From contig CAJTDN010000001.1 in NCBI GenBank assembly GCA_910574865.1, positions 310,001-374,000 on the forward strand: a DNA stretch of 64,000 bases, read 5' to 3'. This DNA comes from Lachnospiraceae bacterium (GTDB taxonomy: Bacteria > Bacillota > Clostridia > Lachnospirales > Lachnospiraceae). Below the pieces are notes generated by a model. The model did not search any database, was not told the DNA's origin, and worked only from the letters and a program-made list of their open reading frames with translations. The translations under genes and the position numbers were made by a program. Of the stretch, positions 1-64,000 are shown one piece after another (position 1 is the stretch's first letter; each line of letters opens with the position of its first letter).

Positions 1-1346
1 CCCTTCGACCGTCCGGCCACGATGACGTACTCCGACGCGACGTCATCTGCCCCCGCGTCTTCCAGCACGTTTTCCCCGCCGGTTTCCCGCATCCATTCGA
101 GAAGGCTTTTGGACTTTCCGCGCAATACTTCCGCACTGCCGCCCCCGCATTCCAACAACTGGCGCACGCCTTCTCCCCGCAGGTTTACCACGGCATCTTT
201 CTTGTGCGGCAATATTCCGTCGTTCTTTAGCAGCACGATTCCCTCGCATACCGCGTCATATGCCGCTTTTTCCGAATACTCCTTGTCAATCACCGAATAC
301 CTGTGTCCTTTCATGCACGGCATGTCGAGCAACGCCCTGAGGATCCTTCGCACGGACCGGTCCAAGTCCTCCATGGCAATCCTGCCGGCCCTCAAATCCT
401 CCACGAACGCCCTCTCATCGGCGCGCCGCGGCATCTCCAGGTCGTTTCCGGCATGGAGCGCGTCCCCAGAATGGTACACGCCGCCCCAGTCACTGATTAC
501 GATTCCGTCAAATCCCCATTCCTTTCGCAGCAAGTCCGTGAGCAACCACCTATTTGCCGAACACGCCGTGCCGTTCAGCTTGTTATACGCGCTCATGACG
601 GTCTTTGCCTTTCCGCGCCTTACGCACGCCTCAAACCCCGGAAAATAAATTTCGCGCAAAGCCCGCTCACAGACGTGGACATTAATTCCCTTTCGCTCCT
701 TTTCATGGTTGTTTGCCGCAAAGTGCTTCGGATCCGCCAAAATACCCACTTCCTGCACGCCCTTGACAAATTCCAGCCCCAGTTCCCCGGTCAGGTACGG
801 ATCCTCCGAATAACTTTCAAACAAGCGTCCACCCAGCGGATCCCTCTGGATGTTCACGTTCGGGGACATCAACACGTCCACCCCGAACGCGTCAAGCTCC
901 CTTGCCAGGGCGTTCGCGCAACGGTTCACCACCTGCGGATTCCACGTCGCGCCCAACAAAATTCCCGCCGGAAAGCTTGTCGCATTGTAAATTTGCTCCA
1001 AATCCCCGTTCAAATGCTTCTTTATCGCCTCATACGCGACCAGTTCGAATTCATTTAACTCCTCGGGATGAATCCGATGGCTCTCGCGCAGTTGCCGCAA
1101 TATTTTCTCACATCGGCGGAGGCTCTCCAAAATGCCCTCGCCGGTTTCCATCGAGCAATAATCCGCGAACAGCTGGCGGAAATTCATTCCGGCCATCGAG
1201 TCCTTTGTCAAGGCGTTTGGGATGCCAAACCGCTCGATGGCCGCCGTTCCATACGGCAGCCCGCCGGTCGTCAGCCGTACCTTTTCTTCCAATGTCATTT
1301 CCTTAATCACTTGCTCTATCGTATCTTCTGCCAACCTGGTAGCCAT
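1..1346 (-). CDS. GH3 beta-glucosidase, C-terminus beyond window
   Basis: Family 3 glycoside hydrolase, expected to remove beta-linked glucose or xylose from oligosaccharides taken up by the transporter encoded just upstream. About 448 codons are visible, from the ATG at 1346 (SD-like GGAGA about 7 bases ahead) to the window edge, where the frame is still open. The TIM-barrel domain comes first, with the family motif KHFAANNHE and the nucleophile in VISDWGG (Asp of SDW). The start of the second (GH3_C) domain follows at GIVLLKND. No signal peptide is seen, so it is probably cytoplasmic. It is the last visible gene of a minus-strand operon, 13 bases after the permease. Substrate is inferred only from family and context. 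Confidence 0.93.
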   Translation of the reverse strand, partial: MATRLAEDTIEQVIKEMTLEEKVRLTTGGLPYGTAAIERFGIPNALTKDSMAGMNFRQLFADYCSMETGEGILESLRRCEKILRQLRESHRIHPEELNEFELVAYEAIKKHLNGDLEQIYNATSFPAGILLGATWNPQVVNRCANALARELDAFGVDVLMSPNVNIQRDPLGGRLFESYSEDPYLTGELGLEFVKGVQEVGILADPKHFAANNHEKERKGINVHVCERALREIYFPGFEACVRRGKAKTVMSAYNKLNGTACSANRWLLTDLLRKEWGFDGIVISDWGGVYHSGDALHAGNDLEMPRRADERAFVEDLRAGRIAMEDLDRSVRRILRALLDMPCMKGHRYSVIDKEYSEKAAYDAVCEGIVLLKNDGILPHKKDAVVNLRGEGVRQLLECGGGSAEVLRGKSKSLLEWMRETGGENVLEDAGADDVASEYVIVAGRSK

Positions 1347-1359
1347 TCTTTTAGTCTCC

Positions 1360-2202
1360 TTATCCCTTCACCGCTCCCGAAATCATGCCTTCCTCAAAGA
1401 AGCGTTGGAAGATGCAGTACAAAACAAAAATCGGTATTACGGACATCACGGATGCCGCCATGATCTGCCCATATTCCGCCGTGTACTCCGAACATAGGTT
1501 ACGCAGCCCCAACTGTATGGTAAACAGTTTTGAATCACTGATATAAATCAACGGAGCCAAAAAGTCGTTCCACGTCGCCGTAATCGTCAAAATGGCCAGT
1601 GACACGATTGCCGATTTCGAAAGCGGCAACATAATCCTGCTATAAATTCCAAATTCGTTCAGACCGTCGATTCGCGCCGCCTCAATCAACTCGTTCGGAA
1701 TTCCGTCATAAAACTGCTTGATCAAGAATACCCCCATCGGCGTAAACGCCTGAATCAAAATCAACGCCATGTGCGTATTGGAAAGCCCCATGTTTCGGAT
1801 GATGGAAAACTGCGGGATCATGACAACCTGGTATGGAACCATCATCGTCGCCAAATATAGCAAAAACAACAAATCCCGCTCAGGAAACTTAATTTTACTG
1901 AAAGCGTACGCCGCCAAGGTCGAAGTAAGCACCTGCAGCCCGGTAATGATGGCCGTCAGCTTCACCGTGTTGAAAAACATCCTCGGATAGTTTGCAATCA
2001 CCCAAATATTCGAATAATTTTCGAAATGAAACACTTCCGGAATCCATTGAATCGGAAATGCGAACACCTCCAGATTCGTCTTAAATGAAGCAGAAAGCAT
2101 CCACACAAAAGGAATCAGCATAGAAAAGGTGAGAGTCAACACAACCGCATATTTCAATATGGCAAAAATCACATTTCGGCTTTTTGTTTTATTCATAATC
2201 AT
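1360..2202 (-). CDS. Sugar ABC transporter permease (MalG type)
   Basis: Inner subunit of a CUT1-type carbohydrate importer. The protein has 280 residues with six predicted membrane segments. The ATPase-contact (EAA) loop is seen as IEAARIDGLNEFGIYSRI, and the C-terminus GMISGAVKG is typical of MalG-like subunits. AAGGAG lies 3 bases before the first ATG and 9 before a second ATG at 2196, which may be the true start. It follows the MalF-type subunit by 15 bases. No ATPase gene is in the operon, so a shared MsmK-type ATPase encoded elsewhere is likely, as usual for CUT1 systems in Firmicutes. Confidence 0.94.
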   Translation of the reverse strand: MIMNKTKSRNVIFAILKYAVVLTLTFSMLIPFVWMLSASFKTNLEVFAFPIQWIPEVFHFENYSNIWVIANYPRMFFNTVKLTAIITGLQVLTSTLAAYAFSKIKFPERDLLFLLYLATMMVPYQVVMIPQFSIIRNMGLSNTHMALILIQAFTPMGVFLIKQFYDGIPNELIEAARIDGLNEFGIYSRIMLPLSKSAIVSLAILTITATWNDFLAPLIYISDSKLFTIQLGLRNLCSEYTAEYGQIMAASVMSVIPIFVLYCIFQRFFEEGMISGAVKG

Positions 2203-2217
2203 TATCTCCTTCTCCCA

Positions 2218-3123
2218 CTATGCTTCCAACTTTTTGTTATGATAGAACTGAATCAACGTAACAACAAGAATCAGCAAAAACAGAATCATCGCTTCTGCCG
2301 ACGCATATCCGAATTTATAATTCACAAACGCGTCTTCGTAAATCTTTAGAACCAACACGCTCGTCGCCCTTCCGGGACCACCCTTCGTCATCACGTAAAT
2401 CGGCGTGAATACCTGGAACGAGTTAATGATACACATAATCGTCGCGTAAAACGTGACCGGACGCAAATTGGGAACCGTTACATAAATCAGTTTTTCCCAT
2501 GCGTTCGCGCCGTCCACCGTCGCCGCTTCATATTGATCCTTCGGTATTCCCCGAAGCCCCGCCAGATAAGTAATCATGTAATACCCGATTCCCTTCCAGA
2601 TAATCATGATCATGACCGCCAGAAGAGCCGTTTTTTGATTCGACAGCCACGAAGGCGGGTTGGCAATTCCAATCGAGCGCAGAATCTGGTTGATGGGTCC
2701 GCTTTTCGCGTTATACAAAAACTGCCAGACAACGGTCACCGCCACGATTGACGCGATATGCGGAAATAGCATGATTGCCCGGTAAACCGGCGCCCCCTTG
2801 ACGCCGTTGTTCATCAAAACAGAAATCAAAAGTGACAAAACAATAATTAACGGCACCGTGACAATCGTATATATAATCGTGTTTTGCAACGAAATCACAA
2901 AACTGCTGTCGCTGAATAATTTGATAAAATTGTCCAATCCGACAAAATCCATTTTCTTATTCCCGTCATAATTTGTAAAGCTATAGAACAATGCCATAGC
3001 CACGGGAATCAGCGTGAACACGATAAAACCTAGAAAATTGGGCAATAGAAACAGATATGCCTTTCTACGGTTCCTTCGAACGATGGCCGTACTCTTTTTA
3101 TTTTTTACACTGGTTTTACTCAT
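2218..3123 (-). CDS. Sugar ABC transporter permease (MalF type)
   Basis: First membrane subunit of the CUT1 importer, with about 300 residues and six predicted membrane helices after a basic N-terminus. The EAA loop reads YEAATVDGANAWEKLIYV. The start is placed at the ATG at 3123, which has GGAG 6 bases ahead. The in-frame ATG at 3135 overlaps that ribosome site and is less likely. It lies between the binding lipoprotein gene and the MalG-type gene, all on the minus strand. Confidence 0.93.
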   Translation of the reverse strand: MSKTSVKNKKSTAIVRRNRRKAYLFLLPNFLGFIVFTLIPVAMALFYSFTNYDGNKKMDFVGLDNFIKLFSDSSFVISLQNTIIYTIVTVPLIIVLSLLISVLMNNGVKGAPVYRAIMLFPHIASIVAVTVVWQFLYNAKSGPINQILRSIGIANPPSWLSNQKTALLAVMIMIIWKGIGYYMITYLAGLRGIPKDQYEAATVDGANAWEKLIYVTVPNLRPVTFYATIMCIINSFQVFTPIYVMTKGGPGRATSVLVLKIYEDAFVNYKFGYASAEAMILFLLILVVTLIQFYHNKKLEA

Positions 3124-3224
3124 AGTCATCTCCATTTAGAAAAACTTTCCATTCTTTGCCATCTGCAACAAAAATCTATATGACATTTCAAAACAAAGTG
3201 CCCAAGGCACTTTGTTTTCTTCCC

Positions 3225-4535
3225 TTATTCGGCGTTTTTAATCAGTTCCGCTCTCTGTGCCTCAAAATTCGCCACGAATTCTTCCGGCGTTTCATTTCCT
3301 GTCAGAACAAGCTCCATCTCTTTCTGACCGGCACTGATAATCTGGCTGAACACCGGGTTCGGCTCGCCAAAGCTATAGGTCACGTTGTCCGTCAACGCCT
3401 CGACGGAAGATTCGTCCAAGCTCAAATTTGCCTTGTAAGATTCTAAAACCCCATCATTCATGTAACCCGGAACCAACTTGGTCGTCGCCAGGATTTTCGC
3501 GCCCTCTTCACCACAGATGAAGGTAAGGAACCGATATGCCTCTTCCTGGTGCTTCGTGTCCGCGTTGATGCAAAGCGGCGTGGAAGTTACGAAACCATTT
3601 TTCTCCGTTCCTTCCCAATACGGGGATTTTGCCACGCCCCATTCAAAGCCCAGGTCTTCTTCGTTACTTAAGTTCTGCACGAACCAGGAACCGTTCCACA
3701 TCATGGCCCATTCGCCCTTCAAAAAATACGTCTGGTCCTTGCTCATGGATACGGATTCTGCATACTCCTCCATCGCCCCGCTCTCCTGCAAGTCCAAAAT
3801 CCAATCCAACGCCTTTGTCATGCATGACAAATCGGAAGTCGTAATGTCAAATCCATCCTCCGTGCCCGCCAATGCCGGGAAAATGAAACCTACCTTTGGA
3901 TTGAAACAATATCCATAGATACCATCGTCCGTTTTCGACGAGATTTCTTTTGCAAGTTCTCCGACCTGCTCCCACGTCATGTCGTTCGACGGGTAATCCA
4001 TCTGCGCGTCATCAAAAATGTTCTTATTGTAGAACAAAACCCAGTCATTCGTTCGAAACGGCAATGCATATACGCCGCCGTCAAACGTCATCTGCTGTTC
4101 GATTACGGTACCATACGGCGTCAGGTCATACTTGTTTTCTTCAAACAGCGGGGTCAGGTTCATACAGAAATCCTTACTCTGCACTCCAGGGAGCGCCGTG
4201 TTTGACTTTGCAAAAAACAAATCAATATCGTCTCCGCCGGATAGCATGGTTGTCAACTTCGTCTCATAATCCGCGTTCGGACTGCTGACCACTTCAATTT
4301 TAATGTCCGGGTTTTGATCTTCAAACGCCTCGATAATGGGTTCGTACGTGGACGGCCCGTCTACCTCCCAATCCCAGAGCGCCAATCTTAACGTTACCTG
4401 GTCATCATTTGCGGCATTCGCCTCAGAGTTCCCGCCGTCTCCGTCACTTCCGCCGTTTCCACCGTTTCCTCCGCACGCCGTCATGCCCAATGCCAATGCG
4501 GCTGCCATAAGTAGACAAACTAGTTTCTTTTTCAT
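3225..4535 (-). CDS. Sugar-binding lipoprotein of ABC transporter
   Basis: Family 1 extracellular solute-binding protein of 436 residues, the ligand receptor of the importer encoded downstream. The N-terminus is a lipoprotein signal ending at ALGMTACGG, with Cys the probable lipid anchor. A Gly/Asn/Ser/Asp-rich linker follows, then the binding domains, including a segment LRLALWDWEVDG. It is the first gene of the operon SBP-MalF-MalG-GH3 and is divergent from the DeoR gene, which probably controls it. The sugar is unknown. The GH3 partner suggests a beta-linked oligosaccharide. Confidence 0.94.
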   Translation of the reverse strand: MKKKLVCLLMAAALALGMTACGGNGGNGGSDGDGGNSEANAANDDQVTLRLALWDWEVDGPSTYEPIIEAFEDQNPDIKIEVVSSPNADYETKLTTMLSGGDDIDLFFAKSNTALPGVQSKDFCMNLTPLFEENKYDLTPYGTVIEQQMTFDGGVYALPFRTNDWVLFYNKNIFDDAQMDYPSNDMTWEQVGELAKEISSKTDDGIYGYCFNPKVGFIFPALAGTEDGFDITTSDLSCMTKALDWILDLQESGAMEEYAESVSMSKDQTYFLKGEWAMMWNGSWFVQNLSNEEDLGFEWGVAKSPYWEGTEKNGFVTSTPLCINADTKHQEEAYRFLTFICGEEGAKILATTKLVPGYMNDGVLESYKANLSLDESSVEALTDNVTYSFGEPNPVFSQIISAGQKEMELVLTGNETPEEFVANFEAQRAELIKNAE

Positions 4536-4590
4536 TTTTTGTACCTTTCCCTTTCTTTTTATTTATCATTTTCAAATGATTTATGATTTA

Positions 4591-4619
4591 TTTATAACAT
4601 ATATCGCATCACTTTGCAA
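4591..4619 (-). promoter_or_regulatory. Promoter of sugar ABC/GH3 operon
   Basis: On the minus strand TTGCAA (4614-4619) and TATAAA (4591-4596) are 17 bases apart, a good sigma-A-type match. The leader to the binding-protein ATG is about 50 bases and AT-rich. Seen in sequence; activity is inferred. Confidence 0.6.
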
Positions 4620-4753
4620 CTTATATTTATTTTTTCGTTATTTTACACAATTTTTCCACCCGTTTTTTGTGCTAATTTTCTTTTTATTTTCTTTTTAATT
4701 TCTTTTTTTGCGGTCGATGTCTCGAATTCGTGAAAAAAGTAACATTTAAAACC

Positions 4754-4782
4754 TCGACTATTGATTCATTGTGTGATATAAT
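4754..4782 (+). promoter_or_regulatory. Promoter of deoR-type gene
   Basis: TCGACT (4754-4759), 17 bases, then TATAAT (4777-4782) preceded by TGA, giving an extended -10. Downstream, GACGGCAT (4793-4800) and ATGCCGTC (4824-4831) form an inverted repeat inside the 5' leader that could be an operator or a hairpin. Confidence 0.6.
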
Positions 4783-4854
4783 CTCCGCAAAGGACGGCAT
4801 CCGCAAACTACGGGCACAACGCCATGCCGTCAAACAAAATGTGGGGGCAAATCG

Positions 4855-5661
4855 ATGAAGAACACCTTATACGCCATCAATGAGCGCAGAAACAAGATTT
4901 TATCCATAGTAAACGACCATAAAGAAGTAACCGTTGAATACCTGGCACGGCTTTTGAACGTCACCACGGTCACGATTCGCAGGGATTTGGATTTTCTGGC
5001 CTCCGAACAAAAAATAGCCAGGATTTTCGGCGGCGCGAAGAAAATCTCGCCGGAGCAAGTGACACCGACCTTCCAACACGAGACCGAGGACAAGGATTTT
5101 ACAAATTCGGTTTTGCAAAAGAGACGGATTGCGCGTGCCGCGTCAGATTTGCTTATCCCGGACGACGTAATTTTAATTAACAGTTCTTCTACCGCCTCAT
5201 ATGTCGTCGAATATCTCAATGACAAGGCGGTAACCATCATCTCCAACAACACAAACATTCTCTCACGGAAGATAAGCCCGAATACGATTTTACTTATGAC
5301 CGGCGGCCAAGTGCTCCCCGGACGGGACAGTTTGTCCGGCACTTATGCAATCGAAACTTTAAAAAAGAATTATTCCACCAAATGTATCATCGGGGTTTGC
5401 GGAATCAGCATCAAAGGCGGACTTACAAGCCCGGTTCTCGAGGAGTCCATCATCAATCAGATGATGATCGCCCAGACGACCGGCATGGTGATTGCCATCG
5501 CCTCCAGTGACAAAATCGGACGGGATGACAGCTTCTATATCTGCGACGTTTCCAAGGTCGACATCCTGGTCACGGATGACAAGATTCGCGAGGCAGACAA
5601 GAAAGAATTCGAGCGAATCGGCATCAAGGTCATCGTTGCGAGGAACGCCGACGTCGCTTGA
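4855..5661 (+). CDS. DeoR-family sugar repressor
   Basis: Transcription regulator of 268 residues. The N-terminal helix-turn-helix (about residues 20-55) has the family signature VTIRRDLDFL followed by RIFGGAKK. The C-terminal half is the phosphosugar-binding DeoRC domain with STASYVVEYL and a late IASSDKIG segment. It is divergent from the ABC/GH3 operon and convergent with the kinase/epimerase operon, so either or both could be its target. The effector is probably a sugar phosphate. The ribosome site is weak (GGGGGC). Confidence 0.92.
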   Translation: MKNTLYAINERRNKILSIVNDHKEVTVEYLARLLNVTTVTIRRDLDFLASEQKIARIFGGAKKISPEQVTPTFQHETEDKDFTNSVLQKRRIARAASDLLIPDDVILINSSSTASYVVEYLNDKAVTIISNNTNILSRKISPNTILLMTGGQVLPGRDSLSGTYAIETLKKNYSTKCIIGVCGISIKGGLTSPVLEESIINQMMIAQTTGMVIAIASSDKIGRDDSFYICDVSKVDILVTDDKIREADKKEFERIGIKVIVARNADVA

Positions 5662-5715
5662 CAAAGCAACGGCAAATCTCATCCGCGCCGCCGGAGAGTT
5701 TCAGCGCAAACGACA

Positions 5716-5741
5716 AGGCGGATTTCATCAAAAATCCGCCT
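5716..5741. terminator. Hairpin between convergent genes
   Basis: AGGCGGATTT and AAATCCGCCT form a 10-bp stem with a 6-base loop, followed on the plus strand by a T-rich tract. It overlaps the last codons of the minus-strand YesL-like gene and would terminate the DeoR transcript. Confidence 0.6.
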
Positions 5742-6360
5742 CGTTTGATTTCGCATGAGGTTTTTCTATCCGTTCGAACACTTTTCGATAAAGGAAGCAC
5801 GCCACATACGCCGGCAATGTAAAGCCACAGAAGAAAAGAACGATGATGGCCGAGTACGTAAGTGCGACCGCCGCGAACGGAAGCAGGTACGCCAGAAGCA
5901 TCACTATCGACTTCGGAAGATTTAAAATCATCACGAACCCGGCATTCCGAATCGTATTTCTTATCGTGTTTTCAAATCGCGCCTGCAGCGGAAAGACATA
6001 CATCATTCCCATCACCAACACAATGCACGTAACCAGAATGATTCCCACAAGCCACCCCGGAACCTTTCCGGCGCCGGCCACGACAAACCAGACGTCCACG
6101 GCCAGTATCACCAGAACGCCCAGCATGAGCAGCCACAAAATCGTGGCCTTTTTGAAATTCTGCTTAAAGGCCCCGAAATAATCCCTGAGCAGATATCCCT
6201 CCTCGTTTCTCATCATTCGGTAGAGAACGTGGTGCATGGCCGCAAGCGACGCGCCCATCGTGACAACGGGGATGCTCGTCACAATGACCAACAAATTCAA
6301 AAGCACGATGTTTGTTATTTTATTCCAGGCCGAAATGGCCGGATTGTCCATACGAATCAT
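5728..6360 (-). CDS. DUF624 (YesL-like) membrane protein
   Basis: Membrane protein of 210 residues with four to five hydrophobic segments. The N-terminal region with NITNIVLLNLLVIVTSIP-like character and MGASLAAMHHVLYRM matches the DUF624/YesL family. Members often sit in sugar-utilisation operons beside ABC importers; their role is not established. It is the last gene of the minus-strand operon, 12 bases after the FGGY kinase. Its 3' end overlaps the bidirectional hairpin at 5716-5741. Confidence 0.85.
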   Translation of the reverse strand: MIRMDNPAISAWNKITNIVLLNLLVIVTSIPVVTMGASLAAMHHVLYRMMRNEEGYLLRDYFGAFKQNFKKATILWLLMLGVLVILAVDVWFVVAGAGKVPGWLVGIILVTCIVLVMGMMYVFPLQARFENTIRNTIRNAGFVMILNLPKSIVMLLAYLLPFAAVALTYSAIIVLFFCGFTLPAYVACFLYRKVFERIEKPHAKSNEADF

Positions 6361-6372
6361 TTGCCCTGACTC

Positions 6373-7839
6373 CTATTCTACATATACGCTTCGATAAAGC
6401 TCGTTCATCTTCGCCCGATATTCCCGATATTTTTTCGTATGCTCCGGATTCGGGTGATAGCGACGTACTTCGCCTTGTTTTCCGACGGTTTCAAATGCGT
6501 CGGCCACCGTCTTAAAACTTCCGCACGCGCACAATGCCACCATCAGCGCGCCACGTGCCGTGGCGTCCGTCTTTCCCCGGCGTGCCAGTTCCATCCCATA
6601 TACGTCGCATTGAATCGCATTAAACGCCTCGCTTCCGGCCAATCCCCCGTTAACCAAAACCTTTTGTATCTCCACATACGATTTCATGACGTCAATCCCG
6701 TTCGCAATCTCATAGCAGATTCCCTCAAGAAGGACCCGAAGCATATCTTCCTTTTTTGTATACAAGGTGATGTCGGAAAACACGCCCCTGGCCCGACTGT
6801 TCCAGTCCGGCGCGGCATGTCCCTGAAAATACGGGACGCACAGGACCGAATTTGCCCCCGCCGGAACTTTCTCAATAATCCCGTTCAATTCCTCGTACGT
6901 ATAATTTTCATAAAAATTCCGGCAAAACCAGTCAAAGGCCGAGCTGCAGGCCAGGACGCTCGATTCCAATATATATTGGTTCTTGATTGCGGAATGGTTG
7001 CATATCACGTCCCCTTTCAGGCCTTTCGGGACCTTGTCGGTCGCGGCCAACAAAAAGCCGCCGGTTCCGGCCGTGACAGAAAGAATTCCCTCCCGCACGA
7101 CGCCCTGGCCAACCGCCCCGCACTGTTGGTCCCCGCCCGCCGTAATCACCGGTATTCCTTGCGGGCAACCGGTTTTATCAGCGACATGTTTCGACAAATT
7201 CCCACAAATTTCACCGGGTTCCACAAGCGGACACAATTTATCTTTTTCCACTTCGAAAAGTGCCAGCAATTCTTCATCCCACTCACAAGTATGTATATTC
7301 ATCAAAAGCGAGCGGCTTCCATAAGTATAATCCGTGCAGAGATTTCCCGTCAACAGATAAATCAAATAATCCAAAACCACCAAAAACTTGTATGTCTTTT
7401 CGTAAACGTCCGGCCGTTCCTCTCGAATCCATGCCATCTTTACGCCTGAAAACACCGGGTTCACCCTCGCCCCGCAAAGACGGACAATTCTTTCATTTTC
7501 CGTCTCCAATCTTTCACATATCCCGGCCGTCCGTTTGTCCTGCCACATGATTGCCCGGCACAGCGGACGAACGTCTTGGTCAACCGGAATCATCGAGGAT
7601 CGCTGGGACGTGATTGAAATGGCGTCAATCTGTATGTTTTGCTCCTTCGCCTCGTCCGAAATCGTGCGCAAAATTTCATACATGGCCGCTTCCCATTCAT
7701 GAGGATCTTGCTCCACGAATCCCCCTTCCATATAATCCGGTTGATACGGGCGCCGCTTTGACAAAAGTTCCGCGCCTTTCTCGGAAAATAGGATTCCGCG
7801 CATGCTCGACGTACCGACATCCAACACCAGTATATTCAT
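6373..7839 (-). CDS. FGGY-family carbohydrate kinase
   Basis: ATP-dependent sugar kinase of 488 residues, the usual length for xylulokinase, rhamnulokinase or glycerol kinase relatives. The N-terminal phosphate-binding motif is LDVGTSSMRG (residues 6-15), and the C-terminal ATPase half begins near SVTAGTGGFLL. Because it sits with an L-xylulose-5-phosphate 3-epimerase-like gene, a ketopentose such as L-xylulose is a reasonable substrate guess, but the family cannot be subtyped by eye. It lies between the FG-GAP gene and the YesL-like gene on the minus strand. Confidence 0.93.
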   Translation of the reverse strand: MNILVLDVGTSSMRGILFSEKGAELLSKRRPYQPDYMEGGFVEQDPHEWEAAMYEILRTISDEAKEQNIQIDAISITSQRSSMIPVDQDVRPLCRAIMWQDKRTAGICERLETENERIVRLCGARVNPVFSGVKMAWIREERPDVYEKTYKFLVVLDYLIYLLTGNLCTDYTYGSRSLLMNIHTCEWDEELLALFEVEKDKLCPLVEPGEICGNLSKHVADKTGCPQGIPVITAGGDQQCGAVGQGVVREGILSVTAGTGGFLLAATDKVPKGLKGDVICNHSAIKNQYILESSVLACSSAFDWFCRNFYENYTYEELNGIIEKVPAGANSVLCVPYFQGHAAPDWNSRARGVFSDITLYTKKEDMLRVLLEGICYEIANGIDVMKSYVEIQKVLVNGGLAGSEAFNAIQCDVYGMELARRGKTDATARGALMVALCACGSFKTVADAFETVGKQGEVRRYHPNPEHTKKYREYRAKMNELYRSVYVE

Positions 7840-7930
7840 ATTCCCACCCTTCCGCCGCTCCTTAGTCGGCAGGCTGCCATTCGCCCCAAGTCAGCATGGA
7901 GCAAATGATAATAGACACCCATTTCCCATG

Positions 7931-8983
7931 TTACACGTCTGTTATTTTATATAGGGCGACCTCGTCGATTTCTCTGTTTGCAGACACCAGATAGTCCGTG
8001 CCTTCCTTCACAAAATGATACACGTTGGCGGAGCCGCAGTCCTTGTCGACGCACTCCATCACATAAGTCTTTCGCCCCAAGTCATAATAGAAAAGCATCA
8101 AGTCCCGCTCCGCCTTTCTATGCCCCGTAATCAAGACCGGCTTGCCGCCAAGCATTCCGCCGTATATGGAATGTAAAAACTCCCTGCTTTCCCCAAATTC
8201 ATGGCAAAGCTTGTATGCCCCGCCTTGTTTTTTATAAAAACGGACTTTGTCTCCATGAAACGGCGCGATTACGGCCAGCTCTTTTTCTCCGTCCCCGTCA
8301 AAGTCAACCAGGACGGCATCGCTCGCGGCATCCGCAATTAACGTCCTTATCTCCCATTCACCGTCCTTGTCGGCGGGCGGAACAAACTGGAACACGCCGT
8401 TTTCGCAGGAAATGATTCCCGTCATGAGGCCGTCTTGTTCGTCACGGTAATAACCATGGTTTTTTAACATTCCTTCTTTGATTACTTTTAATTCTAACGG
8501 ATAATTTTCATCAAATCCACTCAAATCATCTGGAAGGGGCGCCGCATACACCTTTCCCGGAAAACGCCAGTCATCCTTCCACTCATGGCCAGATTTCAGC
8601 GCGCAGGCAATCAAATAGCGCACCCCGCCACGGACAAGGATGTCAAACCGATGAACAAACGGAAGGGGCGCCAATGTTTTTACGCTCCACGTCCCGTCCT
8701 CCTTCGGAGTTACCACGACAATCTTTGCTTCTTTGGCATCGTTTGGCGAATAAAACTTATGCGTGGCAAGAAATTGACCGTCCGTCCCCGGAACCTGAAC
8801 CATCGTCATCACTCCGCCCGGCTCTTCCCACACCACCCCTTCCTGATTGCCTTCCTCGTCAAACAGCAGGCATTTATCCACCTTCTCGGCCGCCACGAGA
8901 ATATGCTTTTTCCCCTTATACTCCAACGGGGCAATGGAATAGCATTTCGTCAGATTTGATATTTTCCTCTTTTCCACTTTCAT
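7931..8983 (-). CDS. FG-GAP/VCBS repeat-like cytoplasmic protein
   Basis: Unrecognised protein of about 350 residues. Blade-like repeats are visible, including VLVDFDGDGEKELAVI, a DxDGDG calcium-type motif of FG-GAP/VCBS beta-propellers. There is no signal peptide, which is unusual because most such propellers are secreted. A GTG at 8992 overlaps the upstream stop, but the ATG at 8983 has AGGAG 8 bases ahead and is the better start. It lies between the epimerase and FGGY kinase genes, so a role in that sugar pathway is likely (scaffold, sensor or lactonase-like propeller). Function not known. Confidence 0.82.
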   Translation of the reverse strand: MKVEKRKISNLTKCYSIAPLEYKGKKHILVAAEKVDKCLLFDEEGNQEGVVWEEPGGVMTMVQVPGTDGQFLATHKFYSPNDAKEAKIVVVTPKEDGTWSVKTLAPLPFVHRFDILVRGGVRYLIACALKSGHEWKDDWRFPGKVYAAPLPDDLSGFDENYPLELKVIKEGMLKNHGYYRDEQDGLMTGIISCENGVFQFVPPADKDGEWEIRTLIADAASDAVLVDFDGDGEKELAVIAPFHGDKVRFYKKQGGAYKLCHEFGESREFLHSIYGGMLGGKPVLITGHRKAERDLMLFYYDLGRKTYVMECVDKDCGSANVYHFVKEGTDYLVSANREIDEVALYKITDV

Positions 8984-8988
8984 CGTCG

Positions 8989-9831
8989 TCACTCCTGTTC
9001 ATTTAATATTTTCGACATTTTATCGTGTGCCTTTTTTAATTCTTCGCTCCAGTTCTCTTCTCCGAGATACCAAAATTCCGTAACGTACCTGCGAATCCCC
9101 ATTTGCCACGCCTTCTGAATCGCCGCCTCAAAATCCACATGTCCGGTTCCATACGGCACCTCCCTATACCTCCCCGGCAGCGTCTCCTTTAGATGCATGG
9201 AGGTAATGTTTCCCTTTCCGAGCTGCAAATCCTCCAACACGTCCATCTTGTATTGCTTCGCGGCATTCGTAAGATTCCCGATATCGGGGTATATTTTCAA
9301 ATAATTCGAGCCGCACAAAACGACATACTTCATCGCTTTTTCCACCGTGTTCATAAACTCGTTCTCCATCGTCTCCAAGCCCAGAATCACGCCGGTCTTC
9401 TCCGCGATTTCGGCAACCCGCCTCAAATTTTCCAAATACCCTCTCTTGGTTTTTTCGTCCGAAGGCTCATAGTATACGTCATACCCCGGAATCATGACGA
9501 CGCGAATGCCCAAGTCCGCCGCAAGCTCGATTGATTTCTCGGCGATTTCCATGCCCCGCCCGGCCTTTTCCCCATCCGGGTTTCCAAGTGAAAACTTGGT
9601 CAGCGCGCTGACGCACATGGTACGGATTGGCATTTCCGTCTGGTACATGTCACGAATCAGTTCAAAGCGCTCCTGCTTCGACATGTAAATTCGCCGTATT
9701 TTTTCCTCCGACGCGTCGATGCTCATCTCCAAGTAATCATACCCCGCCTTTTTTGCCGCCGTCAACTTCTCCCACCAACTCAAAGATGACGGCATCGCCT
9801 TTTCATACAAACCTAACTCATACGATTTCAT
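8989..9831 (-). CDS. ulaE: L-ribulose/L-xylulose-5-phosphate 3-epimerase-like
   Basis: TIM-barrel sugar-phosphate epimerase of 280 residues, near the length of UlaE/SgbU. Recognisable segments are LGLYEKAMPS at the N-terminus, YDYLEMSIDASEE, GIRVVMIPGYDVYYE, IYPDIGNL and the late VPYGTGHVDFE. Metal ligands are expected from the conserved E/D/H/E set of the xylose-isomerase-like fold. It is the first gene of the operon with the FG-GAP protein, FGGY kinase and YesL-like protein, so the pathway may pass from a ketopentose to D-xylulose-5-phosphate. Symbol by resemblance. Confidence 0.88.
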   Translation of the reverse strand: MKSYELGLYEKAMPSSLSWWEKLTAAKKAGYDYLEMSIDASEEKIRRIYMSKQERFELIRDMYQTEMPIRTMCVSALTKFSLGNPDGEKAGRGMEIAEKSIELAADLGIRVVMIPGYDVYYEPSDEKTKRGYLENLRRVAEIAEKTGVILGLETMENEFMNTVEKAMKYVVLCGSNYLKIYPDIGNLTNAAKQYKMDVLEDLQLGKGNITSMHLKETLPGRYREVPYGTGHVDFEAAIQKAWQMGIRRYVTEFWYLGEENWSEELKKAHDKMSKILNEQE

Positions 9832-9906
9832 GTTCTTCTCCGCTCACTTTTTCTTTGTTTTTAGAATCTTTCTCCTATTTTTTCGTTTAAGATTCATTAT
9901 ATCATC

Positions 9907-9935
9907 ATAATATATTATTTTTTTGTTTTTTTCAA
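9907..9935 (-). promoter_or_regulatory. Promoter of epimerase/kinase operon
   Basis: Minus strand: TTGAAA (9930-9935), 17 bases, TATTAT (9907-9912), each 5 of 6 to consensus, about 75 bases upstream of the ulaE-like ATG. The 9936-10041 stretch further upstream is AT-rich with no coding signal seen. Confidence 0.6.
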
Positions 9936-10041
9936 TACTTGTTTTTTGTTTTTCTTATTTTTTGTACTTATTCTTTTGTTTTACGTTTTATTTTTGCATT
10001 TTATATGAAATCCAAAGTGATTTGTCGCGTAAGAAGGACAG

Positions 10042-10076
10042 AAAAAAACAGCCCGGCAAATAGAAATGCCAGACTG
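10042..10076 (-). terminator. Terminator after broken DUF4869/ATPase gene
   Basis: Minus strand: CAGTCTGGCA and TGCCGGGCTG form a 10-bp stem (two G-U pairs) with an 8-base loop, followed by seven T. It lies about 150 bases downstream of the ATPase remnant. Confidence 0.75.
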
Positions 10077-10223
10077 CTTCAATTTGTGATATTTATGTTT
10101 ATTTTTCTATTTTCAACTCTTCTGGAAATGTACTTAAAATCTTTTTCACATTTTTCTCCTGCATATAAAATCCATCTAAAGAATGTTTTGAATACCTATG
10201 CGATGTATTTTCTGTCAGCAAAA

Positions 10224-10845
10224 TCAAATATTCAAATGATTCTGGCAACCCGAGTTACTGTCTTCCGTTATCACGTACTTCATTCTATTGTTTTCAACAA
10301 TCGGATAATTACCGTAAATTTCTTTAAGCTCATGATAAGACTCTTTTACGTCTGTCCGTTTCCCATTTGTAACAATCGCATAAATCTCATGGATGCTATA
10401 TGGCAGCATTTTGAATGGGGCGCGATTCACCAACACGAAATAGTTTCCCGAATTTTTCACAAACTCGGCAAATTCCTTGGAAAACACAAAATCATTATTT
10501 TCCTCTATAAAAATAATCGTATCTCGCAACGTCAAAAGCGCATCCTTCCAGTCTCTTCCCACTTCTCGTCGTAGATATACATAATAAGAGACCTCTACCG
10601 TTACCGCGTATCCTGACTCCCTTCCCACCCGAAGATACTCATACAGCATGTGCAAAAGCGTTGTTTTTCCCGTCGCACTGTCACCTTTCAATCACATGCG
10701 CACTTACCACCGTAGAATGATCCACGTCCACAATCATTTCTTTGACAAATTCATCCTCCATCCACTCGTCCTCGTATACATTATCAAAATACGCCGGGGC
10801 ATCCCCCATATATTCCGTCCCGCCATAATACCATATTTTCAACAT
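10224..10845 (-). pseudogene. Frameshifted DUF4869 / P-loop ATPase chimera
   Basis: Two reading frames make one broken gene. Positions 10845-10681 encode a DUF4869-like N-terminus (WYYGG, PAYFDNVYEDEW, DEFVKEMIVDVD) that stops after HVIER. The next frame, to 10224, starts KGDSATGKTTLL, a Walker A motif, and ends TEDSNSGCQNHLNI. Removing one G at 10689 restores VIKGDSATGKTTL, so a single-base insertion is the simplest cause. The DUF4869 part lacks its usual C-terminus, and the ATPase part seems to lack both ends. It is AT-rich and sits alone, with its own terminator. Confidence 0.7.
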
Positions 10846-10911
10846 GTTTATTTCCCGCCCTCCTATTTTTCTTATATTCATTCCAAGTACATTTTACAAG
10901 ATTATACGCAC

Positions 10912-11020
10912 CTTTTTAATCCATTACTCACATTTTCCTTATGACTTTTCTTTCTCATTTACACATTTTCTTTATGACTTTTATTATATTTCTCATACTC
11001 TCCTCACGACTTTTCTTGTT
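10912..11020. repeat. AT-rich imperfect tandem repeats
   Basis: Between the broken ATPase gene and the peptide transporter, a pyrimidine-rich stretch repeats the segment CATTTTCTTTATGACTTTT two to three times with changes. No gene or promoter is evident here. Confidence 0.4.
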
Positions 11021-11052
11021 TTGACACCCTCTTTGCCCCATCACCCGTACCG

Positions 11053-12609
11053 TCATCCATACATCGACGTTACTGTTTTTCCCTCCACTTTCAACACCCT
11101 GTCGCACAGCAGATGCACCACGTCCAAATCATGCGACACGAACAGATAACAGATTTTCTCCTTTTCCTGCAATTCCTTCAAAAGCTCAATCATCTGTGCT
11201 TGCACGGTCACGTCCAGCGCCGACAACGGCTCGTCCGCCAATATGAACTTTGTCCCGGTCATCAGCGCCGTGGCGATGCTCACGCGCTGTCTTTGCCCAC
11301 CGCTTAGTTCCTTCGGATAACGCTTATAAAACTCCTTCGGCAAATGCACCCTCTCTAACATTTCCTCGGCCTTTCTCCTACGCTCCTCCTTCGAAAATCC
11401 GCCTTGTACCTTCAACGGCTCCTCCAAAATCCAGCCAATCGTCTTGCGCGGATTTAACGAGCCATAAGGATCCTGAAAAACCATCTGCGGGCGTTTTGTA
11501 TGATGAATCACTACCCCGTCATACTCCTTCAGCAAGCCGAGCACGCATTTACAAAGCGTCGTCTTCCCGCTGCCGCTGCCGCCCACGAGCCCCACGATTT
11601 CTCCTTCATGCAAGGTAAACGAAACATCTTGTAAAATCTGCCTGCGCACTCTGCCTTCCCGGTAATAGGCATTAAGATGGCACACCTCAAGCACCTTCTT
11701 CGGTTCCAACACATCCTTCTCCATGGCGTTTTCATCTGCCACGGCCTCGCCTTGCCACACGGCGATTTCTTCCGCCACGGCTTCGTCTTGTTCCACGGTC
11801 GCCCCATCCTTCCAATTCTTTCCACAAGCATCCGGAATCGCCGCAATCAATTCCCTTGTATATTCCGTCTGCGGATTGCCAAAAATCGCCTCCACGCTTC
11901 CTTCCTCGACCACTTCCCCGGACTTCATCACCAACACCCGACCGCATAATTTTTCCACTACGCGCAGATTATGGGAAATAAAAAGAATGCTCATCCCATA
12001 TTTCTGGTTGAGCTTCTTCAACAGTCCAAGAATGCCATCCTGCGTCTGCACGTCCAACGCCGTCGTCGGCTCATCGGCAATTAAAAGCTTCGGCCGACAG
12101 ACGATGGCCGCCGCCAACATGGCTCGCTGGCGCATCCCGCCGGAAAGTTCATGCGGATACTTTTCGTAAAGCTCCCGTGGATTTTCCAGCTCCACGTCCT
12201 CCATCGCCGCAAAAACCTTGTTTCTCCTTTCCTCTTTTGACAGTTTTGCGTGCAAAACCAGCACTTCCTCCAACTGTTTTCCAATCTTCATCGTCGGGTT
12301 GAGCGCGCTCATCGGTTCCTGAAAAATCATGCCGATTCGCGCCCCCTGCACGCTTCGCATTTGCGCGTCATCAAGCGTAAGCAAATCCACGCCGTCCAGG
12401 CAAACGCTGCCGCCGTCTATCACCGCACGCTGTTTCTTAAGTCCCGCAATCGTCAGTGCCGTCATCGTCTTGCCCGAACCGGATTCCCCGACGATTCCTA
12501 ATATTTTTCCATCCGCGAGCTGGAAGGATACGTTTTTTACCGCCTCCTCCCTTCGCCCCCTATCCTCAAAATGAATTGACAAACGTTCTACGTCAAGCAT
12601 GATTATCAC
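11053..12609 (-). CDS. Fused dual-ATPase subunit of peptide ABC transporter
   Basis: Protein of 518 residues with two ABC ATPase domains in tandem, equivalent to DppD and DppF joined in one chain. Domain 1 has Walker A GESGSGKT (about residue 40), signature LSGGMRQR and Walker B LLIADEPTTALD. Domain 2 has GGSGSGKTT, LSGGQRQR and ILADEPLSALD. A Glu/Ala/Val-rich linker separates them. It is the last gene of the four-gene operon, 18 bases after the permease gene, and energises uptake of oligopeptides or a similar ligand. Confidence 0.95.
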   Translation of the reverse strand: MIIMLDVERLSIHFEDRGRREEAVKNVSFQLADGKILGIVGESGSGKTMTALTIAGLKKQRAVIDGGSVCLDGVDLLTLDDAQMRSVQGARIGMIFQEPMSALNPTMKIGKQLEEVLVLHAKLSKEERRNKVFAAMEDVELENPRELYEKYPHELSGGMRQRAMLAAAIVCRPKLLIADEPTTALDVQTQDGILGLLKKLNQKYGMSILFISHNLRVVEKLCGRVLVMKSGEVVEEGSVEAIFGNPQTEYTRELIAAIPDACGKNWKDGATVEQDEAVAEEIAVWQGEAVADENAMEKDVLEPKKVLEVCHLNAYYREGRVRRQILQDVSFTLHEGEIVGLVGGSGSGKTTLCKCVLGLLKEYDGVVIHHTKRPQMVFQDPYGSLNPRKTIGWILEEPLKVQGGFSKEERRRKAEEMLERVHLPKEFYKRYPKELSGGQRQRVSIATALMTGTKFILADEPLSALDVTVQAQMIELLKELQEKEKICYLFVSHDLDVVHLLCDRVLKVEGKTVTSMYG

Positions 12610-12627
12610 CCTCTAACTTTTTAAATT

Positions 12628-13440
12628 CTACCGTCCGCCCCCAAATCGGTCCAAAATCCCCTCTCCCAAGAGCCCCACTCCCAGCACCAAAAGCACGAGA
12701 AAAACGCCGGGAAATGCGGCGCACCACACGCCGCTTGCCAAATACGTCTGTGATTCCGACAACATCCTCCCAAGGCTGGCATCCGGCGGCTGCACGCCAA
12801 TCCCCAAATAACTCAATCCCGCCTCCGCCAAGGCCGCGTTGTTAAAACCAATGGCCAATGAGGACAAAAGCGACGGCAAAATGTTGGGCAAAATGTGCAC
12901 GAATAAAATACGCGGCGTCGGCACTCCAATAAGCCTTGCGCCAATGACGAAATCTGCCTCGCGAAGCCGCATAAATTCTCCGCGCACGATTCTGGCAAAA
13001 CTGGGAATAAACGCAATGCCCAGCGCCACCATCACTTTATATTTCCCGCTCCCCGCAATGCTTATGATGACCAGTGCCAGAAGAACGCTGGGAAACGCCG
13101 CCAGCGCGTCGCACACCCGCATCACGCCCTCGTCCAGCCAGCCTCCGAAATACCCGCAGACGGCTCCCAACGCCACGCCGGCCAGTCCGCCAATCAATAT
13201 CGTGCCCGCGGCAATGACAAGCGTGCTCCCGGCTCCGACGAGCACCCGGCTGAAAATGTCGCGTCCAAACTGGTCCGTCCCAAACAAATGCAAAATGCTC
13301 GGGGCGTTTAACTTTAGCGACCCCTGCATGGCGTCCGGCTCGTAGGGCGTCCACAAAAAGCCAAGTAAAATCAAGGCCACCATGAAAACCGTGATGCCAA
13401 GTCCCAATGTGAAATTGTGAGAATGACCTTTGTACTTCAT
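12628..13440 (-). CDS. Peptide ABC transporter permease (DppC/OppC type)
   Basis: Membrane subunit of about 270 residues. The ATG at 13440 is chosen because AGGGAG lies 8 bases ahead. The frame is open 35 codons further upstream but without a ribosome site. The loop GARLIGVPTPRILFVHILPN is the ATPase-contact region, and the C-terminal GIGVQPPDASLGRML is typical of DppC-like subunits. The 61-base gap to the preceding permease holds a hairpin (GAACAC and GTGTTC). Confidence 0.94.
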   Translation of the reverse strand: MKYKGHSHNFTLGLGITVFMVALILLGFLWTPYEPDAMQGSLKLNAPSILHLFGTDQFGRDIFSRVLVGAGSTLVIAAGTILIGGLAGVALGAVCGYFGGWLDEGVMRVCDALAAFPSVLLALVIISIAGSGKYKVMVALGIAFIPSFARIVRGEFMRLREADFVIGARLIGVPTPRILFVHILPNILPSLLSSLAIGFNNAALAEAGLSYLGIGVQPPDASLGRMLSESQTYLASGVWCAAFPGVFLVLLVLGVGLLGEGILDRFGGGR

Positions 13441-13501
13441 AAGATAGCTCCCTCTATACAATACCATGTCCGCCAAGCTCGTGGAACACCTCGCCAAGTG
13501 T

Positions 13502-14443
13502 TCATATAACCTCAATCCGCTTGTCCAGTTTCTTATATAAAGCATCCACCAAAATATTCATAACCAGCGTCACCACCGCAATCAGCACGATGATGGCCTC
13601 CACCACCGGATAATCCCGCTTGGAAATGGATGAAATCAACATCCGTCCCACACCGGGAATCCCAAACACCTGCTCCACGACGATGCTGTTGGCAATGATG
13701 TCGGCTGCCGTCATTCCTAAAAATGTAATCACCGGCAAAATCCCATTTTTTAGCACATGGTGTAAAAGCACCCGCCACGGGCCATTTCCCCGGCTATAAG
13801 CCGTGCGCACATAGTCCTTCTGCATCTCGTCCAAAAGAGAACTGCGCAAAAGCTTCGCGGCCATCGCCGCCCTCGGCAGGGCAATGGCAAGCGAGGGCAA
13901 AATGAGATAACCTATAAAGCCTCCCACGTCCTTTTCATAAGAGACATATCCTCCCGGTGTAAACCAGTGAAGTGTAAGGCCGAACACCGCGGTAAAAATG
14001 ATTCCGATAAAAAACGGCGGAACCGACATCATAATCTGATCCACAATCAGGAAAATACGGTCAAACAACCGATTTGCATAACGCACGCTGAAAATGCTGA
14101 CCGCCACTGACAATACCAAAATCATGGAAAATGACAGAATCGTCATGGCCACGGTAATGGGAATCCGATCTCCAATCAAGTCTTGTACCGACTTTTGATA
14201 GTAGTAGGAGTTTCCCATGTCCCCATGTAGAAAATTGAAAACCCATTCTCCGTAACGCTGCGGCAGGGGACGGTTTAAGCCCATCTCCTCCCGCAGCGCC
14301 TGAACTTGCTCCAAGGTTCCATCCGTGCCAAGAATGGACCTGGCCGGGTCGCCCGGTATCAGTTCAAACGCGAAAAAGGTAAGCATGCTGACAATTAATA
14401 ATGTGATTATAAGACCTAATATTTTTTTAATAACGTATTTCAT
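13502..14443 (-). CDS. Peptide ABC transporter permease (DppB/OppB type)
   Basis: Membrane subunit of about 313 residues. The N-terminus KILGLIITLLIVSMLTFF is followed by LIPGDPAR, a DppB-family hallmark. The C-terminal loop RTAYSRGNGPWRVLLHHVLKN contacts the ATPase. The ATG at 14443 has GGAGG 5 bases ahead, and the ATG at 14455 lies in that ribosome site. An intergenic repeat element (14454-14555) separates it from the binding-protein gene. Confidence 0.94.
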   Translation of the reverse strand: MKYVIKKILGLIITLLIVSMLTFFAFELIPGDPARSILGTDGTLEQVQALREEMGLNRPLPQRYGEWVFNFLHGDMGNSYYYQKSVQDLIGDRIPITVAMTILSFSMILVLSVAVSIFSVRYANRLFDRIFLIVDQIMMSVPPFFIGIIFTAVFGLTLHWFTPGGYVSYEKDVGGFIGYLILPSLAIALPRAAMAAKLLRSSLLDEMQKDYVRTAYSRGNGPWRVLLHHVLKNGILPVITFLGMTAADIIANSIVVEQVFGIPGVGRMLISSISKRDYPVVEAIIVLIAVVTLVMNILVDALYKKLDKRIEVI

Positions 14444-14453
14444 GCTTACCTCC

Positions 14454-14555
14454 ATACCATGAGCGCTTAGCGCCTATATTTGGGGCGCTTACACGCGAAT
14501 GTAGTCGTGGGCCACTTGGCAAGGTTTTTTCGAGCTTAGCGGCAACACAACTTCC
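14454..14555 (-). repeat. Family A intercistronic RNA-like repeat, copy 1
   Basis: About 100 bases between the binding-protein stop and the ribosome site of the DppB-type gene. It shares CTCGAAAA, ACCTTGCCAAGTG, ACATTCGC and CTCATGGTA-type blocks with copies at 24773-24875 and 61825-61925. Stem AGCGCC/GGCGCT (14469-14474 with 14484-14489) is replaced by GCATCC/GGATGC and GCACC/GGTGC in the other copies. A second stem, GTTGTG/CACGAC, is also possible. Confidence 0.75.
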
Positions 14556-14559
14556 TTAT

Positions 14560-16107
14560 TCATTCCACCCGATATATCTTTGCCATGTCCTGCACGTACA
14601 GTGGGTAAAATTCATAGCCGTCAAAATCATCACGAAGGGCCACCAGGCTGGCCAGGTCCTGAATGTAAACGCTCGCCGCCTTTTCCGTCAAAATTTCCTG
14701 CAGCTTCATGTAACACTTTGTCTGCCCCTCCCCGTCCATTGAGGCAATCGCCTGAGAAAGCACCTCGTCATATTCCTCGTCGCTGAAATTGATAAAGTTG
14801 CTTCCGCCGTCCGATTTGAATCGTTCCAGCAAGGAACGTGCGGACAATGTCTTGGCATCCACCCCGACGACGGTCGACTCAAAGTTTCTGTTTCCATAAA
14901 CCTCCTCCAACCAGTATTCCCACTCTACCGGATTAATCGTCACGTTGACGCCAATGTTTTTCAACTGCTCGCGAATTACCTGGGCGGTATCCACATGCGG
15001 CTGATCCGCCGCGCTGACCGTGATTTCCAAGTCAAAACCATCCTCGTAGCCGGCTTCTTTCAGCAGTTCTTTCGCCTTTTCATAATCCTGGCCATAATAG
15101 TTTGTCAGCTCGCCATTATAATATGCCTTGTACCCAGGCAACATATGGGTTCCGATACGGACTCCTTTCCCATCGTTCATCATGTCCATGATTTCGTCCG
15201 GATTGATTGCATAGCAGAGCGCCCGTCTTACTTTCTCATTATTTAACGGCTCTACCGCGTTGTTCAAATACAACGCCTGCACCAGGTTCATCGTACCCTC
15301 TTCAATACGGAAGCCCTCGGTCAGTTCCGCCGCCTGGGCATTTGTCAAACGCATCACCATGTCAAGCGAGCCGCCTTTTAAGTAACTTACCAACATGTCC
15401 GCGTCGGCCACCACCTTGAAAACGACCTCGTCCAAATGCGCCTTCTCTCCCCAGTATTCCTCGTTCTTCTTCAACGTGATACTATCCCCCTCGTTACGGG
15501 ATGAATAGGCGAACGGCCCCGTCCCAATCGGATTGGCGTCAATCGTCCGCGCGCTGTCTTTCGGAATGATGGCAGTCGTCATATTGAACAAAAACTCCGT
15601 GTCCGGCTCGCTCAGCCTGATTTCCACCGTATTCTCGTCAAGAACGTTCACGCTCTCAATAATAGAATACGCTGATACCAACGGTTCCCCGTTTGACGTA
15701 TCAGCGCAACGTTCAATCGAATATTTCACATCTTCCGCGGTAACCTCGTTGCCATCATGGAACTTCACGCCCTCGCGCAAAGTGAAGGTGTATACCTTCG
15801 CATCCTCCGACACGCCGTGGTCGCTCGCGACGGCGTCTTGTAACACGCCGTCACTGTCTGGCTTCACCAGACCCTCGTAAATGTTGAATAAAACCTCTCT
15901 TGTTCCTGCCGACTCCGCCATGTGTGGGTCAAGACCGTCTACATCCTGGGAAATACCTACCACGATACTTCCCCCTTCGACCGGGTTTTTTGAAAGCTCA
16001 TTGTCCGTCGCAGACCCGCCTTCATTCTTGTCATTTGAGCAGCCGCCCAATACAACAGATGATGCCATGCAAAGCACTAAAAGAATCGCCGTCACTTTTC
16101 TTTTCAT
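14560..16107 (-). CDS. Peptide-binding lipoprotein of ABC transporter
   Basis: Family 5 solute-binding protein of about 515 residues. The ATG at 16107 is chosen because AGGAG lies just ahead and a lipoprotein signal follows at once (VTAILLVLCMASSVVLGGC). The frame is open far upstream but crosses the promoter. Family features include GISQDVDGLDPHMAES near the start, LREGVKFHDGNEVTAEDV, and a late QDLASLVALRDD. It is the first gene of the transporter operon. The ligand is unknown; family 5 members bind peptides, nickel or heme. Confidence 0.95.
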   Translation of the reverse strand: MKRKVTAILLVLCMASSVVLGGCSNDKNEGGSATDNELSKNPVEGGSIVVGISQDVDGLDPHMAESAGTREVLFNIYEGLVKPDSDGVLQDAVASDHGVSEDAKVYTFTLREGVKFHDGNEVTAEDVKYSIERCADTSNGEPLVSAYSIIESVNVLDENTVEIRLSEPDTEFLFNMTTAIIPKDSARTIDANPIGTGPFAYSSRNEGDSITLKKNEEYWGEKAHLDEVVFKVVADADMLVSYLKGGSLDMVMRLTNAQAAELTEGFRIEEGTMNLVQALYLNNAVEPLNNEKVRRALCYAINPDEIMDMMNDGKGVRIGTHMLPGYKAYYNGELTNYYGQDYEKAKELLKEAGYEDGFDLEITVSAADQPHVDTAQVIREQLKNIGVNVTINPVEWEYWLEEVYGNRNFESTVVGVDAKTLSARSLLERFKSDGGSNFINFSDEEYDEVLSQAIASMDGEGQTKCYMKLQEILTEKAASVYIQDLASLVALRDDFDGYEFYPLYVQDMAKIYRVE

Positions 16108-16155
16108 GTTTCGTCTCCTTCTTCCAATAACCTTCATTATTAAATTGTCGTTCTT

Positions 16156-16184
16156 ATTGTAGCCGAAAGTGACGCATTTGGCAA
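16156..16184 (-). promoter_or_regulatory. Promoter of peptide transporter operon
   Basis: Minus strand: TTGCCA (16179-16184), 17 bases, TACAAT (16156-16161), about 50 bases upstream of the lipoprotein ATG. Confidence 0.62.
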
Positions 16185-16220
16185 GAGAAAATTTTTCTGG
16201 ATTTTTCCCTGTCACTGTGC

Positions 16221-16293
16221 TATGATAAAGACATCTTTCAGGATTGTTCGTGCTGGTGCGGCATGCCTGAAAGTTGGGAAGTTTCACTTCCCA
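16221..16293 (+). promoter_or_regulatory. Extended -10 and leader hairpin of unknown operon
   Basis: TATGAT (16221-16226) preceded by TGC gives an extended -10 without a clear -35. TGGGAAG/CTTCCCA (about 16275-16293) forms a hairpin in the leader before the ATG at 16335. Confidence 0.4.
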
Positions 16294-16334
16294 GTTTATC
16301 ATGATGGCGCGACAAATGTACCGGGAGGAAAAAC

Positions 16335-16772
16335 ATGGGCAAAAAACTTGTAGACTTGCAAAAACAGGCCGCCTCCACCGTGGATTCGCTCCTTCACATT
16401 ACCGAGGACATCGGCAAGTACGTAATCGCCCCTTACGGGACGGAGGATGGAGCTTTCGTGGAGATTCAATGTCAGATTTTCTTGAAACGTTGCCAGAGTC
16501 TGGAAAAGCAGCTTTTACAGCTCCAGGAGGCTTTGACGTTTTCCGAAAATCCCGCGCCGCCGATTTTCCACAACGAAGCCTCGTCCCTTGACGTCACCCG
16601 GCAGATTATCATTCAGAATCTCCAGATAGTGCATGAAAAACAACTTCTGCTTCAGGGATTCCTTTCCCACTCGAGAGAGCACGACGCCGTCACCCAGGAA
16701 TCTCGATTATTGCAAGAACAAACCAGGCTTTTGGAGTTTCAGCGTATCCTTGGAGCCACAAAAAAACCTTAG
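16335..16772 (+). CDS. Unknown helical protein
   Basis: Protein of 145 residues not recognised. It is soluble in appearance, rich in Leu, Gln and Glu, and probably mostly helical (QCQIFLKRCQSLEKQLLQLQ and LLQEQTRLLEFQ look like coiled-coil). GGGAGG lies 8 bases before the ATG. It precedes a membrane coiled-coil protein and a VWA lipoprotein on the same strand, so a shared envelope-associated role is plausible but unproven. Confidence 0.75.
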   Translation: MGKKLVDLQKQAASTVDSLLHITEDIGKYVIAPYGTEDGAFVEIQCQIFLKRCQSLEKQLLQLQEALTFSENPAPPIFHNEASSLDVTRQIIIQNLQIVHEKQLLLQGFLSHSREHDAVTQESRLLQEQTRLLEFQRILGATKKP

Positions 16773-16788
16773 AAACAACCTTTGTTCA

Positions 16789-16817
16789 TTCACTATAGAT
16801 AATACATACGCTATAAT
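16789..16817 (+). promoter_or_regulatory. Internal promoter before membrane protein
   Basis: TTCACT (16789-16794), 17 bases, TATAAT (16812-16817). The -10 abuts an ATG at 16818, which would lie upstream of the transcript start. This favours the ATG at 16839 as the true start. Confidence 0.55.
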
Positions 16818-16838
16818 ATGCAGAAAGGATACATTCAT

Positions 16839-17621
16839 ATGGAAGATAAAAACCGAACGCCGTCACCCGTTTTGCTCCTAATCGTGTCAGGACTATACTT
16901 GGGACTCACCTTGATTCTGCGGTTTACCAGGGATGACATCATCATCCAGCAGGGAATACGCTTCTACCGCACGCTCAATGCCGCCGTCTTAATCGTTGGC
17001 GGATTTTGTACGGCCGCCCTTCTGGTTCATTTTCTGTTAAACTGGAACAAACAACAGAAGCGCAAACGCGCGCAGGACGAGGAAACCGCCAAGCAACAAG
17101 CCGCCCTGGAAGAAGAGGCCATGGAAAAAGAACGACATCGCGAGATTTTGTCCGTCTCGAAAAAGATGGACTCAATGCGGCTTAGGGAAGTGTTGTCCAC
17201 ATACGAGGCGGGAGCCTGGATCGAACTGGCCCAGCCCATTGCCAAAATAAGAATGCAGTTGGACATCATGGACGAATATCAGGAAAAACTGGTGCATCTG
17301 CTAGAAACCAACGGCGCGGACAGCCTTTCCAACACCAACGAGGTCCTCGACCAGGTGGAACAATACCTTTGCAAGAACGTGCGAAAGGTCCTGAATTACA
17401 TGGACGTCGCGGACGAGGACAATGAGCGGGACGTGGAACAAGTAAGCTTACGCCTCACCGCTTGTCACGAAGAAGGGCAAAAGCAGCTGCAGCAAGTGCA
17501 GGAATTTCTCTTTGCCCTGGCGGAATTTTTGAACAAGCAGGGGGACGATGACAATAGCATGGATTTGCTGAACATTTACAAGTCCACGATTCTTTCATCC
17601 ATTCAGGATGAATCATTATGA
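16839..17621 (+). CDS. Membrane-anchored coiled-coil protein
   Basis: Unrecognised protein of about 260 residues. Two membrane segments occur near the N-terminus (VLLLIVSGLYLGLTLIL and AAVLIVGGFCTAALLVHFLL), then a charged coiled-coil stretch rich in Lys, Glu and Ala, then a helical C-terminal half. The start at 16839 is favoured by AAAGGA 8 bases ahead and by the -10 box touching the other ATG at 16818. The layout (two TM plus helical tail next to a VWA gene) recalls XpaC-type proteins of TelA/VWA clusters, but no motif proves this. A structured repeat begins 2 bases after its stop. Confidence 0.8.
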   Translation: MEDKNRTPSPVLLLIVSGLYLGLTLILRFTRDDIIIQQGIRFYRTLNAAVLIVGGFCTAALLVHFLLNWNKQQKRKRAQDEETAKQQAALEEEAMEKERHREILSVSKKMDSMRLREVLSTYEAGAWIELAQPIAKIRMQLDIMDEYQEKLVHLLETNGADSLSNTNEVLDQVEQYLCKNVRKVLNYMDVADEDNERDVEQVSLRLTACHEEGQKQLQQVQEFLFALAEFLNKQGDDDNSMDLLNIYKSTILSSIQDESL

Positions 17622-17622
17622 C

Positions 17623-17810
17623 GATACCAGGGTCGAAAGGTCATGCGTTTCATGCTTGCATGAAAAAGCATGACTCCTCGACCCGCAAAACACCGAAAAG
17701 CAGCCATTTTTCATAGAAAAATGAGCGGATTTGAGGTGTTTAAGGATTGCGAGAGCACGTAGTGCGGAGCAATCCGTGGGTATCATGGGGTCAAAATGCC
17801 TTTTGACCCT
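17623..17810 (+). repeat. Family B branched RNA-like repeat, copy 1
   Basis: Element of about 190 bases between two genes of an operon. Outer stem GATACC (17623-17628) with GGTATC (17779-17784). Inside are an arm starting GGGTCGAAAGG, an arm CACC...GGTG holding CATTTTTC-ATA-GAAAAATG, and an arm GGATTGC...GCAATCC holding GCAC-GTA-GTGC. It ends with hairpin GGGTCAAAA/TTTTGACCC. The copy at 54484-54671 (minus) keeps each stem with changed pairs. Confidence 0.8.
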
Positions 17811-17827
17811 ACATCATCATTAACATT

Positions 17828-17844
17828 GGCGCGAAAAACGCGCC
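17828..17844 (+). promoter_or_regulatory. Hairpin at ribosome site of VWA gene
   Basis: GGCGCG-AAAAA-CGCGCC is a tight stem-loop ending 6 bases before AGGAGG of the VWA lipoprotein gene. It may tune translation or protect a processed end. Confidence 0.45.
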
Positions 17845-17859
17845 GAAAAGGAGGAAATC

Positions 17860-19554
17860 ATGTTTGTACGAAAAAGAAAAACGTTGCGGGTTCTTGCCAT
17901 TCTCGCGTCTTCCGTCCTGCTATTGGCCGGATGTGGGGGAGACGGACCGGTACGAACCGACCGTGATAACGGGACTTTAAACTACGAAGACGCGACCACG
18001 GAAATAGACTCCATGTTAAAGAAAGTCCGTGTTTCCACCGTATCCAAGCCAAACCTGGACATTTACTCTGACGACCTTTCCGAGGCGGAAGCCTTGGCGG
18101 ATATTGACACCTTCCCCCTGACGGTGGAAGGAAACGGGGAAATCAACATCGAAATTGCGGCGGCGACCGAGCTCTCCGCCGAGGCTCCCGATGACTGGAT
18201 TAACATCGTGGCACAGAATTTTAACAAATCCGGCCAGACGGTGAACGGAAAAAGGGTCACCGTTTCCGTCCGCAAAATCACCTCCGGGGAGGTGGTCACC
18301 TACATAACCGCCGATGCCTATCACCCCGAAGTATACATTCCGTCCAACGCCGCCTGGGGCATGATGCTGAAGTCCTCCGGCATTGGCGTGGAGACCCTTT
18401 CCGAGCGGATTGCGGGCAACACTGCCGGCATGCTGATTAAGAGCGACGTTTATGACACTTTTCTGGAAAAATACAAAGAAGCCACCGTGTCCAACGTATT
18501 GGAGGCCACGCTGGCCGGGGATTTGACTTTCGCCTACACCAACCCCTACACCTCCAGCACGGGCTTAAACATCCTGACCGCCATGCTGAATTCCTTTGAT
18601 CCTTCCAACCCGCTCTCGGACACGGCCCAGGGCAAGCTGTTGGAATACCAGCGGGAATCCCCGCCGGTGGCTTATACGACCGCGGTTCTGCGCAACCAGG
18701 CCTCAAAGGGAATCATCAACGCGATGGTCATGGAGGAACAAGCTTACATCAACACGCCGGAACTGGCAAACTATGAGTACATTCCTGCGGGAATCCGGCA
18801 TGATCACCCGGTGTACACTTTCGACTACTGTACCGACGAAGAACGTCAGGCCGCCGTCTTGTTCACGGACTACTGCCTGACGGACGAAAATCAGAAACTT
18901 GCCACCGAGAAAGGCTTCAACCGTCACGACGACTATGTTTCCCAGGATCCCGGGCTGGACGGAACGGGTTACCTTACGGCCCAGAAAGTCTGGAAGCAAA
19001 ACAAAAGCGGCGGGAAACCCATTATCGCCGTATTCGTGGCCGACGTTTCCGGATCCATGGCCGGGGAACCGTTAAACTCCCTGAAATCTTCTCTCGTGAG
19101 CAGCGCCGCCTACATCGGCTCGGAACATTACGTCGGCCTGGTAAGCTACGCCAACGACGTTACCATACACCTGCCCATCGCCCAGTTTGACGCCACCCAG
19201 AAAGCCTGCTTTACCGGAGAGGTGAAGAACCTGGCAGAAGGCGGCAGTACCGCCACCTATGACGCGGTTTTGGTAGCCCTCGACATGCTGGCCGAAAAGG
19301 CGAAGGAAGTTCCCGACGCCAAGCTGATGATGTTCGTCCTATCCGACGGGGAGCAAAACGAAGGCTACAGCTTAAGCCGAATCACGCCAATCGTGTCCGG
19401 CATGCAGGTTCCCATCTACACCATCAGTTACAACTATTACGATGAAAACGGCGAGCTGCAACGGCTTTCCGACATCAACGAGGCGGCTTCCCTAAATGCC
19501 ACCAGCGATGACATCGCGAACCAACTTCGGAACTTGTTCAACGCTTCGATTTAA
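17860..19554 (+). CDS. Lipoprotein with binding-protein-like and VWA domains
   Basis: Secreted lipoprotein of 564 residues, lipobox LLAGC at 21-25. Residues about 95-360 resemble a periplasmic-binding fold (INIVAQNFNKSG, PEVYIPSNAAWGM, a two-lobed pattern seen in SBP_bac_11-like proteins). Residues about 387-560 form a von Willebrand A domain with the metal site DVSGS (395-399), a conserved T near GGSTATYDAV and FVLSDGEQNEG. The joint architecture suggests surface capture of a ligand or partner protein with Mg-dependent binding. Function unknown. It is the last gene of the plus-strand cluster and ends before a bidirectional terminator. Confidence 0.9.
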   Translation: MFVRKRKTLRVLAILASSVLLLAGCGGDGPVRTDRDNGTLNYEDATTEIDSMLKKVRVSTVSKPNLDIYSDDLSEAEALADIDTFPLTVEGNGEINIEIAAATELSAEAPDDWINIVAQNFNKSGQTVNGKRVTVSVRKITSGEVVTYITADAYHPEVYIPSNAAWGMMLKSSGIGVETLSERIAGNTAGMLIKSDVYDTFLEKYKEATVSNVLEATLAGDLTFAYTNPYTSSTGLNILTAMLNSFDPSNPLSDTAQGKLLEYQRESPPVAYTTAVLRNQASKGIINAMVMEEQAYINTPELANYEYIPAGIRHDHPVYTFDYCTDEERQAAVLFTDYCLTDENQKLATEKGFNRHDDYVSQDPGLDGTGYLTAQKVWKQNKSGGKPIIAVFVADVSGSMAGEPLNSLKSSLVSSAAYIGSEHYVGLVSYANDVTIHLPIAQFDATQKACFTGEVKNLAEGGSTATYDAVLVALDMLAEKAKEVPDAKLMMFVLSDGEQNEGYSLSRITPIVSGMQVPIYTISYNYYDENGELQRLSDINEAASLNATSDDIANQLRNLFNASI

Positions 19555-19569
19555 AGGTGATAAAACCCT

Positions 19570-19609
19570 GGCCGGGGTGCAAACATGCACCCCGGCCTTA
19601 TTTGTTTTC
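19570..19609. terminator. Bidirectional terminator
   Basis: GGCCGGGGTGCA-AACA-TGCACCCCGGCC, a 12-bp perfect stem followed by TTATTTGTTTT on the plus strand. It separates the VWA gene from the convergent galactan operon. Confidence 0.85.
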
Positions 19610-19622
19610 AGTCTATGCTTTT

Positions 19623-19844
19623 TCAATCATCCATTTCCTCAAATCGAAACCGTTTTCCCATGGCACGATAACGAAACCGCACCATTTCATTTTTCTTAAG
19701 TACGTCTTCCTCGTTGCCGCAATATTGGCACCGAATGCAATAAAATTCTTCCTTCTCCGCGTCGTAAAACATGTCGATGTCCAAATCCCGCATGAAGCAG
19801 GACGGGCAACGGTAGTTTAATCTGCCTTTTCCAGCCTGAGCCAT
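19623..19844 (-). CDS. Small zinc-ribbon protein
   Basis: Protein of 73 residues with CPSC near residue 13 and CIRCQYC near residue 35, a likely zinc-binding cysteine set. The ATG at 19844 has AAGGAGG about 10 bases ahead, and the gene overlaps the end of the preceding gene by 28 bases, so it is the last gene of the galactan operon. Function unknown. It could be a nucleic-acid-binding or redox-sensing accessory protein. Confidence 0.72.
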   Translation of the reverse strand: MAQAGKGRLNYRCPSCFMRDLDIDMFYDAEKEEFYCIRCQYCGNEEDVLKKNEMVRFRYRAMGKRFRFEEMDD

Positions 19845-21649
19845 GTGGTAAACACCTCCTTCTCGCGCAGCGCGCCAGTATATCCCAACGTGAACATGGG
19901 ACTGAAGGCATATCCTTCCTTCACGTAACCACATTTGTCCCTTCCCTCGGCCTCCATGGACACGCGGGTGGCAATTGGTGGCAGCACGCAGGCCACTTCG
20001 TCCGCATTTTCCCCGTACAGCTCGCGACATTTATATTCGTATGGAATCGTCCTCGTTTCCTTCTCGTCCGTGACCGACAACGTAAGCGAAGTCATGTCCT
20101 CGGCATATTCCGTCGTGCCATAGCACCCAACCATGTACTCATTAATGGTAACGGACACGTTCGGATTGGATACTTCCAAAACGTTTCTATCACAGCGAAT
20201 CACGCCGCTTCCTTCCTCGAACGTAAAGAGCGTCTCAAGTTTCACGGCCACGTCAGAAAACACGATATCGACCGCCTCCAGCGTCAACACCACCCGCCTC
20301 GCTTGTTTCTCACAACGCGCCTTCGTCCGGCATAGGCACAAGTCCACCTCCTCCTTGCCATAAATGATTTTGGCACTGCGGACGGTTCCTTCCCCGGCAT
20401 AATGGGTAAAATACCCCGCCCGGTATTTTTCCTGAATCAGGAACGGGTAAGACGCGTCCGTAACGTGCGCCGTACCGATTCCCACCGGCCAATTCAGCTT
20501 CGCCGCGTAAGGCCGCAAATCAACGATGGCGCCGCCCTGATCCATACTGACGCCGACCCGCATGTAAGGATCCGCATACCAGAAAAGCTGCTTGTCACTT
20601 CCATATAAAATGTCCCTCCATAAGGCCACCTCGGGAACCGTGTAGGTTTTCTTCTTCCGGTAATAATCGGCGAATTCCGCCATGGTCATGTCCACGAGTT
20701 TCCCCTGCTTTTTTAATTCTCCATAATATTTGCAACCATCATCATAAGATTTTAGCAGCAACTCATACGGAGCCTCCCAGCGTCCCATCTTGTTCATCCA
20801 GCCGGGACCGACGAACATCATGTTATAGGAATACCCGTCATTAAACTTCGCCTGATAACGGTATTGGTCAATCAGGTTATACAAATATGGGTACTCCCAT
20901 GTCTCGCTGTCATAAATCATTCCGCGCAGGACGTTTTGCGGATGCGTCCCGAAATTCGACCCATTTCCGTCATAACAAGCCAGCAAATCCCGGCTCAGGT
21001 GCGGAATCGCGACAATCCCGGAATCCTCCTCCTCGTTCGCCGCCGGCGCGTGCGTGTTGGCTTTCGAGGGAATCCACGGCGCCCAAGGGCCGCCATCCAT
21101 AAAAGTATACCACGAATTGTTGCAAGTATGGTATGCCTTTGGACCTTCCTCCCAACAAGTGGCGACCGCACATTTCACGCCCGGATACCGTTCCTTAATA
21201 TAGTTAATCAGCTCCGCGTCCATATAGTAGGACCCCGTGGACTGCGGATAAAACCCGAAAATATCATGGAATCTTTCAAACACGTCGTCCACGATGGCCT
21301 TTTTGTCCTCCATCGAAAACATCCAGATGCAAAAATCCTTCGTCTTATATTTCTCCCAAAACTCCTCGCAGGGCAGCCCCAGCAACGATAATGCAATCTC
21401 GTCACCATACGTTTCATGGTGCTCTTTTGCAAGCCTCACCGCCTCCTCGTTAAAAAGCGAGGCGTAGGTCATCTGGATCGTCGTTTTTAGGCCGTACTTA
21501 TGGGCACATTCCTGCTGTGTCTTAAAAATGTCCAGGCTTTCCGTCAATAGTCCCTCGTCCTTCATGTCCTCGGCCTTCCCCTGCCCGGTCACTTTCTGGG
21601 AATACTCCGGCACCATCTCCGGCCTATGTATGATATTTATAGCAAACAC
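19817..21649 (-). CDS. Unknown glycan-related protein, 610 residues
   Basis: Not firmly recognised. The N-terminal half (about 1-330) has a barrel-like layout with conserved-looking acidic and aromatic segments (GSYYMDAELINYIKERYPG, FMDGGPWAPW, VGPGWMNK), suggestive of a polysaccharide-deacetylase or GH57-like fold. The C-terminal half is beta-rich. There is no signal peptide. The GTG at 21649 has AGGAG 4 bases ahead. Its place after the importer permeases of the GH53 locus points to processing of imported galactan fragments. The fold assignment is inference. Confidence 0.75.
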   Translation of the reverse strand: MFAINIIHRPEMVPEYSQKVTGQGKAEDMKDEGLLTESLDIFKTQQECAHKYGLKTTIQMTYASLFNEEAVRLAKEHHETYGDEIALSLLGLPCEEFWEKYKTKDFCIWMFSMEDKKAIVDDVFERFHDIFGFYPQSTGSYYMDAELINYIKERYPGVKCAVATCWEEGPKAYHTCNNSWYTFMDGGPWAPWIPSKANTHAPAANEEEDSGIVAIPHLSRDLLACYDGNGSNFGTHPQNVLRGMIYDSETWEYPYLYNLIDQYRYQAKFNDGYSYNMMFVGPGWMNKMGRWEAPYELLLKSYDDGCKYYGELKKQGKLVDMTMAEFADYYRKKKTYTVPEVALWRDILYGSDKQLFWYADPYMRVGVSMDQGGAIVDLRPYAAKLNWPVGIGTAHVTDASYPFLIQEKYRAGYFTHYAGEGTVRSAKIIYGKEEVDLCLCRTKARCEKQARRVVLTLEAVDIVFSDVAVKLETLFTFEEGSGVIRCDRNVLEVSNPNVSVTINEYMVGCYGTTEYAEDMTSLTLSVTDEKETRTIPYEYKCRELYGENADEVACVLPPIATRVSMEAEGRDKCGYVKEGYAFSPMFTLGYTGALREKEVFTTWLRLEKAD

Positions 21650-21707
21650 AATTCTCCTTTCCGGGCGAAGCGACCGCGAATAGTAAATTTTTCGCCTTCA
21701 CATCTTC

Positions 21708-22538
21708 TCACCCTTTCACCGCGCCCGTCATGCCCTGCACGAAACTCTTCTGCAACGCGAAGAACACGATTAGCGTCGGCAACGTGGAAATCAACACCGC
21801 CAACATCAGCATGCCGTAATCAATGTAATGTCCCGTGGTCATGTTGGAAATCATCATCGGCAGCGTCTGCGCGCTGTTGTCGGACATGATAAGCCTCGCC
21901 CACATATAGTTGTTCCAGGCGTTCATGAACATAATCGTCGCGCCCGCCGCATAAGTCGCCTTCATGGTCGGCATGAACATCTTGAAAAAAATGCCCAGTT
22001 CCGTCTCCCCGTCAATCCGCGCCGCCTCGATGATGTCCTTTGGGAACGTCCTGCTATTTTGCCGAAACAGCATGATTAAAAACACCGTGGACACTTGCGG
22101 AAGGATGAAACCCAACGTCGAATTCAAAAGCCCCAGTTTCGCATAAGACTGATATAGCGGAAGCATCGTCGCCACGAACGGTATCATCATGGTCAACATC
22201 AAAAGTCCAAACAACTTATCCTTGACTTTATCATGGTAAATCTCAAATCCATACCCCGCGATGGAACAAACCACGATGGCAGCGACGGTACAGACGGCCG
22301 AATACTTTATCGTGTTCCAGCTAGCGCCAAACACGTCATAATGTTCTGAAAGCGTTTGAAAATTTGCGACAATGTTCTTTCCCGGCACCAGTACGCCACT
22401 TACGATGTCCACGCTGGTATTGGTGGCCGCAATCAGCACCCATATCAGAGGGAACACGCAAAACAAGCTAAAAATAACCAATATGACGTTCTTAATCCCA
22501 CGCCCAATCCAAAATTTTGTCTTATTCACGCCGATCAC
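21708..22538 (-). CDS. Sugar ABC transporter permease (MalG type), galactan locus
   Basis: CUT1 inner-membrane subunit of 276 residues with six predicted helices. EAA loop IEAARIDGETELGIFFKM, C-terminus FVQGMTGAVKG. The start is a GTG at 22538 or 22529; both lie within the last codons of the MalF-type gene, so the two are translationally coupled. No ATPase gene is nearby. Confidence 0.93.
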   Translation of the reverse strand: MIGVNKTKFWIGRGIKNVILVIFSLFCVFPLIWVLIAATNTSVDIVSGVLVPGKNIVANFQTLSEHYDVFGASWNTIKYSAVCTVAAIVVCSIAGYGFEIYHDKVKDKLFGLLMLTMMIPFVATMLPLYQSYAKLGLLNSTLGFILPQVSTVFLIMLFRQNSRTFPKDIIEAARIDGETELGIFFKMFMPTMKATYAAGATIMFMNAWNNYMWARLIMSDNSAQTLPMMISNMTTGHYIDYGMLMLAVLISTLPTLIVFFALQKSFVQGMTGAVKG

Positions 22539-23400
22539 CCACTTTCATCTGTATGATGGCCATCGCCCCTACCACGACCAGAACCACCATGGAAAGCGCG
22601 CACGCATAGCCAAAGTTTGGTACGCCGTTAAACGCCAGCCTGTAGATATAATGCGCGATTGGCATCGTCGCGTTTCCGGGTCCTCCATTCGTCAGGTTTA
22701 CGGACTCGTCATATACCTGGATGGCCGCGTTGACGGACATTACCACCGTGAACACCATGGTCGGCTTGAGCATCGGAATCGTGATTTTGAAAAATTGCTG
22801 CAATCCCGTCGCCCCGTCAATCTTGGCCGCCTCGTAAATGGTGGAGTCGATGCCCTGCAGGGCCGCCAGATAAAATATCATCTGGTAGCCTAGCATTTTC
22901 CATACCCGGACCATCATCAGGATGATTCGCGCGCTGCTTGGATGACCAAGAAAATTGTACCCCGTTTGCAAAATTCCGACGTTTACCAGAATGGAATTAA
23001 CGAAACCGTCCGCCGCGAACAGCGAGCGGAAAATGACCGCGCTCGCAACCATGGACACAGCCGCCGGAACGAAAATGCAAGTCCGATAGACTCCTTTCAG
23101 TTTTAATTTCGGGTCATTTAGCAAAACGGCCAGAATCAACGCCAATGCCAATATCAAGGGAACCGTGACCACCACGTATTCCAACGTCACCTTCAGCGCG
23201 TCCATGCAGCGGGAATCTCGAACGATTCTCGTAAAATTGGAAATCCCGGTGAACGTCATGTTGCCCGTGCGCCCGCTTTGAAACGCCATCAACATCGCTT
23301 GTGCAATTGGCACGAAATTCATAATGACGATAAGAACCACGGCTGGCGTTAAAAACGCCCAGCCGACCAGATTCTCTCGTTTTCTCATAGTAAGCTTCAT
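22522..23400 (-). CDS. Sugar ABC transporter permease (MalF type), galactan locus
   Basis: CUT1 membrane subunit of about 292 residues. EAA loop YEAAKIDGATGLQQFFKI. The ATG at 23400 is preferred because GGAG is 8 bases ahead; a GTG at 23406 overlaps the stop of the binding-protein gene. It lies between the binding protein and the MalG-type gene. Confidence 0.93.
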   Translation of the reverse strand: MKLTMRKRENLVGWAFLTPAVVLIVIMNFVPIAQAMLMAFQSGRTGNMTFTGISNFTRIVRDSRCMDALKVTLEYVVVTVPLILALALILAVLLNDPKLKLKGVYRTCIFVPAAVSMVASAVIFRSLFAADGFVNSILVNVGILQTGYNFLGHPSSARIILMMVRVWKMLGYQMIFYLAALQGIDSTIYEAAKIDGATGLQQFFKITIPMLKPTMVFTVVMSVNAAIQVYDESVNLTNGGPGNATMPIAHYIYRLAFNGVPNFGYACALSMVVLVVVGAMAIIQMKVGDRRE

Positions 23401-23402
23401 AA

Positions 23403-24755
23403 TCACCGCTCCATTTCAAACGACACGGTTTCCTCCGCGGCCACCAGTTCCTCGTCCAAATCCGCGCCCGAAAAGGCCACGTTGGAAATTGCCGTACATA
23501 CCGCCTGCCTTGCGGAAGCCTCATAGGCATTGGTCATGCAGATTGGAATCTTCGACGTATATTCAACTATCATGGAATATACCGGCTGATTCCCATAAAA
23601 CTCCACTTCCTGCGAATAAGCTTCCGAGCCTCCCGCCGGAATCCACGTGGCAATCGCGCCACTTGGAAGAATGTTGTCATACAGCTCCTCGCTTCCGGCA
23701 AACGTCGAGTTAAAGAAATCAATTGCCAGCTTCGGATTCTCGCACTCGGTGGTAATGGTCCATGTCGAGCCGCCCTGACTGGAATAGTTCGTCGCGTCGT
23801 CCACGCCGTCCACGCTCGGAACGTTGGTAATCGCCCAAAGCCCCGACTGATTATCTGCCGCCTGAATGCTCGACATAATCCAGCAGCCGTTCATCGCGCC
23901 GGCCACGTTTCCGTTATTGATATTTCCAATATAAGTGTCCCATCCCACTTCTTCCTGGTAAACTCCTGCCTCCAGCATCTCCAGGTACAGTTCGCAGATT
24001 CTCTTTATCTTTTCATTTCCGGCAATGTCAAGATTTCCGTCCTCGTCAAAGAAAGAACCCCCGCAGGATTTGAGCATCACCGTGACCTGGTTATAAGAAG
24101 ACTGCCCGTTTATCAATGCCTTACCCGTCTTTTCCTTTACGACTTTCGCCTTTTTAATCCACTCGCTCCACGTGACGTCCGTAAAGTCGTCAATCGTAAA
24201 TCCGGCATCCTCAAGTATGTCCGTACGATACGCGGCAATGGCCGCGCCGGAGTCAAACGGAACGCCGTAATTTTTCCCATCCACGACGGAACACGCCACC
24301 TTGCCTTCCGAAAACTGTGAAAAGTCAATGCCAGAATCCGTCAAATCCATGAACACGTCCGGATAGGATACCACTTCCTGCGCCACCAGGGAATCGTCAA
24401 ACAAGATGACGTCCGGCAAGACGTCGGCCGTATTCCCGGCAGAAGTCGAAGTGGCAAGTTTCTGGATGATGTCCCCGGAAGATATTTCCGTGACTTCCAG
24501 TTCGAACTGGGGATGATCCTTCTTGTAAATTTCCGCCGCCGCGTTCATCGCGTTAATGTTAAACGTCGGATCCCAGCACCATACGGTCAATTTGCCCGCT
24601 CCTACGTCTCCCTCGTTCGCGTCTCCCGCTTCGTTTTCCACGTTCGCCTTGTCATCCTTTTTTCCTTCATCACCGGAACCGCCACCCGTGCATCCGGCCA
24701 ACGTCCCCACTACCAAAAACGCCATCATGAACAATGCAATCATTCTCTTTCTCAT
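23403..24755 (-). CDS. Sugar-binding lipoprotein, galactan locus
   Basis: Family 1 solute-binding protein of about 450 residues with lipoprotein signal MAFLVVGTLAGCTGGG. The ATG at 24755 follows AGGAGG; the frame upstream runs into a repeat element and is not coding. It is expected to bind galacto-oligosaccharides released from type I arabinogalactan because the operon opens with GH53. A family A repeat lies between the GH53 gene and this one. Confidence 0.94.
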   Translation of the reverse strand: MRKRMIALFMMAFLVVGTLAGCTGGGSGDEGKKDDKANVENEAGDANEGDVGAGKLTVWCWDPTFNINAMNAAAEIYKKDHPQFELEVTEISSGDIIQKLATSTSAGNTADVLPDVILFDDSLVAQEVVSYPDVFMDLTDSGIDFSQFSEGKVACSVVDGKNYGVPFDSGAAIAAYRTDILEDAGFTIDDFTDVTWSEWIKKAKVVKEKTGKALINGQSSYNQVTVMLKSCGGSFFDEDGNLDIAGNEKIKRICELYLEMLEAGVYQEEVGWDTYIGNINNGNVAGAMNGCWIMSSIQAADNQSGLWAITNVPSVDGVDDATNYSSQGGSTWTITTECENPKLAIDFFNSTFAGSEELYDNILPSGAIATWIPAGGSEAYSQEVEFYGNQPVYSMIVEYTSKIPICMTNAYEASARQAVCTAISNVAFSGADLDEELVAAEETVSFEMER

Positions 24756-24772
24756 TTCCCTACTTCCTCCTT

Positions 24773-24875
24773 TACTATGAGCACCTAGCATCCGTTTTCT
24801 GGATGCTTACGTGCGAATGTAGTTGCGGGTCACTTGGCAAGGTCTTTTCGAGCCCGGTGACAGCGCAACCTCCTT
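24773..24875 (-). repeat. Family A intercistronic RNA-like repeat, copy 2
   Basis: Copy between GH53 and the binding-protein gene. Stem GCATCC (24788-24793) with GGATGC (24801-24806). A longer stem reads GTTGCG..GTCAC with GTGAC..CGCAAC. The GH53 frame runs through this element and stops inside it. Confidence 0.75.
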
Positions 24876-25917
24876 GACAACCATTCCATGTTTCCACATA
24901 GTCCCCGTAGGCCGCAAGGGCTTTCGTGTACTGCAACGTCTTCTTTCCCGCCAGCCTTGCCGCCCCGAGCGGGTATTTGTCCGGCATGACTTCCTTGTTT
25001 GTTTCCGGTTCCCAGTATATCATTCCCTTTAGAGCCTTGTCATCCGAGCGATCCACCAAGGCAAGCGTGTCCGAAAGCAACCGGTAGGTTTCCTCCTCTT
25101 CGTCGTCACGCCCGCCGATTTCGCTGAGCACGATAGGCTTTTGGTATGCTCCCCAGACCTGGTTCAACATGTTCAAAAACGTCTCCGAATCGTGCTTCTC
25201 CCGGAACCATGCCGGATAATAAGAAAGCCCTATCATGTCGGTCTTCCCCTCGTATTGGAAAAACACGTCAAAGAACGCTTGTACCAATTCCCAAATATGT
25301 CCCATGCCAACGTGGGTGACCACGCACGTCTGCGGACATACCTCTTTCACGGCATCGTAACCGGCATTCAAAAATCGAACCAGTTCCGCTGGATGTTCCT
25401 GCCGACTCCCTGCCGGAAGCAAAATCCCGGTATTTATTTCATTTCCTACCTGGACATACTCCGGAATCACCCCGGCGTCTTTCAACGCCGTCAACACCTC
25501 CTTCGTATGGGCAGCCACTTTCTTTGTCATTTCCTCCACGTCCAAATCCGTCCACGCGTCGGGAATGTCCTGAAACATCGGATCGGCAAAATGATCGCTA
25601 TAATGAAAGTCAATCATCAGCCGCATGCCACTTTCCTTGACCCGCCTCGCCATCCCCACCACGCCGTCCTTGTCGCAAAACCCCAGCATTACAAGGCCGC
25701 CTTTCATTTCATGCCCCCGAACCTCCCTGGAAGGCTTTACCCAAAAGCCATACTCGGGCGGGTTTACGAACACCCGCAGGCGCACCGTGTTCGCCCCCAA
25801 ATCCTTTGCCGCCCCAATCGGGTCGACTTGCCGACCATCGTCATCCACCCAGCGGTATCCAATGGATTCGAGCTGGGAAACCCAGCCCAGGTCAACGCCC
25901 AAAATCGTATCTTTCAT
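24775..25917 (-). CDS. GH53 endo-beta-1,4-galactanase
   Basis: Arabinogalactan endo-beta-1,4-galactanase family enzyme of about 380 residues. The acid/base Glu is in QVGNEIN (about residue 161) and the nucleophile Glu in VLSEIGG (about 267), with LGVDLGWVSQLE at the start and LRVFVNPP as further family marks. No signal peptide is present, so it may act in the cytoplasm on imported galacto-oligosaccharides, whereas most studied GH53 enzymes are secreted. The last ~33 residues (after about 348) come from reading into a repeat element. First gene of the operon, divergent from an AraC regulator. Confidence 0.93.
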   Translation of the reverse strand: MKDTILGVDLGWVSQLESIGYRWVDDDGRQVDPIGAAKDLGANTVRLRVFVNPPEYGFWVKPSREVRGHEMKGGLVMLGFCDKDGVVGMARRVKESGMRLMIDFHYSDHFADPMFQDIPDAWTDLDVEEMTKKVAAHTKEVLTALKDAGVIPEYVQVGNEINTGILLPAGSRQEHPAELVRFLNAGYDAVKEVCPQTCVVTHVGMGHIWELVQAFFDVFFQYEGKTDMIGLSYYPAWFREKHDSETFLNMLNQVWGAYQKPIVLSEIGGRDDEEEETYRLLSDTLALVDRSDDKALKGMIYWEPETNKEVMPDKYPLGAARLAGKKTLQYTKALAAYGDYVETWNGCQGGCAVTGLEKTLPSDPQLHSHVSIQKTDARCS

Positions 25918-25992
25918 CACTTTGCCCTTCTCTCCGTTCGTGTTACATTTTCTTCATCAGCTGCGCATCTGACATTTTCCCTTTACACGATA

Positions 25993-26021
25993 ATTATATT
26001 TTGTTCACAAAAAATTTACAA
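25993..26021 (-). promoter_or_regulatory. Promoter of galactan operon
   Basis: Minus strand: TTGTAA (26016-26021), 17 bases, TATAAT (25993-25998). Its -35 box touches the -35 of the divergent araC-type promoter. Confidence 0.6.
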
Positions 26022-26056
26022 TGACATCAAGCGACCACCGTGTTATAATTTATAAC
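26021..26056 (+). promoter_or_regulatory. Promoter and palindrome of araC-type gene
   Basis: ATGACA (26021-26026), 17 bases, TATAAT (26044-26049). The -10 lies inside the perfect palindrome GTTATAA-T-TTATAAC (26042-26056), a possible operator. Confidence 0.62.
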
Positions 26057-26096
26057 AGATATGGGAATTCGATAAAAACACTTTAGGAGGCACGAC

Positions 26097-27200
26097 ATGA
26101 GGACCAAGCGTGATTTAGGTTTTGAATATATTGACATGACGACTCCCGCCAATAGCAGCGACAACTCCATACATATCGAGATGAACGACGAGAACCAAAG
26201 CATTTACCAACTCAAGGCCCCGTTTCAGATTACCTTTATCTCCAGCAGCGGTGGCTCCAAGGACGACCTGCTAAACATTACCACGCTCTCCGGCAAGCAC
26301 AGCTGCCACTATCAGCAGATGCTGTCCGACCACCACAAGCAATGTAATGCCAAGAACCTGCACATTCACGATTACTTTGAACTGTTAATCGTGCTGGAAG
26401 GCACCATCAGCCAGATGATTGAGGACAAAGAGTATTTCTACGCCCCTGGCTCGTGCTGCCTAATCAACCGCAGCTTGTATCATATAGAGGATTATTCCGG
26501 TTCGGCCCGGGTATTGTTTATTGGTTTCTCCGTGGACTTTATCAAAGAATTGTTCGAACATTGCAACATGGCGGACTTTCCGCAAGAAAAAGAAATTTTA
26601 GACAGCGCATTTTATCATTTCATCATGGACGACATAAAAAATCCGGGTTCCAAGGCGTACCTGGACTTCATTCCCGCCCTCGGCAACCAGACCAGCGTAC
26701 AAATGCTGCACGACATCAACACGTCCATCATGGAAGTCATGCTGCATCCGACCTTCGGGGCCACCCACCAAATCAAGGGCTTGTTTTCCCTCTTGATTGC
26801 CAGCCTCTCCAACCCCGCTTACTTTCATTGCAGTAAAATCCTGCTGGAAGAAAACTCCGACGTTTTGATTTTCGCCCGCATCAGCCACCTGATTGAGGAA
26901 CGCAACGGCCGCGTCACCAGGAACGAGCTCGCCCGCCAGCTCAACTACAGCGGCGACTACATCAACCGCATCGTCAACAAATTTACCGGGCTATGCTTGT
27001 TTGACTACTCCATGAATTTCTGCATGAAAAAAGCCGCCGACGAACTTGTGCACAGCGAAAAAACCATCGGCGAAATCGCCAACGGTTTACACTTTTCCAA
27101 TCGGACGCACTTTTATAAACTGTTCAAGGAAAAATACGGGGTGACGCCCAAGGAGTTCCGCACCGCGAACATGGAGCGCCTTCCCAGGCGCAACGAATGA
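26097..27200 (+). CDS. AraC-family regulator of galactan locus
   Basis: Regulator of 367 residues with an N-terminal cupin-like sensing domain (HIHDYFELLIVLEGTISQ near 90-105) and two helix-turn-helix motifs at the C-terminus (RNELARQLNYSGDYINRIV and IGEIANGLHFSNRTHFYKLF, ending GVTPKEFR). Ribosome site AGGAGG 6 bases before the ATG. Divergent from the GH53 operon, which it probably activates in response to a galacto-oligosaccharide. Confidence 0.93.
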   Translation: MRTKRDLGFEYIDMTTPANSSDNSIHIEMNDENQSIYQLKAPFQITFISSSGGSKDDLLNITTLSGKHSCHYQQMLSDHHKQCNAKNLHIHDYFELLIVLEGTISQMIEDKEYFYAPGSCCLINRSLYHIEDYSGSARVLFIGFSVDFIKELFEHCNMADFPQEKEILDSAFYHFIMDDIKNPGSKAYLDFIPALGNQTSVQMLHDINTSIMEVMLHPTFGATHQIKGLFSLLIASLSNPAYFHCSKILLEENSDVLIFARISHLIEERNGRVTRNELARQLNYSGDYINRIVNKFTGLCLFDYSMNFCMKKAADELVHSEKTIGEIANGLHFSNRTHFYKLFKEKYGVTPKEFRTANMERLPRRNE

Positions 27201-27273
27201 TGGATGGAATCATCCAAGGCCGCCCTCGGATGCCTCCACCCCAATATCCATTGATTTGACGACGCACGGCAAA

Positions 27274-27810
27274 TTACCGCCCCGCCTCCAATATCCCGTT
27301 TAGCAGTTCCCCGATATGGTTCCCGCGCTCCACGATGTCAAACGCCATGCCCTGGTTCAGCCAATCCACGATCAGGCCAAACAATTCGTATTTCAGGAAA
27401 TTGACATACAACTCTTCTTTGTCCTTTTGCGCCCTCTTCACGTCGGTAGCCGAAAAATACCTCCGAATGACATATTCACATGCTTTCATCATGTGCGCCT
27501 CATAAAACTCCCGTGATGAAGAATTCCAGATATGCACCACCTTCTTCTTATTCTCCACCAAATAGGAAAGCAGAATTATGACCCCTTCCTCCAAAAAACA
27601 CTCATCCGGCAGCCGTCCCGCGACCACGTCAATCTGATCCTCGATTACTTCCTCCAAAAGCATCGGAATATCTTCAAAATGATAGTAAAAAGTATTTCGA
27701 TTGATGCCACAATCCAGCACGATCATTTTCACCGTGATTTTGGAAATCGGATATTGTTCCAACAATTTCAAAAAAGACTGCTTGATGGCTGCCTGTGTAA
27801 ATGACGGCAT
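27274..27810 (-). CDS. TetR/AcrR-family regulator
   Basis: Regulator of about 178 residues. The N-terminal helix-turn-helix reads ISKITVKMIVLDCGINRNTFYYHF, which is the TetR signature. The C-terminal ligand domain is divergent. The ATG at 27810 has AAAGGAG 8 bases ahead. It overlaps no gene and ends the operon radical SAM-DUF308-TetR, so autoregulation of that operon through the inverted repeat at 29824-29838 is likely. Confidence 0.9.
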   Translation of the reverse strand: MPSFTQAAIKQSFLKLLEQYPISKITVKMIVLDCGINRNTFYYHFEDIPMLLEEVIEDQIDVVAGRLPDECFLEEGVIILLSYLVENKKKVVHIWNSSSREFYEAHMMKACEYVIRRYFSATDVKRAQKDKEELYVNFLKYELFGLIVDWLNQGMAFDIVERGNHIGELLNGILEAGR

Positions 27811-27823
27811 GTTTCCAACTCCT

Positions 27824-28393
27824 TTACCGTTCCGTGTCAAACCTCTGGTTCTGCGTGACCTTGATGACCGACATCGACACGTCGAGGCACATGATGCCTT
27901 CGAACAGGGAGGCCAGGCCTATCAACACCATCGCCTTGCGGAATTCCAAAGGCGACCATGCAATCAGGACCATGCCCAGCACGCCCGTGATGATGGCCAA
28001 CACGAGAATCAAGTACCATTTCTCGATTCCAAAACGCTTGGAGTCGATGGCCACCTGGATTTTATAAAGGCTGTCCGTGAGAATCAGCGTCCCATAGATG
28101 GTGTGCACTTGTTCCTCGATTCCCAACGCCTGGAACACCATCACGATTCCAAGGGCAATCATCAAGATTCCAAACGCCAGGTCATATTGAAAGGCCAACT
28201 GGTACAAGTCCCGCGAGAAATAACCGACGATGCGAATCAGCCCGTAAACCATCAGCACCCCGCCCAATATATAATACACCAGGTTCATGCTGAGATTGGG
28301 ATTGAACAAGAGCCTCACCCCGATTAAAATCAACGCCACGGAGGTTATGATATATCCATATTTCGCCAGCTTTACATATGTTATCGGTTTCAC
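27824..28393 (-). CDS. DUF308-type membrane protein
   Basis: Membrane protein of about 189 residues with six hydrophobic segments in pairs, the DUF308 (HdeD-like) pattern (ITSVALILIGVRLLF, GGVLMVYGLIRIVGYF, FGILMIALGIVMVFQAL). The GTG at 28393 with AGAGGCGG ahead is preferred over the longer frame that begins inside the radical SAM gene. Function unknown; family members are linked to acid or envelope stress. The TetR gene follows 13 bases after its stop. Confidence 0.82.
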   Translation of the reverse strand: MKPITYVKLAKYGYIITSVALILIGVRLLFNPNLSMNLVYYILGGVLMVYGLIRIVGYFSRDLYQLAFQYDLAFGILMIALGIVMVFQALGIEEQVHTIYGTLILTDSLYKIQVAIDSKRFGIEKWYLILVLAIITGVLGMVLIAWSPLEFRKAMVLIGLASLFEGIMCLDVSMSVIKVTQNQRFDTER

Positions 28394-28424
28394 CCTACCG
28401 CCTCTTTTCTTCCTCGGTAACAGT

Positions 28425-29780
28425 TCAGCCAAGGCTGGCCTGCCGCCCATTTTCTTCTTCCCATAACTTCTCCGCCGTAGGTTTCCAACACTTTGCGTAA
28501 CTGTCGCATTTTCCGCAGAGGTGGTCTACCGTCTCCGGCGACTGCAAATCCGTCGAATGCGCCCCGGTCCTCGCCACCATCTCCCGCAGTTTTTCCGGAT
28601 TTTCCAACATCGGGCAGGGACGCAGCATGTTCTCGTTGAACGGCTGCCCGTCGTGGTAAGCCATCAGCATCGGCGACTTTAATGCCTCCAAAAGCGTCTT
28701 TTCCCGAATGTTCGAGTCCGAATAATGCACGAACACGCACGGGTCGATGTCGCCATTGGCATTGATATGTAAATAACGCCGCCCGCCGGCGATGCACCCT
28801 TCCACGTACTGCGCGTCATTCTGGAAATCCATGGCAAACAACGGCTTCTCGGCGCGCAGCCTGCGAATCCTGCGATACACCTCCAGACGCTGCCCGGGCG
28901 TCGGCAAAAGCTCCACCGACGCGTCATTTCCTACCGGCATGTAATGGAAATACCAGATAAAATACGCGCCCAGGTCAATCAGCTTGTCATAATATTCATC
29001 CGAGGTGATGGAGTCGTAATTCGCGCTGGTGTAACAAGAAGAAATGCCATAAACCAGCTTCTTCTCGTGCAAGAGCTCCATCGCCTTGATGACCTTCTGG
29101 TACACGCCCGCGCCGCGCCGTCCGTCCGTGGCTGCCTCCGAGCCTTCCAGCGAAATGGCCGGCACGAAATTGCCAACGCGAAGCATTTCATCGGCAAATT
29201 CCTCGTCTATCAGCGTGGCGTTGGTAAAGCAGAGGAACACGCAGTCCGAATGCTTCTCGCACAAGCGAATGATGTCTTTTTTTCGTACCATCGGCTCGCC
29301 GCCCGTATAAATATAAAGATAAACACCCAGTTCCTTGCCCTGCTCGATGATGGAATCAATTTCCTCATAGCTTAGGTTCAGCTTGTTGCCATACTCGGCC
29401 GCCCAGCAGCCGGTGCAGTGCAAATTACAAGCGCTCGTCGGATCCAAGAGAATTGCCCACGGAATGTTGCACTGGTACTTCTCCCGCATTTCCTCCTGCT
29501 TCGGCCAACCAATCAACGACGCGTTGATAAAGAAGTTGACCGCCACAGTCTGCATCACGTGCGGATCCACGTCCGAAAGCACCCGCCGGATATATCCGTA
29601 ATAAGGATGCTCCGGATCCGTAATCGCCTCCCGGAAGACCTTCCGCTGAGTGACGAACTCGTCACCGGCAAATTTATCCGCCCAGTCCATAATCTTGACC
29701 ATGTTCTTTTCCGGATCCTTGTACAAATACCTAAAAGCCTGCTCCAGTCCAAATTTTTTCATTGTTGCAGAAACGTTCAT
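28425..29780 (-). CDS. Radical SAM/SPASM protein
   Basis: Radical SAM enzyme of about 451 residues. The cluster motif CNLHCTGC (about residue 118) is followed by YTGGEPMVRKKD. Later cysteines (INANGDIDPCVF, RPCPML, LCGKCDSYAKC) form a SPASM-like auxiliary cluster region. An N-terminal helical extension of ~110 residues is present. The ATG at 29780 with GGGGGT ahead is preferred to the one at 29795. It heads an operon with DUF308 and TetR genes. Substrate unknown; no precursor peptide is seen nearby. Confidence 0.9.
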   Translation of the reverse strand: MNVSATMKKFGLEQAFRYLYKDPEKNMVKIMDWADKFAGDEFVTQRKVFREAITDPEHPYYGYIRRVLSDVDPHVMQTVAVNFFINASLIGWPKQEEMREKYQCNIPWAILLDPTSACNLHCTGCWAAEYGNKLNLSYEEIDSIIEQGKELGVYLYIYTGGEPMVRKKDIIRLCEKHSDCVFLCFTNATLIDEEFADEMLRVGNFVPAISLEGSEAATDGRRGAGVYQKVIKAMELLHEKKLVYGISSCYTSANYDSITSDEYYDKLIDLGAYFIWYFHYMPVGNDASVELLPTPGQRLEVYRRIRRLRAEKPLFAMDFQNDAQYVEGCIAGGRRYLHINANGDIDPCVFVHYSDSNIREKTLLEALKSPMLMAYHDGQPFNENMLRPCPMLENPEKLREMVARTGAHSTDLQSPETVDHLCGKCDSYAKCWKPTAEKLWEEENGRQASLG

Positions 29781-29813
29781 CTTGCGTACCCCCATTTGTT
29801 TTATTTTTACTAC

Positions 29814-29838
29814 ATTATATGAAGCAATTCGAAATTGC
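29814..29838 (-). promoter_or_regulatory. -10 box with adjacent inverted repeat (operator candidate)
   Basis: Minus strand TATAAT (29814-29819) with no clear -35. The perfect repeat GCAATT-CGA-AATTGC (29824-29838) occupies the spacer, as expected for a TetR-type repressor site. The remaining stretch 29839-30102 shows no gene; only short open fragments. Confidence 0.5.
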
Positions 29839-30102
29839 CATCTTTATATAATGGAGTTTACGCAATTTTTTGTGATTCCACAATGGACAAACAAACTCGC
29901 AATGTGCAAAATTTAGGCAAATCGGAGCGTTTGTCCAAAAACTCAGCCCTGCCCCTTTCACTCCCCAATCAGAACTTTCTTCCCCTCGAACGCGAACCCG
30001 TATTTCCTAACCCTTTCCGCCCCTATCCCGGCCATTTCAGGATTGCCACATAATTTTCTCCTCTATCTGTTTCAAGGCCTCTTCCACGGCTTCCCAAAGG
30101 GT

Positions 30103-31131
30103 CTACCGTTTCATCTCGCTCTTATATCCCATGTTATAGTGGTCCTCGATAATTCCTTCAATTTCCGTCTTGTTCAAGGATGGCATGTCACCGGGAATCG
30201 TGTTTTTCGCCGCACTGCAGGCATCGCCAAACCGAAGCGCCCGCTCGCAGTCCCCTTTCGAGGACAGAAGTCCGTACAACACGCCGCCGCAGTACGCGTC
30301 CCCGCTGCCAATGCGGTCCACGACCTCGATATTTTGATATGGCTTCTCCTCGTAATACTTGTCCTCCCGCGCATTGTAAATGACGGATGTGAAGCTGTGC
30401 ACCTTAGGGCTATGCACCGTCCGCCGCGTGGCCGCAACGACGGAAATGTCATATTCGTCCGTGAAGCTCTTCATCATCGACTTCACGTCGCCTTCCTTGC
30501 CGAACGTCAGGCGGGCGGTATCCTCGGAACAGAAGAAAATGTCCACGTAAGGCAATATCGTCTCGATGCATTCCCGCGCCTGTTCGCCGCTCCACAGATT
30601 TCCCCGGAAATTCACGTCAAAGGAAATCACCGTCCCATGCTCCTTGAATTTCTTAATCATTTCCACCGCCGTCTCGCGGCACTGCCGACTTAACGCCAAC
30701 GTGATGCCGGACGTATGGAAACAGCGCGTGGATGAATAAATGCTTTCCGGCAATTCCTCCACCTTAAGGCGCGTCATCGACGAATTACGTCTGTCATAGA
30801 CGACCTCCGGTTTGCGCGGATACGCGCCGTTTTCATAATAATACACGCCCAGCCTGGCCTCGTCGTCATCGTCATATACTAAATAGTCGTCGCTGACACC
30901 AATAAAGCGCAACTTGTTCTTGGCGTAAATGCCGATGCTCGTGTTCGGGATGCGGCTAATCACCCCGGAACGAAGTCCCATCAGTGACACGACCGAGGCC
31001 ACGTTAAGTTCCGCCCCGCCCACCTGCCGCTCCAGCACGCTGTCACGTACGATGCGCTCGTTCGACGGCGGGGAAAGCCGCAACAAAATTTCTCCCAGCG
31101 TCAACAAATCAAAAGCCTTTTTCTTTTCCAT
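30103..31131 (-). CDS. kdgK: 2-keto-3-deoxygluconate kinase (PfkB family)
   Basis: PfkB sugar kinase of 342 residues that phosphorylates KDG to KDPG. The N-terminal LTLGEILLRLSPP and VGGAELNVA are family marks, and the C-terminal motif GSGDAYCGG (275-283) holds the catalytic Asp. It is the last gene of the hexuronate operon, after eda. A strong hairpin (31153-31188) lies just before its ribosome site GGAGAG. Confidence 0.95.
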   Translation of the reverse strand: MEKKKAFDLLTLGEILLRLSPPSNERIVRDSVLERQVGGAELNVASVVSLMGLRSGVISRIPNTSIGIYAKNKLRFIGVSDDYLVYDDDDEARLGVYYYENGAYPRKPEVVYDRRNSSMTRLKVEELPESIYSSTRCFHTSGITLALSRQCRETAVEMIKKFKEHGTVISFDVNFRGNLWSGEQARECIETILPYVDIFFCSEDTARLTFGKEGDVKSMMKSFTDEYDISVVAATRRTVHSPKVHSFTSVIYNAREDKYYEEKPYQNIEVVDRIGSGDAYCGGVLYGLLSSKGDCERALRFGDACSAAKNTIPGDMPSLNKTEIEGIIEDHYNMGYKSEMKR

Positions 31132-31152
31132 TTTTTCTACTCTCCTATATTC

Positions 31153-31188
31153 GGAATAAAGCTGCCACGTTCGTGACAGCTTTATTCC
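31153..31188. promoter_or_regulatory. Intercistronic hairpin between eda and kdgK
   Basis: GGAATAAAGCTG and CAGCTTTATTCC form a 12-bp stem topped by CACG/CGTG. On the plus strand it is followed by TTTTC; on the minus strand it sits about 10 bases before the kdgK ribosome site. It may be a partial terminator or mRNA stabiliser. The rest of 31189-31379 holds no gene. Confidence 0.5.
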
Positions 31189-31379
31189 TTTTCATGGCAG
31201 TCCGCCTTGTGCGCGGACGTTGTTAGGGTTTATATTATACGCACGTCAAATTAAATTTTCCGTGCGTATAGTGCCAACCGCAGCCGCAAAGCGGCAAAAT
31301 TCCTTATGCGGTTATGCGCGTCCATATATACCGCGTGGCAAATGTTTCTGCCCCGCAGTATTGTATCTGCCTAAGGATA

Positions 31380-32018
31380 TTATCCCCGGCACTCTTTCAC
31401 GATTTGTACGGCCTCCGCGGTCATCTCTTTGATTTTGTCAAAGTCGCCCGCGTCAACCAGGCTTCCCTTGACCATCCAGCTTCCGCCACACGCCCAAATC
31501 TTGTCGCATGCAAGGTATTCACGGACGTTCTTCTGGCTGATACCGCCCGTCGGCATGAACTTCATGTTCACGTACGGCGCCGCCATCGCCTTAATCATGT
31601 TCAATCCGCCCGCCGGCTCCGCCGGGAAGAACTTCACGATTTCCAGGCCTAATTCAATCGCTTGCTCGACCTCGCTCGGGGTCACGACACCCGGCGTAAT
31701 CGGGATGTTTTTGTCCAGACAATATTTCACGACCTTCGGGTTCAGGCCCGGGCTTACGATAAACTTCGCGCCCGCCGCCACGGCCCTATCAACCTGCTCC
31801 GTCGTAAGGACCGTACCCGCCCCCACGAACATGTCCGGATACTCGCTGGTCATGATGCGGATGGACTCTTCCGCCGCATCCGTCCGGAACGTCACTTCCG
31901 CGCACGGCAAGCCGCCCTCGCACAATGCCTTCGCAAGCGGCGCCGCGTCCTTCGCGTCGTTTAATACCACGACCGGGATGATGCCGGTCTCATGAATCTT
32001 TTGCAATACTTCGTTCAT
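31380..32018 (-). CDS. eda: KDPG/KHG aldolase
   Basis: Class I aldolase of 212 residues cleaving KDPG to pyruvate and glyceraldehyde-3-phosphate. Motifs: GIIPVVVL, AEVTFRTDAAEE (catalytic Glu region), GAGTVLTTEQV, and EIVKFFPAEPAGG with the Schiff-base Lys. It is followed by kdgK and preceded by uxaC on the minus strand. AGGAG ribosome site ahead of the ATG. The 109-base gap to uxaC has a GC-rich hairpin and a GTGCATAGTGGAGG tail that recalls the 3' end of family A repeats. Confidence 0.95.
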   Translation of the reverse strand: MNEVLQKIHETGIIPVVVLNDAKDAAPLAKALCEGGLPCAEVTFRTDAAEESIRIMTSEYPDMFVGAGTVLTTEQVDRAVAAGAKFIVSPGLNPKVVKYCLDKNIPITPGVVTPSEVEQAIELGLEIVKFFPAEPAGGLNMIKAMAAPYVNMKFMPTGGISQKNVREYLACDKIWACGGSWMVKGSLVDAGDFDKIKEMTAEAVQIVKECRG

Positions 32019-32127
32019 TTTTTATTTCCTCCACTATGCACATTTGCCCGAAACAAGTCCTACGCACACTTCGCATGAAGCGGGTGCGCAAAATCACCTC
32101 GTTTGAACCTATGCGTTATTATACACC

Positions 32128-33531
32128 CTATAACTCAAAACCGAAATACCTTACCGCGTTATTATAAGAAATTCCTTTGACGATTTTCTTCAAGGTCTTA
32201 TAATCCGCCGGATACTCGCCGTTTTCCACCCAGCCTCCAATCAACTCGCACATGATTCTGCGGAAATACTCATGCCGCGTGTAGGACAAAAAGCTTCTCG
32301 AGTCGGTCAGCATGCCGACAAAATTGCCAAGCAATCCGAGGTTGGCAAGCGACGTCATCTGCTCTATCATGCCCGTCTTGTTGTCATTGAACCACCAGGC
32401 GCTTCCCTGCTGTACCTTGCCGACGGCGTCCGCATTCTGGAAACAACCAATCACGGTGCCAATCGCCGCGTTATCAACCGGGTTGAGCGAATAAATAATC
32501 GTCTTCGGCAATTCATCCGTCACCGCCAAGGCGTTTAAGAAATCTGCCAGCTCCGCGGACGGCGTATGGTTGCTGATGCAGTCCACGCCCGTATCCGGCC
32601 CCAACTTGGTAAAGACACTCACGTTGTTGTCACGCTTCACGCCATAGTGTAGTTGCATGACCCAGCCTTTCTTCGCGTATTCCCTGCCAAGTGTCACCAT
32701 GCAGGCCGTCTTGAACTTCAACTCTTCCTCGCGGCTTACCGCCCCGCCAGCCAGCCTCTTGGCGAAAATCTTCTCAATCTCCTGCGTGTCGGCCGGACTA
32801 TACATCACGTACTCCAGGCCATGGTCGGATACCGTGCAGCCATTTTCCGCGAAATAATCCATCCGCTTTTTCAATGCCGCCAATAGGTTTTCAAAACTGT
32901 CCACCGTTATCCCGCTCACCTCGCCAAGCCTGGCCAGATACTCTAAATAATCCTTCTTCTCCAACGCCACCGCCTTGTCCGGCCGCCACGCGGGGAGCAC
33001 TTGCACGTCAAAACTTTCATCAGCCTTAATCTTCTGGTGCCACTCCAGAGAATCCACCGGGTCGTCCGTCGTGCACACGAGCGTCACGTTGGACATCTTG
33101 ATTAACTGGCGCGCGCTCAAGCCTCCCTGTAGTTTCTCATTACAAAGATTCCAGACTTCCTCCGCGGTGTCTCCGCCCAAATACCCGTCATAACCGAAAT
33201 ACCGTTTCAACTCCAAATGGCTCCAGTGATAGAGCGGATTGCCAATTGCCATCTCCAACGTCTCCGCCCATTTCTGGAATTTCTCTCGGTCGGAAGCGTC
33301 ACCGGTAATATACTTCTCTTCCACGCCGTTCGAGCGCATCTGACGCCATTTGTAATGGTCGCCGCCCAGCCAAACCTGCGTGATGTTGTCAAACTTGCGG
33401 TCCTCGTAAATCTCCTGCGGGTTCAAGTGGCAGTGGTAGTCCAAAATCGGCATCACTTCCGCATATTCGTGATATAACTTTTTTGCCGTCTCTGTGGACA
33501 GCAAAAAATCCTCGTCCATAAATTGCTTCAT
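32128..33531 (-). CDS. uxaC: Uronate (glucuronate) isomerase
   Basis: Isomerase of about 467 residues converting D-glucuronate to D-fructuronate (or galacturonate to tagaturonate). Family marks are DYHCHLNPQEI near the N-terminus, TDDPVDSLEWH and the late LTDSRSFLSYTRHEYFRR. Three ATG codons in a row start the frame; the third (33531) has GGAGG 8 bases ahead. It follows uxuB by 12 bases. Confidence 0.96.
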   Translation of the reverse strand: MKQFMDEDFLLSTETAKKLYHEYAEVMPILDYHCHLNPQEIYEDRKFDNITQVWLGGDHYKWRQMRSNGVEEKYITGDASDREKFQKWAETLEMAIGNPLYHWSHLELKRYFGYDGYLGGDTAEEVWNLCNEKLQGGLSARQLIKMSNVTLVCTTDDPVDSLEWHQKIKADESFDVQVLPAWRPDKAVALEKKDYLEYLARLGEVSGITVDSFENLLAALKKRMDYFAENGCTVSDHGLEYVMYSPADTQEIEKIFAKRLAGGAVSREEELKFKTACMVTLGREYAKKGWVMQLHYGVKRDNNVSVFTKLGPDTGVDCISNHTPSAELADFLNALAVTDELPKTIIYSLNPVDNAAIGTVIGCFQNADAVGKVQQGSAWWFNDNKTGMIEQMTSLANLGLLGNFVGMLTDSRSFLSYTRHEYFRRIMCELIGGWVENGEYPADYKTLKKIVKGISYNNAVRYFGFEL

Positions 33532-33549
33532 CATCATGTCCTCCGCCTT

Positions 33550-35160
33550 TTATACGTGTCTCTCCAACGTCCTGCGCACCGCGCCGGTTCCGGCAATCAT
33601 TTCCTTGAAGTACGCGCACACCCTCCCGGCCAGGCCTACCTCGTAGAGGTTGACGCCGAATATCTTGGCATTCTCCAGCACTGGTTTCAAGGCACCTTCC
33701 ACGTCGGCCTCCTCGCCCAGCTTGAAGCCCGCCACGTAGGGACATACCGTGTCCAGAAGCGGGTCGGGGCTCAATTCGAACTTGTTGCCCGCATCGTCCA
33801 CCGCCATCAAATACCGTAGCCATCCAGCAAACACGAGCGGAATCCGCTTCAAGTCGGCCACGTCCAGCTTGTCGGAAGCCGCGTAGGCCTTGATGGTCTC
33901 GCCGAAACGGATTGCCAGCTTCTGTGAGGTGTCGGTCGCGATCCTCTGCGGGGTGTCCGGCATGAACGGATTGGGGATACGCACGTTCAACACGGTGTCG
34001 ATAAACTCTTTCGGATCAAGCACGCCGGGATTTACCACGACCGGAAGGCCCTCCTCGTAACCGATGATTTCCACCAGTTTCTTCAACGTCTCGTCCTTCA
34101 TCTCCTTGGAAATGAGGTCGTAGCCGAGCACGCAGCCAAACACCGCCAGCGTCGTGTGGAGCGGGTTTAAGCAGGTGCAGACCTTCATCTTCTCCACCTT
34201 GTCCACCGTCTCGCGCTCGGTGAACATCAGGCCGCCCTTTTCAAGCTCGGGCCTGCCGTTCGGGAACGCGTCCTCAATCACGAGGTACTCGCACTCCTCC
34301 GCGTTGACGAACGGCGCCACGTAGGTATTTTTCGAGGTGATGACCGGCTCCAGCCCGTCAATGTTGTCGCTGTTCAATATTTTCTCCACGGACGCGTCCG
34401 GGCGGGGCGTGATCTTGTCAATCATGCTCCACGGGAAGCTCACCTTGTCCTTGGAATTGACATAGGCCAAAAAGCCCTTGTCGGCCACGCCATTCTCCAC
34501 CCATTTCTCGGCAAACGCGTTGACCGCCGCATACAGCTTGTCACCGTTGTGGGAACAGTTGTCCATGCTGACCATCGCCACCGGCTTCTCCCCCGCCTGG
34601 TAACGGGTATACAAAAGGGAAGCCACCTTTCCGATGTAGCTCACCGGCTTGGCGGGGCCGTTTGCGAAGTCTTCCACGACGGAAGGAAGCAGCTCGCCCT
34701 TACCGTTCACGAGGCTGTAGCCTTTTTCCGTAATCGTAAATGACGCCATCTGCAGGGAATCCTTCTTAAAAATCTCCTTCAGGCGGCCAAACTCCGCCTC
34801 GTTCTCCGAGTCCACGATGCAGGACTCGACCACGCTGCCGACCACGGTCTTGGCAATCGTCCCGTCGGCCTTGAGCGTCACCAGCACGGAATAATTGTCG
34901 TGCGGCCGGTACATTTTTTCGATAATCTCATAGTCGAAGCCCTCCGCCACGACCAGTCCGCGGTCAATCACGCCGTCATTTAACAAATTCTGCACGACGT
35001 TGGCCTGGAACGCGCGGAAAATGTTTCCCGCCCCGAAATGAACCCAGAACGGGTTTTCCTTCGTCGCTTTCGTTACCGCCTCGCGGTCAAACTTCGGGAG
35101 GTCATATCCGGCGGCCTCCCACTGCGCTTTTTCCTTCAATCCCTGCTCGCTTAATTTCAT
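33550..35160 (-). CDS. uxuB: Fructuronate reductase (mannitol dehydrogenase family)
   Basis: NAD-dependent reductase of 536 residues converting D-fructuronate to D-mannonate. The Rossmann start VHFGAGNIFRAFQA and the C-terminal helical domain of the mannitol dehydrogenase family are clear (KMKVCTCLNPLHTTLAVFG). The ATG overlaps the uxuA stop by four bases (ATGA), indicating coupled translation. Context with uxuA and uxaC supports this specificity over tagaturonate reductase. Confidence 0.94.
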   Translation of the reverse strand: MKLSEQGLKEKAQWEAAGYDLPKFDREAVTKATKENPFWVHFGAGNIFRAFQANVVQNLLNDGVIDRGLVVAEGFDYEIIEKMYRPHDNYSVLVTLKADGTIAKTVVGSVVESCIVDSENEAEFGRLKEIFKKDSLQMASFTITEKGYSLVNGKGELLPSVVEDFANGPAKPVSYIGKVASLLYTRYQAGEKPVAMVSMDNCSHNGDKLYAAVNAFAEKWVENGVADKGFLAYVNSKDKVSFPWSMIDKITPRPDASVEKILNSDNIDGLEPVITSKNTYVAPFVNAEECEYLVIEDAFPNGRPELEKGGLMFTERETVDKVEKMKVCTCLNPLHTTLAVFGCVLGYDLISKEMKDETLKKLVEIIGYEEGLPVVVNPGVLDPKEFIDTVLNVRIPNPFMPDTPQRIATDTSQKLAIRFGETIKAYAASDKLDVADLKRIPLVFAGWLRYLMAVDDAGNKFELSPDPLLDTVCPYVAGFKLGEEADVEGALKPVLENAKIFGVNLYEVGLAGRVCAYFKEMIAGTGAVRRTLERHV

Positions 35161-36230
35161 GCCCTTTTTGCTCCTTTCTCAATCGCTTCCCAAAGTCCGT
35201 TCAAATACGTCGCGCCCAACGCCCTGTCATACAAGCCGTAGCCCGGCATCGCCACCTCGTCCCAGATCATGCGCCCGTGGTCGGGGCGAATCGGGCCGTT
35301 GAAACCAATTTCGTACAGCGCCTTCATGATTTCGTACATGTCGAACGTGCCATCCGAAGACAGATGCGCCGCCTCCTCGAAGTTCGTCGGCGTGATGAAC
35401 TTCAGGTTCCGCACATGCGCGAAGTGAATCCTGCCCTTCAGGGAACGAATCATGTCCGGCAGGTCGTTGTTCAAGTTCGTGCCGTAAGAGCCGGAACAGA
35501 ACGTCACGCCGTTGTGCGGGTTGTCCACCATCTTCATCATGCGCAAAATGTTTTCCTTGTTGATGATGATGCGCGGCAGGCCGAACACGCTCCAGGCCGG
35601 GTCGTCCGGATGGATTGCCATGTTGATGTCGCACTTGTCGCAGGTCGGCATGATTTTCTCCAGGAAATATTTCAGGTTCTCGAACAATTTCTCGTCGTCA
35701 ATGTCCTTGTACATCTCGAACAGTTCCTTCACCTTGGCCATGCGCTCCGGCTCCCAGCCCGGCATCACGGTTCCGTTCATGTCACCGGAAATGGACTCGA
35801 ACATCTTCTCCGGATCAAGGTTGTCGACCGCCTCCTGCGTGTAGGCAAGCACCGTCGAGCCGTCCGGCCGCACACGCGCCAGCTCGGTACGAGTCCAGTC
35901 AAACACCGGCATGAAATTGTAGCATACCAGGTGCAGCCCCTCGGCAGCCAGGTTCTCCAGCGTCTCGATATAGTTCGCGATATACTGGTCGCGCTCCGGC
36001 GCGCCCGTCTTGATCGCGTCGTGAATGTTCACGCTCTCGATGCCGGCAATGTGCAGGCCGGCCGCCTCCACCTCGTCAATCATGGCGCGGATGCGCCCGC
36101 GGCTCCACACCTCTCCCGGCTGGGTGTCGTACAACGTCGTGATGACCCCCGTCACGCCCGGAATCTGCCGGATCTGCTTCAGCGTCACCGTGTCAAATTT
36201 AGAACCGTACCACCTTAACGTCATTTCCAT
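35157..36230 (-). CDS. uxuA: Mannonate dehydratase
   Basis: Dehydratase of about 357 residues converting D-mannonate to 2-keto-3-deoxygluconate. Family marks include WYGSKFDTVTLKQIRQIPGV, GLHIAGIESVNIHD, MAIHPDDPAWSVFGLPRI and the late GPIRPDHGR. The start at 36230 has GAGGA about 9 bases ahead; the frame upstream (to 36302) is not coding. First gene of the hexuronate operon, divergent from an AraC regulator that probably controls it. Confidence 0.96.
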   Translation of the reverse strand: MEMTLRWYGSKFDTVTLKQIRQIPGVTGVITTLYDTQPGEVWSRGRIRAMIDEVEAAGLHIAGIESVNIHDAIKTGAPERDQYIANYIETLENLAAEGLHLVCYNFMPVFDWTRTELARVRPDGSTVLAYTQEAVDNLDPEKMFESISGDMNGTVMPGWEPERMAKVKELFEMYKDIDDEKLFENLKYFLEKIMPTCDKCDINMAIHPDDPAWSVFGLPRIIINKENILRMMKMVDNPHNGVTFCSGSYGTNLNNDLPDMIRSLKGRIHFAHVRNLKFITPTNFEEAAHLSSDGTFDMYEIMKALYEIGFNGPIRPDHGRMIWDEVAMPGYGLYDRALGATYLNGLWEAIEKGAKRA

Positions 36231-36256
36231 AATGCTTGTCCTCGCTTTCTTTTTTT

Positions 36257-36281
36257 GAATCCCTGGCGGATTCTTTTTTCT
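36257..36281 (+). terminator. Hairpin with T-run in uxuA leader
   Basis: GAATCC-CTGGC-GGATTC followed by TTTTTT on the plus strand, lying inside the 5' leader of uxuA on the other strand. It has terminator form for a plus-strand (antisense) transcript, or may simply structure the leader. Confidence 0.4.
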
Positions 36282-36383
36282 TGTTTTGGGCCTGCATTCC
36301 ACCCGATTTTTTCTTTCTCTCGTGCACTGGTTTTATTATACGATTTTTACAAAAAAATCCAATTGGCAAGATTGTCGTTTACA

Positions 36384-36412
36384 TTGCAAAAGTTGCGGTA
36401 GTGTGGTATCAT
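36384..36412 (+). promoter_or_regulatory. Promoter of araC-type gene, hexuronate locus
   Basis: TTGCAA (36384-36389), 17 bases, TATCAT (36407-36412). On the minus strand a TATAAT near 36336 probably serves uxuA. Confidence 0.6.
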
Positions 36413-36453
36413 CAAAGCCAAGCCCCGCTTGTAAACGTGAGAAAGGAGCCGCC

Positions 36454-37335
36454 ATGAAAAAGAATTTGCAAACCACCTTTATTCCCCGCCAATACATGCT
36501 TGAGAAGCACTTTGAACTCTATTATTACAATGATAGCCACTTGGCCGGCATAAAGGGACATTCCCATGACTATTATGAATTCTATTTTTTCCTCGAAGGG
36601 GACGTTTCTATGTACATAGAAGGAATTTTATATGAATTAAATCCGGGAGACGTCATCTTGATTCCCCCGGGCGTCCGCCACCACGGCGTCGTCCACGACG
36701 AGGACAAGCCCTACCGCCGCTTCGTGTTCTGGATTTCCAAGGAATATTGCAGCCTTTTAGAAGGGATTTCCGCGGACTACGTCTACCTCATGCGGCAGGT
36801 GGAAACGACCAGACGCTATATCTGGCATTATGACCTGCTCGGGTTAAACGCCCTACAATCCAAGGCATTCCAAATCATCGAGGAGCAGCATGCGGACCGG
36901 TTTGGTAAAAACACCAAGATTTCGCTCTGCGTCAACGACCTGATTCTCCATTTGAACCGTACGGTTTACGAGATGGAGCATCCCAACACGCCGCGCGAGG
37001 AACAAGATTTATACCAAAAAGTAATGCTTTACATCGAAGACCATCTGGACGAGGATCTGTCGCTCGACCAACTGGCGGGGGTATTTTTTGTCAACAAGTA
37101 CCACATCGCCCACGTTTTCAAGGAAAACTTAGGGTTGTCCATCCACCAGTTCATCACGAAAAGACGCCTTGCCATGTGCCGGGACGCGATCCTTGGGCAG
37201 GCCAGCATCACGGACGCCTACTTATTGTGCGGGTTCAGGGACTATTCCAGCTTTTTCCGGGCCTTCAAAAAAGAATACGGACTGTCCCCGAAAGAGTACC
37301 GGGAACAAGTCCGTAAACAAACGGGAGCGAAGTAA
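36454..37335 (+). CDS. AraC-family regulator of hexuronate locus
   Basis: Regulator of about 293 residues. The N-terminal cupin domain shows GHSHDYYEFYFFLEGDVSMY and LNPGDVILIPPGVRHHG. The C-terminal double helix-turn-helix reads SLDQLAGVFFVNKYHIAHVF and ITDAYLLCGFRDYSSFFRAF, ending LSPKEYREQ. The ATG at 36454 has AAAGGAG ahead. Divergent from the uxuA operon, with which it shares a 220-base regulatory region. Confidence 0.94.
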   Translation: MKKNLQTTFIPRQYMLEKHFELYYYNDSHLAGIKGHSHDYYEFYFFLEGDVSMYIEGILYELNPGDVILIPPGVRHHGVVHDEDKPYRRFVFWISKEYCSLLEGISADYVYLMRQVETTRRYIWHYDLLGLNALQSKAFQIIEEQHADRFGKNTKISLCVNDLILHLNRTVYEMEHPNTPREEQDLYQKVMLYIEDHLDEDLSLDQLAGVFFVNKYHIAHVFKENLGLSIHQFITKRRLAMCRDAILGQASITDAYLLCGFRDYSSFFRAFKKEYGLSPKEYREQVRKQTGAK

Positions 37336-37350
37336 GCCGGCACCCCTTGG

Positions 37351-39498
37351 TCACATCCGCATGGTCAGTTGGATCCTCTTTTTCTTCAAGTCCACGCTCA
37401 TGACCTTCACGTCCACGATGTCGCCAACACTTACTACCTCGAGCGGGTGCTTGATATAGCGGTCGGTAATCTGGGAAATGTGCACCAGCCCGTCCTGGTG
37501 CACGCCGATGTCGACGAACACGCCGAAGTCGATAACGTTACGCACCGTGCCCTTAAGCACCATGCCTTCTTTCAAATCCTTCATGTCCAGCACGTCCGTG
37601 CGCAAAATCGGGCGCGGCATCTCGTCACGCGGGTCGCGCGCCGGCTTTTCCAGTTCCTTCACGATGTCGCGCAAGGTAATCTCGCCGATGCCCAGTTCTT
37701 CCGCCAGTTTTTTATAATCCTTGATGGTCAGGGATAATCCCACCAGCCTGCCGCCGCTTATGTCCTCCGGGGCAAATCCCTGCTTTTTCAACAATTTCTC
37801 CGCCGCCGCGTAAGATTCCGGGTGCACGCCCGTCGTGTCCAGCGGATTGTCCCCGCCCGAAATGCGCATGAAGCCCGCGCACTGTTCGAACGCCTTCGGC
37901 CCGAGTTTTGGCACCTTTAAAAGCTGCCTGCGGTTGGCGAAACGGCCATTTTCCTCGCGGTAGGCCACGATGTTCTTGGCCAACGTCGCGCTGATGCCGG
38001 AAATGTAGGCCAAAAGCGGGGCGGAAGCGGTATTCAAATCCACGCCGACTTTGTTCACGCAGTCTTCCACCACGCCGCCAAGCGACTCGCCAAGTTTTTT
38101 CTGGTTCATGTCGTGCTGGTACTGGCCGACCCCGATGGACTTCGGATCGATCTTCACCAATTCCGCCAGGGGATCTTGCAGCCTCCTGGCAATCGACGTG
38201 GCGCTCCGTTGTCCCACGTCGAACTTCGGAAATTCCTCGCTCGCCAGCTTGCTGGCCGAATACACCGAAGCCCCGGCCTCGTTGACGATGACATACTGCA
38301 CCTTCTGCGGGATTTCCTTCAGCAGGTCCACGATGAACTGCTCGGACTCGCGCGAGGCAGTGCCATTTCCCAACGAAATCAACGAAATATTATACTTCGG
38401 AATAATTTTTTTCAACAAGTCCTTGGATGCCTTGATTTTCGCCTCGGTGGTCGGGGCGGTCGGATAAATGACCGTCGTCCCCAGCACCTTTCCGGTGGCG
38501 TCCACCACCGCCAGCTTGCAGCCGGTGCGAAAGGCCGGATCCCAGCCGAGCACCACGCGCCCGCTAATCGGCGGCTGCATCAAAAGCTGGTGCAGGTTCT
38601 TGCCAAAGACCTCGATGGCCCCGTCCTCGGCCTTCTCGGTCAATTCGTTGCGGATCTCCCGTTCAATCGCCGGCCCGATCAACCGGTGGTAGCTGTCCTC
38701 GACCACGTCTTTTAACACCGGCGAGGTATAGGGGTTGTCCTTGTGGATGACCTTCTTCTCCAGGTAACGCAAAACGTCCTCCTCGGGAGCTTCCACCTTC
38801 ACGGTCAGAAACTTCTCCTTCTCGCCCCGGTTCAGGGCCAGGATCCGATGCCCGGCCAGCTTCTTTAACGGCTCCTCGAACTCGTAATACATCTCATAGA
38901 CGGACTCCGCCTTCTCGTCCTTGGCAACCGAGACGAGCGTCCCTTTTTGCATCGTGATGTTTCGTATATAACTACGGTATTCGGCCTCGTCGGAAACGGA
39001 CTCCGCGATGATGTCCATCGCCCCGGCAATCGCCTCCGAGGCCGTTTTCACTTCCTTTTCCTCGGAAATATACTTGGCCGCCTCGTTCTCAAGCGGCTCG
39101 GAAATCTGCTGCAGCGTGATGACCGCCGCCAACGGCTCCAATCCCTTTTCCTTCGCGACCGTCGCCCGCGTCCTTCGCTTCGGGCGGTACGGACGATAGA
39201 GGTCTTCCACCACCACCAACGTTTCCGCCGCCAGAATCTGTGCCTTCAACTCCTCCGTCAGCTTTCCCTGCTCCTCTATGCTGGATAAGACCTGCTCTTT
39301 CTTCTCGTCCAGATTGCGCAAATACAAGAGACGCTCGTGGAGCTTGCGGAGCTGCTCATCGTCAAGCGAGCCCGTCACTTCCTTCCGATAACGGGAAATG
39401 AAGGGAATCGTGTTCCCCTCGTCAATCAGTTTCACGGCCGCGTCAACCTGCCAACGCTGCACGCCAAGTTCTTCCGTCAGCTTTTGATTAATGTCCAT
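37351..39498 (-). CDS. tex: Tex-family RNA-binding transcription accessory protein
   Basis: Protein of 715 residues, typical for Tex. Order: N-terminal helical domain (IPFISRYRKEVTGSLDD), YqgF/RNase H-like domain (VLGWDPAFRTGCKLAVVD), helix-hairpin-helix (GISATLAKNIVAYREENGRF) and a C-terminal S1 RNA-binding domain (VLKGTVRNVIDFGVFVDIG). Acts in the cytoplasm on RNA or the transcription machinery. It is separate from the hexuronate genes and convergent with the araC-type gene, whose stop is 15 bases away. Confidence 0.96.
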   Translation of the reverse strand: MDINQKLTEELGVQRWQVDAAVKLIDEGNTIPFISRYRKEVTGSLDDEQLRKLHERLLYLRNLDEKKEQVLSSIEEQGKLTEELKAQILAAETLVVVEDLYRPYRPKRRTRATVAKEKGLEPLAAVITLQQISEPLENEAAKYISEEKEVKTASEAIAGAMDIIAESVSDEAEYRSYIRNITMQKGTLVSVAKDEKAESVYEMYYEFEEPLKKLAGHRILALNRGEKEKFLTVKVEAPEEDVLRYLEKKVIHKDNPYTSPVLKDVVEDSYHRLIGPAIEREIRNELTEKAEDGAIEVFGKNLHQLLMQPPISGRVVLGWDPAFRTGCKLAVVDATGKVLGTTVIYPTAPTTEAKIKASKDLLKKIIPKYNISLISLGNGTASRESEQFIVDLLKEIPQKVQYVIVNEAGASVYSASKLASEEFPKFDVGQRSATSIARRLQDPLAELVKIDPKSIGVGQYQHDMNQKKLGESLGGVVEDCVNKVGVDLNTASAPLLAYISGISATLAKNIVAYREENGRFANRRQLLKVPKLGPKAFEQCAGFMRISGGDNPLDTTGVHPESYAAAEKLLKKQGFAPEDISGGRLVGLSLTIKDYKKLAEELGIGEITLRDIVKELEKPARDPRDEMPRPILRTDVLDMKDLKEGMVLKGTVRNVIDFGVFVDIGVHQDGLVHISQITDRYIKHPLEVVSVGDIVDVKVMSVDLKKKRIQLTMRM

Positions 39499-39532
39499 CT
39501 CTTAAGTCTCCCTCTCTCTTTCGTCTCGTTAA

Positions 39533-39573
39533 CGTCGGTGTACAGAGGGCAACACGCCATCTGCACACCGACG
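39533..39573. repeat. Family D hairpin repeat, imperfect copy
   Basis: CGTCGGTGT.CAGA and its complement around the loop GCAACACG, with two mismatches. Same family as the perfect copy at 60885-60928. Confidence 0.7.
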
Positions 39574-39668
39574 CCATGATCCTTTTATTTCTTCAATAAA
39601 TGATAACTGTTTGCCTTTCGTCATACGACCTTTTCAATTGTTCCCCGGCAATCATTCTCACTTTCATT

Positions 39669-40160
39669 TTACCATTTTAACATAGGAAACGAGGTTTGGG
39701 AATAGGAATTTTCGTGCGAATCTTGTAGATTGAGGAAAAGCTCTGCCTGCATGCGCCACGTCACGCCTTGCAGCGCGCCGTCCGTGAACGTGCCGTCCGC
39801 GTTTTTCTGCACCTGCACCATGCGCTCCTTGTCCAGAGCATAAAACCGCATGGCGGCAATGTTGCAAATCCATCCCAACATCGGCATGCCGGACATCAAA
39901 AACATGGTCATCCAGGAAATCGCGGACAAGCTTTCCACATGTTCGGCCACGTACCTCTCCTCGGCTTTCCGCTCGCTCGCAGGGTGTTTGCCCACGGCAT
40001 ACCAAACGGGGCGGTGAGGGGCGCAACAAAACTCTTGCAAAGTGCTGGCAAATGTTGTATGATTAGAAACGTATACACGCAAATCGCCGGTCAGGACGGC
40101 CGGCGGCTTGCAACACTCGATATCCATCCGCGTCCCATGCGTGCGGAAATTTATTATCAA
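39669..40160 (-). CDS. Doubtful ORF, possible transporter remnant
   Basis: Open frame of up to 163 codons between tex and the CNNM gene, opposite to the latter. Only the middle part looks protein-like: a hydrophobic stretch AISWMTMFLMSGMPMLGWI followed by YALDKERMVQVQKNADG, which recalls the end of GPH-type sugar symporters. The first 70 codons look random. No ribosome site is convincing. I treat it as a possible fragment of a lost gene. Confidence 0.25.
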   Translation of the reverse strand: MIINFRTHGTRMDIECCKPPAVLTGDLRVYVSNHTTFASTLQEFCCAPHRPVWYAVGKHPASERKAEERYVAEHVESLSAISWMTMFLMSGMPMLGWICNIAAMRFYALDKERMVQVQKNADGTFTDGALQGVTWRMQAELFLNLQDSHENSYSQTSFPMLKW

Positions 40161-40178
40161 AAAGGAGTTGAACTTTCA

Positions 40179-41519
40179 TTGGACCCGAGTGACGCCATAC
40201 AATTTGGCATATTACTTATCTTATTTTTTATGTCTGCTTTCTTCTCATCGGCGGAGACCGCGCTGACGACCGTCAACAAGATACGGATGCGCTCTCTGGC
40301 AGACGAAGGGAACAAAAAGGCGGAGATTGTTCTTGACACGATTGAAAATCACAAACCGAAGATGCTGAGCGCGATCCTGATCGGCAACAACATCGTCAAT
40401 CTTTACGCCGCATCCCTGACCACGACGATTGCCTACCGTTTCGGAGGCGGCATGGTCAGCCTGGCAACCGGCATACTGACGCTGGCAATCTTGGTATTCG
40501 GCGAGATTACGCCGAAGAACCTCGCCACGCTCCAGTCCGAAAAGATGTCACTTTCCTACATTCGGATTATCCGGGCATTGATGGCGGTGCTCACGCCCGT
40601 CATTTACATCATCAATTCCTTCGCCCGGGGCATACTCTTCTTGATGCGCATCGACCCGAACGCGGCGAACGACATCATGACCGAGGATGAACTGCGTACC
40701 ATCGTGGACGTGAGCCACGAAGACGGGGTCATCGAATCAGAGGAGAAGGAAATGATTTACAACGTGTTCGACCTTGGCGACGCCAAGGCGAAGGACGTCA
40801 TGGTTCCCCGCGTCAACGTCACGTTCGCAAACGTGGACTGCACGTTCCAGGAATTGATTAATATTTTCAAGGAGGACAAGTACACGCGGCTTCCCGTCTA
40901 CGAAGACACGACCGACAACGTCATCGGAACGATTAACATGAAAGATCTCCTATTGTTTGCGAACAGGGAGAACTTCCACGTGCGCGACATTTTGCGCGAG
41001 GCCTATTTCACGTACGAGTACAAGAGCATTTCCGAACTCCTCGTGGAGATGCGCCACGCCTCCTACAACATCGCCATCGTTTTGGACGAGTACGGCGAGA
41101 CCGCCGGCCTGATTACGCTGGAAGACATCCTGGAGGAAATCGTCGGCGAGATTCATGACGAATACGACGAAAATGAGGAAGAATTCATAAAAAAAGTGGA
41201 TGAGCGGGAATATATCGTCGAAGGTTCTTTGAGCTTGGATGACATAAACGACCGGCTTGATTTGGAACTGGAATCAGAGGATTATGATTCACTTGGAGGG
41301 TATTTTATCGAGCACCTTGACCGCCTGCCGGAGGTCGGGGACGAGATTGTCCTGGAGGACGGCATCCGCATGGTCGTGGAAAAGATGGACAAGAACCGGC
41401 TGGAGCTGGTTCACGTCTACCTGCCGGAAACGGGGGCGGATGCCGCGGATGATTCCTCGGACGATTCCACGAATGGAACTGGTAAAAAAGAGGACAAGCA
41501 GGAGAAAACGCGGGAATAG
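40179..41519 (+). CDS. CNNM/CorC-type membrane protein (hemolysin family)
   Basis: Integral membrane protein of about 446 residues. The DUF21/CNNM domain (about 1-190) has ALTTVNKIRMRSL and VFGEITPKNLA. A CBS pair follows (VMVPRVNVTFANVD, YTRLPVYEDTTDNVIG) and then a CorC_HlyC domain near the end. Relatives act in Mg or Co transport. The start is taken as TTG at 40179, with AAGGAG 11 bases ahead and LILFFMSAFFSSAE soon after; the frame is open upstream but lacks protein character. The tail is charged and low in complexity. Confidence 0.9.
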   Translation: MDPSDAIQFGILLILFFMSAFFSSAETALTTVNKIRMRSLADEGNKKAEIVLDTIENHKPKMLSAILIGNNIVNLYAASLTTTIAYRFGGGMVSLATGILTLAILVFGEITPKNLATLQSEKMSLSYIRIIRALMAVLTPVIYIINSFARGILFLMRIDPNAANDIMTEDELRTIVDVSHEDGVIESEEKEMIYNVFDLGDAKAKDVMVPRVNVTFANVDCTFQELINIFKEDKYTRLPVYEDTTDNVIGTINMKDLLLFANRENFHVRDILREAYFTYEYKSISELLVEMRHASYNIAIVLDEYGETAGLITLEDILEEIVGEIHDEYDENEEEFIKKVDEREYIVEGSLSLDDINDRLDLELESEDYDSLGGYFIEHLDRLPEVGDEIVLEDGIRMVVEKMDKNRLELVHVYLPETGADAADDSSDDSTNGTGKKEDKQEKTRE

Positions 41520-41562
41520 TAACATATTTTTATCATAAATTTTAATTAATTTCATTTTTCTC

Positions 41563-41591
41563 TTGCCATTTCGCGAAAAATGCATTAAAAT
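41563..41591 (+). promoter_or_regulatory. Promoter upstream of structured RNA and tRNA-Ser
   Basis: TTGCCA (41563-41568), 17 bases, TAAAAT (41586-41591). Transcription would begin about 41598, exactly where the long hairpin at 41597-41664 opens. Confidence 0.6.
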
Positions 41592-41596
41592 AGAAC

Positions 41597-41664
41597 ACGG
41601 AGTTTTGAAGCGGACATGTTCGCGGACACGTGCGATGTCCCAGAAAAACAAAACTCCGTGTTTC
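41597..41664 (+). ncRNA. Long hairpin RNA candidate
   Basis: AACACGGAGTTTTG pairs with CAAAACTCCGTGTT over 14 bases, enclosing an inner stem GGACAT/ATGTCC. It starts at the predicted transcript start of the promoter at 41563-41591 and lies 98 bases before tRNA-Ser. Could be a stable leader, a small RNA, or the terminator of the CNNM gene (no T-run is seen). Confidence 0.4.
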
Positions 41665-41761
41665 AACCTATATATTTCATCTTGAATTATTTTAGCCGTT
41701 GCCGTTCATGATGTCGCACGCCTCTTGGCTTAAGACCATGGATTGCAGGCAAACATTTTAT

Positions 41762-41851
41762 GGAGACGTATCGAAGTGGCCATAACGAGAGCGACTCGAA
41801 ATCGCTTTGCCGCCTGAAAGCGGCACGAGGGTTCGAATCCCTCCGTCTCCG
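41762..41851 (+). tRNA. tRNA-Ser(CGA)
   Basis: Acceptor stem GGAGACG/CGTCTCC with discriminator G, anticodon loop ACTCGAAAT with anticodon CGA, a long variable arm typical of serine tRNA, and T-loop GGTTCGAATCC. CCA is not encoded. A hairpin GAGTCCGGC/GCCGGACTC follows at about 41860-41880. Confidence 0.95.
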
Positions 41852-41877
41852 TTGAACAAAGAGTCCGGCTTGCCGGA

Positions 41878-41985
41878 CTCTCGCGTCGGAGCACGGCTGT
41901 GTCAGCAGCCATTTTCTTTATGCGCGAAGCGCGCATCCCCCGGAGGGTTCTGCTTTATAGGAAACGATGTTTCCTAATAAAGCAA
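41878..41985 (+). repeat. Family E repeat downstream of tRNA-Ser
   Basis: About 105 bases, roughly three-quarters identical to 54375-54478. Shared blocks are CTCTCGCG, AGCAGCCA, GCGCGAAGCGC, CATCCCCCGGAGGGTT and CTTTATAGGA. Hairpin CTTTATAGGAAAC/GTTTCCTAATAAAG is kept in weaker form in the other copy. Confidence 0.7.
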
Positions 41986-41987
41986 GG

Positions 41988-42026
41988 AAAGACTGCCGCA
42001 CTGATTAAAATGCGGCAGTCTTTTTT
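41988..42026 (+). terminator. Terminator after tRNA-Ser region
   Basis: GACTGCCGCA (41991-42000), 10-base loop, TGCGGCAGTC (42011-42020), then TTTTTT. A further hairpin AGTAGGGGA/TCCCCTACT lies at about 42077-42103 before the convergent HipA-like gene. Confidence 0.85.
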
Positions 42027-42159
42027 ATGCGCACGGGACAGAAAGGTATATGCTGCTTACGCAGCTTGTCCCAGCACGACGAGTAGGGGAAGTAAATCTC
42101 CCCTACTTGATTCCTCTCAGTGGGAAACCAGAGGCGACGATTTGCATCCACCAATTTCG

Positions 42160-42978
42160 TCACAAGCCTGGAGGCTCCTTTTTAAAATACGCATACTTAC
42201 GCATTTGTTGACGCATCACGGCCAAAACCCTATTGACAATCTCTGTTCCGTACATCTCTATTGCGTCCGACAGCAACCTTTCCACGTCCTTTTCCGTAAA
42301 CCAATAGTAAAAATGAACGCCATAAAGTTCTTCTGCCACGTCCATTTGCTCGTCAAAGGAGCGGTTAAACGGCTTTGCCTCAATTCGCCCATAGCATGTT
42401 TCCAGAGGCAACCCCAAATCATACGATATGCGCGTGTCGGAAAACAACGCCGCCCCATTGTCAAATACTGGGCAATAAGAAAATGTCCGGTTCACGTTCC
42501 TAAGCACCGCGATGTTGTTCATATGCCGATCCTCGTTCAAAAAGAACGCGTCAATCTCCAACAGCATCGTCAGGTACGCACCAAAATTCTCCAATCCTGC
42601 TAACAGCGAAACATGTTCGACAACAAAAAGAATCCTTTCCTTTAGTTCCATCGGTGCCAGCACGTTCGTCAAATCAATTCCCCACTCCAGACGGAACAGT
42701 TTCTCCAGTGTCAGAACCTCCTGCCCCCCATGCAAAAAACCAGCACAACGACACCCCTTATAAATGCCATCCTGATACGATATTTTGTCAATCTCATACG
42801 GCACGCGGGGAAACACGGTGCTTTTTTCCAGCAAATGTGAGACGATGTATTCGGACAATCCCTCATAACCCAAATAATCAGCCTTATACCAATTTCCAGC
42901 GTCAAACCATTTTAGCTGGTTCCCCTTGGAAGAATTTCGATCCATGTTTATCCGCTTTGATTGCGTCATTGTAATCAT
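42160..42978 (-). CDS. HipA-like kinase
   Basis: Protein of 272 residues with kinase marks of the HipA/CtkA type: catalytic loop NEDRHMNN (148-155) and metal loop VFDNGAAL (171-178). It is shorter than full HipA (~440) and lacks the N-terminal subdomain. The N-terminus NQLKWFDAGNWYKADYLGYEG is characteristic of a clostridial group. The small gene 43044-43352 lies 65 bases upstream on the same strand and probably forms a two-gene module with it. Target and activity unknown; a toxin role is inferred. Confidence 0.83.
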   Translation of the reverse strand: MITMTQSKRINMDRNSSKGNQLKWFDAGNWYKADYLGYEGLSEYIVSHLLEKSTVFPRVPYEIDKISYQDGIYKGCRCAGFLHGGQEVLTLEKLFRLEWGIDLTNVLAPMELKERILFVVEHVSLLAGLENFGAYLTMLLEIDAFFLNEDRHMNNIAVLRNVNRTFSYCPVFDNGAALFSDTRISYDLGLPLETCYGRIEAKPFNRSFDEQMDVAEELYGVHFYYWFTEKDVERLLSDAIEMYGTEIVNRVLAVMRQQMRKYAYFKKEPPGL

Positions 42979-43043
42979 TCAAACATCGCTCCCCGCTTCC
43001 AAATTTATTCCAGCCGTGCGGTTACTAATCCGACGGTTGGAAC

Positions 43044-43352
43044 TTATTCCGAAATGATTTCAATCCACTGCGTGTCTTCCGCCATCCTCCCCTGCGTCTT
43101 GCGAATGATGGTCAGCGGATCATAATGATCCACCCCCACGTCCCTGAGCACCATTTTTAACTTATCGCGCGTACGCGGAAAACAGCGGTCTTCCAAAAAG
43201 AACTCAAAATCCGCCCAACTCGGGTTTTCCTTCACACCGAACGCACGATGGAGATTGTCATCCGTGCAATTTTCTATCTTGACCGTCTCAGTCTGAAAAT
43301 CCGCATCGATAATCGTGCAAATTCCTTTTCTGTCCATGAAATGTAAAACCAT
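43044..43352 (-). CDS. Small partner of HipA-like kinase
   Basis: Protein of about 102 residues, no known domain by eye. The C-terminal part YDPLTIIRKTQGRMAEDTQWIE is strikingly motif-like, and RCFPRTRDKLK precedes it. The ATG at 43352 with GGGGGT ahead is preferred over 43385. It sits directly upstream of the HipA-like gene, the usual antitoxin position. No helix-turn-helix is visible, so it would not be a HipB-type DNA-binding antitoxin. Confidence 0.75.
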   Translation of the reverse strand: MVLHFMDRKGICTIIDADFQTETVKIENCTDDNLHRAFGVKENPSWADFEFFLEDRCFPRTRDKLKMVLRDVGVDHYDPLTIIRKTQGRMAEDTQWIEIISE

Positions 43353-43426
43353 ATGATACCCCCTTGAAGGTTCATGAGCGCCCATGTCTCAAACATTTAT
43401 AAATTCTCTCTTTTCCACGATACCCC

Positions 43427-43453
43427 TTAGCATCGGTGTACAGATGGCAACGT
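43427..43453. repeat. Family D half-copy
   Basis: TAGCATCGGTGTACAGATGG followed by CAACG matches the left arm and loop of the family D hairpin; the right arm is missing. Confidence 0.5.
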
Positions 43454-43585
43454 TCGATACAAAAACATCATAACACACGACACACAAAAAACGCAAGAGT
43501 AAAAATTCGGTTTCGCAGCCGTGTGGCACCCCCCGTGAAAAGTAACATAATTTAAAATTTTCTTATAATTTTTCAGATTTTTCTA

Positions 43586-43614
43586 TTGACATTTCTTTCA
43601 TTATGAGTTATTAT
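43586..43614 (+). promoter_or_regulatory. Strong promoter of repeat-bearing RNA
   Basis: TTGACA (43586-43591), exactly 17 bases, TATTAT (43609-43614). No annotated protein follows on this strand before the terminator at 43929-43968. Confidence 0.7.
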
Positions 43615-43660
43615 AACTTCAACACATAAAACAGACGCGCAATATCCCATTTAACATTTT

Positions 43661-43815
43661 AAATTTCAAAGAAACGAGGTATCTTCCAATGGGAACGTAA
43701 AAAACGTAGGCAAAAGCGAAATTCAAAGAATCGAGGTATAATCCGATGGGAACGTTAAGAACGTAGGAAAAAGCGAAATTCAAAGAATCGAGGTATAATC
43801 CAATGGGAACGTAAG
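43661..43815 (+). repeat. 57-bp tandem repeat, 2.7 copies
   Basis: Units begin at 43667, 43724 and 43781. Each holds GAATCGAGGTATAATCC (GAAACGAGGTATCTTCC in the first), then ATGGGAACGT, with AACGTAGG and AAAAGCGAAATTCAAAG in complete units. Each ATG has GAGGT 8 bases ahead and opens a frame of only 3 to 6 codons. Confidence 0.85.
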
Positions 43816-43928
43816 ATTACATAACAAGGCGTACATTTCACATAGATTGACGAAAAACACCACCCCGAAGGATGGTTTTACATAGAAAAAACAGAATAAG
43901 GAGGATGGACCAATGCACACAGAGTCAT

Positions 43929-43968
43929 AAAAATCCACTGTATGGACGAACCGATACAGTGGATTTTT
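43929..43968. terminator. Bidirectional terminator
   Basis: AAAAATCCACTGTAT, 10-base loop, ATACAGTGGATTTTT. A perfect 15-bp stem with T-run on both strands, serving both the plus-strand RNA and the minus-strand aminotransferase gene. Confidence 0.85.
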
Positions 43969-43976
43969 CATGTCCT

Positions 43977-45263
43977 TTAAATATTCCCCAGCAGTTTGTC
44001 AATACTGACAAGTTTCACGCTCAACACGAAGATTTCCATCGCCGTCTTTATCTCCTCCAGCGTCGGGTACGACGGGGCGATACGAATGTTGCTGTCCTTC
44101 GGATCCTTCCCGTACGGATAAGTCGCGCCTGCTTCCGTCATCACCAGCCCGGCCTCCTTCGCCTTGGCCACGACGGCCTTCGCACATCCGTCCATCGCGT
44201 CGAAGGAAATGAAATAGCCGCCCCTCGGCGCAATCCATGAACCAATCTCCAAACCGCCCAGCTCACGCTCAAATGTCTCCAAGACGATGTCGAACTTCGG
44301 ACGCATGATATCGGCATGCTTCTTCATGTGGTTGACCATCCCGCTGATGTCCTTAAAAAATCTTGCATGGCGCAACTGGTTTACCTTGTCATGGCCAATC
44401 GTCTGTATTTTAAGCTGCTCACGGATTTCCCGCAAGTTGGCATCCGACGCCGCGATGGCCGCGATGCCAGAACCCGGAAAACTAATCTTGGAAGTGGATG
44501 AAAACTTGTAAACCATGTCCGGATTGCCCATCTTCTTGCATTCCATGAAAATCTCCAGCAAATAATCCTGTTTGTCCTCGTACAAGTGGTGGATGCCGTA
44601 CGCGTTGTCCCAGTAAATGCGGAAATCCTTCGCCGCCGGCTTCAGGCAGGCAAAACGGTGCACCGTGTCGTCCGAATAGGTAATGCCCTGCGGGTTGGAA
44701 TATTTCGGCACGCACCATATGCCTTTAATGGCCTCGTCTTCCGCCACCAATCTTTCCACGACATCCATGTCCGGCCCGTCCGCGGTCATCGGCACGTTAA
44801 TCATCTCGATGCCAAAATGTTCGGTAATGGCAAAGTGCCTGTCATACCCCGGAACCGGACAGAGGAACTTCACCGTGTCGAGCTTCGCCCATGGCGTGCC
44901 GCCCATGACCCCGTGCGTCATCGAACGGGCAATCTGGTCGTACATTACGTTCAAACTGGAATTGCCGTATATGATAATGTTATCCTTCGGAACCTCCATC
45001 ATGTCGGCCAAAAGCTGCTTCGCCTCAGTAATGCCATCGAGCACGCCATAATTCCGGCAATCCACGCCCTCCGTGCACACCAGCTCGGATTGGCTGCCCA
45101 GAACGTCCATCAGCCCCATCGACAAGTTCAACTGCTCCGTTGAAGGCTTCCCCCGCGACATGTCCAGTTTCAGCCCCTTGTCCTCGACCTCTTCAAATTC
45201 TTTCTCAAGCCCCTCCTTCAATTCCAGCAACTCTTCCACACTCAAATCCTTGTACGCCGCCAT
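43977..45263 (-). CDS. PLP-dependent aminotransferase (aspartate type)
   Basis: Aminotransferase of about 428 residues in the class I/II fold, of the subgroup with LDMSRGKPSTEQL and NYGVLDGITEAK near the N-terminus (the actinobacterial/clostridial aspartate aminotransferase group). PLP-binding marks are YGNSSLNVMYDQI, the Lys in FSSTSKISFPGSG and the late SNIRIAPSYP. The ATG at 45263 has GGAGGA 7 bases ahead. Probably aspartate or a broad amino acid donor with 2-oxoglutarate. A hairpin (GCCTGACG/CGTCAGGC) lies in its leader near 45305-45328. Confidence 0.93.
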   Translation of the reverse strand: MAAYKDLSVEELLELKEGLEKEFEEVEDKGLKLDMSRGKPSTEQLNLSMGLMDVLGSQSELVCTEGVDCRNYGVLDGITEAKQLLADMMEVPKDNIIIYGNSSLNVMYDQIARSMTHGVMGGTPWAKLDTVKFLCPVPGYDRHFAITEHFGIEMINVPMTADGPDMDVVERLVAEDEAIKGIWCVPKYSNPQGITYSDDTVHRFACLKPAAKDFRIYWDNAYGIHHLYEDKQDYLLEIFMECKKMGNPDMVYKFSSTSKISFPGSGIAAIAASDANLREIREQLKIQTIGHDKVNQLRHARFFKDISGMVNHMKKHADIMRPKFDIVLETFERELGGLEIGSWIAPRGGYFISFDAMDGCAKAVVAKAKEAGLVMTEAGATYPYGKDPKDSNIRIAPSYPTLEEIKTAMEIFVLSVKLVSIDKLLGNI

Positions 45264-45338
45264 GTCCATCTCCTCCGTTTCATGTCACGTATCCATTTCG
45301 ACACGCCTGACGCCATGAACGTCAGGCCGTCACTTGCT

Positions 45339-45367
45339 ATCCTACCTGATTTTTGACTTTTCGTCAA
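45339..45367 (-). promoter_or_regulatory. Promoter of aminotransferase gene
   Basis: Minus strand: TTGACG (45362-45367), 17 bases, TAGGAT (45339-45344). Confidence 0.5.
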
Positions 45368-45459
45368 CCTTTTCTTGCAAAAAATAGGCAATTTATGTGA
45401 ATTTCTCTATTATTCCCATTTGGATTTGAAATATTCGCGACATGTTTATTCATTTTTAA

Positions 45460-45487
45460 GGGCGGCAGTCTGAATCGACTGCCGCCC
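45460..45487 (-). terminator. Hairpin after YbjQ-type gene
   Basis: GGGCGGCAGTC/GACTGCCGCCC, an 11-bp stem 22 bases after the stop; the T-run is weak. Confidence 0.55.
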
Positions 45488-45509
45488 CCCGAATCAAAAA
45501 GGCAAGGCC

Positions 45510-45821
45510 TTACTTGAACTTCACCGCCGTGCCATACACGATGACTTCCGCCGCCCCTTGCATCAGAGATGACGAGCCATAACGGATATTGATTATGGCA
45601 TCCGCGCCCAGGCCTTCCGCCTCGTCCACCATTCGCTTGGTGGCAATCTGCCGGGACTCGTTTAGCATTTCCGTGTAACCCGTCAGTTCCCCGCCGACCA
45701 GCGTCTTCATACCCGCCATGAAATCCTTTCCCAGGTTCTTCGTCATCACGACGGTTCCTTTCACGATATCCAACGCCTCGATTTCTTGCCCTGGCACATA
45801 ATTAATATTTAGAAGCTTCAT
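45510..45821 (-). CDS. YbjQ/UPF0145-family protein
   Basis: Protein of 103 residues, the usual length of the YbjQ family. The motif ESRQIATKRMVDEAEGLGADAIINIRY is the conserved core with oligomer contacts. Function not established; a metal-binding role has been suggested for the family. It overlaps the end of the MerR-type gene by 20 bases, so both are cotranscribed. Confidence 0.92.
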   Translation of the reverse strand: MKLLNINYVPGQEIEALDIVKGTVVMTKNLGKDFMAGMKTLVGGELTGYTEMLNESRQIATKRMVDEAEGLGADAIINIRYGSSSLMQGAAEVIVYGTAVKFK

Positions 45822-46458
45822 AGATTTCTCCTCCCTCGATTTCCTTCATTCTTTCTCTCATCACCATGATGGTTGCCACGATAACCGCCGCCAGCGGTAA
45901 GCTGAACACCAAAAACATGAACACCGGCATCGGATCTTCGGAAATCCCCCACGTGCAATACGCGAACAAGGCAATCATCAACCCCATGAACACGATCATG
46001 ACGCTTCCCGCCATGATGGAATTCCTTTTCCTTGATTTTTTGTCCATCCTTTTCGCATCCACGAACATCACGCCTCCTTTCTCCATCTGCTCCATTTTTT
46101 GCAGATACACGTCCGCGTCCATGGTTGGAAATTGTTCGTCAGCCTCCATCATCACGTTGCAAAATTCTTTCATCTTGGCGAGATTTTTTTCCTCCCGCTC
46201 CAGCGTGATGACGTGCCGTCCAAGACAGTCCTCCAAGGGGAGCTGGCCATTTTGCATCCGACGAATCTCGCTAATGGGAACGTTCAGTTTCCGCAATAAT
46301 TTAATTTTCTGCAAAGCCTTGACATCCTCGTCCGAATATTCCCGGTAACGGTTCGCCTCGTTGCGGGCGGGATTTAAAAGCCCCTGCTCCTCATAAAAGC
46401 GAATATTCTTCTTCGTGATGTCCACCAGCCGTTCCACTTCATTGATACGCATCGCCAT
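45802..46458 (-). CDS. MerR-family regulator with membrane tail
   Basis: Protein of 218 residues. The N-terminal MerR DNA-binding domain is clear (LVDITKKNIRFYEEQGLL, then NRYREYSDEDVKALQKI) followed by a coiled linker. The C-terminal part has two membrane segments (GSVMIVFMGLMIALFAYC and VFMFLVFSLPLAAVIVATIMV), so the regulator is probably membrane-tethered. Coupled to a YbjQ-type gene. Signal unknown. Confidence 0.9.
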   Translation of the reverse strand: MAMRINEVERLVDITKKNIRFYEEQGLLNPARNEANRYREYSDEDVKALQKIKLLRKLNVPISEIRRMQNGQLPLEDCLGRHVITLEREEKNLAKMKEFCNVMMEADEQFPTMDADVYLQKMEQMEKGGVMFVDAKRMDKKSRKRNSIMAGSVMIVFMGLMIALFAYCTWGISEDPMPVFMFLVFSLPLAAVIVATIMVMRERMKEIEGGEIYEASKY

Positions 46459-46663
46459 ACCTCCCGCTTACCGCCATGCCGTTGCCAGACAAGCCCCACC
46501 GACCACGGATAACGGCTCCCACTTCGTACTTTGTATGTATCTTTATTCTTTTATACACGTTCCACAAGGGGGAAAGTCAACTGTTTTATGGAAATTTGAC
46601 AAAAAACCATATTGCCACGCTGCCATGTCCATATAGCTTTCACGGCCACTAGAACAAAAAACC

Positions 46664-48226
46664 TCATTCCTTCGTTTGCCGTTCGGATATCAACTCCCCA
46701 TCCTCGTCATATTCATACACGGTATAGTCCCTCAATTTTCCATTGCCCCGATAGCAACTGTCCTTGACGCAATTTCCATTTTCATCATATTCATAGACAT
46801 GATAGGAAACCAGCGTCCCGTCCTCCGTATAATGGTTTTGCCTTGTCCGGTTCCCATCCCCGTCATATTCATAGGTATAATATACGTCCAAGTCTCCCTC
46901 CGCGAGATATTGGCTGCTTTTTACCAAATGCCCCTTCCCGTCATATTCGTCCACATCGTAATAGACAAAATTGCCGTCCGTGTCATATACGTTTCTCTTC
47001 ACCCGATTTCCATCCTCATCGAACTCATAAGTTTCCTTCATGAGCTTTCCATTTTGGGTTTCCCATCCGTACGCCTGGGTTTTCCTTCCCTCCCCGTCAT
47101 AAACCTCGTCTCCTTTTCCTATCCGCTTTCCCGAAGCGTCATAAGCGATGATTTGCGTCCTCCGCCCTAGTTCGTCATAGTAATAGTCATGTCTCCAGGC
47201 CAGGTCGCCATCCCGATAGAAGTCGCGCCTTCTCATGCGATGCTGGGAGTCCGTAAACTCCCCTCCTTCCATCTCCTCGATTTTCTTTTTGATCTTCTCA
47301 CCGTCTTTTACTTTTTCCAAGCCATCTTCCAGGATTTCCACTGCCTCGCCGTACTCGCCCTGGCGAATCTTCAAGTCGGCCAGTCCCAGGTAGCCTTGCG
47401 GATTTTTCTTGTCCAATTCCAACGCCTTCTCGTAGTCCAGGCGCGCCAATTCCATGTTTTCCTCCGTCTCGCCATCACAAACACGGGCGTTTCCGCGCAA
47501 GACATAGGCTTCCGATGATCCATCCCTGGGAATTTGTACGCCGATGGCATCGTTTATCTTATTGCGAAGACCATTGTCCACCAGCAGTTCTTCCAAAACA
47601 TATGACGGAATCCCAGATACCTCCAGCCTTTCCTTGGTAATGTCGTACTTTGCGGCTTCCCCTTTTGAATGGAGGCGCACTTCTGCCTTTTTCCACCTTG
47701 AAACCTGCTCCACCCCGCCTTCGCCGGATTCCGGATCCGTCACGCCGCATTCCACGGTTCCCTCCAAGACAAAAATGTCCACATGCTTCTCATTGGCGAC
47801 ATCCACCCACCCGCAGGCCTCCCGGATGCCGACCGTCATCGCGGAAGTACGAATTTCAAACGTCTCGTCGTCCCCTAAAGGCTTCGCGACATAAAAAAAC
47901 ACACCTCCGGAATTTACGACGACCTTCAGGTCCTTCCCGTCCTTTTGAATCTCGATTTCACTCTCCTCGTCCGTCTTCACCAGCTTCACGCCGCCCAAGG
48001 TCATCCAGGCATGGCTTTCTTTCCCCGTGTCCACACGGTAACCATCGGAAAGCTCCATGTCCTCTCCCGGCGAAACGTCTCTTCCTCCCCCGTCCGAGAC
48101 TTCCACCGCCCCTTCCGTCTTTGTAAGACGCATCGCAAAAGCCTTCCCGTCCCCGCAGCCGCTACCAAGCGCACAAACCAGAGTCGTCATCAACAAAAGT
48201 ACCACCCATTTTCTACGTTTCATCAT
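46664..48226 (-). CDS. FecR-like lipoprotein with TPR and YD-type repeats
   Basis: Secreted lipoprotein of 520 residues with signal VVLLLMTTLVCALGSGCG. Residues about 30-170 resemble a FecR domain (DVSPGEDMELSDGYRVDTG, VVNSGGVFFYVAKPLG). A TPR-like pair follows (YEKALELDKKNPQGYLGLA), and from about 335 come at least seven tandem beta-repeats of the type YEYDGDGNRTRQNHY, related to RHS/YD repeats. It probably faces the cell surface; partner and function unknown. It stands alone with its own promoter. Confidence 0.88.
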   Translation of the reverse strand: MMKRRKWVVLLLMTTLVCALGSGCGDGKAFAMRLTKTEGAVEVSDGGGRDVSPGEDMELSDGYRVDTGKESHAWMTLGGVKLVKTDEESEIEIQKDGKDLKVVVNSGGVFFYVAKPLGDDETFEIRTSAMTVGIREACGWVDVANEKHVDIFVLEGTVECGVTDPESGEGGVEQVSRWKKAEVRLHSKGEAAKYDITKERLEVSGIPSYVLEELLVDNGLRNKINDAIGVQIPRDGSSEAYVLRGNARVCDGETEENMELARLDYEKALELDKKNPQGYLGLADLKIRQGEYGEAVEILEDGLEKVKDGEKIKKKIEEMEGGEFTDSQHRMRRRDFYRDGDLAWRHDYYYDELGRRTQIIAYDASGKRIGKGDEVYDGEGRKTQAYGWETQNGKLMKETYEFDEDGNRVKRNVYDTDGNFVYYDVDEYDGKGHLVKSSQYLAEGDLDVYYTYEYDGDGNRTRQNHYTEDGTLVSYHVYEYDENGNCVKDSCYRGNGKLRDYTVYEYDEDGELISERQTKE

Positions 48227-48323
48227 CTACCTTCTCCTCCCGCTCATCGCCGTGTCTTGTCCATGATATTCCATGTATTGACATGTAGGCATACTTATAT
48301 AACCTTTTTACCCCGGTATCATC

Positions 48324-48351
48324 ATTATATCAACTTTCACGACGATTTCAA
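48324..48351 (-). promoter_or_regulatory. Promoter of FecR-like lipoprotein
   Basis: Minus strand: TTGAAA (48346-48351), 16 bases, TATAAT (48324-48329). Confidence 0.55.
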
Positions 48352-48374
48352 TCCGTAATTCGCAAAAAACACTT

Positions 48375-48613
48375 CTAAAATTCTAAACTGTCCGCATTTA
48401 AAAGAAAGTACTTCATCCCCATGATCAAAAATCCTTCTTCATTTCTCCATGGTCGCATCGTTTTGTCCACTATGGCAATCTTCTTAAAGGAATCAGTAGT
48501 TCAAATAGCAAAAAAGATTTCCCACATCTTCTGATTCCCATAATTACTTTTATCATGCCGTTATCTTTTCTTGTTTTTAACTGCTCCATATATGCATCTC
48601 TTTTAATTTCCAT
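48375..48613 (-). pseudogene. Remnant of AAA/DUF4143-type ATPase
   Basis: An ATG at 48613 opens a frame typical of the family N-terminus (MEIKRDAYMEQL, GMIKVIMGIRRCGKSFLLF with Walker A) that stops at 48470. A different frame then gives DSFKKIAIVDK and ends GFLIMGMKYFLLNADSLEF at 48375, typical of the family C-terminus. The middle (roughly 300 codons) is missing at the junction near 48485. An internal deletion plus frame change explains this. The remainder of 48227-48898 shows no gene. Confidence 0.72.
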
Positions 48614-48898
48614 TGTTTCTTTCTCTATTTACGTGCAACGCACGCTCCCCTTGTATCTGGTTTTTATAACTACGTTTTGAAATATTCGCTCGTAAAACAG
48701 TTGCGTTTTCCACAGAAACGTAGTATTCTATATAGTAATATGAAGTACTTTGTACATCCATTCTTTTTTAACCAGGAATGTATCGGCTACAAAGTCCAGA
48801 CCGATTCTCATTCACGGGAATCGAACTACAGTTACTATTCACGGCCTACGGCCGCGATAGCAACGAACCACAACATATGACACAGAGAGGTTTTTAAC

Positions 48899-49804
48899 AT
48901 GAACGAAGCATTTCACATTATCAGTGACGGTTCCTGTGACCTGCCCACGAAACTGGCAGAAGAAAAAAACATTACGGTCGTACCCTTTTATGTATCGTTT
49001 GACGGGGAGCACTACCAGAAAGAAAACGTAGATATTGGCATCCGGGACTTTTATCAGCAAATGGTGAACAACAAGGGCGTGTACCCCAAGTCTTCCATGC
49101 CTTCCATCCACGATTACCAGGAAGCGTTTTTGCCCTTCGCCCAGGACGGGATGCCTATAATCTGTATTTGCATCACCACCAAATTCAGCGGTTCCATGCA
49201 GTCCGCGCTGGGTGCGCGCTCACTCATCCTGGAGGAATACCCTCAGGCGGAAATCACGGTTATTGACGCCACGATCAATACGGTTTTGCAAGGCCTTTAT
49301 GTCCTTGAAGCGGTAAACCTGCGCGACAGCGGCGCCAGCTATCAGGACACGGTCGCGCGATTGGAGCAGATAAAGAGCACCGGGAGGATTTTCTTTACGG
49401 TCGGAGATATGGAATATTTACAGCACGGGGGAAGAATTGGGAAAGTGGCGGCCGTTGCCGGGAGCGTTTTAAACATCCGCCCCATCATCACGCTGAAACA
49501 AGGAGAGATTTTCCCTTCCGGCATCGGCAGGGGTCGCAGGCGCAGCACCCAGAAAGCGATAGACCTTCTTTTAGGATACCTGCGGGAGAGCCGTTTGGGG
49601 ATTGAGAGTTATAGTCTCGCAATAGGATATGGTTATGACTACGAGGAAGCCGTTGCTTTCCGCGACCACGCACTGGCCACGCTACGTGAAAGTGGACACG
49701 ATATCAAGGATATCCCCCTTTATCAAATCGGAGCCACCATCGGCGTGCACACCGGGCCGTACCCGTTGGGATTTGGAATCATTGAGAAAGGGATTTTACC
49801 ATAA
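48899..49804 (+). CDS. DegV-family fatty-acid-binding protein
   Basis: Protein of 301 residues. The start IISDGSCDLPTKLAEE and the fatty-acid pocket segments KSSMPSIHDYQEAF and TKFSGSMQSAL are family marks. Ends with GATIGVHTGPYPLGFGI. Members bind fatty acids and present them to fatty acid kinase FakA. AGAGAGG ribosome site ahead. Monocistronic. Confidence 0.94.
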   Translation: MNEAFHIISDGSCDLPTKLAEEKNITVVPFYVSFDGEHYQKENVDIGIRDFYQQMVNNKGVYPKSSMPSIHDYQEAFLPFAQDGMPIICICITTKFSGSMQSALGARSLILEEYPQAEITVIDATINTVLQGLYVLEAVNLRDSGASYQDTVARLEQIKSTGRIFFTVGDMEYLQHGGRIGKVAAVAGSVLNIRPIITLKQGEIFPSGIGRGRRRSTQKAIDLLLGYLRESRLGIESYSLAIGYGYDYEEAVAFRDHALATLRESGHDIKDIPLYQIGATIGVHTGPYPLGFGIIEKGILP

Positions 49805-49831
49805 TATGTAAGAACTAAGGAGATGGCCATA

Positions 49832-49908
49832 ACATGATACCCCCTAAGTAGATTTTGGTTATTTACCTTGTCTACTTAAGAGGTATCATATCATGTGTAC
49901 AAGTACAC
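49832..49908. repeat. Inverted repeat between convergent genes
   Basis: ACATGATACC..CTAAGTAGA (49832-49852) and TCTACTTA..GGTATCAT..CATGT (49871-49896) pair with a small bulge; then GTGTAC-AA-GTACAC. Lies between the DegV-type and glnN stops, probably a terminator region without a T-run. Confidence 0.5.
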
Positions 49909-49954
49909 GCAACGTCCGACTGATTTTTTTCGCACGTCTCGATGCTTTCGTGGA

Positions 49955-52069
49955 CTATACTTCAAAAATCAAGTCCCCATAGGACGGCATCGGCCACGCT
50001 TCTTTGTCCACAATCATCTCCAGCGTGTCAACCGGGGCACGAAGCGCCGCCATCGCTGGAACGACCGTGTCATGATAGAAGTTCGCCGCCACCGGGCCGT
50101 CTTCCTTACTTGCCGCTTCCTCGGTCACGGCCTGCAAGTGCACGAGCGCGCTCTTCGTCTCCTTGAGGAGCGCGGATACCTCCGTGAGGATGCCGGACTG
50201 TACCTCCGTGTCGGCCCCGGCCGCCTTCACCGCCAGAACCGTATCGGCCAAGGTCTTCGTATAACCCATGACTGCCGGGATAATCTGCTTGCTCGCCATG
50301 TCAATCATGGTGCGGGCCTCGATGTTGATGGCCTTCGCATACGCCTCGTATTGAATCTCCGCCCGGGACTCCAGTTCCGCCTTGGTAAACACATTGAACC
50401 GCTCGAACAATGCCACGGCCTTCTCCGTGGTGATGGCCGGAATCGCCTCCACCATCGACTTGATGTTCGGCAGCCCCCTTCTCTCGGCTTCGGCCACCCA
50501 CTCATCGGAATATCCGTTTCCGTTAAACACGATTCTTCTATTTTCCGTCATGTACTCCTTAATCAGGTCATGCACCGCCAGTTCAAAATCATCCGCCTTT
50601 TCCAAAATGTCGCAGGCATCGGCAAACGCCTCGGCCACGATGGTGTTGAGCACAATGTTCGGGCTGGCGATGGAATCCCTCGAACCTACCATGCGGAATT
50701 CGAATTTATTTCCGGTAAACGCAAACGGGGAAGTCCTGTTCCTGTCCGTGGCATCCTTATCCAAGTCCGGCAGGGAAGAAACACCCGTGTGCAGCTTCGT
50801 TCCCTTCAGACTGTGCGTAGCGGTACCCGTGCTAATCAACTGGTCCATCACGTCCTGCAGCTGGTCGCCAAGGAAAATGGAAATAATGGCCGGCGGCGCC
50901 TCGTTGGCTCCCAGACGATGGTCATTGCCCGGGTCTGCGGCAGATTCGCGGAGCAAATCCGCGTGTTTGTTAATTGCCTTCAAAATACAAGACAATACCA
51001 AAAGGAACTGCTTGTTTTCATGCGGCGTCTTGCCCGGATCCAACATGTTGATTCCGTCATCCGTGGTAATCGACCAGTTATTGTGCTTGCCAGAACCATT
51101 AACCCCGGCGAACGGCTTCTCGTGAAGCAGGCACTTCATGCCATGCTGGCAGGCAACCCGTTTCAACGTCTGCATCACAATCTGGTTGTGGTCGACGGCC
51201 ACGTTGGCCTCCGCATAAATCGGAGCCAGTTCGTGCTGCGCCGGAGCCACCTCGTTATGCTGCGTCTTGGCCGAAACGCCTACTTTCCACAGTTGGATAT
51301 TGACGTCGCGCATAAATGCCGCGATTCTCTGGCGAATGGTTCCAAAATAATGATCGTCGAGCTCCTGGCCTTTCGGCGGCATCGCTCCAAACAAAGTACG
51401 TCCGGTATAAATCAAGTCCTTTCTCTGTTCAAACTTCCCGGCATCCACGAGGAAATACTCCTGCTCCGGCCCGACGGACGGCGTCACCTTCTTCGATGTC
51501 ACATTACCAAAAAGACGTAAAAGTCTCAGCGACTGCGCGTTGATGGCCTCCATGGATCGAAGAAGCGGCGTCTTCTGGTCAAGCGACTCGCCCGTGTAGG
51601 AGCAAAACGCGGTCGGAATACAAAGCGTCGCGCCCGCGGCGTCCTCCCTGACGAACGCCGGCGACGTGCAGTCCCACGCCGTGTAACCCCTCGCCTCGAA
51701 CGTCGCGCGCAATCCGCCCGACGGGAACGAGGACGCGTCCGGCTCTCCTTTAATCAGTTCCTTGCCGGAAAAACTCATCAGTATCTTTCCGCTCGGCAAC
51801 GGTGCGGAAATGAAGGAATCGTGCTTTTCCGCGGTAACTCCCGTCAATGGCAAAAACCAATGCGTGTAATGTGTCGCCCCTTTTTCAATCGCCCACTCCT
51901 TCATCTCGTGCGCGATGACGTCGGCGGTCTCGAGATCCAGTTCCTTCCCTTCTTCAATCGTACGCTTCAAGTTCTTGTAAACCTTTTTCGGCAGACGAGC
52001 CTGCATGACGGTATCATTAAATACGTTTTCCCCGAAAATATCCGCAACATTAATCTTTTCCGCAACCAT
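49955..52069 (-). CDS. glnN: Glutamine synthetase type III
   Basis: ATP-dependent glutamate-ammonia ligase of about 704 residues, the length specific to GSIII. Marks include [12 protein letters not shown] at the start, [13 protein letters not shown], the [14 protein letters not shown] motif, [16 protein letters not shown] and [15 protein letters not shown]. Start at 52069 is favoured by GAGAGG 9 bases ahead; an ATG at 52078 touches that site. A hairpin at 52121-52152 lies in its leader. Central nitrogen assimilation enzyme. Confidence 0.96.
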
Positions 52070-52120
52070 AACCTTCATCCTCTCTTACTGATTTAAGAAT
52101 TTATTCCCATATCGCAAAGA

Positions 52121-52152
52121 AAGGGCACTCCAAGCTGTCTTGGAACGCCCTT
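52121..52152 (-). terminator. Hairpin between fba and glnN
   Basis: AAGGGC..TCCAAG-CTGT-CTTGGA..GCCCTT, followed on the minus strand by a T-rich tract. Either the fba terminator (128 bases after its stop) or an attenuator in the glnN leader. Confidence 0.6.
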
Positions 52153-52279
52153 GTCCTTACCTACGTCAGCTAGTATAACTCATATTCCGCAAAAAGGCAA
52201 GTATAAATTTGTTAAAATTATGCCGCCCACGCCGACGAAATTTCGGCAGTCTTGCCAATGTCCACACTCCACCGCGTGC

Positions 52280-53143
52280 TTACGCCTTGCCCACGGAACC
52301 GAACAATTCCATCTTGGTCTTGACGGTTTCCTTAATCGCCTCGTAACCCGGCTTCAAAAGCTTTCTCGGGTCATAGCCTTTCCCTTCGTTGTCCTTGCCG
52401 GCCTCGATATACTCACGGGTAGCCGCCGCGAAAGAAAGCTGGCACTCCGTATTTACATTAATCTTGGCAACGCCAAGGTCAATCGCCTTCTTAATCATGT
52501 CATCCGGGATGCCCGTGCCGCCATGCAAAACGAGCGGCATGTCGCCGGTCAGCTGCTGGATGGCGTCAAGCGTCTCGAAGCTCAAGCCTTCCCAGTTCGC
52601 CGGATACTTTCCATGGATGTTGCCAATGCCCGCCGCCAGGAAGTCAATGCCAAGATCCGCAATCATCTTGCACTCCTGCGGATCCGCGCACTCGCCCTTG
52701 CCAACCACGCCGTCTTCCTCGCCGCCGATGGCTCCAACTTCCGCCTCGATGGACATGTTGTTCTCCGCCACGATTTTTACCAATTCCTTGGTCTTGGCCA
52801 CGTTTTCCTCAATCGGATAATGGGAACCGTCAAACATGATGGATGAAAATCCCGCTTCCACGCACTTCAGGCAGCCGTCATACGTGCCATGGTCAAGGTG
52901 CAGCGCCACCGGAACCGTGATGTTCAACTCCTCGAGCATGCCGTTCACCATGCCGACCACGGTCTTGTAACCCGTCATGTACTTGCCCGCGCCCTCGGAC
53001 ACACCGAGGATGACCGGGGAATTGCACTCCTGGGCCGTCGTCAAAATGGCTTTCGTCCACTCCAAGTTGTTAATGTTGAACTGTCCAACCGCGTAATGTC
53101 CGGCTTTGGCTTTCTGAAGCATTTCCTTTGCTGATACTAACAT
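52280..53143 (-). CDS. fba: Fructose-bisphosphate aldolase class II
   Basis: Zinc-dependent aldolase of about 287 residues. Zn and substrate motifs: VALHLDHGTYDGCLKC, SIMFDGSHYPIEEN, IEAEVGAIGG and VLHGGTGIPDDMI, VAKINVNTECQ. The ATG at 53143 has GGAGG 8 bases ahead; the frame is open further upstream but lacks a site. Takes part in glycolysis, and in this context handles the products of the sugar pathways. Confidence 0.96.
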   Translation of the reverse strand: MLVSAKEMLQKAKAGHYAVGQFNINNLEWTKAILTTAQECNSPVILGVSEGAGKYMTGYKTVVGMVNGMLEELNITVPVALHLDHGTYDGCLKCVEAGFSSIMFDGSHYPIEENVAKTKELVKIVAENNMSIEAEVGAIGGEEDGVVGKGECADPQECKMIADLGIDFLAAGIGNIHGKYPANWEGLSFETLDAIQQLTGDMPLVLHGGTGIPDDMIKKAIDLGVAKINVNTECQLSFAAATREYIEAGKDNEGKGYDPRKLLKPGYEAIKETVKTKMELFGSVGKA

Positions 53144-53314
53144 TTCAAATTCCTCCACTTCTATTATTGTCCGCGTCTCTTGGCCGCGGGCTTCATCAAT
53201 CTTGGCCGCCAGGCAAGGCCATTCCCCGCCTGGCAGCCACGCTAGGTTCATTATAGACCATTCCCATTAAAAATACAACAAAAACTTTTCCAACCGTGCG
53301 GCCAAAATCCCCTC

Positions 53315-54232
53315 CTACCTTACCCGCAGCACTTGCCCCGAGTATATCAAGTTCGGATTGCGCAGGTTGTTCATGCTGGCGATTGCCTGCCATGTCGTAC
53401 CATATTGGGCAGCGATCCCCGACAGCGTGTCGCCCCGCTTCACCGTATAATAGATTGCCTGCGGCGGAATGTAGCCCATTTTCTCATTGACAAGCTTTTG
53501 CACCTCGTCATAGTTATACCCGGCCGCGGTCAGCCGTTCCCGCCGCTCCTCCCCATTGCCCCACTGCCCCGCGATGACCTCGTCGGCAATGACGCAGAGG
53601 TTCCTCTGTGCCATTGCATACCTATCCCACGCAGCCGCGTCCATGTAGGCGACGTCCAAGTCCAGGTTCCCTTCCCAGCCGGGAAGCTGCCCCGTCGAGG
53701 TGTACTGGTAAACCGCCGCCACTTTCCATGCGCCAATCCCGCCAATCAGCGGCGCGTCCGGATTGTACCCCATCGGGGTGTCGCCCGCGTAATACCCCGC
53801 GTTCCACAAACCATAGTCCGAGGCGACGGGATTCCAATTATACTGGTGAACCGTCCGATTGCTCATGTAAATGAGCGGGCGCACGCCGGTCTTCACGTAA
53901 ACCCGGTCAAGCCACGCCTTCGCCCATGGCACGCCCAATCCCAGTTCCTGCTCCCAATCCAAGGCAAGCAACGCGCGTCCCAGATAATATTGCGCCCGCG
54001 ATATGAAATAGTCCGCCTCCGACTCCGGGGAACCGGCATAACCGACCTCCCTCGCGTAATGGTACAACCCGATTTTCTTGTGGTTGGCCAAGGCGTTTTC
54101 CACCGCCCTGGCATAATCCGGGTTCGTGTACCCGGTACCCCCGGTCGCCTTTATAATCACGAACTCGCAAGGCACCACGCCAAAGTCGATTCCGTTCTGC
54201 CAACTGCTGACATCGATTCCATTCATACTCAT
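53315..54232 (-). CDS. GH25 lysozyme with Cpl-7 and LysM modules
   Basis: Peptidoglycan muramidase of 305 residues. GH25 domain (1-200) with [13 protein letters not shown] and the catalytic region LALDWEQEL. Then a Cpl-7-like cell-wall repeat ([20 protein letters not shown]) and a C-terminal LysM ([20 protein letters not shown]). No signal peptide is present, as in phage endolysins, though no other phage gene is in the window. It lies next to a cluster of repeats and tRNA-Glu. Confidence 0.94.
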
Positions 54233-54374
54233 GTAAATTTGCTCCGATTCAGAAATTTCCTCATATTTATTCTATGACGGAAAAGGAAATGCGTACCAAG
54301 TCCCATTCAATCAGAACAGGGAGCTACGCTTACGAACTTCTCGTGCCGTGCGCAATCGCCCGTGCGACAAGATT

Positions 54375-54478
54375 CCTCTCGCGCCAGAGCGCGGCCGCGT
54401 TAGCAGCCACTTTCCTTAAGCGCGAAGCGCACATCCCCCGGAGGGTTTTTACTTTATAGGACGCAATTTCCCATAAAG
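54375..54478 (+). repeat. Family E repeat, copy 2
   Basis: Shares CTCTCGCG, AGCAGCCA, GCGCGAAGCGC, CATCCCCCGGAGGGTT and CTTTATAGGA with 41878-41985. It abuts the family B element. Confidence 0.7.
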
Positions 54479-54483
54479 ATTAG

Positions 54484-54671
54484 AGCGTCAAAAGGTATTT
54501 TGACGCTCATGATACACGGATTACTCCGTGCTAACGCACTCCCGTAATCCTAAAACACCTCAAATCCGCTCATTTTTCTGCGAAAAATGGCTACTTTTCG
54601 GTGTTTTGCGCGTCCCAAAGTCATCCTTTTTCATGCAAGCATGAAACGCATGACCTTTTGGCGCTTGTATC
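54484..54671 (-). repeat. Family B branched RNA-like repeat, copy 2
   Basis: Minus-strand copy of 17623-17810. Outer stem GATACA/TGTATC replaces GATACC/GGTATC; arm GGATTAC/GTAATCC replaces GGATTGC/GCAATCC; inner GTGC/GCAC replaces GCAC/GTGC; last hairpin AGCGTCAAAA/TTTTGACGCT replaces GGGTCAAAA/TTTTGACCC. It lies downstream of the tRNA-Glu terminator. Confidence 0.8.
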
Positions 54672-54680
54672 CCATAAAGC

Positions 54681-54713
54681 AAAAAAGACATCTTCTTGTT
54701 ACGGAAGATGTCT
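54681..54713 (-). terminator. Terminator after tRNA-Glu
   Basis: AGACATCTTC/GAAGATGTCT, a 10-bp stem with an 8-base loop, followed by TTTTTT on the minus strand. Confidence 0.88.
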
Positions 54714-54717
54714 CGGA

Positions 54718-54789
54718 TGACTCCCAGGGGAATCGAACCCCTGATTCCAGCGTGAGAGGCTAGCGTCTTAACCGCTTGACCAGGGAGCC
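54718..54789 (-). tRNA. tRNA-Glu(CTC)
   Basis: Acceptor stem GGCTCCC/GGGAGTC with discriminator A, D-arm GGTCAAGCGGTTAAGAC, anticodon loop CTCTCAC with CTC, T-loop GGGTTCGATTCC. CCA is not encoded. Confidence 0.95.
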
Positions 54790-54830
54790 ATACACTTCTG
54801 CCCATGGGACATTTCCCATAAGCAATACCT

Positions 54831-54859
54831 ACTATAACACATAACCCTCCACAATGCAA
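54831..54859 (-). promoter_or_regulatory. Promoter of tRNA-Glu
   Basis: Minus strand: TTGCAT (54854-54859), 17 bases, TATAGT (54831-54836), about 42 bases ahead of the tRNA. Confidence 0.6.
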
Positions 54860-54935
54860 GCATTTTTTAATAATTTTTTCTTTAAGCAAAATTTCAATGT
54901 TTTATTAGCATCGGTGTCATGTATTTCCATATGGA

Positions 54936-54985
54936 ACGGGCGGGTCGCCACCTGCGGTTGCAAGTGGCGGCCCGCCCGTTTTTTA
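54936..54985. terminator. Strong GC hairpin after membrane GH3 gene
   Basis: ACGGGCGGGTCGCCAC and GTGGCGGCCCGCCCGT pair over 16 bases with one mismatch; TTTTTT follows on the plus strand. It probably ends the minus-strand GH3 transcript despite the T-run being on the other side. An AGCATCGGTGT fragment of family D lies just left, at about 54907. Confidence 0.6.
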
Positions 54986-55044
54986 GTCCCGTATTCAACA
55001 GCCAACCGAACCAATCACGCAAAGCACTTTTTCCAATCTCCTGC

Positions 55045-58000
55045 TTAATCCAACGAAAACACCATCTTGCTCGTGGACGCGTCGTCGATATACACCGTCC
55101 TCGCCGCGCCATACTGCGCCCAGAAGTCTTCCTTTTCCGTCATGATGCCACCCGGCAGTTCCACGGGGAACGTGCAGGAATCCGTGTCATGGGATAGGTT
55201 GTAGCCGCCCATGTCGGAAAATCCGTTATACATGATCCGGGTCGCCTCCGACAATTCACACGCCGTATATCCATCGGACGACTCACCCTTTTCATAGGTG
55301 CCGAACGACGTGACCGTCGTATGGCCAAGCACCATGCTGTAACCGCACATCGCCTCCGTCATCGTCATCTGGTACGTGCCGTCCTCAAACAATGTCAATT
55401 CATACTCCACGTAGCTCTTGTCATCATAATCGTTGTCCACCGCCTCGCCATTCACGTAAACGTTCGCGATGGCCGCGCCGCCCGGCGCGTTTTTGCCTTC
55501 CCCGTCGCTCGACGACGCGCTACCGTCCGCCGGTTTTGCCGGCGCGCCAAGGAGCTTCATGCCGACCCCGCCGGCCACTAGCCCGATTATCACCGCGACC
55601 ACCACCAAGATTGCCACCGTACTCTTCTTCACGATATCCTCTCCTTCCCCGTTCTCATTTTTCGGTCTTGACTTCAAATATTTTACCAGCCTGATTGTCG
55701 TAATGACGACGAGAAGCAGGCAGGTGCCGTACACCAGGATCTGCAAGATAATCAACGCGACCTCCCACGGGGCCTTGCCGTTTTCCACCGCGCCGTCCTC
55801 CGACAGCGTGTCCATCGCGTTGGACGTGCCGACCGCGTAAATCACGTTCTTTGCGGCCCTCTGCACGTTGTTCATGACGGTGGCGTTATTCGTCCAATCC
55901 GTCACCGTGCCGTCGGCTTCCGCATACTCGCTTAATTTCCAATAATTCTTGTTCGTGTTCAGCCAAAGGTCCGTCCCCGCGTCCAGGCCGGATATGATGT
56001 CCTGGTAGAACATCGCCGGAACCGAGGCCTGGTCGGTAATCACCACGCCCTCGAAACCCCATTCCTCACGCAAAATGTTCGTCATCAGCCCCTTGTGCGC
56101 GCCGACCCAGCGCGCGCCGATGCGGTTCATGGCCGCCATCGCCGCATTGGTGTGGCCAATCGTCACCGTGTACTCGAAGCCTTTCAGGTAAATTTCGCGG
56201 ATGGCCTGCTCCCCGGCAAATATCGCGCCGCCGTAACGGTTCGTTTCCTGGTCGTTCAGCGCGAAATGCTTCATATAGGTAATGACACCCTTGTCACGTG
56301 CGCCCTTCACCTCGTTGCCCGCCATCTGCCCGGAAAGGTAGCCGTCCTCCGAAAAATACTCGAAATTGCGCCCGCTGTACGGGGAACGGTGGATATTCAC
56401 GCCCGGCGCATACCATCCGGCCACGCCGGTATTGATGGAATCCTCGCCCAGGCTTTCGCCCATCTCGTACATCAGTTCCTTGTTCCACGTGCAGGCCATC
56501 ACCGCCTCCACCGGGTACGCCATCGCGCTCTGCCCGCCGACGAGCGTGCCGGAAATGCCGGACGGGCCGTCCTTGTCCTGCGTGGGCGGCAGACCGATTG
56601 CGTCGGCCTGCACGGTCGCGTAACCGCCGAGACGGATAATCTGCATCGCCTTGTCGGCCGGAAGGCTTGCCACCAGGTCCATCCAGGCCGAGTCCGCATA
56701 ATCCAGTCCCGCGATATCGGCCACTTTCTTGTCCGTCGCCACCTCGAACTTTGGCATCGCAGAGCCGTCCTCCACCACCTCGTCACTGCGGTTCCACTCC
56801 AAATCCTCAAGCAAAGACGTCGAGGCGTTCATGCCGCCGTCCTTGTAAGTGGTCGGGTACGTTCCCTCCCAGTCACTCCTTGTCAAGTATTCAAACTCGC
56901 CGTCATAATGGCGGATGTCCACGTCGTCCAGCCGGTTCTCGATTTCCGCGCCGGTCTCGCCGGACTTGGCGTAAATTTCATCATCAAACTCATCGACCGT
57001 CGTCTTATATACGAGGCTTTCATCGCCGTCCTCGTCCATGCCGTCCTTGGTCGTGTAACCCTTGGCCGCCAAAATATGGTTGAGCGCGTCGTGCGCGTTT
57101 TCACCCGCCGCGAAATAATAATCTCCCTCGTCCAAAATGTACGTTTTGGCCTTGTTCGCGTCATAGGCCTTCATGCTCTCCTTCGGTACGGACACCGTGA
57201 CCGTCTCCGAATCGCCGGCCGCAATTTCGCCCGTCTTGGTAAACCCAACCAGCTCCACGGCCACCTTCTCCACCCCGTTTTCCTTGTCATACCCGGTATA
57301 GGGCGACTGCATGTAGATTTCCACCACGTCCTTGCCCGCCGCCTCACCAGTATTGGTCACCTTCACGGAAACCTCGAAGGCATCGTCGTTCTCCTGAACC
57401 TCGTAGTCCGACCATTCGAACTCCGTGTAGGACAAGCCAAACCCGAACGGGAACTGCACCTCGGAGGCATAATCAAAGTCCCCAGCGTTTCCCTGATCCA
57501 GTACCACGTCCTCGTAGCGAGTCTCGTAATAGCGATAACCGACGTAAATGTTTTCCGCATACACCGCGTACTTCGTGCCGTTCGTGACATCGCTGTTCAA
57601 AATGTCGAAGTCGCCGATGTTGACGCTCGACGGGGCGCTGAGCGAATCATACGCGTAGGTGTCCGCCAAATGCCCCGAAAAATTAACCGTCCCGGCCAGC
57701 GCATCGCCAATCGCGTAAATACCCACCTGGCCGACACCGCCGCACCACACGCAGGCCTTCACGTTCTGATAAGCCTCGTCCTCCAAAAATCCAAGCTCCA
57801 GCGCGTTGTTGGCGTTTAACAGCACGATGACCGTGTCAAAATTCTCACACGCCATCGAAAGCATGTCAAGTTCGTCCTTGTCAAGCTCCAGGTACTGGTA
57901 GCCCGAAGCCAGCGGCTCGGTCGGAATGTCCGCACTCTCCCCGCCGCTCCGCCCGATGCAGACGATGGCCGCGTCATTGTAATCGGCGAAACTCTTTTTC

Positions 58001-58512
58001 ACTTCGTCCGTATAAACGTCGGCCGGAACCTCGTTGATGGCAAAGTCTCCCGCGCCGGTCTCGTCCGGCACGCTCTTGCGGTAACCTTTCCCCGCCCCCG
58101 TCTCGTAAAAGTCCCACAACGTCCCGTTGACCGTAAAGCCCGCGTTTTCCATGGCCTCTTTCAAATTCGGCGCCAGCGTGGTGTCCACGGAGCCGGAACC
58201 CGCCCCGCCATACACGAAGTCCACGCTGTCCTGCCCGAACAAGGAAATTTTCGCCCCCGACGCCAGCGGCAGGGCGGCATCCTCGTTCTTCAAGAGAACC
58301 ATGCCCTCCTCTTCAATCCTGCGGCAGACGTCCTCGGACTTGTCCGTCGTGACCGTTCCCGAGCCGCTTAGGTACACCGTGATTAAATCGCGGTACCCGT
58401 CCGCATAATAGGTGCCGACCAACATCGCGCAGATTAACACCCCGCAGATGACGTAAGTCACTACGGCCTTCACCACGGTCATTGGTTTCCTGGTCTTTTT
58501 CATCTTCCTCAT
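55045..58512 (-). CDS. Membrane-anchored GH3 beta-glucosidase with swapped domains
   Basis: Protein of 1155 residues. Order: N-terminal membrane helix (VVTYVICGVLICAMLVGTYY), GH3_C-type domain (EEGMVLLKNEDAALPL), fibronectin-III-like domain (VKVTNTGEAAGKDVVEIY), then the GH3 barrel (GPSGISGT, KHFALNDQETNR, nucleophile Asp in GVVITDQAS), two membrane helices (VALIILQILVYGTCLLLVVI and STVAILVVVAVIIGLVAGG) and a ~110-residue C-terminal beta domain. Standard GH3 has the barrel first; the reverse order is known from rumen beta-glucosidases. The catalytic part lies between membrane anchors, probably outside the cell. Confidence 0.93.
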   Translation of the reverse strand: MRKMKKTRKPMTVVKAVVTYVICGVLICAMLVGTYYADGYRDLITVYLSGSGTVTTDKSEDVCRRIEEEGMVLLKNEDAALPLASGAKISLFGQDSVDFVYGGAGSGSVDTTLAPNLKEAMENAGFTVNGTLWDFYETGAGKGYRKSVPDETGAGDFAINEVPADVYTDEVKKSFADYNDAAIVCIGRSGGESADIPTEPLASGYQYLELDKDELDMLSMACENFDTVIVLLNANNALELGFLEDEAYQNVKACVWCGGVGQVGIYAIGDALAGTVNFSGHLADTYAYDSLSAPSSVNIGDFDILNSDVTNGTKYAVYAENIYVGYRYYETRYEDVVLDQGNAGDFDYASEVQFPFGFGLSYTEFEWSDYEVQENDDAFEVSVKVTNTGEAAGKDVVEIYMQSPYTGYDKENGVEKVAVELVGFTKTGEIAAGDSETVTVSVPKESMKAYDANKAKTYILDEGDYYFAAGENAHDALNHILAAKGYTTKDGMDEDGDESLVYKTTVDEFDDEIYAKSGETGAEIENRLDDVDIRHYDGEFEYLTRSDWEGTYPTTYKDGGMNASTSLLEDLEWNRSDEVVEDGSAMPKFEVATDKKVADIAGLDYADSAWMDLVASLPADKAMQIIRLGGYATVQADAIGLPPTQDKDGPSGISGTLVGGQSAMAYPVEAVMACTWNKELMYEMGESLGEDSINTGVAGWYAPGVNIHRSPYSGRNFEYFSEDGYLSGQMAGNEVKGARDKGVITYMKHFALNDQETNRYGGAIFAGEQAIREIYLKGFEYTVTIGHTNAAMAAMNRIGARWVGAHKGLMTNILREEWGFEGVVITDQASVPAMFYQDIISGLDAGTDLWLNTNKNYWKLSEYAEADGTVTDWTNNATVMNNVQRAAKNVIYAVGTSNAMDTLSEDGAVENGKAPWEVALIILQILVYGTCLLLVVITTIRLVKYLKSRPKNENGEGEDIVKKSTVAILVVVAVIIGLVAGGVGMKLLGAPAKPADGSASSSDGEGKNAPGGAAIANVYVNGEAVDNDYDDKSYVEYELTLFEDGTYQMTMTEAMCGYSMVLGHTTVTSFGTYEKGESSDGYTACELSEATRIMYNGFSDMGGYNLSHDTDSCTFPVELPGGIMTEKEDFWAQYGAARTVYIDDASTSKMVFSLD

Positions 58513-58613
58513 TCTCCCTTTCTTTTATTTTTTCTTTCTTTTAAAAGAAATTACTTCTTTTCCCACTATACAAAAAAGCGCCCCGCCGTGCAACATTTCT
58601 GGCACGACTGGCA

Positions 58614-58690
58614 CTTTTCTGGCACATCTGGCACGGCCCGTCATCACTTTTCTGGCACATCTGGCATGGCCCGTCATCACTTTACCTGGC
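58614..58690. repeat. 33-bp tandem repeat upstream of GH3
   Basis: CTTTTCTGGCACATCTGGCA plus CGGCCCGTCATCA repeats with period 33 at 58614 and 58647, with a partial third copy from 58680 (TTTACCTGGC). It lies between the AgrC-like gene and the GH3 gene. Confidence 0.75.
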
Positions 58691-58740
58691 GGGAGCCCGG
58701 CGCCGCCACCTCGCCGAACGAGAGCCAGGCGCCGTCACAT

Positions 58741-60147
58741 TTAGCGGATATCACGTGATGGGGCATCCGGCTCCTTGCCCCCCTCCCGCTCCTCATATAG
58801 CCTCACGAATTCCCTCGGCATCGGCAACAATATTTGCAGCGTGAACACGTTGTCGCGCACGCCCACCGCCAACGACCCGCCATATTTGTCGGCCAGGTGG
58901 CGCATGCTCTTCATCCCGAACCCGTGGTACTCCCGATTCCGCTTGGTGGTCACCGGCAACCCGCCGCGAATCTCCACCTCGCCCTCGCAATAATTATTTG
59001 TCTGGATGCTCAAAAAATCCCCGACCGTCTTGATTTCCAGACTGATGACCCGCTTGTCGGCATCCTGGTACTTGCTGACGTTTTCAATCGCGTTGTCGAG
59101 CGCGTTCCCCAAAATCGCGTAAATGTCCAACGTGCCCATAAAATCAAGATGGCTGGCATCCACGATGCACGAAAGCTTGATTTTACGACGCTCGCAGTTT
59201 AACGACTTCTCAGACAAAATCGTGTTGACCACCTCGTTTCCCGTCTCCACCACGGCGTCATAAATGTCAATTGCCCCCTCCAGCTCGTCAATATACTGGT
59301 TCCGCTCGTCCTGCCCCACTTGTTTGAGTGCGCGGATCTGGTGCTTCAAGTCGTGGCACTTGTGGTTGATTGCCTCGATATTTTCCCGTGACAATTCGTA
59401 CTGCCGCTTGCGCTCGTACAATAACTGCCCGATGATGTCCTTCTCGCGGTTTAAGTTGTGCACCTTGCAAATGTTATATTGCACGCTAAGTATCAGCAGG
59501 CAAATCAAAAAGTCCGTCGCCGCCCCCAGGTAATTAATCTGGTCGTAATTATTCTGGTTCGACACGAATATCGTCTGGCACATGAACGTCGCCGCGAACA
59601 ACATCAGGTACATCAACGACATGAAAACCAAATTGGACGGCCTGTCCTCGAAAAGCGTCCCGCCCGCCGCATGAAAATTTTCCGCCGCGACGCGGTAGGC
59701 CAACGCATATAGGAGAACCGTCGTGGCCGCGCAGACGGCCACGTAAAGGGGCGAAAGATTCACAAGCCACCCGCAAACGCCTTTCGCCAGCACCTCGTTG
59801 ACCATGACGAACTCGACATGCTGCAGGGCATATCCGGCCACACACAAAAATATCGTGTCGGCAACGGTCAGGCGGTAGCAAAAATAAAGGGCGACCGCGC
59901 TGGCAACGGCCAGGGTGATGTACCACGCGATGTGAAAGACCCTTCCCCAACCGCCAAATCTTTCCCACAAAAGGTCATTTTGCCAAAACGGATAAAGGCA
60001 CGACCAGAACGTCAAGGCCAATCCACCCGTCATTGCCGCCCAGACATGCCGCTTCCTCCGTTTGGCAAACGCGAGCGCGAACAAATGCTCCGCCGCAAGC
60101 AATTCCCAGATAAAACGAAGTTCCTCAAAAAAATCCACCGCGCCCAT
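58741..60147 (-). CDS. AgrC-like GHKL sensor histidine kinase
   Basis: Sensor kinase of about 468 residues. Six or seven membrane segments fill the N-terminal half. The phospho-acceptor region reads HKCHDLKHQIRAL, with N-box ILGNALDNAIENV and G-box GFGMKSM of the GHKL (HATPase_c_5) type. The ATG at 60147 lies 2 bases after the regulator stop. No agrB or agrD gene is in the window, so the signal is unknown. Confidence 0.93.
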   Translation of the reverse strand: MGAVDFFEELRFIWELLAAEHLFALAFAKRRKRHVWAAMTGGLALTFWSCLYPFWQNDLLWERFGGWGRVFHIAWYITLAVASAVALYFCYRLTVADTIFLCVAGYALQHVEFVMVNEVLAKGVCGWLVNLSPLYVAVCAATTVLLYALAYRVAAENFHAAGGTLFEDRPSNLVFMSLMYLMLFAATFMCQTIFVSNQNNYDQINYLGAATDFLICLLILSVQYNICKVHNLNREKDIIGQLLYERKRQYELSRENIEAINHKCHDLKHQIRALKQVGQDERNQYIDELEGAIDIYDAVVETGNEVVNTILSEKSLNCERRKIKLSCIVDASHLDFMGTLDIYAILGNALDNAIENVSKYQDADKRVISLEIKTVGDFLSIQTNNYCEGEVEIRGGLPVTTKRNREYHGFGMKSMRHLADKYGGSLAVGVRDNVFTLQILLPMPREFVRLYEEREGGKEPDAPSRDIR

Positions 60148-60148
60148 C

Positions 60149-60853
60149 CTAATCCATTCCTCCCACGTACCTGGTAAACGCCTGGATAAATTCATTTTTC
60201 CGATTGCGGCTAAGCGGCAATTCCGCCCCGCCCGCCAGGCATTTGTTGCCCTGAATCGACCGCACCCTGGCCAAGTTGACCAGGTAGCTTTGGCTGCACC
60301 GCGCGAAATGATACCGCCAAAGCCGGTCTTCCCACTCCCGCATCACGCCGCGCACCTCGTAAACGCCCGCGTCCGTATGGAAATTAAGATAATGGCGAAT
60401 CACCTCGACGTATACGATGTCCGACACCTTCACCGCCCGTTTTCCATCCGTGGCGTCAAGCACCAGCTGCCGGCTCGCATCACGCTCAATATAACGGAGG
60501 GCCTTTTTCATCTTCATGGCGAAATCCTGATAGCCAAGGGGTTTCAAGACATAATCCACGGCCTCCACCTCGTAGCCGTGGATGGCATACTGTGCCATGT
60601 TGGTGATGAACATGATGCTCACTCGCCCATCCCGCCCGCGAATCGCCTTCGCCGCCTCGATGCCGTTCACGCCCGGCATTTCCACGTCAAGCAAGACCAG
60701 GTCGTAACTGCCGTCATACGTTTCCACGAAAGCCCGGGAATCATGGAACGTCCGCGCCTCCACCTCCATCTGGCTTTCAACGCCAAAACGATCCAAAAAC
60801 GCCTCGATTTGTTTTGTCATGTTTTGTTCGTCGTCCACGATTGCAACCTTCAT
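60149..60853 (-). CDS. LytTR-family response regulator
   Basis: Response regulator of 234 residues. Receiver domain with acidic pocket IVDDEQ and phosphorylation Asp in LVLLDVEMPG (residue 56). C-terminal LytTR DNA-binding domain (DIVYVEVIRHYLNFHT, CSQSYLVNLARVRSI, LPLSRNRKNEF). Transcribed with the downstream kinase. Targets may include the adjacent membrane GH3 gene, but no binding site was identified. Confidence 0.94.
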   Translation of the reverse strand: MKVAIVDDEQNMTKQIEAFLDRFGVESQMEVEARTFHDSRAFVETYDGSYDLVLLDVEMPGVNGIEAAKAIRGRDGRVSIMFITNMAQYAIHGYEVEAVDYVLKPLGYQDFAMKMKKALRYIERDASRQLVLDATDGKRAVKVSDIVYVEVIRHYLNFHTDAGVYEVRGVMREWEDRLWRYHFARCSQSYLVNLARVRSIQGNKCLAGGAELPLSRNRKNEFIQAFTRYVGGMD

Positions 60854-60882
60854 ATACTCACTCCCAGTTTCCTCACGTCACA

Positions 60883-61164
60883 CTAGCGTCGGTGTACGGA
60901 GGGCAACACGCCTCCGTACACCGACGCTTCCCACCCAAAATACAACCTCGGAATGTCCAAATCGCGTTGCGACGTCACTTTTGGTATTTCGTTTCCTTCA
61001 TCCTCCGCCACCACGAGCCAGCCACTGGCGGCATCGGTAATCATTTCAATTGCATCCTCAAGATTATCTCCCGTAGTAATGCAACCAGGAAGGTCGGGAA
61101 CCCGACAATAAAATTTAGTCGCATCCTCATTTGGCACAAATGTCGCGGTATAAATAAATTTCAT
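60883..61164 (-). CDS. HicB-like antitoxin family protein, altered C-terminus
   Basis: Protein of 93 residues. The N-terminal half MKFIYTATF, FYCRVPDLPGCITTGDNLEDAIEM is the HicB RNase-H-like fold. The last ~15 residues (after YFGWEA) are read from the family D hairpin, so the original C-terminus, including any DNA-binding part, is probably lost. No hicA-like gene adjoins. The 61165-61277 stretch upstream is AT-rich without a gene. Confidence 0.75.
   Translation of the reverse strand: MKFIYTATFVPNEDATKFYCRVPDLPGCITTGDNLEDAIEMITDAASGWLVVAEDEGNEIPKVTSQRDLDIPRLYFGWEASVYGGVLPSVHRR
60885..60928. repeat. Family D hairpin repeat, perfect copy
   Basis: AGCGTCGGTGTACGGAGG (60885-60902), loop GCAACACG, then the exact complement (60911-60928): an 18-bp perfect stem. 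It lies between the regulator start and the HicB-like stop and encodes the last residues of the latter. Confidence 0.85.
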
Positions 61165-61277
61165 GATAGCCTCATTTTCTGACAGATTAAAAATTCATAT
61201 CATTCCTCCCTCGCATAAATTATATTTGACAACATGTAACTTTTCAAGCAATTTGCGTAAAATTACACAAATAATTC

Positions 61278-61303
61278 AAAACCCCCGCGGCAAGCCGCGG
61301 GGG
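61278..61303 (-). terminator. Terminator of fucose operon
   Basis: CCCCCGCGG/CCGCGGGGG, a 9-bp stem with a 4-base loop, followed by TTTT on the minus strand, 68 bases after the fucU stop. Confidence 0.8.
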
Positions 61304-61370
61304 CAACGGTAAGAGAGGATTCTTTCCACTATTTTTTATACTCACGACAGATTTTATCCGCCGCCAACGT

Positions 61371-61808
61371 TTAAACCACCACGCCTTTTTGCAGCATGAT
61401 GTTGGCATACAACGCGGACTCGCCCGTGGCGATAATCGCGTACGCCGTTTTAGCCTCCTCATAGAAATCGAAACGTTCGATGTTTCCGACGGCGGCCGCG
61501 CCGCGCTCGTCGTACTTTGAGACGAGTTCCTTGTACGTATCCCAAATCGGGGTCTCCACGTTGTCTCCCTTCATCACCGCCATCAGGTTGACCGGCTTTT
61601 CCACGTAAGTATCCAGCGGAAACACCTGCAGGATGGCATCCAAAATCTCCGGCACCCCGTGTCCGTCACAACGGATCACGATGGCGTTTTTCCCCATGGA
61701 TTCCGCCGGGAAATTCCCGTCGGAGATGACCAGCCTGTCGCTGTGTCCCATCTCGCACAACACCTTCAGCAATTCCGGGGACAATATTTTCGGTATTCCC
61801 TTTAACAT
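61371..61808 (-). CDS. fucU: L-fucose mutarotase (RbsD/FucU family)
   Basis: Protein of 145 residues, family length. Marks: LKGIPKILSPELLKVLCEMGHSD with the catalytic His, LVISDGNFPAES, and the C-terminal TGESALYANIMLQKGV. It interconverts fucose anomers for FucI. Follows fucI after a family A repeat. Confidence 0.95.
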   Translation of the reverse strand: MLKGIPKILSPELLKVLCEMGHSDRLVISDGNFPAESMGKNAIVIRCDGHGVPEILDAILQVFPLDTYVEKPVNLMAVMKGDNVETPIWDTYKELVSKYDERGAAAVGNIERFDFYEEAKTAYAIIATGESALYANIMLQKGVVV

Positions 61809-61824
61809 ATATGACCTTCCTTCC

Positions 61825-61925
61825 TACTATGAGCACTTGGCACCCGTCCTTTAGGTGCTTACGTGCGAATGTACTCGGCGATTCTTAACGAGGTTTTTTC
61901 AAGTTTAGCAGCGTGGAGCCTCCTA
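61825..61925 (-). repeat. Family A intercistronic RNA-like repeat, copy 3
   Basis: Between fucI and fucU. Stem GCACC (61840-61844) with GGTGC (61854-61858). Shares ACATTCGCACGTAAGC, AAAAACCT and GTGCTCATAGTA with the other copies (read on the minus strand); the longer stem is less conserved here. Confidence 0.72.
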
Positions 61926-63716
61926 TTTATACATCGGCCCATATGCCGCGCACGCCCTATAATCCTGGCCTTCCTTGTCCATTCCGAACGCGTTCCAGGC
62001 CGCCGGCCGGAAAATATCCTTTTCCGGCACGTTGTGCATGCAAACCGGAATACGAAGAATGGAAGCCATCGTAATCAAATCCGCACCAATGTGTCCATAT
62101 GAAATCGCGCCATGGTTCGCGCCCCAGTTGTTCATCACATCGTAAGCCGTCTTGAACGCGCCTTCGCCCGTGCATCTCGGCGCAAACCACGTGCACGGCC
62201 ACGTATAGTCCGTCCTCTTCCACAATGCGTCGGACACCTCGAACGGCAGGTCAATCGTCCAGCCTTCCGCGATTTGCAGAACCGGACCCAGACCCTTCAC
62301 CAAGTTCAGGCGAATCATCGTGGCCGGCATCTCGGCCCTCGTAAGGAACCTGGAGGAATATCCGCCACCGCGGAAGTACCCGTTGTCGGCCGCGTTCCAC
62401 GTGGTGGCCTTCATGATGGCGTCCTGATCCGCCTCCGTCACCTCGTACCACGGCTTCATCACGCCGTTGCCATTCTCGTCCCTGGCCTCGCCGCATGCGT
62501 CAAGGCAGGCCGCGCCGGAATTGATCAAATGGATGAATCCGTCCGCTTCCTTGGCCTTTCCTTCAATTTCATAGCCGGTCACACGCTTCACCGCTTCACC
62601 GCTCCAATAGGTACGCACGTCGGCAAAAATCTGCGCCCGGTTCGTCAAAAGCTTCATGAACAACATGCCAAGTCCGTTCAACACGTCGTTCTCCGTGGCA
62701 AGAATGTAAGGCTCCCGTGCCCCGTTCCAGTCAAACGAGCTGTTCAAAACGGCCTCCGCGAAGTCTCCGTTCGGATAAAAGTCCGTCCACTGCCTCTGTC
62801 CCTGGAATCCGGCCGCAATCGCGTTGTGGCCGACCATCTCTTCCTCGCATCCTTCCGGCAGGTTCTTGTTTCCACCCATCAGGTCCTTGATGATGACGGC
62901 CATCTTCACGACGAACTCGAACTGCTCTTCCTTTTCCTGCCCGGACTTCTGCAACCACTCTGGATTCTTGTCAAACCCGATGACGCATTTCTCCTTCGCC
63001 CACGCAAGAGCCTTCTCAAACTCCGCCTCGTCATAGATGCCTTCCGTCATGCGGCGGATGATTTCCACCTCGTCAACGGACTCCACGCGCATTCCCAAAT
63101 AGGATTCCATGAAATCCGAATCAATGATGGAACCGCCGATGCCCATGCAAATGGAACCAATCTGCAAATAGGAGGTTCCCCTCATGGAAGCGGCCGCCAC
63201 CGCGGCACGGCCGAACCGCAACAGCTTTTCCCTTACGTCTGCCGGAATCTCGGTATCATCCGCGTCCTGCACGTCATGCCCGTAAATGCCAAATGCCGGA
63301 AGACCCTTCTGCGCATGCGTCGCCAACACCGATGCCAGATAAACGGCACCCGGCCTTTCCGTCGCGTTCAGTCCCCACACGCCCTTGATCGTGTTCGGAT
63401 CCATGTCCATCGTCTCCGAGCCGTAACACCAGCACGGCGTGACCGTCAACGTGATGTCCACGCCTTCCCTCCTGAACTTTTCAGCGCACGCCGCCGTCTC
63501 GCCCACGCGCCCGATTGTCGTGTCGGCAATGACGACCTTTACCGGCTCCCCGTTAGAGTAGCGGATGTTCTCCTCGAACAACTTCTTCGCCGCCTTTGCC
63601 ATGCCCATCGTCTGGTCTTCCAAGGACTCGCGAACCTTGAGCGCGCCCCTTCTTCCGTCAATCGTGGGACGGATGCCGATGACCGGCTGTCCTCCAATCA
63701 ATCTGTTCTCTGCCAT
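61923..63716 (-). CDS. fucI: L-fucose isomerase
   Basis: Mn-dependent isomerase of about 597 residues converting L-fucose to L-fuculose. Marks: [67 protein letters not shown] and the late [20 protein letters not shown]. The ATG at 63716 has GGAGG 9 bases ahead. First gene of the visible fucose operon. No fuculokinase or fuculose-phosphate aldolase gene is in the window; they may lie elsewhere. Confidence 0.96.
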
Positions 63717-63748
63717 TTTTATGTCCTCCAATCTTTTATGCTAAGGAA

Positions 63749-63960
63749 GTTCTTTTCGCCAAGCTCGGCTTTCATGTTCTTTTCGCTAAACTCGACTTTC
63801 AGTCTCGTTAATCTCAAAGAACAACCTCGCACTAGGTTCATCCTTCGCTACGCTCGGACTCACCAAGTTGCTTTCGGTTTCGCCAATCTCAAAGAACGAC
63901 CTCGCGCTAAATTCAAGCTTCGCCCATGGCGCGCTTTCATTAAGCTGCTTTCGGTCAAAA
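63749..63960. repeat. Family C tandem repeats upstream of fucI
   Basis: A 27-bp unit GTTCTTTTCGC.AA.CTCG.CTTTCA is repeated at 63749 and 63776. A ~75-bp unit containing AATCTCAAAGAAC.ACCTCGC and AAG.TGCTTTCGG is repeated at about 63803 and 63878. The 63717-64000 stretch holds no gene; it would be the fucI leader on the minus strand. Confidence 0.75.
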
Positions 63961-64000
63961 AATTCCAAATACCTTCTCCCTGAACGCCTTGTACAAGGAG

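Follow-up and report, generated by a model that had tools for sequence, protein, structure and literature searches.

The MITEs QMITE1 and QMITE2 of Coxiella are described, in the available part of the report on them, as giving rise to sRNAs (PMC10969869). For the NEMIS/Correia repeats of Neisseria and the enterobacterial ERIC sequences, RNA structures were proposed to affect the processing or stability of adjoining transcripts, again according to the available part of the source (PMC2229807). A third described system is the RNA family Clostridiales-1 (Rfam RF01699), filed as an sRNA gene. The main text of Weinberg 2010 (PMC2864571), in the part available, names this family in a table row and is silent there on terminal repeats, target duplications and mobility. 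The window analysed here, a stretch of 64,000 nucleotides, holds two copies that match the Clostridiales-1 model as a whole and that show, in addition, the ends and flanks of a mobile element.

Identity and distribution of the element

The two copies lie in inverted orientation, copy 1 at 17623-17815 on the plus strand and copy 2 at 54478-54671 on the minus strand, with an identity of 85%. Both aligned with model positions 1-166 of 166 and exceeded the Rfam cut-off of 48 bits, copy 1 with 111.9 bits (match 17622-17785) and copy 2 with 107 bits (match 54510-54672); the model leaves out the right-end hairpin (17786-17811, plus strand) and the right terminal repeat. An earlier note, made from the letters of the window, had reported two inverted copies with paired stem differences and had considered them a perhaps undescribed ncRNA. 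Both copies are present and the paired changes quoted there were confirmed, with two corrections: the element is slightly longer than had been proposed, its last hairpin carrying the right terminal repeat, and in copy 2 the first hairpin has GCGCC instead of GCGTC as its left arm, which breaks one pair. The RNA had been described already, and the match to Clostridiales-1 removes its novelty, although RF01699 is not filed as a repeat class.

The predicted fold of copy 1 is branched. A closing stem P1 (5' strand 17623-17628, partner strand 17779-17784) is followed inwards by a long hairpin P2 (17630-17684), a hairpin P3 with conserved internal loops (17688-17741) and a hairpin P4 (17744-17775) of the form GGATTGC...GCAATCC, with a G/A-rich internal loop and covariation among its bases, all on the plus strand. 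The terminal inverted repeats, examined family-wide as well, are part of this structure: the left one (GATACCAGGGTCGAAAGG, 17623-17640) also supplies the 5' strands of stems P1 and P2 and the right one (CCTTTTGACCCTACATC, 17799-17815) forms one arm of the last hairpin. Copy 1 stands between two ORFs of the plus strand, an upstream one without Pfam match (16818-17621), which stops 1 nt ahead of it, and a downstream one with solute-binding and VWA domains (17860-19554). On the minus strand, a tRNA gene (54718-54789) has just after it a terminator-like hairpin and T run, recognised by eye, and copy 2 starts directly behind. A third, decayed left end, GATACCGGGGTAAAAAG, was seen at 48304-48320 on the minus strand; vestiges of the P2 hairpin come after it, and a reading frame lies downstream.

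Scoring of 150 of 247 candidates in the window's genome gave at least 79 copies above the Rfam cut-off and at least 99 matches in all. In a survey of 100 genomes of the family, each of a different genus and that of the window among them, up to 25 candidates were scored in each; 44 genomes had one or more matches above the cut-off, 55 had a match at E <= 0.001, and none of 14 control genomes had an RF01699 match. A search of a genome contig collection with a left-end pattern designed to pass over ordinary copies returned 41 stretches, 11 of them titled Lachnospiraceae and 15 more bearing genus names that we take to be Lachnospiraceae. Six of the 41 (Bradyrhizobium, two Mesorhizobium, Rhizobium, Rhodospirillaceae and Thermoplasmatota) were set aside as probable chance matches, their right end not being found, as was also the case for several gut stretches. 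The exact left-end pattern had no match in a viral contig collection and blastn of the element against plasmids gave none either; the same program matched it to eight unannotated faecal phage records with 60-90% identity. Head-to-tail tandems of two or three copies, some sharing parts, occur at L055 (1300-1750), L139 (665-1167) and L125, suggesting an origin by slippage or recombination between end repeats.

Mobility and the putative transposase partner

The element is almost certainly a MITE, and comparison between copies and genomes shows that it is mobile. It is 182 to 270 bp long in the 57 copies read, carries no transposase gene and is bounded by terminal inverted repeats of about 18 bp. 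Exact 7-bp duplications of the form (A/T)TNNNAT flank 20 of the 28 readable copies of the window's genome (79 given) and 16 of the 29 readable copies of other genera (44 given), with about 1.1 expected in either set from shuffled flank pairings; taken together, this amounts to 36 of 57 readable copies (123 given) against about 2 expected. Copy 2 has TTTATGG, in minus-strand reading, on each side (54471-54477 at its right end, 54672-54678 at its left end). The ATCATTA on both sides of copy 1 (17612-17618 and 17816-17822) is an imperfect and, on the left, probable duplication, four bases separating the left one from the element. At this one locus, an empty site was found in two congeners (G107 and G110), in which the flanking gene pair is adjacent without the element: the gap between matched pieces is 12 and 29 nt there versus 213 and 231 in the window.

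Genome G038 contains 213 end-like sites as compared with five for a reversed control pattern, and ten short derivatives of 68-128 bp were read there. Exact 7-bp duplications in register flank six of them and a seventh has six of seven positions; in two others the repeats match after a shift of one base, and L171 has none. The core is absent from seven of the ten (68-70 bp) and the P4 hairpin is kept in three. Derivatives devoid of the core have thus moved as well, so that transposition does not require it. Insertions are mostly intergenic: only 6 of 46 terminal-repeat copies lie inside an ORF of at least 150 codons, against 1766 of 2300 random positions at the same loci. At one G038 locus (L164, 1402-2451), an ORF resembling, by eye, an rsmH-type methyltransferase lies between two repeat ends.

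Shared ends and co-occurrence indicate that the partner of this MITE is very probably an element of IS1182 type. Four contigs of genome G067 stop inside a sequence that opens with a terminal repeat like that of the MITE, and the end derived from them has matches in 20 of 397 genomes of the family. Partner elements were read over their full length of about 1.84-2.0 kb in G338, G132 and G290, and in two pieces in G051. They carry one transposase, whose ORF is open in G338 and has an internal stop in G132 and G290, and their ends are GATGTTGGGGTCAAAAG, GATGTTAGGGTCAAAAC or GATGCTGGGGTCAAAA. One end in G051 is GATTAGAGCGTCAAAAGG, identical at 18 of 18 positions to the right terminal repeat of copy 2 (54478-54495, listed on the plus strand). 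The part of the transposase that was read has DUF772 and DDE_Tnp_1_6 domains; its best NCBIfam model is IS1182 (NF033551), with 113.1 bits for a 490-residue part against a cut-off of 270, so it belongs to a distant group designated here 'IS1182-type' and not to IS1182 itself. One clear target duplication, ATGACAT (7 bp), is present on both sides of the G290 copy, and no matching 7-mers flank the G338 and G132 copies, two of the three read end to end.

Transposase relatives (E <= 1e-20) were found in only 4 of the 100 surveyed genomes, and all four are among the 13 genomes with at least 22 RF01699 hits (at most 25 scored per genome), for which the chance is about 2 in 10,000. The remaining nine copy-rich genomes had no match at this threshold, and two of them, G067 and G074, match the end of the partner element. 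The window's genome yielded no intact partner. Its single relative (C12, 6726-8196) is split over two frames, with 65% and 51% identity, and lies beside another repeat copy; its ends are GGGGTC-type versus GCGTC-type in the near-identical recent copies, which counts against it as their mover. Between paired ends, no transposase was seen in the window's genome, in the congeners G103, G106, G107 and G110, or among the places listed for G038, where MITEs, decayed copies and unrelated genes were encountered in its stead. Two candidates for insertion sequences were discarded: L091 was rejected on inspection, and the G111 contig ends proved to be the MITE itself as far as they could be read.

A second architecture was observed in 17 of the 79 copies of the window's genome, in which the closing stem is TAAAAGTC or near it, mostly preceded by TTTACTR. 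Several of these then carry a GTGTCGCC...GGCGACATGNNNGTTT hairpin, for which 22 matches were obtained, 12 with both ends; one of the 12 (L324) is without the core. The left junction is TTTAC in 11 of the 12 and TCTAC in one, the search pattern itself having required this motif with up to three mismatches. A direct-repeat test found no target duplication in the TTTAC-type copies (2.25 versus 2.09 in shuffles). Loci L319-L327, L331, L336 and L337, which combine TTTAC-type ends with another right hairpin, appear to represent a second dispersal route. Elements of the IS200/IS605 group insert without duplication, next to a fixed target at the left junction. The ends of the TTTAC-type copies recall this type of insertion.

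The RNA fold and its probable selection

Both the folding and the copy number of the element are far beyond chance. The minimum free energies of copies 1 and 2 are -91 kcal/mol (z -9.8) and -82 kcal/mol (z -9.1), and in neither case did any of 200 shuffled sequences fold as well. A covariance model built from 33 diverse aligned copies was searched against 70 sources, namely 69 loci and the window, with 87 matches that include fragments; at L145, two extra matches (1184-1213 and 1247-1276) concern the P4 part of the model alone and adjoin a full copy. Among the 87 matches, pairing is preserved in 95.7% of cells, changes on both sides occur in 26 of 28 pairs, and 454 cells are doubly changed versus 134 in shuffles, figures which lean upward because the structure had guided the alignment and related copies enter the count more than once. 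When pair partners were slid along the sequence, pairing fell to 50% or less.

Part of the compensatory signal reported in the earlier note, namely GGGTC/GACCC against GCGTC/GACGC, is present as claimed and falls in the transposon terminal repeats. All four arms could be read in 30 of the 79 copies, among 123, that had a readable left arm, and in all 30 they agree: 17 are of GGGTC type and 13 of GCGTC type, with none mixed. At least one arm is unreadable in the remaining 49, five of which show an odd letter in one arm. These 30 agreeing copies may reflect few evolutionary events. That the four arms change along with the terminal repeat would be expected of a MITE whose structure counts only as DNA, as a cruciform or as paired transposase-binding sites, with the RNA appearance as a by-product. 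Two other observations suit this explanation, as the minus strand is strongly structured too (mean z -8.5 versus -9.6 for the plus strand) and the energy gap between strands is largely compositional. The plus strand is indeed the more stable in 49 of 50 non-redundant copies, but this was abandoned as decisive proof once a shuffle control accounted for more than half of the gap, composition explaining -5.7 of the -9.5 kcal/mol excess.

However, P3 and P4 covary and neither is a terminal repeat, so that transposase binding at the ends leaves their covariation unexplained, and the movement of core-less derivatives likewise speaks against a structure that serves only as DNA. G-U pairs outnumber A-C mismatches by 39 to 17 in the 55 copies less than 90% alike and by 18 to 8 in the 26 copies less than 80% alike, and an excess of plus-strand stability persists in 42 of the 50 copies after subtraction of the shuffle control. 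Strand energy, G-U excess and covariation together lend moderate support to selection on the transcribed strand. An exclusive role as DNA is therefore considered unlikely in view of these arguments, and selection at the RNA level on the core of the element is the likely reading. Two further proposals of the earlier note have held: a mobile structured repeat, through the terminal repeats, the 7-bp duplications, the empty site and the matching ends of a transposase-bearing element, and a selected RNA structure, through strong covariation across genera and some stability excess of the plus strand after shuffle control.

The family could also consist of ordinary genes for trans-acting sRNAs, multiplied by duplication or recombination and not by transposition. 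Its Rfam type is 'Gene; sRNA', its fold is conserved across genera, tandem copies occur, and Weinberg 2010 (PMC2864571), in the part available, considers it likely to be RNA and unlikely to be cis-regulatory. The precise ends and the empty site argue against this explanation and the 7-bp duplications contradict it. In addition, a scan around copy 1 (17500-17900) revealed no terminator-like site and no promoter-like match on the plus strand, its two promoter-like matches both being on the minus strand, and multiplication of an sRNA gene is accordingly very improbable. The absence of both signals around copy 1 suggests that the RNA is probably read from a crossing host transcript. A cis-regulatory, riboswitch-like leader spread by transposition is equally improbable: among 38 intergenic copies, 27 have a downstream gene in the same orientation as the RNA, but in 11 it is oppositely oriented, and the family was judged probably not cis-regulatory in the available part of the 2010 text.

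Taken as a whole, a MITE with an IS1182-type partner and a selected RNA core is, in our judgement, a probable explanation of these data. A DDE transposase distantly related to IS1182 would recognise the terminal inverted repeats of about 18 bp in trans and insert the unit at A/T-rich, mostly intergenic (A/T)TNNNAT sites, creating the 7-bp duplications. Between the ends would lie the branched Clostridiales-1 RNA, a closing stem with three hairpins, probably read out of any host transcript that crosses the insertion. Its fold would be kept by selection, most likely as a structured spacer or processing element inside host transcripts that makes insertions tolerable, although this particular role is proposed tentatively. 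Somewhat more doubtful is the reading of Clostridiales-1 as a passenger RNA module that has been taken up by two or more unrelated mobile architectures, one with IS1182-type ends and 7-bp duplications and one with TTTAC-type ends without duplication. Selection would then preserve the fold because the RNA itself helps the element to persist or to multiply, for instance if it protects host transcripts against the insertion or influences transposition. If confirmed, this would mean that a single RNA core is carried by two kinds of mobile element.

Comparison with known systems

The RNA family itself has been known since 2010; what is new with respect to the literature searched is that the RF01699 family is mobile, as a MITE with an IS1182-type partner. 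No link between Clostridiales-1 or RF01699 and MITEs was encountered in that literature, which consisted mostly of titles and the beginnings of abstracts and leaves room for a remark in the 2010 supplement; a term search in the available part of the main text of PMC4081043 found no mention. On this view, an Rfam family without known role is cargo carried by a mobile repeat, and the type of transposase can be named. The presence and copy number of RF01699 could then be read as a history of transposition instead of gene regulation. This raises the question of why a MITE should retain a branched RNA structure in dozens of genera when derivatives lacking it still move.

Family IS1182 is the closest described relative on the enzyme side, by its DUF772 and DDE_Tnp_1_6 domains and best NCBIfam model, from which the partner differs by its distance (113 versus 270 bits); its single clear duplication, ATGACAT, has 7 bp. 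The NEMIS/Correia and ERIC sequences resemble the present element as small mobile repeats with RNA structures, likened here by description and not by sequence, whereas the partner in the present case is IS1182-type. The likeness to QMITE1 and QMITE2 of Coxiella extends, in the available part of PMC10969869, to comparable length for a MITE, repeats of 7-9 bp and a structured transcript, with sRNAs arising from the Coxiella element. The fold drawn for QMITE2 lies outside this comparison; unlike the Coxiella elements as compared here, the present one has a core that is branched and covaries across many genera.
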